From Bacillota bacterium (GTDB lineage Bacteria > Bacillota > UBA4882 > UBA10575), in contig DUNX01000115.1 of NCBI GenBank assembly GCA_012839115.1, positions 1 through 36,690 on the forward strand: 36,690 nt of DNA, written 5' to 3'. Below are positions 1-36,690 of the stretch, in pieces (position 1 is the stretch's first letter; the number at the start of each line of letters is the position of its first letter). The position numbers were made by a program, and so were the translations under genes. The notes under the pieces are model-generated. The model was not told the DNA's origin and did not search any database. It saw only the letters and a list, made by a program, of their open reading frames with translations.

Positions 1-358
1 GCGTTCCCCAAACTTCGTCAGAATCACCGGCCCCTCCCGGGCCGGCTGTTGTCTCTTCTTCCCAAAAAGCCGGCATGAGATATTCATCGTCAAGACTCAT
101 CGCCTCCATTGGGCGCTTGACAGTGGGTATCCGCACCTTCGGTTGCGGCCTTTGCCCCAGCCCTGGTCTTTCCCCCGGCCCCGGCCGGGCCGAAGTTTTC
201 TTTTCCTCCGGTTCATCCCGGAAAAAACGGCCTTCGCCGGGGGGGTAAGGGGAGCCCGGCGCCGGTGGCGCCGGGTTTTCCCTTTTTAGCTTTGCCGATT
301 TCTCCAGTAAGCCCATGACTATCGAAAAAAGGACAAAAAACAACCAGATCCAATCCAC
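1..358 (-). CDS. Unknown membrane-anchored protein, cut by the window edge
   Basis: An open frame starts at a GTG (358-356) and runs off the left edge after about 119 codons. AGGGGG at 372-367 lies 8 bases upstream and overlaps the floA stop, so the two genes look translationally linked. The N-terminus (VDWIWLFFVLFSIVMGLL) is one hydrophobic membrane helix. It is followed by a Pro/Gly/Lys/Glu-rich stretch that looks disordered, and then by a more ordered acidic part (MSLDDEYLMPAFW). I do not recognise the family. In Bacillus the gene after floA is the small yqfB, but I see no resemblance that would justify that name. The coding call rests on the start site, the absence of stops and the plausible protein composition. 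Confidence 0.6.
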   Translation of the reverse strand, partial: MDWIWLFFVLFSIVMGLLEKSAKLKRENPAPPAPGSPYPPGEGRFFRDEPEEKKTSARPGPGERPGLGQRPQPKVRIPTVKRPMEAMSLDDEYLMPAFWEEETTAGPGGAGDSDEVWGT

Positions 359-370
359 TTGGCAAGCCCC

Positions 371-1369
371 CTATTTCCCCTTTTTCTCTCCCTGATCCCC
401 AGGGGTAGGCCTGGCCCCCATCTGTCCGATAGAATCCCGCATGTTTGTATCGGCCTTGATGTTCTGTAACTGGTAATAATCGATTACCCCCAACCTGCCG
501 CTGCGCAGGGCTTCCGCCATTGCCTTCGGCACCTCGGCCTCGGCCTCGACCACATGGGCACGCATCTCTTGCACCCGGGCCCTCATCTCCTGTTCCCGGG
601 CAAGCGCGGCAAACCGGCGCTCCGCCGCCTTGGCCTGGGCGATATTTTTGTCAGCCTCTGCTTGGTCGATCTGTAACTGCGCCCCGATATTCCGTCCCAC
701 GTCCACATCGGCGATGTCAATGGAGAGAATCTCAAAAGCCGTCCCCGCATCCAAACCTTTTTCCAGCACATTTCTGGAGATCAGGTCGGGGTTCTCCAAA
801 ACCTCTTTGTGGGTGGGTGAGGAACCGACGGTGGTGACGATCCCCTCCCCGACCCTGGCAATGATGGTGGCTTCCCCGGCGCCGCCCACCAGCCGGTCGA
901 TATTAGCCCTCACCGTCACCCGGGCCATGCATTTCAGCTCAATACCGTCTTTTGCCACCGCTGACACGATTGGCGTCTCAATCACCTTCGGATTAACGCT
1001 CATCTGCACCGCTTCCAAAACGTTCCGGCCGGCCAGATCAATGGCAGCCGCCCGCTCGAACGTAAGACCGATATCCGCGCGGTGGGCGGCGATCAAGGCA
1101 TTGACTACCCGGTCCACGTTACCGCCGGCCAGATAATGGGCTTCCATCTTGTTTACTGTAACATCCAATCCGGCTTTTACCGCTTTGATCATGGGCAAAA
1201 CAATCTGTGCCGGCGGCACCCGGCGCAGGCGCATGGTGAATAGGTTCCAAATACTGATCCGTACATCCGCTGCCCTGGCGGAGATCCACAAACCAATGGG
1301 GATAAAGTTAAAGAAGAATAAAGCGAAGATTATAATAGCAGCAAAAAAAACCAGGGTCATAAATTCCAT
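371..1369 (-). CDS. floA: Flotillin-like protein FloA
   Basis: The 332-residue protein has the usual FloA (YqfA) length. An N-terminal hydrophobic segment (about residues 5-30) serves as a membrane hairpin anchor. It is followed by the PHB/flotillin domain ([10 protein letters not shown] to about residue 230) and an Ala/Glu-rich coiled coil (about 235-290, [16 protein letters not shown]). FloA scaffolds functional membrane microdomains in Firmicutes. It lies 117 bases downstream of the NfeD-type protease gene on the same strand; this flotillin-NfeD pairing is widely conserved and supports both calls. A GGAGGG-type ribosome site precedes the ATG. Confidence 0.95.
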
Positions 1370-1392
1370 TTCAAGCCCTCCTTTTTCTATTC

Positions 1393-1413
1393 AACAGCGC
1401 ACGTGCGCCTGTT
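1393..1413. repeat. Palindrome in the nfeD-floA spacer
   Basis: AACAG-CGCACGTGCG-CCTGTT is a near-perfect inverted repeat with one extra base. In the direction of floA transcription it is not followed by a T-run, so it is not an intrinsic terminator for the operon. Its core is an alternating GC tract like those at other gene boundaries in this window. Confidence 0.6.
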
Positions 1414-1440
1414 TTACCTTTATTATTCCACTGCCCTCTC

Positions 1441-1500
1441 CATTCCTTACCATTTTACCATTCCCTTATTTGCCATATATTCCCTTCATTCCTTATCATT
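1441..1500. repeat. Imperfect direct repeat at the end of nfeD
   Basis: CATTCCTTACCATT (1441-1454) and CATTCCTTATCATT (1487-1500) match at 13 of 14 bases. The second copy spans the nfeD stop codon. The intervening sequence has further degenerate ATTCCCTT copies, so the nfeD 3' end looks like a decayed short-repeat tract. Confidence 0.5.
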
Positions 1501-2856
1501 CTCCGTGAATTCGCGAACTACGATCCGCCGTCCTTCCGTCTTCATTACTTTCACCTTTTTCCCGGCGGGGATATAAGACCCTTCGGAGACCACATCCAAC
1601 CGCTCCCCGTCTTCAAACTCCATCCTCCCGGCCGGGCGCAGGGGGCTGATGGTTGTTCCGGTTCTTCCCAGATAATTATCGTAAAGGGGACCGGAAGAAT
1701 AGCCTTCTTCCGCGCTCAGACTGGTCTGCAGGACCAGACGGTCAAAAACCCTGCTTTTCCGGAGATATTGGAAGGCGACAGCTGTCAGAAAGGCAGTCCA
1801 AGAAATAGCCATTCCCAGGGAGAGCAAGCCCTGGCTGCTTGTGGTATAACTCAGAACAATGCTTCCGGCTATGGAAGCCAGCCCTAGAATCCCGGCCACC
1901 CCAAACCCGGGAATCAAAAAGGCCTCCACCGCCAAGAGGATAATTCCGAGAGCAAACAGGAGAACAACCTCGACTCCGGCCAAACCGGAAAAGAGGCGGG
2001 CGCCAAAATAAAGTCCCAGGCAAGTGAAGCCCAGAATACCCGCTACCCCAAAACCGGCCGTAAAAAGCTCAATAAAGAGGGCGGCAAAACCAATGCTGAG
2101 CAAAAACGGGCTGACATAGGGATCGGTCAAAAAACGCACCAGCCCTTCGGCCGGTGTCTGCCGCAGTTGGACCAGGGTTAATTCATCCAAACCCAGCATG
2201 GAAAGGGCAACCTCCCGGTTGTCGGCGATCAGATCGGCATAGCCCAGTTCCAAAGCGGTGTTTGCGGTGAGGACCAAAAGCTCGCCCCGGGCGACCACCC
2301 CCTCAATCTCCACCTCCGGATCGACCATCGCCTCCGCCACCAGGGGATCCAGTTCCACACCGGTCCTTTCCGCCCGGGCTTCGGCCGCCGCCCGGAACAT
2401 CTTTTTCATCGCTGCCATCTCTTTTGCCGGCACCTCTTGCCCTTCCAGAGTCCGGGGTTGTGAAGCGCCGATTACCGCATCCGGCGCCATTACAAGCTTT
2501 TGGCCGCTCAAAGCGATATAAGCCCCGGCTGAAATGGCTCTTCCTCTGATATAGATATAGACCGGTAGACGGCTACCGGTAATAAGATCGGCGATCTCCG
2601 CCATGGCGTCCACAAGCCCGCCAAAAGTATTCAGTTCGATTACGACGGCTTCGGCTTTCCGGTCTTCCGCTTCCTTAAGCCCCCGTTCCAAAAAATCGGC
2701 CATTCCACCCGAAACCGCTCCCTTTACGGAGATAAGGTAAAGGGTGTTGGACTCTTCCTCTTCTACCCGGCGGTAAACGGTAAAGGTAAACATCAAGGCT
2801 AGGATGAGCAGAAAGACGGTAAAAAAATTTAACCCTTTTATCTTTATCTTGGGCAT
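1486..2856 (-). CDS. NfeD-family membrane-bound ClpP-class serine protease
   Basis: I place the start at the ATG at 2856 (MPKIKIKGL), which has AAGGGG 7-8 bases upstream. The open frame itself extends to 2937, but those extra residues look non-coding. The protein is about 456 residues. One N-terminal membrane helix or signal anchor is followed by a ClpP-type protease domain, with the nucleophile region GRAISAGAYIALSG and the substrate-loop region NTFGGLVDAM. Four or five membrane helices follow (FLLSIGFAALFIELF, GVEVVLLFALGIILLA, SLGMAISWTAF). A C-terminal OB-fold NfeD domain (about the last 70 residues, GRTGTTISPLRPAG) closes the protein. It corresponds to Bacillus YqeZ and is paired with floA. 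Confidence 0.92.
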   Translation of the reverse strand: MPKIKIKGLNFFTVFLLILALMFTFTVYRRVEEEESNTLYLISVKGAVSGGMADFLERGLKEAEDRKAEAVVIELNTFGGLVDAMAEIADLITGSRLPVYIYIRGRAISAGAYIALSGQKLVMAPDAVIGASQPRTLEGQEVPAKEMAAMKKMFRAAAEARAERTGVELDPLVAEAMVDPEVEIEGVVARGELLVLTANTALELGYADLIADNREVALSMLGLDELTLVQLRQTPAEGLVRFLTDPYVSPFLLSIGFAALFIELFTAGFGVAGILGFTCLGLYFGARLFSGLAGVEVVLLFALGIILLAVEAFLIPGFGVAGILGLASIAGSIVLSYTTSSQGLLSLGMAISWTAFLTAVAFQYLRKSRVFDRLVLQTSLSAEEGYSSGPLYDNYLGRTGTTISPLRPAGRMEFEDGERLDVVSEGSYIPAGKKVKVMKTEGRRIVVREFTENDKE

Positions 2857-2998
2857 TTTCACACCCCTTTCCCTTTTTCCCCGCAATCGCAGTGCAATTA
2901 GACCAATTGTACTGACGCGCGCGCGGGATTGCGCCAAATGCGGAGGATAGAATAAAGGTCCTCCCGAACTGGACTGGGCGGACCTTTAGCAAGCGTTG

Positions 2999-3178
2999 TT
3001 ATGATGGCCTCCGTTTTTTTCGGGCGGCTTCGGACTTCTTCTTCCGGCGTACACTGGGCTTCTCATAATGTTCCCTTCTTCTGATTTCCGCCAGAATTCC
3101 TGAACGTTGACATTGCCGTTTAAAGCGGCGCAGAGCACTGTCCAGCGATTCATTTTTTCCGATTTTTACTTCTGCCAT
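2999..3178 (-). CDS. rpsU: 30S ribosomal protein S21
   Basis: The product is a 59-residue basic protein starting [21 protein letters not shown], the standard S21 N-terminus, and ending in a Lys/Arg-rich tail. The true start is the ATG at 3178, preceded by GGAGGG and AAGGA tracts; the frame upstream of it is not S21-like. S21 binds the small subunit near the 3' end of 16S rRNA and supports initiation. Its place between mtaB/HIT and nfeD/floA matches the conserved Firmicutes rpsU neighbourhood. Confidence 0.97.
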
Positions 3179-3244
3179 AAGGTATCCTTCCCTCCCTCCG
3201 CTGCCCGCATTTAAATCCAGAGCAAACAAAGATAAATAATTTTT

Positions 3245-3263
3245 GCCGCGCACTACGCGCGGC
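3245..3263. repeat. GC-rich hairpin in the rpsU-HIT spacer
   Basis: GCCGCGC-ACTAC-GCGCGGC is a perfect 7-bp inverted repeat with a 5-base loop. No T-run follows in the direction of transcription. A second CG-rich motif (GCTACGCGTA) lies about 10 bases further on. Confidence 0.65.
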
Positions 3264-3296
3264 GTGCAAAACAGGCGCTACGCGTATCTGCGGGCA

Positions 3297-3644
3297 TCAC
3301 CCGGGCGGCCAGGAGAGTTTCTTTCCGCCAATAAGATGCAAGTGTAAGTGGGGAATCGCCTCTCCGGCATCTGGGCCGCAATTAATTACCGTGCGGAAAC
3401 CTCCCGGGGTTAATCCGGTTTTCGCCGCCGCCATCTGCACGGCACGAAAAAGTTCTCCCGCCAGTTTTTCTTCTTTAGACAGGTGGGGATCAAGAATATT
3501 GCCCACATGTCTTTTGGGAATAACCAGTAAATGGGTGGGGGCCACAGGATTAATGTCCCGGAAAACCAAAACCTCTTCCGTTTCCAGGATTATTTCCGCC
3601 GGCGCCTCACGCCGGGCTATCCGGCAGAAAAGACAATCTTTCAC
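3297..3644 (-). CDS. HIT (histidine triad) family nucleotide hydrolase
   Basis: The 115-residue protein has the Hint-type layout: an N-terminal zinc pair CLFC (C4, C7), a RDINPVAPTHLLVIPKRH core, and the C-terminal triad HLHLHLIGG (H99, H101, H103). Members hydrolyse nucleoside phosphoramidates and related AMP conjugates in the cytoplasm. The start is a GTG with GGGAGG 8 bases upstream. It lies between mtaB and rpsU on the same strand. Confidence 0.95.
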   Translation of the reverse strand: MKDCLFCRIARREAPAEIILETEEVLVFRDINPVAPTHLLVIPKRHVGNILDPHLSKEEKLAGELFRAVQMAAAKTGLTPGGFRTVINCGPDAGEAIPHLHLHLIGGKKLSWPPG

Positions 3645-3672
3645 TGCTTTTACCTCCCTAACTATTTAGCAT

Positions 3673-3679
3673 TTCGACA
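3673..3679 (-). promoter_or_regulatory. Possible Spo0A box upstream of the HIT gene
   Basis: The minus strand reads TGTCGAA (followed by A), an exact match to the core Spo0A-box consensus, in the 62-base spacer between mtaB and the HIT gene. A 7-base match can arise by chance, and one also occurs inside mtaB at about 4976-4982. Its noncoding position upstream of a start is the only extra support. Confidence 0.3.
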
Positions 3680-3706
3680 TAAGAAAAAAAAATCCTTTTC
3701 CGAAAA

Positions 3707-5038
3707 TCAACTTTTCTCTTCCTCTTCCTCCAGAGGCTGGCCTATAAGCGGTTCTCTCTCCACATTAATAATCCGGGCAGAGACAAACATCCCGTTGGCA
3801 AAGGACCCGTTTAGTTTCACCCGCAGGTACCGGCCGGAAAGACCTTCCCAGCAACCGGGGGCCGTCTCTTCTTCCAATAAGACTTCTTCGGTCTTACCTA
3901 AAAGCATCCGCCGGTAACCTGCGGAGACTCTGCCGGCGGCCGCCAGCGCTTTTCTTTTTCTTTCCTCAATTACACCCCTGGGGAGACGCCCCGGCATTTC
4001 CGCGGCGCGGGTCCCCTCCCGCGGCGAAAACGGGAAAACATGGACCCTGGAGAATTGCTGCTTTTCCAGGAAGTCCAGGGTTTCCTGGAATTCTTCTTCG
4101 GTTTCACCGGGAAAGCCAACCATTAAGTCGGTGGAAACAGCCAGATCCGGTTGTTGCCGCCGGAAATCCTCTAAAAGGCGGGCATATTCTTCCGGGGTAT
4201 AAGGCCGGTTCATCCGTGCGAGAACAGAACGGCTCCCGCTCTGGACAGGGATATGCAGGTGCGGGCAGAGAAAACCGGTCCGAATAAACACCTCCATAAG
4301 TTCAGGCGTAATATCCCCCGGTTCCAAGGAGCCCAGGCGCAGGCGGATACCGCCGGTCTGGAAGACCTCTGCCATCTCCCTGGCCAACAAACGCAAGAGC
4401 CCTGCCAAGTCCCAGCCGTGATCGCGACCGTAGTGTCCCAGGTGAATCCCGACCAAAACCACTTCTTTGAAACCAAGGCCGGAAAAACGACGGAGTTCCG
4501 AAAGGACCAGAGGGGGAGGAAGGCTACGCACCGGGCCCCGGGCAAACGGGATCTTACAGTAACTGCAGTAAGAATCGCAGCCGTCTTCAATTTTCAGAAA
4601 AGCCCTGGTTTTACCGGTAAAAACCGGCTGGTAAAAACCGATACCTGCCTGTTCCCCGGGAAGCACCTGGGCTAAAGGAAGCCCGGAGGCGAGATGCTCC
4701 GCGACAAGCCCGGGCAGGCTCTCCCGGCCGGCCACCCCGGTTACCAGGTCGACACCGGGGAGGGCCTTGACACGCTCCGGGTCGGTCTGGGCATAACAAC
4801 CGGTCACCGCCAGCACGGCGCCGGGGTGTTCCCTTTTAATCTTCCTTATTAGCTGCCGGGCTTTTTGCTCCGCGGTCTTCGTCACCGTGCAGGTGTTAAC
4901 GACGTAAATATCCGCGGGCTCGCCGGGAGAAACCACCTTAAAGCCCCGTTCCCGGAAGATCTCAGCCAGCCCGGCTGTGTCGAACTGGTTTACTTTACAC
5001 CCAAAGGTATGAAATACCACCCGCAAATCATTCCGCAA
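3707..5038 (-). CDS. mtaB: tRNA t6A37 methylthiotransferase MtaB
   Basis: The 443-residue radical SAM enzyme adds a methylthio group to t6A37 of tRNA. The N-terminal MTTase domain carries the three auxiliary-cluster cysteines (C14 in TFGCKVNQ, C50 in NTC, C81 in TGCYAQ). The radical SAM CX3CX2C motif is C154-C158-C161 (GCDSYCSYCKIPFARG), followed by a C-terminal TRAM domain. GCKVNQ and the overall length favour MtaB over MiaB or RimO. The start is a TTG with GGAG 9 bases upstream. Bacillus mtaB (yqeV) also sits just before rpsU, so the context agrees. Confidence 0.95.
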   Translation of the reverse strand: MRNDLRVVFHTFGCKVNQFDTAGLAEIFRERGFKVVSPGEPADIYVVNTCTVTKTAEQKARQLIRKIKREHPGAVLAVTGCYAQTDPERVKALPGVDLVTGVAGRESLPGLVAEHLASGLPLAQVLPGEQAGIGFYQPVFTGKTRAFLKIEDGCDSYCSYCKIPFARGPVRSLPPPLVLSELRRFSGLGFKEVVLVGIHLGHYGRDHGWDLAGLLRLLAREMAEVFQTGGIRLRLGSLEPGDITPELMEVFIRTGFLCPHLHIPVQSGSRSVLARMNRPYTPEEYARLLEDFRRQQPDLAVSTDLMVGFPGETEEEFQETLDFLEKQQFSRVHVFPFSPREGTRAAEMPGRLPRGVIEERKRKALAAAGRVSAGYRRMLLGKTEEVLLEEETAPGCWEGLSGRYLRVKLNGSFANGMFVSARIINVEREPLIGQPLEEEEEKS

Positions 5039-5127
5039 ATCGTTTCACTCCGCATTCGTCTCCCATACCAAGCAGGCGCACCACCACCGGCATCATCCCC
5101 GCCGGGGCTGGTGCCCCCCCCGGTTCG

Positions 5128-5161
5128 CCTCCCCTGCACCGTGCAGGCGCCGCCGGGGAGG
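5128..5161. repeat. Nested GC-rich hairpins between yhaM and mtaB
   Basis: An outer inverted repeat CCTCCCC (5128-5134) / GGGGAGG (5155-5161) encloses an inner hairpin CCTGCA-CCG-TGCAGG (5133-5147); the two are partly exclusive. No T-run follows in the direction of transcription, so it is more likely a processing or attenuation structure than an intrinsic terminator. The 125-base spacer also contains a short open stretch leading into the mtaB start, which I do not regard as a gene. Confidence 0.45.
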
Positions 5162-5163
5162 GT

Positions 5164-6180
5164 TCATTTCTCAATGGTGGATTCTTCCGCAGCCGCCGGC
5201 TCTTCCCACTGCAGATCAGGAAGGTAGACCGAACGTCTGAGGTTTTGATTGTATGGTGTCCAGGAACCGGCTTCTGCCGGCCCGCTCCGGACCGCCTCCC
5301 GGTATTTGGCGGCTTCGGAGTCCATATAGTCGGCATGATGTAACAGGCAGGCCTCAAGCAAAACCGGTTCTACCGGGGAACCCCACTCCATAACCCCGTG
5401 GTGACTGACGAGCAGGTGCAGTAAGGGCAGTTCAAGGGTGGAAGGGAAAAAAGCCGCGCCCCGCTGACGCCGGATTTCCGCAATGGCTTCCGCGACCATT
5501 TTGACCCCGAGCACCAGGTGGCCCAGGAGCTTCCCTTCATCGGTATTGGTAAACCCGGTACCGGTCTCGTATGACCGCACCTTACCGATATCATGGAGCA
5601 GGGCTCCGCTCAGCAACAGATCCCGGTTCACATGGGGGTAATGGGCCAAAGCCGCTTGGCAGATGGTGACCACCCCGGCCGTGTGCTCCAGGAGGCCGCC
5701 AAGATAGGCATGATGATGACGAAGGGCCGCTGGGACCCGGGCAAACTCTTTACGAAAAGAAGAGTCCTGAAAAAAGGTCGCCAGCAATTCCCTGAAGGGC
5801 GCCAATTCCACTTGGGCACAGGCTTTGTCCAGGATCCGCCATGATTCGGCCAAGGGCACCGGTGAAACCGGCAAAAAATCGGCGGGATCGTACTCGCCTT
5901 CCTGGCAAATCCGGAAGAAATCCTCTTTTCCGTCGGCCTCAAGCTGAAGGATATTATTATAATTCCCGGCTACCGCTGCCAACCGGATTACCCGGCCCTT
6001 TTGCAGCTTGGCAAAAATTTCCTCCTGGGCCTCCCAGACCTTCAGCGCAATCTCACCACTCTTGTCGCCGAGCTTTATGTCGGCAAAGGGTTTCCCGTTC
6101 CTGGCCACCCGCCGCCGGCAGTCGAGAACCATATAAACCCCTTCCACTCTTCCTTCCTGAACTATCTCTTTAATCAGCAT
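5164..6180 (-). CDS. yhaM: 3'-5' exoribonuclease YhaM
   Basis: The 338-residue protein has an N-terminal OB-fold RNA-binding domain (about 1-95) followed by an HD-type phosphohydrolase domain. Visible metal ligands are H166 (LLEHTAG), the HD pair H196-D197 (LLHDIGK), and the downstream LVSHHG and LLHHADYMDS motifs. This is the YhaM architecture of Firmicutes, a manganese-dependent 3'-5' exoribonuclease. Its ATG lies inside the end of the preceding exonuclease gene (11-base overlap), so the two nucleases are translationally coupled. Confidence 0.93.
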   Translation of the reverse strand: MLIKEIVQEGRVEGVYMVLDCRRRVARNGKPFADIKLGDKSGEIALKVWEAQEEIFAKLQKGRVIRLAAVAGNYNNILQLEADGKEDFFRICQEGEYDPADFLPVSPVPLAESWRILDKACAQVELAPFRELLATFFQDSSFRKEFARVPAALRHHHAYLGGLLEHTAGVVTICQAALAHYPHVNRDLLLSGALLHDIGKVRSYETGTGFTNTDEGKLLGHLVLGVKMVAEAIAEIRRQRGAAFFPSTLELPLLHLLVSHHGVMEWGSPVEPVLLEACLLHHADYMDSEAAKYREAVRSGPAEAGSWTPYNQNLRRSVYLPDLQWEEPAAAEESTIEK

Positions 6181-7075
6181 GACCGGTCATCTCCTTCCAC
6201 TTTTCCCCAATCACCTTAACCAGTTGTGCCAGAACCAACAGGTCTTCACGGTTATGTTGGAGAATCTCCCTCATTAACGCCGTTTCTCCTGTGGCGACAA
6301 AATTGTGGTAGGCGGCAGGGACAAGGCTGCCGGGGAGCCCCTCCGGTTCTTCCCTGGCCAACAAGTGACGGGCAGCGGTCCGCAACCGGCAATTGGGAAG
6401 CTGTCGCCGGAAAAACCTCCGGGTCTGGTGGACCAGATCCAGATGATGGGGGGTTCTCACCGGCGGCAGGCCAAAGAAGCGCATCCGTGCCGCCAGATAA
6501 GGGAGGTCAAAACTCCGCCCGTTATATGATACAGCCACTTTAAACCGGGATAAAAGCCCGCCGGCCGCCTCCAGAACCGCCGCTTCTTCACTGTAATCCC
6601 TGGCCAGCAATTGCAAAAGCCGCGGGCGTTCGCTGGTGAAGAAGAGCAACCCGACTAAAAAAAGGGGCTGCGCCGGCGAAAAACCTGTGGTCTCCAGATC
6701 AATAAAGACTATTTCCGGGCGGGAAAAAAAGCCGATTAACTCCTCTTCCCGCGCGCCATAACCCTGGAGGCGCTGGAGTTCTTTCCGCGCGACCAGGCGG
6801 AGAACCTCGGCAGCCGCCGCCCCCCACTTGGGATGAGCGGCCAGTTTCTCCAGGTTATCGTAGCCGCTTTCCCGCAAAGCCGCGGCCGTCCGGGGACCAA
6901 TCCCGTAAATCAGCTGTAAATTATTGAGGATTAACTCCGGGCCGGGAAAAGGCAGGGCGATTCTCCCCGGTAATAACTCCTCGATCCGGTAAAAAGGCCC
7001 CCGGGATGTCCTGACCTCTTCGCCGCCGAAATCTTCCCCTTTCTTGTTCCCGCCGGGAGCCAAAGCTCCGTCCAC
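6170..7075 (-). CDS. YprB-like DEDD 3'-5' exonuclease
   Basis: The 301-residue protein has a helix-hairpin-helix-like segment (residues 53-75, LQLIYGIGPRTAAALRESGY) before an RNase H-fold exonuclease domain. The DEDDh residues are visible: D126 and E128 (FIDLETTGF), D190 (SYNGRSFDLPYL), D213 (HLDLVH), H274 and D278 (QHNREDLL). This matches the YprB family. The protein is shorter than Bacillus YprB, lacking the longer C-terminal part. The GTG start has GGAGGG 6-7 bases upstream. It overlaps yhaM by 11 bases. Confidence 0.85.
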   Translation of the reverse strand: MDGALAPGGNKKGEDFGGEEVRTSRGPFYRIEELLPGRIALPFPGPELILNNLQLIYGIGPRTAAALRESGYDNLEKLAAHPKWGAAAAEVLRLVARKELQRLQGYGAREEELIGFFSRPEIVFIDLETTGFSPAQPLFLVGLLFFTSERPRLLQLLARDYSEEAAVLEAAGGLLSRFKVAVSYNGRSFDLPYLAARMRFFGLPPVRTPHHLDLVHQTRRFFRRQLPNCRLRTAARHLLAREEPEGLPGSLVPAAYHNFVATGETALMREILQHNREDLLVLAQLVKVIGEKWKEMTGHAD

Positions 7076-7103
7076 TCCGATCCCTCCCCCGGGTAGGGGC
7101 GTT

Positions 7104-8006
7104 TTAACCCTCTTTCTCTTCTTCTTTCTCTTCTTTATTTTCTTTCTCTTCTTCCTCTGTTTCCTCTTCTTCCTTTGTTTCTTCTTCTATTGCTACTTCC
7201 TCTTCTGCTACTGCTTCTTCTTTTTCCTCCTCTTCTACTACTGCTTCCTCTTCTCCCGCTTTTTCCTCCTTTTCTTCTTCCTCTTCCTCTTCGACTTCAA
7301 AAAAGAGTTCCACACCGTTCCGGGCGTCAAAGACCTCTTCTTGCAGATCGATCCTTAACTCTTCGCCTCTCATATTCTCTTTCTCACGGGAAAGGAAAAA
7401 GCCTCCGGTGAAAAAAAGGATTTCACCGGCATCCTCATAGGTCAACCCGGCGGAGGTAACGGTAAACTCTTTATGCACAAGGAAGACATTCCCCGAAGCC
7501 TCAAAATCCTTCCGCTCAGTCTCGATCTTCAAAAAATTGCAGGAGAGGGTGATCCCTTCTTTTTCTACTTCGCCTGCGGCGTCTTTTACTTCCTCCCTTT
7601 CCAGCCGGACATCCCCACGGAAGACTGCCCAGTCCTCGTCAAAGGCGAATTCCGCTTCCGCCCCTGCCAGTTTCAGCTCATCCTGGAACAGGAGAACCCC
7701 GCCGCTTAACCGTGCCGTCCGGGCACGGTCGCCGTCACCGGTCTTTGTAACCTCGGCAAAAGAGGTATGAATAACCGTATTGCCCTTGGTTATTACCAGT
7801 TCCCCTTCCAAGTAAGTCTTTTCTCCCTCCGTGTCGCCCCACATCCGGTTGATCCCGGTAACCCGGACCGGCTCGTTCTTTTTCTCTTCCCCCCGGACCG
7901 TACCTGAACAAAGGATAAGCAAGAAAAGGAGGAGAGGGAGGAGCAGGATTTGGTTGCCCACCAATGGGGGATGCCGGTCCGGACGGTTCGCTTCCCATCT
8001 TCTCAT
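7104..8006 (-). CDS. lptA: LptA-like periplasmic LPS-transport protein with poly-Glu tail
   Basis: I choose the ATG at 8006, which overlaps the lptC stop as ATGA; the open frame upstream of it duplicates lptC territory. The product is about 300 residues. A signal peptide (ILLLPLLLFLLILCSG) precedes two or three OstA/LptA repeats of beta-strands (GINRMWGDTEGEKTYLEGELVITKG, AEFAFDEDWAVFRGDV, LKIETERKDFEASGNVFLV). LptA bridges LPS across the periplasm between LptC and LptD. The last 63 residues are 39 Glu with Lys, Ala and Val, a low-complexity acidic tail not usual for LptA. The gene closes the lptF-lptD-lptC-lptA run. Confidence 0.85.
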   Translation of the reverse strand: MRRWEANRPDRHPPLVGNQILLLPLLLFLLILCSGTVRGEEKKNEPVRVTGINRMWGDTEGEKTYLEGELVITKGNTVIHTSFAEVTKTGDGDRARTARLSGGVLLFQDELKLAGAEAEFAFDEDWAVFRGDVRLEREEVKDAAGEVEKEGITLSCNFLKIETERKDFEASGNVFLVHKEFTVTSAGLTYEDAGEILFFTGGFFLSREKENMRGEELRIDLQEEVFDARNGVELFFEVEEEEEEEKEEKAGEEEAVVEEEEKEEAVAEEEVAIEEETKEEEETEEEEKENKEEKEEEKEG

Positions 8007-8638
8007 AACTCCATTTCCACTCCTCCCAGCAATTCGTAGTGTTTCTTCTCCCCCCAATAATGGAGGGTTTCCCCGCGAATACAAATTTCTCCTTTTTTCT
8101 CGATAACAACTTCACCGGTAAAAATCAGGTCTTCCGTGTCGATATTCCCCTCCATCCGCCCGGCGGAAATCTGCAAATCCTCCCTGGTGAAGACGACCGG
8201 TTGCGGGCAGGTGATCATCCTGGTATCCAGGTTAATCTCCGCCTCCTCCGTGTTGAAAAACCCTCCTTCCAGCTGGCAACGGATCCCGCCGCCGAGATGC
8301 AGGTGGTCTTTTTTCCTTTGCAGGTGTGCCCATCCGGAGCTGAACGCGAAATCTTCCTCCTGGTCTTCCGTATAAACCACAACCTGCTCCACATTACTGC
8401 AGATCACCTCATTGCCGTTCTTCGCCTGCCAGACCTCTTCCGCCCGGACCTCCCAAAGCCGTCCCCGCTGGTCGCGCCCGACTAAAGTGACGCCGTAAAG
8501 GGTGAATCCTTCTTTACCCGGAGTAATCAGGTCTTTCTCTTTATGCGGCAGAAGTGTCCAGATGATGAAACCGGCAACCAACAGGGTCCACAGGGTTTTG
8601 GAAACGAATAATTTCTGGAGTTTTTTTAAGAAAAGCAT
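8003..8638 (-). CDS. lptC: LPS export system protein LptC
   Basis: The 211-residue protein has one N-terminal membrane helix (LWTLLVAGFIIWTLL) and a periplasmic LptC beta-jellyroll (FTLYGVTLVGRDQRGRLWEVRAEEVW and ISAGRMEGNIDTEDLIFTGEV). LptC couples the inner-membrane LptBFG transporter to LptA. The ribosome site AGGAG overlaps the lptD stop, and the stop overlaps the lptA start, so lptD-lptC-lptA are tightly coupled. Confidence 0.9.
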   Translation of the reverse strand: MLFLKKLQKLFVSKTLWTLLVAGFIIWTLLPHKEKDLITPGKEGFTLYGVTLVGRDQRGRLWEVRAEEVWQAKNGNEVICSNVEQVVVYTEDQEEDFAFSSGWAHLQRKKDHLHLGGGIRCQLEGGFFNTEEAEINLDTRMITCPQPVVFTREDLQISAGRMEGNIDTEDLIFTGEVVIEKKGEICIRGETLHYWGEKKHYELLGGVEMEL

Positions 8639-8649
8639 CTCTCATTCTC

Positions 8650-10926
8650 CTAGCCACTACCGGGCCAGGCAAAACCAGCCTGGCCGCTGCCGAAGGCAAA
8701 GCCTGCTTCTGAAAAGGCCTTGTACCAGATTTGTAGATAATATTCCCGGTCAATAACATTATACCCAAAGTAGATCTGCCGGCAGTGCCAGTCATAGCCC
8801 AATCCTATCCTGGCCCGCTCAAAGCCGTCCCCAAAAAAACTGTAAAGCAGATCAAAATTAGCCGCCAGGTTCCTGGTGATTTTCTGCCGGAACCGGGCCT
8901 CCAGATCCAGAGTGGACCAGACATCGCTGACCGGGTCGTAGACCACGTCCAGTTTTATATTGCGTTCCGTATCCGGTTGGTAACGGAAGGTCAAATTGAC
9001 CAACCCGAACTGGCTTGTATTGGGGTTATAAGAAGTATTAAAGACTAACCGGTTGTATTCGTTCAATTCCCAATTGGCGTTGGCATACACCAAATGCCAG
9101 GGGTTGCTTATTCCGCCCATATTATAACCGCCGCGGAGTTCCGCCCGGAGTTGGGGAGCGTTATAGTAAAGCCGGGACCGGAGGTTTCCTTTAGGGAGAT
9201 AATAAGAGCTGTTGCTGATGAGTTGGGGAAAGGTCAAGGGTGTGTTCCCGCTGCTCTCTACCCAACTGACAGTATTCTCCCAAGAAAAATGAGGGGTAAA
9301 CTTGGTTATCCCCCGCAGATCAATGGACCAGGCCATTCTGGCAAACTCCCCCTCTTCAAGCCAGTAATCCTGCCAGCGTAAAGAACTGCCGAGTTGGAGA
9401 GTGAATTTATCCCGCTGCCAAAGGTTGTGAAAGCTCCGCTGCAGGTGTACATCGGCACGCTGGCCTTCCAGACCGTCAGGGGTTTTAACCAGGTGCAGAT
9501 AATCCAGGTAGACACGGTAATCACCCAGTATCCCCCAACGGTAAACCGGTGTCGTTAACCGCACCGACGGCAGCCGGTTCAGGGAATACCAGTTGGCCGG
9601 CGGCTCCGGCGAATGGTCGGCAGCTTCATAAATCTCCGTCCGCAGTTGATATCCGTTTAAATTGTGGGTGGTCTGCAGGGTATAAATATATTTGGTGGCA
9701 ACATACCCCGTATCCGGCCGTTCCCTGTGGTCCAGACGACCGGAATACGTCACGCTGTGCCGGGAAGACGGCCGCCAGGTTAACTGCACCCGGGGATAAA
9801 AATAGTACTCGGAATATGTGTAGCGTTTTCCCCCTTCCAGATTGATATTAAAGGGCCAAACCCGGTCTCTCCCGTTCAGCACAGCCCGGAGCCGGTACTC
9901 ATCATATTCCAGAGTTCCGTAACTGCTTCCCAGCCACTGTAAAGTGCTCTTCTGCCAGTACTCCGCATCCAAAGAGTAATCGTAGAGAGGACCCAGCTTA
10001 TGAGACCAACCAGTGCCGACCTGGATATCCTGTCCGCCGGTACGGTAGTTGTTAAAATGGTAAATGTTAAAAAAGAGATCCTTCTCCCCTTCGAGGGGAA
10101 AATATTGTTTCACTCCCTGCCCCAAGCCGCTGTACTGAAACCAATCCACCATTAAAAGGCCATAGAAACCTGGTTTCATAAAATAGCGGTAAACCAATTT
10201 AACATAGAACCCGTCATAGTCATTATAACCCACCACCGGCTGGTCGAAATTGCTCTCCTTTTCTTTTAGCGAGACAACCATTACCGGCAGGTAAAAAAGG
10301 CGAACGCCCCCTTCCCAATAGAACAGATGGCGGAAGATGATCTTGTCATCCGGGTAATACTCGACCTTTTTCGCTGTGAGATGGTAATGGGGTTTTTCCC
10401 GGTCACAACCGGTCAATGATGATTGGTGAACAATAGTCAGGTCCCCTTCGATCTCTCCCCGCTTCCCCTGGATAATAAGGGGCTCGTTATCTTCGGTCCA
10501 ATTGAATGAGTAATAATTGTCGATACTTCCCCGGTCTTTTTGGAAATTGTAGATAAAATTATCTCCAGTGAAGGATGTATCCTCTTTCTCAATGGTCACC
10601 TGCTTCCCGGTAAGGAGGTTCTTCTCCAGATTGATAAGGAGTTCTTCGCCGCGGATGGTTACATCCCTGTATGTCAAAACGGCATCCCCTTGTGCGACAA
10701 CTTCTTCCCGCTCAAAATCGTAACGGAGGTTCTCAGCGACCAGCACCCCTTTCTCCCCGCCCGGCGCGCTCGCGGCGCTGGAGTCGCCAGCTAACGCCGG
10801 ATCGCCAGCTAACGCCGGATCGCCAGCTAACGCCGGATCGCCAGCTAACGCCGGATCGCCAGCTAACGCTGGCGGGAAGAAAAAAAAGACCATCATCCAT
10901 AAGAAAATGGTTTTTTTGGTCTGCAA
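8650..10926 (-). CDS. lptD: LPS-assembly outer-membrane protein LptD
   Basis: I start it at the TTG at 10926 because GGAGGTGA sits 7 bases upstream and the protein then begins with a normal signal peptide (QTKKTIFLWMMVFFFFPPALA). Upstream residues in the same frame overlap lptF. The product is about 758 residues. The signal sequence is followed by five ALAGDP repeats, an OstA-type periplasmic domain (LRYDFEREEVVAQGDAV, GEELLINLEKNLLTGK), and a long beta-barrel rich in aromatic alternating strands ending EYYLQIWYKAF. LptD inserts LPS into the outer leaflet. No separate lptE is recognisable nearby. Confidence 0.9.
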   Translation of the reverse strand: MQTKKTIFLWMMVFFFFPPALAGDPALAGDPALAGDPALAGDPALAGDSSAASAPGGEKGVLVAENLRYDFEREEVVAQGDAVLTYRDVTIRGEELLINLEKNLLTGKQVTIEKEDTSFTGDNFIYNFQKDRGSIDNYYSFNWTEDNEPLIIQGKRGEIEGDLTIVHQSSLTGCDREKPHYHLTAKKVEYYPDDKIIFRHLFYWEGGVRLFYLPVMVVSLKEKESNFDQPVVGYNDYDGFYVKLVYRYFMKPGFYGLLMVDWFQYSGLGQGVKQYFPLEGEKDLFFNIYHFNNYRTGGQDIQVGTGWSHKLGPLYDYSLDAEYWQKSTLQWLGSSYGTLEYDEYRLRAVLNGRDRVWPFNINLEGGKRYTYSEYYFYPRVQLTWRPSSRHSVTYSGRLDHRERPDTGYVATKYIYTLQTTHNLNGYQLRTEIYEAADHSPEPPANWYSLNRLPSVRLTTPVYRWGILGDYRVYLDYLHLVKTPDGLEGQRADVHLQRSFHNLWQRDKFTLQLGSSLRWQDYWLEEGEFARMAWSIDLRGITKFTPHFSWENTVSWVESSGNTPLTFPQLISNSSYYLPKGNLRSRLYYNAPQLRAELRGGYNMGGISNPWHLVYANANWELNEYNRLVFNTSYNPNTSQFGLVNLTFRYQPDTERNIKLDVVYDPVSDVWSTLDLEARFRQKITRNLAANFDLLYSFFGDGFERARIGLGYDWHCRQIYFGYNVIDREYYLQIWYKAFSEAGFAFGSGQAGFAWPGSG
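10784..10873 (-). repeat. Five 18-bp tandem repeats encoding ALAGDP in LptD
   Basis: Five 18-base units (TCGCCAGCTAACGCCGGA on the plus strand) lie head to tail; the first four are identical and the last diverges at its end. In lptD they encode ALAGDP repeated at the junction of signal peptide and mature protein. Each copy recreates an A-x-A signal peptidase I site. Confidence 0.95.
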
Positions 10927-10958
10927 ACCCGGGGTCACCTCCGCGTGCGGGTATTTTC

Positions 10959-12032
10959 TCAACGAACCAGCAGGAAAGAAAGCCCCCCTCCCAAGAGCAG
11001 AAAAACGACATTCGGCGCCCAGGCCGCCCAAAATGGGTCAACCAAACCGTTAACACCAAAAGTCCTGAAGACCACCTGGGAAACGAAGAAGATCAGGATC
11101 AAAACAAGGCTGGCGCCGAGCCCTAAAATCTTACCGCTTCGCGCCATTAAGGTGGCGAAAGGCAACCCTAAAAAAGCCAAAACCAGAGAAGCATAGGGGA
11201 CAGCAACCTTCAGGTGGTAATCAACTTCAAAAACCGAAGTATCAAAGCCGCTTCTCCCAAAAAGCTCCATATATTTCTTGAGTTCCGCCCGGGTCATTTC
11301 CTCGGTACTACGCCCACTACTGAAAAAGGTCTCCAGATCCTCACCGACTTCATAGAACATCTGGGTGAAACTGGCCTCTAGTGTCACATGGCCCCCCTCG
11401 TCAAGTTCATAAATGAGCCCTTCATTCAACTGCCAGCGCTGGTTTTCCACCCAACCGTAAGCCGCCGTAACCAGGCTGGGGAAACCTTTTTTCTTAACCT
11501 CATAGATTAAAATCCCTTCCATCCGCTGGTTTTCTCTATTCACACGCCGGATATAAAAATAGGTGTTCTCTGACCCTTTAAAAAAGATATTCTCTTCAAA
11601 AAGGGACTCCTTCTCCCGGGAAAGCAACCTCCGTAATTCTTGTTGAAAACGTTCATTGGCGCCCGGGACCACATAATCATTGAAGAAGAAAACGCCAGTG
11701 GAAAGGAGGAAGGTAAAAATGACCAGTGGAGCAACAAGCTTGGGGAAACTAAGCCCATTGGTGCGGATGACATCAAGTTCGCGGTCTTTGGCCAACCGTC
11801 CCAGGCTGAGCAGGATGCCAAAAAGCACCGCCGCAGGAACCGCATCCGTCAGGATCATGGGGATCCGGTAGTAAACTAAGAGCATGACTATGGAAAATGA
11901 GGTCCTTTTCCCCACCAACAGATGGTTGAGTTCAAAAAGGAGGTTGCCGATCATCAAGACCAAAAAGCCGGCTGCACAAAATATGAGTTGAAGCAGATAT
12001 TCCCGGAGTAAATAACGGTGGACAATCTTCAT
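10959..12032 (-). CDS. LptF/LptG-type LPS export permease
   Basis: The protein is about 357 residues of the YjgP/YjgQ family. N-terminal helices (YLLQLIFCAAGFLVLMIGNLLF; AVPAAVLFGILLSLGRLAKDREL, the typical cytoplasmic coupling loop) are followed by a periplasmic jellyroll (about 130-260) and C-terminal helices (VAVPYASLVLAFLGLPFAT, LGASLVLILIFFVSQVVF). With LptB it extracts LPS from the inner membrane. I prefer the ATG at 12032 (MKIVHRYLLREYL), though a GTG 15 bases upstream is possible. Only one such permease is in the window, so LptF versus LptG cannot be decided. Confidence 0.9.
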   Translation of the reverse strand: MKIVHRYLLREYLLQLIFCAAGFLVLMIGNLLFELNHLLVGKRTSFSIVMLLVYYRIPMILTDAVPAAVLFGILLSLGRLAKDRELDVIRTNGLSFPKLVAPLVIFTFLLSTGVFFFNDYVVPGANERFQQELRRLLSREKESLFEENIFFKGSENTYFYIRRVNRENQRMEGILIYEVKKKGFPSLVTAAYGWVENQRWQLNEGLIYELDEGGHVTLEASFTQMFYEVGEDLETFFSSGRSTEEMTRAELKKYMELFGRSGFDTSVFEVDYHLKVAVPYASLVLAFLGLPFATLMARSGKILGLGASLVLILIFFVSQVVFRTFGVNGLVDPFWAAWAPNVVFLLLGGGLSFLLVR

Positions 12033-12066
12033 TACCCTATTTTCCACCCCTTTTCGTTCTTGACCG

Positions 12067-13131
12067 TCAATCTTCTTTCTCCGGGGAATTTGCCTGCCGG
12101 CAAGCAGAACCGGTATGTTCCAATTCTGCCAAGCGTTTTTCCAAATCCTTCACTTTTTTGATCAACTCCGGTAACCGGCCGGCGGCGGCCTGAATCCGCA
12201 TCTCTTTAGGATGGGAACGGGCCGGTTGACCCGAGTAGAAAGCCCCCGGAGGAACGTCCCCGATCACCATTCCCCTGGCGGCAATAACGGTATCGGCGCC
12301 AACTGTCACATGGTCCTTGATCCCGGCCTGACCGGCCAGGGTCACCCGGTCCTCCAAACGGGCGCTGCCGGCAATCCCGGTTTGGGCCACCACCAGGTTG
12401 TCCTGGCCAATCTCCACATTATGCCCGACTTGAACCAAATTATCGATTTTCGTTCCCCTTTTGATCAGGGTCGCACCGGTTGTTGCCCGGTCCACGGTTA
12501 CATTGGCCCCGATTTCCACATCATCCTCAATAATTACCCGGCCGGTTTGGGGGATTTTAAAATGTCTTCCCTGGTCCGGCACATAACCAAAACCGTCGCT
12601 GCCGATGACAGCGCCCGCATGAATTATTACCCTCTTCCCCAACAGCGTACTGCCTTTGATTACGGCATTGGCGTGGATCTCTGTATCATCACCAATCTCC
12701 GACTCCTCTTCAATTACCGCTCCCGGATGGATGATCACCCGGTCACCAATGGTTACATTTTTGCCGATAAAGACCAGCGGGCCGATGTAACAACCTTCTC
12801 CGTGCTTGAACCCCTCTTCAACCACGGCGGAAGAATGGATCCCTGCCGGGAAGGCCTGCGGCGGGTGGAAAAACCGGAGGATTTTCGCAAAAGCCAGGCG
12901 GGGGTTGTCCACTTTGATTCCGGCCAATCCCGGTGGTAGCGGCAAATTTTCCGGGAAAATGAAAGCCGTCGCCGCACTTTTTTCCGCCATTGCCAGAACC
13001 TTTGCCCCGCCTACGAGTGTAATTGTGCCCGGCCGGGGGTCTTCAATCCCGGAAACCCCTTTAATCTCTAATTCTCCGTTCCCAATCACTTCTCCCCCGA
13101 CCAGAGCCGCCAACCGGCCTAAACTGGCCAT
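12067..13131 (-). CDS. lpxD: UDP-3-O-acylglucosamine N-acyltransferase LpxD
   Basis: The enzyme adds the N-linked hydroxyacyl chain in lipid A synthesis. An N-terminal uridine-binding domain (about 1-100, including GVSGIEDPRPGTITLV) precedes a left-handed beta-helix of hexapeptide repeats (about 100-320). The signature GSDGFGYVPD and the catalytic His in VQVGHNVEIG (about residue 237) are present, and a C-terminal helix (KVKDLEKRLAELE) closes the trimer. The start is the ATG at 13131 with GGAGGG 7 bases upstream. It is the only lipid A biosynthesis gene in the window. Confidence 0.95.
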   Translation of the reverse strand: MASLGRLAALVGGEVIGNGELEIKGVSGIEDPRPGTITLVGGAKVLAMAEKSAATAFIFPENLPLPPGLAGIKVDNPRLAFAKILRFFHPPQAFPAGIHSSAVVEEGFKHGEGCYIGPLVFIGKNVTIGDRVIIHPGAVIEEESEIGDDTEIHANAVIKGSTLLGKRVIIHAGAVIGSDGFGYVPDQGRHFKIPQTGRVIIEDDVEIGANVTVDRATTGATLIKRGTKIDNLVQVGHNVEIGQDNLVVAQTGIAGSARLEDRVTLAGQAGIKDHVTVGADTVIAARGMVIGDVPPGAFYSGQPARSHPKEMRIQAAAGRLPELIKKVKDLEKRLAELEHTGSACRQANSPEKED

Positions 13132-13154
13132 AATTAAGCCCTCCTTCACCCCTG

Positions 13155-13871
13155 CTAGTCATCTTGACCAAGGCGTTCCGCCTCTTTCTGAAGCCACGCC
13201 GTGCCTTCCCGCCAAAGCCGCCGCCTGTACTTTTCCAGCATCTCTTCAACAGCGGCCTGCTGTCCTTTGGTAAAAGCCGCTAACTCCGCCTCGACTTCCC
13301 CGGTTTTGGCTTTAATTTCCATAGTTATCCGTTCTTCTTCAAGCAGGATCTCTTCCTGTATACGCTCTTTCTCTTCGGCGGCTAGATCCGGCAATTGGAG
13401 GCGAAATCGGAGGTCTGCCAGGCGTGCTTTATGTTTTTCCTCGATTTCCCTGCGGTAATCAGCCAGTTTATCCGCACATTCTTCTCGCTTTTTACTGATT
13501 GCTTCCCCGGCAATCTTCTGAAGCCGGTTCTTTTCCTGCTGCAATTTTCGACTGATCTCTAATCTGAGGGCTTCCTCCAACCGTTTAAGCGTCTCCGCAG
13601 TCAGCCCCTGTTTTTCGGTAAGGACTAGCCGTTGAAAGCCGGCCAAACCGCCATCTCCCGCCGCTTCCCCAGGGTCCCGGTGCGGTTCCCCGGTTTCAGC
13701 CGCCGGCCGTTTCTGAAAAAAAGAAAAAAAACCGGTACCCCTCTGCAAAGCCCTACGGTACGTTTTCCAGTCCGCATCTTGTCTTGCCAAGAACTCCTGC
13801 AAACGGCCGGATGGCAAAAGGTCCTCGCCAATCCCGGGAGTAAAGAAAAGAACCCCGCTTAGTAAAGCCAA
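13155..13871 (-). CDS. Unknown envelope coiled-coil protein (OmpH/Skp-like region), start unsettled
   Basis: The frame encodes about 238 residues, mostly helical coiled coil with heptad-like Glu/Lys/Leu runs (residues about 95-235, LKRLEEALRLEISRKLQQE, EEILLEEERITMEIK). It may be a second periplasmic chaperone or tether, but I cannot name a family. The first conventional start (TTG at 13871) has no ribosome site and falls inside a hydrophobic segment. The same frame continues upstream to 13922 as IRGRRIFLHILLVFFSALA, a convincing signal or anchor sequence, with no ATG, GTG or TTG. An ATG at 13929-13927 is one base out of frame. It lies between ompH and lpxD, 24 bases before lpxD. Confidence 0.75.
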   Translation of the reverse strand: MALLSGVLFFTPGIGEDLLPSGRLQEFLARQDADWKTYRRALQRGTGFFSFFQKRPAAETGEPHRDPGEAAGDGGLAGFQRLVLTEKQGLTAETLKRLEEALRLEISRKLQQEKNRLQKIAGEAISKKREECADKLADYRREIEEKHKARLADLRFRLQLPDLAAEEKERIQEEILLEEERITMEIKAKTGEVEAELAAFTKGQQAAVEEMLEKYRRRLWREGTAWLQKEAERLGQDD

Positions 13872-13936
13872 GGCGGAAAAAAAAACAAGAAGGATATGGA
13901 GAAAAATACGCCTGCCTCTGATCTTACATCAGTCCT

Positions 13937-13979
13937 TTTCCCGGAGTCTTTAAGACCTTAGCCGGCCGTTTCCCGGAGT
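13937..13979. repeat. 11-bp direct repeat upstream of the coiled-coil gene
   Basis: TTTCCCGGAGT occurs at 13937-13947 and 13969-13979, a spacing of 32 bases, in the spacer between ompH and the coiled-coil gene. The copy nearer the gene is adjacent to its AAAAGGA ribosome-site candidate. It may be an operator-like repeat or a duplication remnant. Confidence 0.5.
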
Positions 13980-14059
13980 TTTCGCCAGCCGTGCGCGCGC
14001 AACCCCGGCGCACATGCCGCCCACATGCAGCTGTACATCAAGCCTCGTTCCTAACGGGC

Positions 14060-14620
14060 TTACTCCTCAGCGGCCTGGAGAACCTTTTCGGTCAAGTCAA
14101 TTCCACCGTAAAAAACAGCACCCTTCTCTAAAACCAGAGAAACACCCTCCTCGTCAGCGACGGCCTCCACGATCTCCTCCAACCACTGGCGGGTTTCATC
14201 CATCCTCTGATAAGCACGGCTTAACAGTTCCTGACGTTTCTTTTCGATCTCCTTTTCCACCCTGGTAATTTCTTGTTCTACCTTGCTTACATATTTCTGT
14301 TCAATCTCTTCCCTTTCCTTGCCTTCTTTCCCCTTAAGTTCCTGCTCTTTTTCCCGTTCCCACCTGGCCATCATATTGCGGAACTCGGTCTCTTTATACT
14401 GGGCAAAAGACCGGAGTTCCGTCTCCATCTCGCGGTAAAACTGTTGCGCCTCAACAAATTGTGGCAAAGCCTGCTGTAGATGTTCCATGTCGATATACCC
14501 AACATCCGCGTTTCTTTTGGCCTCACCGGGGAGGCTGATTGAGAGCAATCCGGCAAGGAGAAGCAATATTCCTAAGACTCCATAACCAAATATCCTTTTA
14601 AATAACGCTTTTTTCTTCAT
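14060..14620 (-). CDS. OmpH/Skp-family periplasmic chaperone
   Basis: From the ATG at 14620 the product is about 186 residues. A signal sequence (KRIFGYGVLGILLLLAGLLSI) precedes VGYIDMEHLQQALPQF, the conserved start of OmpH/Skp domains. A long charged coiled coil follows, and a closing EGVSLVLEKGAVFYGGIDLTEKVL matches the end of the family. Skp holds unfolded outer-membrane proteins on the way to BamA, and bamA is directly upstream. The start at 14620 lacks a clear ribosome site; an ATG at 14674 in frame is possible but would run through a GC hairpin and give an odd Cys-rich leader. Confidence 0.88.
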   Translation of the reverse strand: MKKKALFKRIFGYGVLGILLLLAGLLSISLPGEAKRNADVGYIDMEHLQQALPQFVEAQQFYREMETELRSFAQYKETEFRNMMARWEREKEQELKGKEGKEREEIEQKYVSKVEQEITRVEKEIEKKRQELLSRAYQRMDETRQWLEEIVEAVADEEGVSLVLEKGAVFYGGIDLTEKVLQAAEE

Positions 14621-14635
14621 TGAGCAACGGCACGC

Positions 14636-14651
14636 CCCGCAGATGCGGGGT
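14636..14651. repeat. Perfect GC hairpin before the ompH start
   Basis: CCCCGC-AGAT-GCGGGG is a 6-bp perfect inverted repeat 15 bases upstream of the ompH ATG at 14620, and would sit in the mRNA just before the initiation region. No T-run follows. It could dampen translation or set the 5' end of a processed message. Confidence 0.6.
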
Positions 14652-14712
14652 ACTCCGGATAACATTTTCGCCATCCGGATCTCTTGGCCTTCTCTCCTTC
14701 CTTTATTTGATT

Positions 14713-16392
14713 TTAAAACATCTCTTCGATAAAGAAATGAACCTGCGGTGTTCCGCCTTCGCCATTCCACCCGTAATCCAAACGAAGCTTACCCAGTAAA
14801 GGCACGGTGTAACGTACGCCTATGCCGTAGCTGTGGTAAAATTTCTTATAATCAACCGAGCCCAAATCATAAAAGGCTACCAGATACAAGGATTCGTTAT
14901 CCGGCATCTGTTGCCGTAACTCCACGTTGGCCAATAAAAAGTCGGTCCCCTCGGCGTGACGGTCCCGGTAACCCCGGACAGTTATGGGGCCGCCTATATA
15001 AAAACGGTCACTCTCTCCAGGGTTCCCTATCATCGTCCCGGCTTTGATCCGGTAACCCAAAGTTGTCCTTTCCCAGGGCGAATAGAACTGTTTAAACTCG
15101 GCGATGTATTCATTAAAATCATATTTTCCGCCCAGCCAACCGCCGTGGATGGCCGTTTCGATACTGGCCCAGTAACCGCCGGTGGCATGAAAACCTTTAT
15201 AGATAAGCTTGTTGTAAACCAGGCCCAAACCGACACTGTTATTCCAATACTCATCGAGTTCCCTTGAATCGTCCACCTTTTCTATTTGTAATGAGGTGTT
15301 TGCCCGCAGTTCCTTAAGCAAAGGACGGCCTAGTGTTACCTTGGCGCCGGTCCGTTTCTCGGAATATTTCTCATCCGAAGTAGCTGTTGTCAGATCCGAA
15401 TCATACCTGGAATAGAGGTTCACCCAGAGCGATGTCTCTTTTTCATCCAACCAGGGCTCGTAGAAAACAAACCCTGTATGCTGGGAAAGCCCCGGACTGC
15501 TGGAAATCTCCAGGGAGATCCTCTGTCCCAGCCCAAGCAGGTTAGTATCGCTGACCCCAAAATTCCCGGCCAAGCGGGCCAGTTCCGGGATATAGGTCAA
15601 ACCCATATTCAACCCCACGGTCTTCCCTTCGTTTAAATCCAGAACAACATTGACGACCTCCGGTGACGGGGTGAACTCAAACCGTGGCTGGATATCGGCG
15701 AATAATTGCAGCCTGTACAATCGCTGCAGGTCCTCCCGGAGGAGGTTCAGATCGAGAATCTCCCCTTCCTTCAGGGAAAGTTCCCTTCTTACCACCTTTT
15801 CCCTGGTTTTTTCCAGTCCTTTAAGAATAATCTGGCCAACCCGCGCTTCCGTGAGATGAAGCGTGACCACTCCGTCCGGAGTGATGATATCCTCGTCGGT
15901 ACTAAGAAAAACCAGTTGCAGCCCGCTTTTTTCCTGGAAGTCGTAGGCGGCTTTTTCTAGATCATTCATGAGGTTTACGTAATTAAAGACTTCCCCCTCT
16001 TTTTGGGTGAAGTACGGGATGATCTCCGCCGGATCCGCCTTCTGGAGGCCGGTAATTCTGAACTCTTTTACAAGCGGGTTTTCGTAGACGTTGATGATTA
16101 TTTTAATACCCCCTAAGAAAGGGGCCACATCCGCATCGACCATACTAAAATAACCAAGGTTTTGGATGGCTTGAAGATCCTTGCGCACCGCGTTTTCATC
16201 TAATACCTCTCCCAGCCGTATATTAGAGACAGCACGCAAGATCGTTTCCTCGGCAACCTGGTGGTTGCCGGTAACCTCTACCGCCAGAACCACCGGTTGC
16301 TCCTCTGCCCGTGCCAGGCCGGCACCGGCAAGGAAAAGAAAAAGCAAGAGCAAGCCTGAACAGGCCAGCCTTAGTTTCCTCACAAAAATCAT
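14713..16392 (-). CDS. bamA: Outer-membrane beta-barrel assembly protein BamA
   Basis: The 559-residue Omp85 protein has a signal peptide (LACSGLLLLFLFLAGAGLARA) and three POTRA domains: about 30-105 (VLAVEVTGNHQVAEETI), 105-180 (VKEFRITGLQKADPAEI) and 180-258 (VGQIILKGLEKTREKVV). A C-terminal barrel follows, with the diagnostic loop-6 VRGYRD motif and a final aromatic residue (EEMF). Proteobacterial BamA has five POTRA domains; three is a shorter form. AGGGGG abuts the ATG at 16392, so the GTG 9 bases downstream (16383) may be the real start. Confidence 0.93.
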   Translation of the reverse strand: MIFVRKLRLACSGLLLLFLFLAGAGLARAEEQPVVLAVEVTGNHQVAEETILRAVSNIRLGEVLDENAVRKDLQAIQNLGYFSMVDADVAPFLGGIKIIINVYENPLVKEFRITGLQKADPAEIIPYFTQKEGEVFNYVNLMNDLEKAAYDFQEKSGLQLVFLSTDEDIITPDGVVTLHLTEARVGQIILKGLEKTREKVVRRELSLKEGEILDLNLLREDLQRLYRLQLFADIQPRFEFTPSPEVVNVVLDLNEGKTVGLNMGLTYIPELARLAGNFGVSDTNLLGLGQRISLEISSSPGLSQHTGFVFYEPWLDEKETSLWVNLYSRYDSDLTTATSDEKYSEKRTGAKVTLGRPLLKELRANTSLQIEKVDDSRELDEYWNNSVGLGLVYNKLIYKGFHATGGYWASIETAIHGGWLGGKYDFNEYIAEFKQFYSPWERTTLGYRIKAGTMIGNPGESDRFYIGGPITVRGYRDRHAEGTDFLLANVELRQQMPDNESLYLVAFYDLGSVDYKKFYHSYGIGVRYTVPLLGKLRLDYGWNGEGGTPQVHFFIEEMF

Positions 16393-16510
16393 CCCCCTCT
16401 GTAGCTAAACTGGCTTCTAGTAGGGAATTCGTTATTCAACACACTTTCCCTTCCTGCCTATTAAAAAGTTTTCCGCCAGGTATGGCAATTTATGCTTTTG
16501 TCGCCCCCAG

Positions 16511-19500
16511 TTAAAACCAGATGTTATAAAAGACCCGCCACTGCCATCCTTGGTTTGTTGAATACTCTCCCAACAGCGAAAGGTTGAGGGAGAGCCGTCC
16601 TTCCAAGGTCCAGACCTCTTCCGACAAAGTGCTCAGGCTCCGGCTATAGGAAAGAAAAACATCCCGGCCCAGCGCCTTGCCGACGTTCATCCGCAAACCA
16701 CCGAGATCCCTATCCTGTTCCAGGCTGAAAAGATCAACCTGAATCAACTCCCGGAACTCATCAAAAAACGGTCCCAGGATCCCGTCGGTCACTGCCGCGA
16801 TATTTCCCCTGATAAGCTTGATTAGGGAAAGACTCTCGGGGTCCTGTAACTGTTCGGACCAGTTGAGCAAGGCAAAAATCTCTTCTCTACTCCGCAACGG
16901 GTTGGACGAAAGAGTAAAGAACAAATCATCACCGGCCCAGCCCTGTGTAGCCAGGGTAATCTGAGTGCCGGTTAAGAAGAGCGACGCCTCCAGATCAAGG
17001 TAGGGCACGGCACCATATTCCGGCCGGAATTCCGCTTTAGCCTGGGTAACCTGGAAAGTATCCCCATAAACATTGACCCAGCCACGGCCGGCACTGAGTT
17101 CACCGGTAATTTCCGGTGCGGATAATCTGCCGCCCACATGCAAATTACCGTTCAGGGGAATACTGGCCAGACCGTACTGGCGAAAATACACGTCCCTCCC
17201 GGCTTTCAAATCAAGGTCAAGCCGTAAATCGAAATTGGCCGGAGGACCGTTGGAAGAAGCCAGGCTGATGCGGGTCTTTTCTACTAAAACATCTCCTTTG
17301 AGCAGAGGGTCGGTTACCGGACCGGTAAGCGAAACTTCCGCATCGAACTCCCCGTCAAACACGGCACTGGTATAATAGAGGTTATGGCCGCCAATCTTGA
17401 GCTCCAGCTTCTCCGGGCGAATTCCGCTCATCAAAATATAACCTTCGCCCCGGAAATTTCCCCGGCCGTAACGGCCGGCGAGTTTTTCCAGGTCTATCCG
17501 GTCCCTGGCAAATTTCAGTTCGATCCCGACACCCCGTAATTTTTCCGGCAATCCGGGGAGATTCCCGCTGACTCCTGCGGCTTTTACCTCTCCGTCCAGA
17601 TAAAAGCGGCCTTTTTCTTCTTCCAGGGTCAGATCCCCGTGGATGGTTCCACTGCCGAACAATGGTTGGGGAAGGAAAAGGTTGAAGAGGGCCATCTCTG
17701 CCCCGGCCAAAACCAACTGCAATTCGGTTCCGCCGGTCTCTTCTGTTGCGACCGGCGGTAACAAGAGCGGTTTGAACCAGTTATAATCCAGGGGAATCCG
17801 GCCGTGGAAAGAAAACTTCTTCTGGAGTTCTTCTCCTTCTAAATAAAGGCCCGACCCGGCCAGCCGGCCGGAGACGGTAAGCCCGGGGAAAGAGAAGCCA
17901 TTTACCGCCAGTCCTTTGCCGGAACCGGTAAACTCACCGGTAACACCTTGGCGGCTCATTTCTACCGCCAGTTGGAGATCAACCTCTCCACTGGAGAATT
18001 TGCCGTAACCGGCCAAAACAGCCAAGGGGGGCAGGGAAAAATCCTCCATATCCAGTATTGCCCGGAATTCCTGGCCCGGCCTGTAGAAAGCGGTGGCCGC
18101 CAATTGTCCCTCCCCGCCGGACTCCATAATGAGCAGGCGGTTTAGAAATACCGTAGAACCCTGGATCTGAAGATCGGCTTCACCGGTTACGGGAAGGTCT
18201 CCCAGCAGTCCCTCTTCCAGCCGGGCCATGACCGTAACTGCCGGACTCTCCAGGGGCCCGAAAAGCTGAAAAGTACCGGTAACCCGTCCGGTCACCGCTA
18301 CCGCCGGCGAGATCTCGAAAAGCCGTAGAAATTCGGAAACTTCTGCTTTTTCCAGCCATAATTCCAAATTCATTGCGGGTTCGTCTTTAAAGTCGACCTC
18401 TCCGTAAGCCTGTAATTCCTGGGATCCCCGGAAGACCTTCATCTCCTCTATTGACAAGACCTCTTCTTTCCACTGGACCTTACCGGTGACCTTCTCCAGG
18501 GGAAACCCGGCGATATTCAACTGATCAGCCTCAACCTTACCGGAGATCACCGGTGAAGCAAAAGCACCCTTTATTTTGGCATCCAGTTTTAAAAAGCCGG
18601 TGAGTTCCTGATTATAGCCGGGAATCTCTAAAGCGGACAAGGAAAAGCCATCGGCTGTGACCGCAAGGTCAAGGCCTTCATTGCCAATGACCCCGCTAAC
18701 CACCAGTTCTTCCCGGCCCTTCTGCAGTCTGGCATCGCTCAGGTGGATTTTCCCGTCTTTCCAGGAAAAGTAGATCTCCCCACGGTCGACCGGGAAGTTC
18801 CCGACGAGCAAATCCCCGGCAAGAAGATAACCGTTAACCACAGGCCGGGGGCCGCCGCGGGCTGTGAACGCCAAATCAGCCATGCCTTTGAGCGCGGGGT
18901 ACTCCTGCACCGGGCGACCGGTCAGCGACAACAAAGAGACCAGATCGTCGCAGAAAAAATCATTCCCTTCCGCCCTTATCTCATAGGCCAAGCCATCTTC
19001 CCAGGATACTTCTCCGTCAATCGCCAACCGGCCACCGCCGGTCAGGAAATAAGAGTCGGCGATCCGCAACCGGCTGCCTTCCATCTCCGCCCGCAACAAT
19101 AACCGGCCGGGGTGTGAAACCCCTTCATGACAGAGGCCATGTAGCTCCAGCCATCCGGCGCCTGTAGGTCCGGCTTCTTCGCGTACGTGTTCAAAAAGGA
19201 ATGTACCGGATAGTTTTCCTGACAAACCGGCGATCTGGGCCGCCGCCGGACCCAGCCATTCCGGGCAGAACTCCAGACTGCGACAGACCGCCTCCCCATA
19301 ATAGCGGCCGCCCTCCGGCTCCCACCAGCCGGTGAGAACACCCCGGCCGCCCGTGGTTTCCTCCAGGGTCAGTCCGGCGGTGAACCGGGTACCGTCCCAG
19401 GAGTATTTTCCTGCCAGAGTCCGGTATTCCCATTCTGCGATGGCGCCGCCGGTAACCTCCAGCCGGCCCTTACTCTGCAGGCGGGATAAAGGCCCGAAAA

Positions 19501-20950
19501 AATCGGCTTGAAAATCCCCCCGTCCGGCAAGGGCGGGTATTTTTTGTTGTAAATCGCTTCCGGGAAAGAATTCCGCGAGGGGAAGATCCGCCAGGTTTAT
19601 TCCCTTGCCTGTGATCTCCAGGTCAACAACTGGTTCTTCTGCCAGGCCGCACAGTTCTCCCGTCACCAGGAATCTGCCGCCAAAAGCGTTAAATTCCAAG
19701 CGGTCAACGGTAAACCCGTCGTCATCAAGGCAGTAGTCTCCGGCCAGCCACAGATCATTAATACGCCATCCGGTTCCCGGGATCCGTAACCCGGCGCCGG
19801 CCAGACGGATCTCTCCTTTTACTTCGGGACTGGATAAGGCCCCCCGGATCTGCAGGTTCACTCCGGCTTTCCCCGCCGGTTCCAAGTCGCGCAAAAACGG
19901 CCAGAGGCTTGTCCATTCCGCCAAGGGAAAATCCTCCGCAGACAACTGCAGGTCCACATAGAATGTCTCTTCCGGCTGGATCCGGCCGGAAAACGCCAGG
20001 CTCCCTCCGCGGTAATACCCGCTAAACTTCTTAACATCAATCTCTTCCGGAGAAACAATAAATTCTGCTTCTATCCCTTCCAACGGTTCCGGAATTCCGG
20101 CATACTCCGCAGTCACTCCAGCCGTTTTTACCCGGGCATAATCCAAAGTCGTGCCCTTTTGCTTTTGCCAAAGCAGGCGCAGGGAAAAATCGGCCATCCC
20201 TTCAACCAAAGAAAGTTCCGGTAAGAACTGAAAGCGGGTGTTGACCAAGCCCGCCCATAACGCAGCCGAGGAATTGCTGGAACTTATTTCATAGTAGCCG
20301 TGCTTGTCTTGGTAGCAATGCTCAAAAAACAACCTGCCCCGGGCCTGGGAGTCAAGAACACTGGAAAACCGCCCGGCCGCGGTGACCTGTGGATATGCCC
20401 TCAGGTCCACCCGCCCGTGGATACTGGTGAAATCCCCCCACGGCCATTGCCTGGATATAACCGGGTCTCTCCCCGTCCTTACCTTAAGATCACCGCCGCT
20501 TATTCCTACTACGATCCGCGGCATGTTCACGGGTTCTTTTTTCTTCCTGATTTTGGGAAAATTGAGGCCGCCCCGTTCCGTAGCGTCCAGCCACAAAACA
20601 GGCCCGTCCAATTCCACACCACGCAGGGCCTCACTGGTTTTTTGCCCAAAAAGAAGAGCAAACCAGTTACAGCGGATCCGCACCCGTTCCGCAGTAAGCA
20701 ACGGTTGGCCATCCAGGGTATAGACCTTTACCCCCACCAATTCCGGGCGAAAAAAAGAAAAACGCAGCCCTTCGATGTCAACCTGAATCAGCCAGTGTTC
20801 TTCTAATGCTTCTTCTATTTTTTCCGTCAGGGTCATCAATGTTTTGTTATAAACAGAATTAGCACGCGGACTGAAGAGGAAAAAAAACACCCCGCCTATA
20901 AGCAGGCCTGCGCAGAGAAGAAAGATCAAGAACCTTTTTACAGGGGCCAC
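16511..20950 (-). CDS. tamB: TamB/AsmA-like translocation and assembly protein
   Basis: The giant protein (about 1480 residues) has a single N-terminal membrane helix (FLIFLLCAGLLIGGVFFFLF). A very long beta-rich periplasmic stretch of repeated AsmA/DUF490-like units follows, ending in the conserved TamB C-terminal domain (SAPEITGELSAGRGWVNVYGDTFQVTQAKAEF in outline, then LNWSEQLQDPESLS). TamB-type proteins span the periplasm and are implicated in phospholipid transport and barrel assembly. I favour the GTG at 20950, 7 bases from GGGGAGG; in-frame ATGs at 20971 and 20956 are alternatives. It lies between the S55 protein and bamA on one strand. Confidence 0.9.
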   Translation of the reverse strand: MAPVKRFLIFLLCAGLLIGGVFFFLFSPRANSVYNKTLMTLTEKIEEALEEHWLIQVDIEGLRFSFFRPELVGVKVYTLDGQPLLTAERVRIRCNWFALLFGQKTSEALRGVELDGPVLWLDATERGGLNFPKIRKKKEPVNMPRIVVGISGGDLKVRTGRDPVISRQWPWGDFTSIHGRVDLRAYPQVTAAGRFSSVLDSQARGRLFFEHCYQDKHGYYEISSSNSSAALWAGLVNTRFQFLPELSLVEGMADFSLRLLWQKQKGTTLDYARVKTAGVTAEYAGIPEPLEGIEAEFIVSPEEIDVKKFSGYYRGGSLAFSGRIQPEETFYVDLQLSAEDFPLAEWTSLWPFLRDLEPAGKAGVNLQIRGALSSPEVKGEIRLAGAGLRIPGTGWRINDLWLAGDYCLDDDGFTVDRLEFNAFGGRFLVTGELCGLAEEPVVDLEITGKGINLADLPLAEFFPGSDLQQKIPALAGRGDFQADFFGPLSRLQSKGRLEVTGGAIAEWEYRTLAGKYSWDGTRFTAGLTLEETTGGRGVLTGWWEPEGGRYYGEAVCRSLEFCPEWLGPAAAQIAGLSGKLSGTFLFEHVREEAGPTGAGWLELHGLCHEGVSHPGRLLLRAEMEGSRLRIADSYFLTGGGRLAIDGEVSWEDGLAYEIRAEGNDFFCDDLVSLLSLTGRPVQEYPALKGMADLAFTARGGPRPVVNGYLLAGDLLVGNFPVDRGEIYFSWKDGKIHLSDARLQKGREELVVSGVIGNEGLDLAVTADGFSLSALEIPGYNQELTGFLKLDAKIKGAFASPVISGKVEADQLNIAGFPLEKVTGKVQWKEEVLSIEEMKVFRGSQELQAYGEVDFKDEPAMNLELWLEKAEVSEFLRLFEISPAVAVTGRVTGTFQLFGPLESPAVTVMARLEEGLLGDLPVTGEADLQIQGSTVFLNRLLIMESGGEGQLAATAFYRPGQEFRAILDMEDFSLPPLAVLAGYGKFSSGEVDLQLAVEMSRQGVTGEFTGSGKGLAVNGFSFPGLTVSGRLAGSGLYLEGEELQKKFSFHGRIPLDYNWFKPLLLPPVATEETGGTELQLVLAGAEMALFNLFLPQPLFGSGTIHGDLTLEEEKGRFYLDGEVKAAGVSGNLPGLPEKLRGVGIELKFARDRIDLEKLAGRYGRGNFRGEGYILMSGIRPEKLELKIGGHNLYYTSAVFDGEFDAEVSLTGPVTDPLLKGDVLVEKTRISLASSNGPPANFDLRLDLDLKAGRDVYFRQYGLASIPLNGNLHVGGRLSAPEITGELSAGRGWVNVYGDTFQVTQAKAEFRPEYGAVPYLDLEASLFLTGTQITLATQGWAGDDLFFTLSSNPLRSREEIFALLNWSEQLQDPESLSLIKLIRGNIAAVTDGILGPFFDEFRELIQVDLFSLEQDRDLGGLRMNVGKALGRDVFLSYSRSLSTLSEEVWTLEGRLSLNLSLLGEYSTNQGWQWRVFYNIWF

Positions 20951-20989
20951 CCCCATCCCTCCCCGGTGCATACCCTAGGTAATTCAACG

Positions 20990-22816
20990 TTAAGGTGCAG
21001 ACTTTGTTCCGGAAACCCCGGTATTTTCTTCCCCATTTTCCTCGTTCTCCGTGGCTTCCTCGGCAATGACCTTGACAATTACCTGTTTTTCCCCAACCAA
21101 ATAATAGTTGGTGGGGACCGTCCATTTCTTACCGGAAGAAGATTCGGCGTAATCATCACCGGGCTCTTCCGGTGGATAGAGCGGATAAGCCTCCACTACC
21201 AGCTCATTATTGGCCGGGCGGGTAAGGAACTTCTTCACCAATTCCTCCAGCGAAGTAACGGATTCCAAATCCTCCAGCCCTTCTTCAGTACCCACCTCCG
21301 GTATCTCCCCGGCTTCTTCCTCTTCCTCGCCCACAGTTATTTTGTAACTGCTGCCGTGGGCGGAAAGGATCCATTCCCCGGGGGAGAAATCCTCCGGGAT
21401 CTTTACTTCCAACGGGACATCCACTTCTTCCCCGCGGAAGGGAAGAATCACCCCGGTCACAGTCAACTCCTCTCCGGGGTAAAACTCTTTCTTGGGTAGA
21501 TCAAGCCTGGTTAACCTGGCACGCAAACGCTCCGCGGTAATTTCAATACCCACCGCGATCTCATCGATCTTTACTTGTAGAAATTCATTATCCGTCAGCA
21601 ACTGGAGAAACCTGCCGATTTCACTAATTGCCGCAACGGCTATATCTTCACCGTAATAAATGTTCTCCCGTTCGATAGCGGGGAGATTTTCACCGGTCAC
21701 TTTAAAACGGATCGTCGCCGTACCGGGTCCGATTCTGTCCAAAGTCCGGTCGATAAAACTCAAAACCCCTGCCAATGCCAACCCGGGTAAAAGCTGCTCA
21801 TCACGGATGGCCTGAAAACTGTACTCCCCTTCCCTGCCGGTTTCCTTATCCAAAACCCGTGTTGACACTTTAACTGTTTGCGGTATCGTCCCCAGTTCAC
21901 CCGCAACGCCGGCGCCCCGGTCCCTGGTCACCCGGGCCCGGACGGGAAGTGCGGTTCCCAGCTTAAATGACATGATGTTACTGTTGATCACATCATGGAT
22001 ATAGGCCCCTCCCGCCCCATACTCCACAACACCCCGGTTCAAAAACGGATGCCCGAAGGCAAGGAAACGCCGGTTTTCAATCCAAGTAATAGTGCCCAAG
22101 GCCGCCACCTGGTAATCACCGTCGGCCAATAGCACAGAAAAAGAGCCGCCGGGAAGAAAATTCCGTTCCTCTTCGTTTTTTCTCTTCGCCCGCGCCTGCG
22201 AACCGGCGGCTACCGGAAAAACCAGGTCCTCCGGTAAGGAGGCTGAAAGCAAACGAAAAGCCCGCGGGTTTGGATCGGAAAGCAAAAGGGGAGTAGCCAC
22301 CGGCCGGGCCTGCAAAAATAGATCGCCGGTGTTTTTCTCCCCAAAGGCCACTCCTGTAAACCCATCCAGACCGCCGCGTTGAAAATAATAAACCTCCCGG
22401 CCCAGGTTTACCGGTTTATCCCAAAGCTTCAACATGTCTTCGATGGGAGTCACCAAACCGTAACGGGGATCGGCATTGGTAAAACCGTAACCGACCGCTC
22501 CGGCCAGCCGGTTCTCAATAAAGACCGGACTACCGCTCATTCCCGCAGAAATGCCCGGCCTGTCTCCTGTAAATTTGATTAAAATAAAATGGCGTACCGG
22601 GCCGCTCCCCTCGACCACCCCAACAATCTCCACGGGAAAAGATTCGATCTTATCCCCTCTTAATACCGTATGACACCCGGCTTTCATCCCGGGCTTAATC
22701 TCCGCCAGCGGGAAAAAATTGGGCGCCGTCTCGCCTGCTGTTTCTGTAAAAAGAAACGGGAACAAAAGGAGGAATAAAAACCAGCCCCTATGGAGTGATC
22801 TCATTTTTTTTACCAT
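20990..22816 (-). CDS. SpoIVB-type peptidase S55 domain protein
   Basis: The 608-residue exported protein has a signal sequence (WFLFLLLFPFLFTETAGE). The S55 region has the conserved opening LAEIKPGMKAGCHTVLRGDKIESFPVEIVGV, the Ser motif GMSGSPVF (S94/S96) and the His motif LAFGHPFLNRG (H256). Here the Ser motif precedes the His motif, as in the large S55-domain proteins of diderm bacteria and unlike sporulation SpoIVB. No PDZ domain is evident. The C-terminal half holds beta-sandwich-like segments and an acidic linker (EEEEEAGEIPEVGTEE). Its location between transglycosylase and tamB suggests an envelope role. The ATG at 22804 is an alternative start. Confidence 0.85.
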   Translation of the reverse strand: MVKKMRSLHRGWFLFLLLFPFLFTETAGETAPNFFPLAEIKPGMKAGCHTVLRGDKIESFPVEIVGVVEGSGPVRHFILIKFTGDRPGISAGMSGSPVFIENRLAGAVGYGFTNADPRYGLVTPIEDMLKLWDKPVNLGREVYYFQRGGLDGFTGVAFGEKNTGDLFLQARPVATPLLLSDPNPRAFRLLSASLPEDLVFPVAAGSQARAKRKNEEERNFLPGGSFSVLLADGDYQVAALGTITWIENRRFLAFGHPFLNRGVVEYGAGGAYIHDVINSNIMSFKLGTALPVRARVTRDRGAGVAGELGTIPQTVKVSTRVLDKETGREGEYSFQAIRDEQLLPGLALAGVLSFIDRTLDRIGPGTATIRFKVTGENLPAIERENIYYGEDIAVAAISEIGRFLQLLTDNEFLQVKIDEIAVGIEITAERLRARLTRLDLPKKEFYPGEELTVTGVILPFRGEEVDVPLEVKIPEDFSPGEWILSAHGSSYKITVGEEEEEAGEIPEVGTEEGLEDLESVTSLEELVKKFLTRPANNELVVEAYPLYPPEEPGDDYAESSSGKKWTVPTNYYLVGEKQVIVKVIAEEATENEENGEENTGVSGTKSAP

Positions 22817-22991
22817 CCCTTATATTTTTTACTCTCTTATCTCATAAGAGAAGAAACTGCCCTGTTTTTAGGGGAAAATGCCGGTGGCGCTACTACGTCC
22901 GTATAGTTACCTATAAACTATTCTTTTTCCTCCCTGAATCTCCTCCTTATAATCGTCAATCTTCCGGAAGAAATCAACCTGGGATCTTCTT
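22817..22991 (-). other. Structured spacer between transglycosylase and S55 gene
   Basis: This 175-base spacer contains, in transcription order, a perfect palindrome TCTTCCGGAAGA (22960-22971), two purine-rich ribosome-site-like tracts not followed by a credible gene, a hairpin ATAGTT-loop-AACTAT (22903-22921), and a perfect 8-bp hairpin TCTCTTAT-GAG-ATAAGAGA (22833-22851). The last lies 17 bases before the ATG of the S55 gene. No T-run follows, so these look regulatory rather than terminating. Confidence 0.45.
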
Positions 22992-23537
22992 TTATTTTTT
23001 CAAGAGGTTTTCATAATTGGTAAGTACCTGTGAAACATAAAACCTGGTCTCCCGTGGCCATTCTTCATTTTTTGCGATCCGGGTAGGGCCGGCATTATAA
23101 GCGGCCAGGGCCAACGGCACCGAATTGAACCGGTCCAGCATCTTCCGGAGATATGCCGTGCCGCAGTCGATGTTGGGACGAGCTTCACGCCAGTCAAACC
23201 CGTTGATTTTATCCGGCATTACCTGCGTAAGACCACGGGCGCCCTTCCGGGAAACGGCTGTTTTGCGAAACCCGCTTTCTGCAGCAATCAGCGAGGTAAT
23301 CAACCGCGGGTCGATCTTATGACGTTCACTTGCTTCCAGGATCCCCAAGATAATCTCATCCAGATCCGCTTGGGAAAGCGCAGGCTGATAATGGCGGATA
23401 AATAATTCGATCTGAAAAAGCAAATCGTTTTCCTGTTTTCCTGTTGGCTGCGGTGGTTCGGGAGCTAATAAAGGCTGGGAGCAAAGAAAAAGCCCGCCCA
23501 GGGCAAAAAATATCACCAACAACAATCGCCAACCCAT
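22992..23537 (-). CDS. Lytic transglycosylase (SLT domain)
   Basis: From the ATG at 23537 (AAAGGAG 10 bases upstream) the protein is 181 residues. A signal or anchor sequence (LLLVIFFALGGLFLCS) is followed by a Slt70-type lysozyme fold. The catalytic Glu is E87 in LIAAESGF, followed by the signature KGARGLTQVMP and LALAAYNAGPTRI. It cleaves peptidoglycan to anhydromuramyl ends. It lies next to a class A PBP, pairing synthesis and cutting of the wall. The Cys after the hydrophobic run (LFLC) is a poor lipobox, so lipidation is uncertain. Confidence 0.92.
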   Translation of the reverse strand: MGWRLLLVIFFALGGLFLCSQPLLAPEPPQPTGKQENDLLFQIELFIRHYQPALSQADLDEIILGILEASERHKIDPRLITSLIAAESGFRKTAVSRKGARGLTQVMPDKINGFDWREARPNIDCGTAYLRKMLDRFNSVPLALAAYNAGPTRIAKNEEWPRETRFYVSQVLTNYENLLKK

Positions 23538-23762
23538 GAATTTAATACTCCTTTCTCCAGTACGCGTAGACGCGCAAGAAATATACAAGCCGTCACAATT
23601 TTAAGTTTCGTTTCCACAAAGATCAAGAACCCGCCAGGCGTCGCCGGTCAAGAATAAAGGGAAGAAAATCCTTCCGGGGTACCAAATCTCCCCCCGTTCA
23701 AAATTATGCCTGCTTTTCCCGGCCTATGCCGTTTTTCCACTCCCTCTTCCCGCCAACAAAAA

Positions 23763-23783
23763 CCCCCCCTGCTAAAGGGGGGG
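23763..23783 (-). terminator. Intrinsic terminator after the PBP gene
   Basis: On the minus strand a CCCCCCC-TTTAGCA-GGGGGGG hairpin (7 G:C pairs, 7-base loop) is followed at once by TTTTT. It lies 57 bases beyond the PBP stop and likely ends the DUF4349-PBP transcript, so the transglycosylase gene would start a new unit. Confidence 0.85.
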
Positions 23784-23839
23784 CGAACCATGTTGCCAAA
23801 AAGAAAACTTCCCGTAAATTTTGTAGTCCCCTGTCTTAC

Positions 23840-25732
23840 TCAAGGCGGGGGGAACTCCTGCACCGGTCTGCGAACCAAGGCCCGCCGCACAAATTCTCCC
23901 CAATACCCGGCGGCTGTTGCGCTACCGAGCACCTGGTCGCCGACTTGAAGCGGGGAGCGGTCATCATTCCCGATCCACAAAACCGCCAGTAAGTCGGGGG
24001 TATAACCAACAAACCAGGCATCTGTATTCTCGCTGGAAGTACCGGTTTTGCCAGCAGCCGGTCGCCCCGGATCCGCCTGCACACCGGTCCCGCCGGCGAT
24101 TACCTCCCGCATCATCCAGGTAACCACTGCGGCGGTACGCGGCTGAAGGACCTGTTGCCGGCGGAGGCGCCCCCGCCGGAGTTCCCGGCCACTGCTGTCT
24201 TCCACCCGCAAAACAGCGGTGGGCTCCGACCGGATCCCACCGCCGGCCAGCGGCGTATAGGCCGTTGCCAATTCCAGAGGGGTAACTCCTTGCGTCAAGC
24301 CACCTAAAGCCAAAGGCGATAAAGCCCGGTCGTTCCTCCGGCCTTCGCCGACCAACGGCAGTCCCATCCGGCCGAGAAAGGCAAATACGCGGTCAACGCC
24401 CATTTCGTGGACGAGGCGTACCGGAACCGTGTTCACGGATTCAGCCAGGGCTTGCCAAAGAGGGATTACTCCCCGGTAACGCTGGTCATAATTTTGCGGC
24501 TGCCACTCCTGGCCGTTAACCATATAAACCACCGGTTCGTCGATCACCCGGGTATTCCGGTCATAACCCTCTTCCTCCACCGCTGCCGCAAAAACCAGGG
24601 GCTTCACAGCGGAACCAATTTGCCGCCGGGCTTGAGTTGCCCGGTTAAATTGGGAATAGCGGTAATCCCGCCCGCCGGCCATGGCCAGGATTTCACCGGT
24701 TTTGGGGTCCAAGGCCACCAGCGCCCCCTGGGGCCCTCCTTTTGCGTCACTGGGCAGCAGGGATATGATCTCCTCGGCCGCCTTTTGGATAAAAAGATCA
24801 ATTGTACTATGGATCCGCAAGCCTCCACCGCGAATATACCGGGTCGACCATCCGTATTCGCCGGCCAAAACCTCCTGGATATAATCGGCAAAATACCCGC
24901 CGCGGGTCATTCTCTCCGGTACCGCCTTGACCCCCAGGGGCGTCTCTTTCAGTTCCTCCAGTTCTTTAGAGGTCAAGACACCTGCTTCTTGCAGGCGGGT
25001 AAGAACCAGGTTCCTCCGGTCTTTTGCCCTTTCCCCGTTGCGGAGGGGGGAATAGTATTCCGGGCCCCGGATCAGCCCGGCCAACAAGGCTACTTCCGCC
25101 GTACCGAGCTGGTCTATACCCCGGCCAAAATAAAAACGGGCCGCGGCTTCAACCCCGTAGACGCCGTGGCCAAAATAGATATCGTTCAAGTAGAACTCCA
25201 AAATCTCGTCCTTTGTGTACTCCCGTTCAATCTGAACCGCATAACTGATCTCCGCCAGTTTGCGCCGGACCGTTTTTTCCTGGGACAAAAGGAGGTTTTT
25301 CGCCAGTTGCTGGGTGATCGTACTTCCACCCTGCACCTGCCGGCCCCTGCGCAGGTTCTGGTAGAAGGCGCGCGTAATACCCTGCAAATCAAACCCGCGG
25401 TGTTCATAAAAACGCTGATCTTCCAAGATAATGACGGCCTTCCGGAAAAGAAACGGGATCTTTTCCAAGGGAAGCCAGATGACCCGGGCGGGGCTGAGGG
25501 TGGTGATTGTTTCCCCGTTCCGGTCATAAAGAACCGAAGCCCGGCGGTTCTCCGCCAAGAGCAGATGGATATCGGTCTCCCCCACCCAGGGGTTGTAAAT
25601 GAGAAAGACGATAAGGCTCAATCCGGCCAAGAAAAACAGGACCAACAACCACCGTAGCCGGTTGAGAAGGAGACGCGCCCGCACCCGCGGGAAACGGCGT
25701 TTTTTTTCATCGCTTCGTCCAGCAGCACCCAA
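23840..25732 (-). CDS. Class A penicillin-binding protein (PBP1A family)
   Basis: The 630-residue bifunctional enzyme has an N-terminal membrane helix (WLLVLFFLAGLSLIVFLIY). The GT51 glycosyltransferase domain carries catalytic E104 (EDQRFYEHRGFD) and QGGSTITQQLAKN. The transpeptidase domain has all three motifs: S374-x-x-K377 (GSAVKP), S432-V-N434, and K562-TGT. It polymerises and cross-links peptidoglycan. The first start is a TTG at 25732 with AAAGGGG about 13 bases upstream, which is loose, so the exact N-terminus is uncertain. An intrinsic terminator follows. Confidence 0.95.
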   Translation of the reverse strand: MGAAGRSDEKKRRFPRVRARLLLNRLRWLLVLFFLAGLSLIVFLIYNPWVGETDIHLLLAENRRASVLYDRNGETITTLSPARVIWLPLEKIPFLFRKAVIILEDQRFYEHRGFDLQGITRAFYQNLRRGRQVQGGSTITQQLAKNLLLSQEKTVRRKLAEISYAVQIEREYTKDEILEFYLNDIYFGHGVYGVEAAARFYFGRGIDQLGTAEVALLAGLIRGPEYYSPLRNGERAKDRRNLVLTRLQEAGVLTSKELEELKETPLGVKAVPERMTRGGYFADYIQEVLAGEYGWSTRYIRGGGLRIHSTIDLFIQKAAEEIISLLPSDAKGGPQGALVALDPKTGEILAMAGGRDYRYSQFNRATQARRQIGSAVKPLVFAAAVEEEGYDRNTRVIDEPVVYMVNGQEWQPQNYDQRYRGVIPLWQALAESVNTVPVRLVHEMGVDRVFAFLGRMGLPLVGEGRRNDRALSPLALGGLTQGVTPLELATAYTPLAGGGIRSEPTAVLRVEDSSGRELRRGRLRRQQVLQPRTAAVVTWMMREVIAGGTGVQADPGRPAAGKTGTSSENTDAWFVGYTPDLLAVLWIGNDDRSPLQVGDQVLGSATAAGYWGEFVRRALVRRPVQEFPPP

Positions 25733-25793
25733 GGCAGAAGATAACCCCTTTCACGCCTATTATCTCCTGCCCGTCGCCGGTTCTTGCATTCAT

Positions 25794-25825
25794 CGCGCGC
25801 AAAGCGCCAACGCGCTTTGGGCGCG
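25794..25825. repeat. Strong hairpin between DUF4349 and PBP genes
   Basis: CGCGCGCAAAGCGC and GCGCTTTGGGCGCG form a 14-bp inverted repeat with one mismatch around a CAAC loop. No T-run follows in either direction. A second GC palindrome, CCGCCGG-CGCCGG-CCGGCGG, lies at 25847-25866. Confidence 0.75.
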
Positions 25826-25846
25826 TGTGTACCTTCTCTTCTCCCG

Positions 25847-25866
25847 CCGCCGGCGCCGGCCGGCGG
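25847..25866. repeat. Second GC palindrome in the DUF4349-PBP spacer
   Basis: A 7-bp perfect inverted repeat CCGCCGG / CCGGCGG with a 6-base loop lies 14 bases beyond the DUF4349 stop. It is not followed by T residues. Confidence 0.55.
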
Positions 25867-25880
25867 TGCATACCTCCCTG

Positions 25881-26816
25881 TTATTCGCGCCCGCGCCGTC
25901 GCTTTCGCCCGGCAAAAACCGCGAAAAACACCAGGCCGGCGATGACCAGCCACGGCAAGACCCCGGTTACTATTAGAATAAGCAGGCGCAGGCTCTTCAG
26001 AAAGACCCCGGCGATCTCCTGAAACAACTCTCCGGGACGGAGGATTCCCCTACCCAACCGGGACGGTTCCCGGCAAAGCAGATTCAAGGTTGCCAGTTCC
26101 GTTTGGTCCTGCAGGTACCGGAACCGCCCCTCCATGCTTTCAATTTCCCCCCGGATTCTTTCCAGTTCCCTTTCGACCTTTAAAACCTCGTCCACGGTCT
26201 TTGCCGCCTGCAAAATCTCCAAATACCTTTCTTCTTGCCGTTTTTTATTTTTCAACCTGGCTTCCAGATCATAATACTCTTCTGTTACATCACTGCCGGT
26301 CAGGGACTTTTCAACAACCTTTCCCAAACCGCCAATGGCCGCAATGACCGTTTCCAGGGCCGGGGCGGGTAGGCGCAGCCGCATATGGATATACAACCGC
26401 TCATCCCCGTCCATCCACCGGCGGGCCGAGGCAACATATCCTTTCTGTTCTTTCAAATATTCTGTAACAAAATCGTGGACATCATCGGGTTCCCCGGTTT
26501 CCAGGGTCAAATTGGCATTATAGATGATCTTCCTTTCTCCCGGCCCGTCACCGGTTCCCGCTAAATCCGCCCGCCTTTCCCCGGGCTGAACTGCAGCCGA
26601 CTCTTTGAGGGCAGTAGAAAAGGCTGTCGTAGCCCATTCCGGACCCGCACTGTCTCTTGTTGCAAATTGCCTGTTTTGACCGGTCATGGAACCAAGCAAG
26701 ATGATTGCAGAGAAGACAAATAAGGCCGCCACCAGGAGACCACAGAGGATAAAAACCGGTTTTGCCCGCCGCGAACCTCCCATCCACGCCACAAAACGCT
26801 CCCAAGTTTTTCCCAT
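25881..26816 (-). CDS. DUF4349 membrane protein
   Basis: The 311-residue protein has an N-terminal membrane helix (FILCGLLVAALFVFSAIILLG) and a long extracytoplasmic domain. That domain shows the DUF4349 pattern (IIYNANLTLETGEPDDVHDFVTEYLKEQKGYV, then a coiled coil LKVERELERIRGEIESMEGRFRYLQDQTELATLNL). A C-terminal membrane helix (VTGVLPWLVIAGLVFFAVFAG) and an Arg/Lys tail close it. The function of the family is not established; its layout suggests an envelope sensor or scaffold. AGGGGG is separated from the ATG by the 8-base alternating sequence CGCGCGCG. Confidence 0.85.
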   Translation of the reverse strand: MGKTWERFVAWMGGSRRAKPVFILCGLLVAALFVFSAIILLGSMTGQNRQFATRDSAGPEWATTAFSTALKESAAVQPGERRADLAGTGDGPGERKIIYNANLTLETGEPDDVHDFVTEYLKEQKGYVASARRWMDGDERLYIHMRLRLPAPALETVIAAIGGLGKVVEKSLTGSDVTEEYYDLEARLKNKKRQEERYLEILQAAKTVDEVLKVERELERIRGEIESMEGRFRYLQDQTELATLNLLCREPSRLGRGILRPGELFQEIAGVFLKSLRLLILIVTGVLPWLVIAGLVFFAVFAGRKRRRGRE

Positions 26817-26867
26817 CGCGCGCGCCCCCTTTAAAATTTATAAACAGGAAAGTATATTTTCACTTTC

Positions 26868-26896
26868 ATCCTATATCTTGGCGGGGAGACCGTCAA
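26868..26896 (-). promoter_or_regulatory. Candidate sigma-A promoter for DUF4349-PBP
   Basis: TTGACG (26896-26891) and TAGGAT (26873-26868) are separated by 17 bases on the minus strand. They lie about 50 bases upstream of the DUF4349 start. A dyad GAAAGT-8-ACTTTC (26848-26867) directly downstream of the -10 could be an operator. Confidence 0.45.
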
Positions 26897-26949
26897 GTGG
26901 TTGTGCTAGTAATTTCATCCCATAAGTACCTTGATTTGCCGTCGCAAAG

Positions 26950-27044
26950 ATGTATACATCGCTCATATGCACACACCGCATATGTTATATGCACATACCA
27001 CATATATTCGTATCGCGCATGCGGTACCGTGTCGCGTGTACGAA
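26950..27044. other. Alternating purine-pyrimidine tract with palindromes
   Basis: This 95-base intergenic stretch alternates purine and pyrimidine almost throughout. It holds ATGTATACAT (26950-26959), two CATATG sites, the 9-bp direct repeat ATATGCACA (26965-26973 and 26987-26995), and a 38-base imperfect hairpin bounded by TTCGTA (27007-27012) and TACGAA (27039-27044) with GGTACC near its centre. It contains no credible gene. Such sequence favours Z-DNA or cruciforms. It sits between the terminator of the zinc-ribbon gene and the DUF4349 promoter. Confidence 0.7.
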
Positions 27045-27087
27045 TAAGCAGAGTTTTGCCGCCGGGCCATGCCCATACGGAACAAAA

Positions 27088-27124
27088 AAGAAGAGATTGC
27101 TCAGAAACTGAGCAATCTCTTCTT
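27088..27124 (-). terminator. Intrinsic terminator overlapping the zinc-ribbon stop codon
   Basis: AAGAAGAGATTGCTCAG and its exact complement form a 17-bp perfect stem with a 3-base loop. On the minus strand the hairpin runs straight into TTTTTTG. The upstream arm encodes the last residues of the zinc-ribbon microprotein and the stop codon lies at the loop. Confidence 0.88.
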
Positions 27125-27232
27125 CCGGCGGTTGGGTTTCATCTCCCGCCGTTTCAACAGATCCGCACTGCATTGCGGGCAGTAACTTTGCCAGCTTTGG
27201 ACGATCTGCCGGCAATCGGGACATCTTTTCAT
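27101..27232 (-). CDS. 43-residue zinc-ribbon microprotein
   Basis: The gene encodes 43 residues starting MKRCPDCRQIVQSW. Two CXXC knuckles (C4-C7 CPDC and C18-C21 CPQC) form a minimal zinc ribbon, followed by a very basic tail (KRREMKPNRRKKRLLSF). The start has a textbook AGGAGG 7 bases upstream. The tail suggests RNA or DNA binding, but the target is unknown. It is transcribed divergently from spoVAC across a 163-base spacer. A longer frame covering the same DNA in another phase lacks a ribosome site and is not real. The perfect ribosome site, zinc motif and matching terminator make this call firm despite its size. Confidence 0.85.
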   Translation of the reverse strand: MKRCPDCRQIVQSWQSYCPQCSADLLKRREMKPNRRKKRLLSF

Positions 27233-27395
27233 TTTTTCTCCTCCTTCCATCTGGTTTCAACTATATAATAGAGCAACCCGGTAACAAATAGAAAAAGGCA
27301 TGATTACGAAGGAGTAAATATCTCCCTGTTAACCATTTTTTTATCAATTATAAATTTATCCTGTACGGAAAAGCTGATCTAAGTGAGGTGATAAG

Positions 27396-27857
27396 ATGCC
27401 CGCAAAAAAAACCACCCCGAAACAGGCGGCCTACCAAAAAAAGGTCAAAAAATACGAACCGAAACCAAAAGCACTGCACAACGCTGTATTTGCCTTCCTC
27501 TCCGGGGGAACTATCTGCCTGCTGGGACAAGCATTGACCGATTTTTTTGGAGCGGTAATGGGTCTTCCCCCGGAAAAAGCGGCCAACCCGGCGGTGGCAA
27601 CCATGATCTTCTTCGGCGCCCTCCTGACCGCCCTCGGCCTTTTTGACCGGATCGCCAGGTTTGCCGGGGCCGGTGTTGCCGTTCCGGTAACCGGTTTTGC
27701 CAATTCCATGGTCTCCGCAGCCCTGGAATTCCGGGAAGAAGGCCTGATCCTGGGTGTCGGCGCCAAACTCTTTTCCCTGGCCGGTTCCGTCATTACCTTC
27801 GGTGTGGTTACCGCCTTTATTGTCGGACTGATCCACGCCATATTCCCGGGAGGGTAG
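27396..27857 (+). CDS. spoVAC: Stage V sporulation protein AC
   Basis: The 153-residue membrane protein has the SpoVAC layout: a basic N-terminal tail followed by several helices (AFLSGGTICLLGQALTDFF, TMIFFGALLTALGLFDRIARFAGAG, LAGSVITFGVVTAFIVGLIHA) and the typical PVTGFANSMVSAALEFREEGLILGVG core. SpoVAC is a channel subunit for dipicolinate movement in the spore inner membrane. The ribosome site is GAGGTGAT. It heads spoVAC-spoVAD-spoVAE. I searched the 163 bases upstream for a sigma-G promoter and found none convincing. Confidence 0.96.
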   Translation: MPAKKTTPKQAAYQKKVKKYEPKPKALHNAVFAFLSGGTICLLGQALTDFFGAVMGLPPEKAANPAVATMIFFGALLTALGLFDRIARFAGAGVAVPVTGFANSMVSAALEFREEGLILGVGAKLFSLAGSVITFGVVTAFIVGLIHAIFPGG

Positions 27858-27862
27858 GAAGG

Positions 27863-28870
27863 ATGGGGAAAAAAACCGGGAAACAGACCTTTCAGTTTGC
27901 GAACCCCCCGACAATTATCGCCACCGGTACGGTGGCAGGTCCCTTTGAAGGCCGGGGGCCCCTGGCGGAAGAGATCGATGTTCTCCTGGGTGATCTGCAC
28001 AACGGAGAGAACAGCTTTGAACAGGCCGAACGTTCCATGCTGGTCCAGGCGTGCCGCCTGGCGCTGGACCATGCCGGCCGTGGCAGTGCGGAAGTTGACC
28101 TTTTTCTGGCCGGCGATCTCTTGAACCAAATCATCTCCTCAAGCTTCACCGCGGCCACGCTCGCCATTCCTTATCTGGGTATTTACGGCGCCTGCTCCAC
28201 TGTGGCCGAGAGTCTGACCTTGGCCTCCATGATCCTGGACGGCGGTTTTGCCGGTGCGATTTTAGTCGCAACCTCCAGTCATAACGCCACCGCGGAACGG
28301 CAATACCGCTACCCCACGGAATACGGGGGACAACGCCGGCCTTACCAGCAATGGACAGTAACAGGGGCCGCCGCCGCCCTCCTGGGCTACACAGGCCAAG
28401 GGCCGCGGATTACCGCCGCGACCGTCGGCAAGGTTGTGGACATGGGCTGTAAAGACCCGCTGAACTTAGGAGCGGCGATGGCCCCGGCGGCGGCTGAAAC
28501 CATCGCCTGTCATTTTCAGGACACCGGTTGGGATCCCGACTCCTTCGACCTGATTCTCACTGGCGACCTGGGTGAGATCGGCTTTAAACTCTGCCGTGAT
28601 GAATTGACCGAAAAAAATATCCATCTCGGTGAAAACTTCTCCGACTGCGGGCTGTTCATCTATGACCGGGAGAAACAGGACGTCCATGCCGGGGCCAGCG
28701 GTTGCGCGGCTGCGGGCCTTGTTACTTTTGGCCGCCTCTACCGCCGGTTTCAAAAGGGCGAACTATCCCGGGTGCTTCTGGTTGCCACTGGCGCGCTCCA
28801 TAGCCCCACCTCTTTCCTGCAGGGCGAAAATATCCCCTGCATCGCCCATGCCGTAAGAATTGAGGCCTGA
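27863..28870 (+). CDS. spoVAD: Stage V sporulation protein AD
   Basis: The 335-residue protein has the thiolase-like SpoVAD fold. Conserved segments are PPTIIATGTVAGPFEGRGPL, YLGIYGACSTVAESL, SSHNATAERQYRYPTEYGGQRRP and the C-terminal GALHSPTSFLQGENIPCIAHAVRIE. SpoVAD binds dipicolinic acid during its uptake into the forespore. It starts 5 bases after the spoVAC stop. Confidence 0.97.
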   Translation: MGKKTGKQTFQFANPPTIIATGTVAGPFEGRGPLAEEIDVLLGDLHNGENSFEQAERSMLVQACRLALDHAGRGSAEVDLFLAGDLLNQIISSSFTAATLAIPYLGIYGACSTVAESLTLASMILDGGFAGAILVATSSHNATAERQYRYPTEYGGQRRPYQQWTVTGAAAALLGYTGQGPRITAATVGKVVDMGCKDPLNLGAAMAPAAAETIACHFQDTGWDPDSFDLILTGDLGEIGFKLCRDELTEKNIHLGENFSDCGLFIYDREKQDVHAGASGCAAAGLVTFGRLYRRFQKGELSRVLLVATGALHSPTSFLQGENIPCIAHAVRIEA

Positions 28871-28887
28871 TTGGAGGAAGAACCGAT

Positions 28888-29247
28888 ATGAACTGGCGAA
28901 TCTATCTCTTTGCCTTTCTGGTCGGCGGGGGGATCTGCTTTCTCTGCCAACTGATTTTGGACCTGACCAAACTCACCCTGGGACATCTCCTGACCGGTTT
29001 GACAGTACTCGGCGGAATCCTCGGCGGTTTGGGCCTTTATGACCCCTTGATTAAACTGGCCGGCGGAGGAGCAACCATGCCGATTATTAGTTTTGGCAAT
29101 TCCCTGGCCAAGGGAGCGATCGCCGAGGCGGAAAAAACAGGCGTCTTGGGGGTTTTAACGGGTATGTTCGAGTTAACCAGTACCGGAATTACCGCGGCGA
29201 TCATCTTTTCTTTCCTCATGGCCTTGGTGACCAGACCCAAAGGGTGA
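28888..29247 (+). CDS. spoVAE: Stage V sporulation protein AE
   Basis: The 119-residue membrane protein is homologous in layout to spoVAC. It has helices YLFAFLVGGGICFLCQLILDL, LTGLTVLGGILGGLGLY and ITAAIIFSFLMALV, and the PIISFGNSLAKGAIAEAEKTGVLGVLTG core typical of the SpoVAE (SpoVAEB) subunit. It closes a minimal three-gene spoVA operon; spoVAA, AB and AF are not here. Confidence 0.96.
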   Translation: MNWRIYLFAFLVGGGICFLCQLILDLTKLTLGHLLTGLTVLGGILGGLGLYDPLIKLAGGGATMPIISFGNSLAKGAIAEAEKTGVLGVLTGMFELTSTGITAAIIFSFLMALVTRPKG

Positions 29248-29298
29248 AGCCCTGCCCGCCGGAAAAAAGACACGGAAGATACCTTTGCCAACTTGCCC

Positions 29299-29327
29299 TT
29301 GCCGAAAATGGACTCCCGGGATATAAT
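29299..29327 (+). promoter_or_regulatory. Sigma-A promoter upstream of the DUF2156 gene
   Basis: TTGCCG (29299-29304) and a perfect TATAAT (29322-29327) are spaced 17 bases apart. Transcription would start near 29334, leaving a leader of about 100 bases before the next gene. That leader contains a terminator-like hairpin. Confidence 0.75.
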
Positions 29328-29362
29328 AAGTCTAGCGATATATTACAAATCATTGGTGAAGG

Positions 29363-29391
29363 AACCGTTTGATCTAAATCATACGGTTTTT
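29363..29391 (+). terminator. Leader terminator or attenuator upstream of the DUF2156 gene
   Basis: AACCGT (29363-29368) pairs with ACGGTT (29383-29388), and inside this TGAT pairs with ATCA around a CTAA loop; a T-run (29387-29391) follows. It lies about 30 bases after the predicted transcription start and 24 bases before the AAGGAGG ribosome site. TGATCTAA in the hairpin is repeated at 29409-29416 next to that ribosome site. This suggests conditional termination, or a very short independent transcript. Confidence 0.6.
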
Positions 29392-29437
29392 CTCTGCCCA
29401 TCCGCCCATGATCTAAGGAGGATTAATAATCTTTACC

Positions 29438-30373
29438 TTGCAATCGCAGTTCACCTTTCAACCGCTGACCCTGGATGCTTTAACCCTTTATAACCGTTTA
29501 ACCCGCAACATGTACCTGGAAAGCTCGGACTTTTCCTTTGTCAATCTTTTTATCTGGCGTCACGCGCACCAACTCCGGTACGCCGTTGATAACGGTTTCT
29601 TCATTCCTTACTGTAATTACAAGGGGAATGTCTTTTTTATGACCCCGGCCGGCGGCCCCCGGGAAGAATTTGTCACACTCTGTGATAAATTGGCCGCCTA
29701 TTCCCGCTCCTGCGGGCATCCCTTCAAAATGATGACCGTACCGGAGGAAATCGCTTGTCTGCTGCTGGAAGAGGCTTCCGGCCGTTACAAAATCATCCCT
29801 GACCACGGTAATTGGGATTATTTGTACAACACCAGAGATTTGTTGGAACTGAAAGGCCGCAAATACCAGCAAAAAAGGAATCAGATCAACAAGTTTCAAA
29901 AACAATACAGGTACGAATACACTCCTTTGCTTCCGCCGCTAGAGCCGGCAGAGATCAGCGCCTGTCTCGACCTTTTTGACCGCTGGGCGGAACCAAAAAA
30001 AGACCTGCTCTCCCCGGAAGAGGAGAGGCAGGCCCTGAAGGAGGCCTTGAAAAACATGGAACCACTGGGCCTCAAAGGCGGGGCCTTGCTCGTGGAAGGG
30101 AGGTTTGAGGCGTTTTCCATCGGCAGTCTTTTGAATAAAGAGACACAAGCGCCCATCGCCTTAATTCACTTTGAAAAAGCCAACCCGGAAATCTCCGGGA
30201 TCTACCCGGCAATAAACCAGCTTTTCCTGGCCAATGCCTGGAAAGATACGCTCTATGTCAACCGGGAGAATGATATGGGCCTGCCCGGCCTGCGCCAGGC
30301 GAAAAAACGCTACCATCCCGTGCGGATGATAAAAAAATATACCGTCCTTGCCAAACAGGAGGAGTCCATTTGA
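29438..30373 (+). CDS. DUF2156 (LPG_synthase_C-like) acyltransferase-fold protein
   Basis: The 311-residue cytoplasmic protein begins FTFQPLTLDALTLYNRLTRNMYLESSDFSFVNLFIWRH in outline and contains YNTRDLLELKGRKYQQKRNQIN and GLPGLRQAKKRYHPVRMIKKY, hallmarks of the DUF2156 family. The family shares a GNAT-like fold with the C-terminal part of lysyl-phosphatidylglycerol synthase; its substrate here is unknown. The first conventional start is a TTG at 29438, 16 bases after AAGGAGG, which is too far; an ATC at 29429 is 7 bases away. Its end overlaps the start of the Eis-like gene. Confidence 0.85.
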   Translation: MQSQFTFQPLTLDALTLYNRLTRNMYLESSDFSFVNLFIWRHAHQLRYAVDNGFFIPYCNYKGNVFFMTPAGGPREEFVTLCDKLAAYSRSCGHPFKMMTVPEEIACLLLEEASGRYKIIPDHGNWDYLYNTRDLLELKGRKYQQKRNQINKFQKQYRYEYTPLLPPLEPAEISACLDLFDRWAEPKKDLLSPEEERQALKEALKNMEPLGLKGGALLVEGRFEAFSIGSLLNKETQAPIALIHFEKANPEISGIYPAINQLFLANAWKDTLYVNRENDMGLPGLRQAKKRYHPVRMIKKYTVLAKQEESI

Positions 30374-31638
30374 TCACCCGGCGTTTGCAAGAACAGGATA
30401 TGCGCCAGGCCAGAGAGATCTGGGAAGAGTCCTTTAACGACAAACCGGCCTTTATTGACTGGTATTTTCGCCGGCGGTTCCGCCCTGAAGAAGGAATAGG
30501 GATCTTCTCCGGTTCCCTGCTCCTCTGCAACCTGCACCTGGCGCCGTACCGGGTCAGGCTGCGCGGCCGGACTTTTCCCTCCGCCTACCTGATCGGCCTG
30601 GCCACAAGGGAAGAATACCGCCGGCAAGGACTGGCCAAAGAGCTTCTGACCTTCACCTTGAGATCCCTAAGGAAAAAAGGGGTCTTTTTTACGTTCTTAA
30701 TGCCCTTTGCGATGTCTTTCTATACCCGTCTGGGCTGGGGTATCTGTGGGCAGCACCGGATCTACCGCCTGTCGCCGGCAGCGATCTTCCCGGAAAAAGA
30801 GAGTTCCGGCACCCCGGGAAAAACAGAAAGAGCCGGAAAGGAGAGTTCACCGGAACCGGCGGTTGCCGCCGGGAAGGAGACCACACTGGAACTGGCGGTT
30901 ACGGGAAAGGAGACTGCGCTGGAACCCGCTATTACCGAAAAGGAGACCACGCCGGACCCGGCCGTTTTGGACCGGATCTACCGGGGTTGGAGTTCTTCTC
31001 TTGACGGTTGCTTGTTGCGGACAGAAGAGGACTGGGAGGGCCTGCTTTTTGACCACTTCCTCGACGGGGGGGAGATCTGGCTCCACAAAGAAACCGGCTC
31101 CGGACCGACAGCCTACGCCCTCTTTTATCCCGGCGCCAAAGAGAATCTCCTGCGGGAAGCAGCGTACCTGACGCCGGCGGCCGGCCGCCGGCTATTGCAG
31201 TATTTAGCGGCGGTAAATAACAAACCTCTGGTTTGGAGCGCGCCGGATGCGGCCCTGCCTTTTCCTTTACCGGATCCGGAGGTGAAACCGGTTTTCTTGG
31301 GACGGATCACCGATCTCAAAGCCGCGCTGGAGTTTCCTCTTTACCCGCCGGGTCTGACAGGCGCCTGGCGCCTGCGGGTGGAAGATCCCCTTCTTCCCGA
31401 AAATGACGGGGTTTTTCTAGTGACGGCAAATGGCGATGGGAAAATATCCGCCACCCCCGTCCCAGGCATGGATGTTGATTTGACTTGCACCACCGGCGGG
31501 TTGGCCCGTCTTCTTTCCGGGACGGCCGGCCCGGAGGAGGCAGTAAAAAGACGCCTTCTGACCGGCGACGACAAGCTGGTTTCTTTCTTTCTCCGGCTTT
31601 TCCCCAAAGGTGACCTGTACATGAATGACTACTTTTAG
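30370..31638 (+). CDS. Eis-like GNAT acetyltransferase with SCP2-like C-terminus
   Basis: The 422-residue protein has an N-terminal GNAT domain with the acetyl-CoA loop RRQGLAKELL (about residue 83 onward), preceded by YLIGLATREEY. A second GNAT-like region and a C-terminal SCP2-like fold (LTCTTGGLARLLSGTAGPEEAVKR) match the Eis layout. The acceptor is unknown; Eis relatives acetylate aminoglycosides or proteins. Between the first two domains is a low-complexity repeat linker. The TTG start overlaps the previous stop (TTGA) and has AGGAGGAG 5 bases upstream, so it is translationally coupled to the DUF2156 gene. Confidence 0.88.
   Translation: MITRRLQEQDMRQAREIWEESFNDKPAFIDWYFRRRFRPEEGIGIFSGSLLLCNLHLAPYRVRLRGRTFPSAYLIGLATREEYRRQGLAKELLTFTLRSLRKKGVFFTFLMPFAMSFYTRLGWGICGQHRIYRLSPAAIFPEKESSGTPGKTERAGKESSPEPAVAAGKETTLELAVTGKETALEPAITEKETTPDPAVLDRIYRGWSSSLDGCLLRTEEDWEGLLFDHFLDGGEIWLHKETGSGPTAYALFYPGAKENLLREAAYLTPAAGRRLLQYLAAVNNKPLVWSAPDAALPFPLPDPEVKPVFLGRITDLKAALEFPLYPPGLTGAWRLRVEDPLLPENDGVFLVTANGDGKISATPVPGMDVDLTCTTGGLARLLSGTAGPEEAVKRRLLTGDDKLVSFFLRLFPKGDLYMNDYF
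30835..30969 (+). repeat. Degenerate 33-bp minisatellite within the Eis-like gene
   Basis: Four in-frame units (36, 33, 33 and 33 bases) encode variants of GKETTLELAVT: GKESSPEPAVAA, GKETTLELAVT, GKETALEPAIT, EKETTPDPAVL. They form the linker between the first GNAT domain and the rest of the protein. Divergence among units suggests an old expansion. Confidence 0.85.
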
Positions 31639-31650
31639 CGGGGGACAGCG

Positions 31651-32529
31651 TCATTTATATGCTATGCCATATGCCGCTTCGCACTCCACCCGGCTGGCCA
31701 CTGAGATTGGACTTTCACTTTTTTTTGCGCGGGTTGAAGCCAGGCTGGCCAAGTTAAGCAAATTGGAGACGACAAGGTCGGGACGTTCCGGCCGGCTCTT
31801 TCCCCGCCGTCCGCCGGCGATGCCCGCTGTACAACTAACCAGTACCCCGGCGGGCCATTGGTTTTCCTGTAATGAACAGACCATTTGCTCAGCCAAGGCG
31901 ATGGCTCCCCGGAGATTTCTGGTGCTGACCACCGCAAACTCATCACCGCCATAACGGCAAAGGAAGTCCTGGGCAGGATCAATCCGGCCGTAAAAAAACG
32001 CCGCTACTTCCTGGAGAATACGGTCGCCAAAAACATGGCCGTACTCCTTATCAATACGGCCAAACTCATTTAAATCCAAAAAAATTAAGGAAATCTCCTG
32101 TCCCTTCCGGATCAGTTCCTCCCCTTTTTTCTGAAGAATAGCGACTTTGGGAAGGCGGGTCAAGGTATCCCAATACCGCCAAAACTCACCGTAAAGAACG
32201 GTTTCGGTAATAATCCCGACTACCCGCCCGGCTTTATCCACCACCACCAGGCGCTCAATTTCGTGTTTTTCCAACATCTGTTGGGCCTGCTCCAGTGCGG
32301 TCTCAGGATAAACCGTAATCACTTCTTTTGTCATCACGTCGGCCACCAGACGTTCCGGAGGCGAGAGGCGCAGGTCCCGTGAGGTAATAATACCCACCAG
32401 GTCTCCCTTTTCCACCACCGGCAGGCTCCCGATCCTTCTCTCTTCCATCAACCGGCTCGCCTCTGCCACCGTCTGTTCCGGCCCCACCACCTGCGGATCC
32501 GGAGTCATGATGTCGCCAACCTTAAGCAT
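31651..32529 (-). CDS. CBS-pair plus GGDEF diguanylate cyclase
   Basis: The 292-residue soluble protein has two CBS domains (about 1-115: VGDIMTPDPQVV, VADVMTKEVITV) joined to a GGDEF domain (about 118-275). The active-site signature RYGGDEF is at residues 192-198, so c-di-GMP synthesis is likely. The usual RxxD inhibitory site is absent (PAQD in that position). CBS pairs bind adenosine nucleotides, so its output may follow cellular energy state. The stop lies 12 bases from the convergent Eis-like stop. A Spo0A-box match lies about 100 bases upstream. Confidence 0.92.
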   Translation of the reverse strand: MLKVGDIMTPDPQVVGPEQTVAEASRLMEERRIGSLPVVEKGDLVGIITSRDLRLSPPERLVADVMTKEVITVYPETALEQAQQMLEKHEIERLVVVDKAGRVVGIITETVLYGEFWRYWDTLTRLPKVAILQKKGEELIRKGQEISLIFLDLNEFGRIDKEYGHVFGDRILQEVAAFFYGRIDPAQDFLCRYGGDEFAVVSTRNLRGAIALAEQMVCSLQENQWPAGVLVSCTAGIAGGRRGKSRPERPDLVVSNLLNLASLASTRAKKSESPISVASRVECEAAYGIAYK

Positions 32530-32624
32530 AATCCCTCACCACACACCGTTGGTTTGCCTTGTCAGAAAAAAAAGAATGTTTTTAAAAATTTAGAAAAGAA
32601 ACCAGTTATTTCTTTCTGTTTTAA

Positions 32625-32631
32625 TTCGACA
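32625..32631 (-). promoter_or_regulatory. Candidate Spo0A box upstream of the CBS-GGDEF gene
   Basis: The minus strand reads AATGTCGAATTA, with the exact Spo0A core TGTCGAA, about 96 bases before the CBS-GGDEF start. Just upstream are AAAGGAGG and TTGACA (32674-32669), but no well-spaced -10 follows. The AAAGGAGG and ATG here lead only to a three-codon frame. The remaining spacer (32530-32771) is AT-rich and otherwise unremarkable. Confidence 0.45.
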
Positions 32632-32719
32632 TTTTTCCCTTTTCGCCTCCTTTGTTTTTATAAAAATCTGTCAAAGTTACGGAAAATAACATTAATGCAG
32701 GCAGAAGGGGAATAAATAG

Positions 32720-32747
32720 AGGCCGCAACTATAGAAAGCCGCGGCCT
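32720..32747 (-). terminator. Possible terminator after hpf
   Basis: AGGCCGC and GCGGCCT form a 7-bp inverted repeat with a 14-base loop about 25 bases past the hpf stop. On the minus strand it is followed by TCTATTTATT, a weak U-tract, so termination may be partial. Confidence 0.45.
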
Positions 32748-32771
32748 TTTCGTACACAGCAAAAATCCGGC

Positions 32772-33299
32772 TCAAAACTCCGGCTCAATCAGACCGTAGT
32801 CCCCACTGCGCCGTTTGTAAACCACATTAACCTCTTCACTCTCGGCATTGAAGAATACGAAAAAGTCGTGCCCAAGGAGATCCATCTGCATCACCGCTTC
32901 AGTAACAGACATTGGTTTGATGGCAAAGCGTTTGGTCCGGACAATCTTTGGTTCAGGAGCTTCTTCCGTTTCTTCCGGGGAAGTCAGAACCACCCGGTTT
33001 TCTTCGCGCAGGCGCCGGTTGATTCTGGTCTTGTACTTATGAACCTGCCGCTCGATTTTATTCACCGCTCCGTCAATGGAAGCGTACATGTCACCGGTTT
33101 TTTCTTCCCCCCGCAGTAAAAGCCCGTTAACAGAAACAGTGATATCAACGATATGCCTTTCCCGTTCTACGCTCATTGTCACCTGGATTTCCAACGGCTC
33201 CTGCTCAAAAAACTTGCTAATCTTTGCCGCCTTTTTCCTGGCATAATCTTGCAAGGCCTTTGTGACTTCCAAATTTTTTCCTTGGATCCTGATCTCCAT
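32772..33299 (-). CDS. hpf: Long-form ribosome hibernation promoting factor
   Basis: The 175-residue protein has an N-terminal S30AE domain (MEIRIQGKNLEVTKALQDYARKKAAKI, to about residue 100). A basic linker (HKYKTRINRRLREENR) follows, and then the long-form C-terminal dimerisation domain (VRTKRFAIKPMSVTEAVMQMDLLGHDFFVFFNAESEEVNVVYKRRSGDYGLIEPEF in outline). Long HPF dimerises ribosomes into inactive 100S particles. The ribosome site AGGAG is 9 bases from the ATG. A sigma-H-like promoter and a short tandem repeat lie upstream. Confidence 0.96.
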   Translation of the reverse strand: MEIRIQGKNLEVTKALQDYARKKAAKISKFFEQEPLEIQVTMSVERERHIVDITVSVNGLLLRGEEKTGDMYASIDGAVNKIERQVHKYKTRINRRLREENRVVLTSPEETEEAPEPKIVRTKRFAIKPMSVTEAVMQMDLLGHDFFVFFNAESEEVNVVYKRRSGDYGLIEPEF

Positions 33300-33324
33300 T
33301 ACTCACAACTCCTTCCTTCTGTTT

Positions 33325-33375
33325 AATGCCTTAAATGCCTTACTAGATCTATTTAATGCCTTATTAGATCTATTC
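33325..33375 (-). repeat. Tandem repeat in the hpf leader
   Basis: AATGCCTTA occurs three times (33325, 33334, 33355). The last two belong to 21-bp tandem units (33334-33354 and 33355-33375) differing at an internal C/T and the last base. In the hpf mRNA they give repeated AAGGCATT and TAGATCTA motifs just upstream of the ribosome site. Confidence 0.85.
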
Positions 33376-33398
33376 CCCTAAATACCAGAAAATCCTTT
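33370..33398 (-). promoter_or_regulatory. Sigma-H-like promoter for hpf
   Basis: On the minus strand AAAGGATTT (33398-33390) fits the sigma-H -35 consensus RnAGGAwWW. GGGGAATAG (33378-33370) fits RnnGAATww except at its last base, and the spacing is 11. Bacillus hpf (yvyD) is known to be read by sigma-B and sigma-H, so the match is biologically sensible. Transcription would start near 33363, within the tandem repeat. Confidence 0.55.
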
Positions 33399-33411
33399 CC
33401 CAAAAAATAAA

Positions 33412-33434
33412 ACCTCCTTTACGCAAAAGGAGGT
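33412..33434 (-). terminator. Intrinsic terminator after the cold-shock gene
   Basis: ACCTCCTTT and AAAGGAGGT form a perfect 9-bp stem with a 5-base loop. On the minus strand it is followed by TTTATTTTTT. It lies 24 bases past the cold-shock stop and separates that transcript from hpf. Confidence 0.9.
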
Positions 33435-33457
33435 CTTTTATTTATTATTGTTGAGAT

Positions 33458-33661
33458 TTATTCTTCAACAACAACAACATTAGCGGCTTGAGGGCCACGT
33501 TCCCCTTCAACTATCTCAAAGCTAACCACTTGACCCTCTTTCAGAGTCTTAAAGCCTTCCATCTCAATGGCGGAAAAATGCACGAATACATCTTTCCCGC
33601 CTTCATATTCAATAAACCCGTAACCTTTTTCCGCATTAAACCATTTAACCTTGCCTTGCAT
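33458..33661 (-). CDS. Cold-shock protein, CspA family
   Basis: From the ATG at 33661 the product is 67 residues: [21 protein letters not shown], with RNP1 (KGYGFIEY) and RNP2 (VFVHFSAI), the full CspA-family nucleic-acid-binding barrel. The frame extends 8 codons further upstream to a GTG, but the CspA N-terminus and GGAAG placement favour 33661. It lies 37 bases after the zinc-ribbon gene and probably shares its promoter, ending at the strong terminator. Confidence 0.95.
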
Positions 33662-33698
33662 TGTTGCTGCTTCCAAAATATTCACCGCCTTCCCGTCT

Positions 33699-33968
33699 TC
33701 AACCTGCTTTGATCATATCGTAGCAAGCTTTACAGTATACCGGCCTGTCCTGGGAAGGCGTAAACGGAACTTGTGTGGTGACACCGCAGTTGGCACAGAC
33801 CACTTCCGACATTACCCGTCCCCTTTGCTTCCGCTGTCTCCGGCATTCCCGGCACCGCGCAGGTTCATTGGCAAAACCCTTTTCCGCATAGAACTCTTGT
33901 TCACCTGCGGTAAAAATGAACTCAGCGCCGCATTCCTTACAGACTAACGTCTTGTCCTCATAAGACAT
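33699..33968 (-). CDS. Double zinc-ribbon protein (zf-trcl type)
   Basis: From the ATG at 33968 ([17 protein letters not shown]) the protein has 89 residues and two zinc-binding units. The first is CKEC...CREC, with the family signature [21 protein letters not shown]; the second is CANC...CKAC near the C-terminus. The family is common in Firmicutes but has no assigned function. It sits directly ahead of a cold-shock gene under a clear sigma-A promoter, which points to RNA or stress-linked work. Upstream residues of the open frame fall in the leader. Confidence 0.88.
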
Positions 33969-34055
33969 AAAAATTTGATTCCCCTTCCAAGGATTTTTTT
34001 GTCGCAGACGGCTGTCGGTGAATTCTTTCCCCGGCATCACCGCAAGGACACTCTT

Positions 34056-34083
34056 ATTATAACGCAAAATAAAAAATATGCAA
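34056..34083 (-). promoter_or_regulatory. Sigma-A promoter for the zinc-ribbon and csp genes
   Basis: TTGCAT (34083-34078) and TATAAT (34061-34056) are 16 bases apart on the minus strand. The leader to the zinc-ribbon start is about 80 bases. The promoter lies just after the FliT-like stop, and no intrinsic terminator separates the flagellar genes from it, so read-through is possible. Confidence 0.75.
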
Positions 34084-34095
34084 GCAGAACAAAGA

Positions 34096-34470
34096 TTATT
34101 TTTTCCGGTCGATAAATTTCCCCTCTTTATACCTGGTTTTTTGCGGGGCGGAATAATAGGCCGAAACCGCCTGCCGTCCTTTTTTCACCAGGGAACGAGC
34201 TTCTGCCGTTTTTTCCAGTTCTCCCTGCAACTGGGTTAAGAGACTGCCGGCTTTTTCCTGCAATAGAGTAAGCCGGGCTATAATCTCCCCCGGCTCCCCC
34301 TCTGGTGGCGCCATGCCGGCCAGCGCCGCGATTATGCGTTCGCTTTCGGCCGCCAATTCTTCGATCGCACCGGGGTCCGCAGCTTCCCCGGCAGCCAACA
34401 CCTGCGCCAACCGGTCATAGCACTTTTCCAACTCTTGATAGTAGGCAAGTACATCCTCTTTACCGCTCAT
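34096..34470 (-). CDS. FliT-like flagellar chaperone
   Basis: The 124-residue helical protein starts MSGKEDVLAYYQELEKCYDRLAQVL and is mostly amphipathic helix with a basic tail. Sequence identity to any family is weak by eye. Position decides the call: it overlaps the fliS stop by ATGA at the end of flaG-fliD-fliS, where FliT (a FliD chaperone) sits in many Firmicutes. Confidence 0.6.
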   Translation of the reverse strand: MSGKEDVLAYYQELEKCYDRLAQVLAAGEAADPGAIEELAAESERIIAALAGMAPPEGEPGEIIARLTLLQEKAGSLLTQLQGELEKTAEARSLVKKGRQAVSAYYSAPQKTRYKEGKFIDRKK

Positions 34471-34862
34471 TTCTGCACCGCCGCCGGTTTTTTCGCCGCC
34501 TGCAACCCTGTCCAGGAACTTCTCAGTGTGGTTAAGAGTTGTAAAACCCCGTCCAGAATTTCCCCGTCTTTCTTTACGTTGGCCTCGATTAACCGCTGAT
34601 TAATAAATGCATATAAATTACGCAAATTTATGGCGATCTCACCGGCCTCCGGGTTGAGGCTGATGTTCAATTCATTAATAATATCTTGGGCACTTTGCAA
34701 GGCTTTATTCGCCAGGATAAAATCCTTCTCCGCCAAGGCTTTTTTCGCCTGATTGATGAAGCGGATCGCCCCGTCGTACATCATAATGATAAGATCCAGC
34801 GGGCTGGCGGTCTGGATCTGGGTTTGCCGGTAACGTTCATAAGGGTTATCCCCGTTAAACAT
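34467..34862 (-). CDS. fliS: Flagellin export chaperone FliS
   Basis: The 131-residue helical protein has the FliS opening NPYERYRQTQIQTASPLDLIIMMYDGAIRFINQAKKAL and the conserved NINEL-type segment (DIINELNISLNPEAGEIAINLRNLYAFI in outline). FliS holds flagellin unpolymerised in the cytoplasm before export. AAGGAGG lies 8 bases before the ATG. Flagellin itself is not in the window. Confidence 0.95.
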   Translation of the reverse strand: MFNGDNPYERYRQTQIQTASPLDLIIMMYDGAIRFINQAKKALAEKDFILANKALQSAQDIINELNISLNPEAGEIAINLRNLYAFINQRLIEANVKKDGEILDGVLQLLTTLRSSWTGLQAAKKPAAVQK

Positions 34863-34879
34863 CGGCGTTCCCTCCTTAG

Positions 34880-36271
34880 CTACTTCTTAAACCCCCACTG
34901 CGAGTTGAGTGAAGAAATCTGCGCCGAAAGCCAAGTCGATTGGGTCTGGAGCTGGGCCAACATTACTTCAAGGGCGCGGAACTTCTGCATATAATAGGCT
35001 TCTCTTTGCTCCAAGCGCTGCTCCAGGAGTTCAATTCGTTCATCCACATCGTCAATACGTGCTCCCAGTGAATCGGTTTTAGCCTTTACGAGCCCGGTTG
35101 AACCGGTCCAGTCAAAAAGAGTTTTGCTCAAAGCGGCAAAGATCCCCTCGCCTTCCGGAACGGTCTCCGCGCCAAAAACCTTGGCCACCTCGGTAAAGTG
35201 GGTCTCCAATTTTTCACGGAATTTATCCGCGTCAAACTCCAAACGCCCGGTTTTCGCCCCTTCCACCCCGGAGGCGGTTTGGATCCCGACCAACCCCAGT
35301 TGGTTTACTGCCGGGTCCACCCCTTCCACAACCCGGCTGAGGAACCCCCGCAACTGCGATTGGATTTGGATCAATGCGGAGTCGCCAAAGAGGGTGCCCG
35401 CTTCTTTAGTAGTGGTATCATAAGCCAGGTTCATCCGGATCAGATCTATGACGCCGTTATACTCGTTCACAAACTTCTCGACGGCCTTTACCACTTTTTC
35501 TTTATCCACATCCAAAGTAAGGGTGACGGCCCCTTCCTTTTCTAATTCCAGAGTCACGTCGGTAATCAAATCGTCAATGATATTGGTGGAACGGGAAACC
35601 TCCAGCCCGTTAACTTCCAACAACGCATCCCCGGCTGCCTGCAGTTGGTTTTTAACCTCCCCCATGTCGTCAAGAAAACCCAGTCCGGCCAGGACGCCTC
35701 CGTCATCCTCCAGGATTATCCTGTTGGCTGCGCCTGTTTCCTTGCCGGTCAGGACAAGCCGGTAGTCCTCCTCACCCACGCGCACCACGGCGGCGTTCAC
35801 CCCCGCATCCGCTTGGACATTGATCTTCCGGGCTATGCTCTCCAGGGTATCCTCGGCGGTAACCGTGATTGCTTCACCATTAACCCGGATGGTTCCGGCC
35901 AGCCCCAAGGGATCGCCGGCCGTAGTTTGCGGATCCGAACCGATACTGTGCGCCTGGGCCAAATGCAAAACCTTGATGTTATAAACACCCTTCTGCGTCC
36001 CGGCGCCTGCGGAAGCGGTCAAAATATTCTCCCCGGTCACCGTAACGCTTCGCCCCCGGAAAGTCAAGATCGACTGGAGATCCAGAGCGGCCTCCCGCAG
36101 GCTGTACAGGCGGGAATTAACCTCCCGCCAGGCGGCACTTTCCGCCTGGAGCTTGCTTTTTCTCGCCTCCAACTGCTTAACCGGCTGTCGTTCCAGGGCT
36201 GTCAATTCTTTGACCAGTTGCGTGGTGTCAAGCCCGGAGGCCAGACCATCGATGCTAAATGTTCCGGCCAT
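34880..36271 (-). CDS. fliD: Flagellar filament cap protein FliD
   Basis: The 463-residue protein has the FliD N-terminal domain (GTFSIDGLASGLDTTQLVKELTALERQPVKQLEARKSKLQ in outline) and C-terminal domain (VNEYNGVIDLIRMNL, GDSALIQIQSQLRGFL). The terminal coiled coils (RIELLEQRLEQREAYYMQKFRALEVMLAQLQTQS) end in QISSLNSQWGFKK. FliD caps the growing filament and folds exported flagellin. It lies 12 bases after flaG and 17 before fliS. Confidence 0.96.
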   Translation of the reverse strand: MAGTFSIDGLASGLDTTQLVKELTALERQPVKQLEARKSKLQAESAAWREVNSRLYSLREAALDLQSILTFRGRSVTVTGENILTASAGAGTQKGVYNIKVLHLAQAHSIGSDPQTTAGDPLGLAGTIRVNGEAITVTAEDTLESIARKINVQADAGVNAAVVRVGEEDYRLVLTGKETGAANRIILEDDGGVLAGLGFLDDMGEVKNQLQAAGDALLEVNGLEVSRSTNIIDDLITDVTLELEKEGAVTLTLDVDKEKVVKAVEKFVNEYNGVIDLIRMNLAYDTTTKEAGTLFGDSALIQIQSQLRGFLSRVVEGVDPAVNQLGLVGIQTASGVEGAKTGRLEFDADKFREKLETHFTEVAKVFGAETVPEGEGIFAALSKTLFDWTGSTGLVKAKTDSLGARIDDVDERIELLEQRLEQREAYYMQKFRALEVMLAQLQTQSTWLSAQISSLNSQWGFKK

Positions 36272-36283
36272 TTTTCTCCCCTC

Positions 36284-36673
36284 CTAAATCCGTTCGTCGA
36301 TCAAAAGACCGATCATCTCCTCCAAACGGGCCAGCATGTCCAGGACCCGTTCCGGGGGAATCTCCCTGATCACCTCATCAGTATTGCCGGTCCTCTTTTC
36401 GAGGATCTTTACCATAATCCTTTCTGTTTCTTCATGGACCTCGAAACGGAGGCGTTTGTTAAAGATCTCCATGGCCCGGTTGAGTTGTCCGGTCTTCTCC
36501 TCTAGCAGCCCTAATAGTTCTTTCCGCGAAAGCTCCTCTTTTTTTGCTTCGCGCCTTTCCTGTTCGGCTGCTCCTAACGGGCTCATAAACTGTCTCAGTA
36601 CTTTTTGTTCTTCCTGAACACCGGCGGCTCCGTCCGCCTTTACATTTTCGGGCTGAATCCTTTCCACCCGCAT
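36284..36673 (-). CDS. flaG: FlaG-family flagellar protein
   Basis: The 129-residue protein has a charged N-terminal half and the FlaG core LNRAMEIFNKRLRFEVHEETERIMVKILEKRTG, followed by EVIREIPPERVLDMLARL. FlaG proteins affect filament length and lie ahead of fliD in many bacteria. AGGAGG sits 7 bases before the ATG, at the window's right edge. Its stop overlaps the fliD ribosome site. Confidence 0.93.
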   Translation of the reverse strand: MRVERIQPENVKADGAAGVQEEQKVLRQFMSPLGAAEQERREAKKEELSRKELLGLLEEKTGQLNRAMEIFNKRLRFEVHEETERIMVKILEKRTGNTDEVIREIPPERVLDMLARLEEMIGLLIDERI

Positions 36674-36690
36674 GATTTCACCTCCTAAAA

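Follow-up and report, generated by a model that had tools for sequence, protein, structure and literature searches.

How a gene for an outer-membrane assembly protein comes to carry five copies of one hexapeptide where its signal peptide ends, and what these copies do to the mature protein, are the questions raised by an lptD-like gene in the window, meaning the whole 36,690-nucleotide stretch of DNA analysed here. The original prediction had described a perfect repeat in which every unit offers a signal-peptidase site, so that the mature protein might begin at several positions.

An array of five near-identical units

The array is located as follows.

10783 to 10872, minus strand: array of five 18-bp units, in frame, coding for PALAGD five times (residues 19 to 48)

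Read in codon phase, the units run CCAGCGTTAGCTGGCGAT, then CCGGCGTTAGCTGGCGAT three times, then CCGGCGTTAGCTGGCGAC. The middle three are identical, while the first and the last each carry one synonymous change, and all differences between units are silent. Thus, the prediction of five tandem units stands, yet the repeat falls slightly short of perfect. Its interval (10784 to 10873) and its phase (ALAGDP) were also one base off with respect to the codons. TRF reported a period of 18, 4.8 copies and 100% matches at 10784 to 10869, and a pattern search with the 18-mer returned four exact tandem copies plus one with two mismatches at 10784 to 10873; dinucleotide shuffles gave a mean of 0.02 matches. 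At lag 18, the perfect run measures 68 bases, compared to 12 or fewer in 20 simulated sequences; for these, the scan took every third period between 10 and 100. The 18-bp repeat is therefore real and far beyond chance. As at VNTR loci, its units are in tandem, in register and nearly identical. The 18-bp unit length preserves the reading frame, which is open throughout, and A-L-A followed by G occurs in every copy, giving five ALA/G motifs in total (the slash marking the potential cut); both points agree with what had been predicted.

The host gene is lptD-like

Identification of the gene rests on the features listed here, together with sequence profiles and a structural model.

8650 to 10926, minus strand: lptD-like gene, 758 amino acids, TTG start at 10926 (conserved start, profile, fold, cysteines)
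10924 to 10942, minus strand: translation start region, Shine-Dalgarno sequence GGAGGTGA (10935 to 10942) followed by TTG (10924 to 10926), from the DNA alignment of three congeners
10959 to 12047, minus strand: lptF/lptG-type permease gene, directly upstream of lptD (PF03739, E 8e-87)
8003 to 8638, minus strand: lptC-like gene, directly downstream of lptD (TIGR04409, 55.4 bits, cut-off 38; PF06835)
7104 to 8084, minus strand: lptA-like gene (PF03968, 25.4 bits, cut-off 20.4)

The longest open reading frame starts at 11031, whereas the start common to three congeneric genomes is the TTG at 10926; this start and its Shine-Dalgarno sequence are kept in both congeners and lie just past the stop codon of the LptF/G gene. 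Scans of the single protein sequence against Pfam and NCBIfam stayed below the LptD cut-offs, including that of Pfam LptD_N. A profile built from seven relatives matched one entry in the PDB, the LptD chain of 7omm (E 1.1e-7, N-terminal part). An AlphaFold2 model (pLDDT 78.7, pTM 0.58) contains an N-terminal beta-taco and a large beta-barrel, and in a Foldseek search of this model against the PDB the top 37 matches were all LptD (best E 5.9e-24, TM up to ~0.5). The gene also sits inside an lpx/lpt/bam cluster, with homologues of LptF/G, LpxD, OmpH, BamA, LptC and LptA nearby. By profile, fold and gene neighbourhood it is thus lptD-like, as originally proposed, and its homologues occur in relatives up to the class and phylum level.

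The signal peptide, beta-taco and beta-barrel are shared with proteobacterial LptD (PDB 5iv9, 4q35, 7omm) and with the LptD of Veillonella (PMC5491611), and all have a cysteine within the N-terminal domain and another close to the C-terminus. Different from those proteins, the present one has only two cysteines, Cys174 and Cys715, and a long repeat-derived linker. Both cysteines are invariant among 17 relatives, and the disulphide that joins the two domains in known LptD proteins could form between them. In Negativicutes and Halanaerobiales, LptD had gone undetected in earlier work (PMC5007114); it was later found in Veillonella, where the gene lies outside the main cluster (PMC5491611), in contrast with the arrangement seen here.

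The gene set points to an outer-membrane-bearing (diderm) Firmicute as host. The named relatives are Bacillota metagenome-assembled genomes, one of them labelled Hydrogenispora sp. Elsewhere in the window, the C-terminus of the LptA-like protein is a long low-complexity tail rich in Glu (7117 to 7292, minus strand), and an open reading frame at 20990 to 22816 (minus strand) with a GMSGSP motif resembles, by eye, SpoIVB-type serine peptidases; it adjoins a very long TamB-like reading frame (16511 to 20971).

The array is confined to one genome

Two congeneric genomes (G001 and G002), 85% identical over the mature LptD-like protein, both lack the PALAGD array, although the DNA on either side aligns closely with theirs right up to it. 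G001 has SSPVVAGAPDMPGEPGGDKGVL and G002 has SSPVIAGEPGAAPGSPGIPGGTGGEKGVL where the gene with the array has PPALAGD(PALAGD)x4 SSAASAPGGEKGVL. At the end of the congener signal peptides, PVVAGA or PVIAGE stands opposite the first PALAGD in the alignment, and the junctions there read SSPVVAG-APDMPGEPGGDKGVL and SSPVIAG-EPGAAPGSPGIPGGTGGEKGVL; the array is therefore a duplicated ancestral cleavage-site hexapeptide. Its predicted position at the signal-peptide junction is confirmed by this alignment, and its absence from both congeners argues for the recent origin that had been proposed.

A wider comparison gave the same picture. Among 26 named homologues, the N-terminal coding DNA contained no tandem repeat, with best lag runs of 5 to 9 bases versus 68 here. 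The 18-mer had no second site in its own genome, and none of 298 other genomes of the phylum contained a 26-mer taken from the array, with up to two mismatches allowed; a dispersed element was rejected on these grounds. The one match in a plasmid search, to a staphylococcal SdrG-type repeat protein at 75% identity, was taken as similarity of composition. Copy-number variation among strains is plausible; the comparison covered one genome per species.

One predicted cleavage site and a longer linker

The array overlaps two features of the encoded protein.

10861 to 10926, minus strand: signal peptide MQTKKTIFLWMMVFFFFPPALA, residues 1 to 22, predicted cleavage before Gly23 (hydropathy, AxA positions, congener alignment)
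10741 to 10860, minus strand: linker from the predicted cleavage site to the first conserved strand, residues 23 to 62, of which 26 derive from the array (pLDDT, variable length in relatives)

The hydrophobic core of the signal peptide ends at residue 17 and the first ALA occupies residues 20 to 22, that is, 3 to 5 residues past the core, the usual spacing for cleavage by signal peptidase I. The later ALA copies lie 6, 12, 18 and 24 residues further away. The first ALA/G also aligns with the signal-peptide ends of the congeners, PVVA/G and PVIA/G. From these positions, signal peptidase I most likely cuts at the first ALA/G, before Gly23. We would expect one main mature N-terminus rather than several, since only the first motif is at the normal distance.

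Assuming a cut before Gly23, the linker would comprise 40 residues, up to the point where conservation among the homologues begins. In most other family members the first strand follows the signal peptide after only a few residues, and both the length and the sequence of this segment vary among relatives, with no conserved linker sequence. In the AlphaFold2 model, pLDDT is below 50 for residues 1 to 58 and strands begin at residue 61; the other rows of the alignment start after the linker, such that the low pLDDT is partly built in. The model is nevertheless consistent with a linker that would be disordered in vivo.

Probable slippage elsewhere in the genome

A second in-frame expansion is present in the window. 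In a protein that looks GNAT-like by eye, about four imperfect in-frame units of 33 to 36 bp (30832 to 30966, plus strand) lengthen a spacer between domains; in congener G001 this spacer contains one stretch resembling a unit and lacks the extra copies. This expansion is of the same kind as that in the lptD-like gene and fits ordinary slippage. Across ~261 kb of the genome that we sampled, tandem arrays were not rare, and no other had at least four identical copies. The comparison suggests that the lptD-like array is the youngest-looking case of an ordinary process, and the purest found. As RNA, the array folds better than shuffled sequences (z -4.3), whereas as DNA its folding is unremarkable (z -1.45); we rejected the RNA structure as a sign of function, a repeated near-palindromic unit folding well by construction.

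Origin and consequence of the array

Taken together, we consider it probable that the array is a recent, lineage-specific, in-frame slippage expansion of the cleavage-site hexapeptide which lengthens a disordered linker and is tolerated rather than selected. Slippage during replication, or unequal recombination, would have multiplied the 18 bp that encode this hexapeptide. Signal peptidase I would still cut at the first ALA/G, and the remaining copies would only lengthen the disordered linker that precedes the beta-taco at the N-terminus of mature LptD. Little functional change would be expected, and tolerance seems more likely than selection: with the linker varying so much among relatives, neutral tolerance is the simplest reading. 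That said, no other sampled array reached such a number of identical copies, and selection or a local feature, for example the near-palindromic unit, could have played a part.

The idea that repeated AxA sites yield mature LptD of several N-terminal lengths draws on the allowed residues at -3 and -1 and the Gly at +1 in each of the five motifs. We regard it as improbable, as only the first motif combines the usual distance from the core with alignment to the congener site. Moreover, substrates of signal peptidase I are membrane-anchored, and what lies past the first cut would have lost its anchor and no longer be a substrate. We give similarly little credence to a selected, adjustable spacer, in which strains would switch copy number by slippage and thereby tune, through linker length or alternative N-termini, how far the LptD N-terminus reaches to dock on the LptA bridge. 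The array is in frame with silent differences only, it lies just ahead of the domain that takes LPS from LptA in known LptD, and linker lengths do differ among relatives; however, it is found in one genome only, and a few residues of unconserved sequence suffice in most other homologues. Least probable of all is an assembly artefact. This is a draft metagenome-assembled genome of 148 contigs, and tandem repeats can be mis-sized, but a single read of the usual 150 bases is long enough to cross a 90-bp array, the frame is open, and each of the outer units is set apart by a synonymous change.

Relation to known repeats and significance

Related repeats are known elsewhere. In Neisseria, opa genes carry phase-variable pentamers in the region encoding the signal peptide, and frame changes switch expression. 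Here too, a short repeat in tandem lies in the part of an outer-membrane protein gene that encodes the leader, yet its 18-bp unit keeps the frame. In Borg elements, the amino-acid tandem repeats are described as young, near-perfect, in-frame DNA repeats that encode disordered stretches, often in extracellular or membrane proteins (PMC9879509). By that description, the lptD-like array is similar in being young, nearly perfect and in frame and in encoding a predicted disordered stretch, and differs in that it is one short array, lies in an envelope-assembly gene on a bacterial chromosome and is built from a signal-peptidase site. No publication describing tandem repeats at the signal peptide of LptD came up in our literature searches.

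The array indicates no new mechanism. The seed of the repeat is the signal-peptidase cleavage site itself. LptD is usually essential where it has been studied, and in this LPS-assembly protein a 30-residue repeat is tolerated where the signal peptide meets the first domain. For this uncultured lineage, the array is a candidate strain marker.
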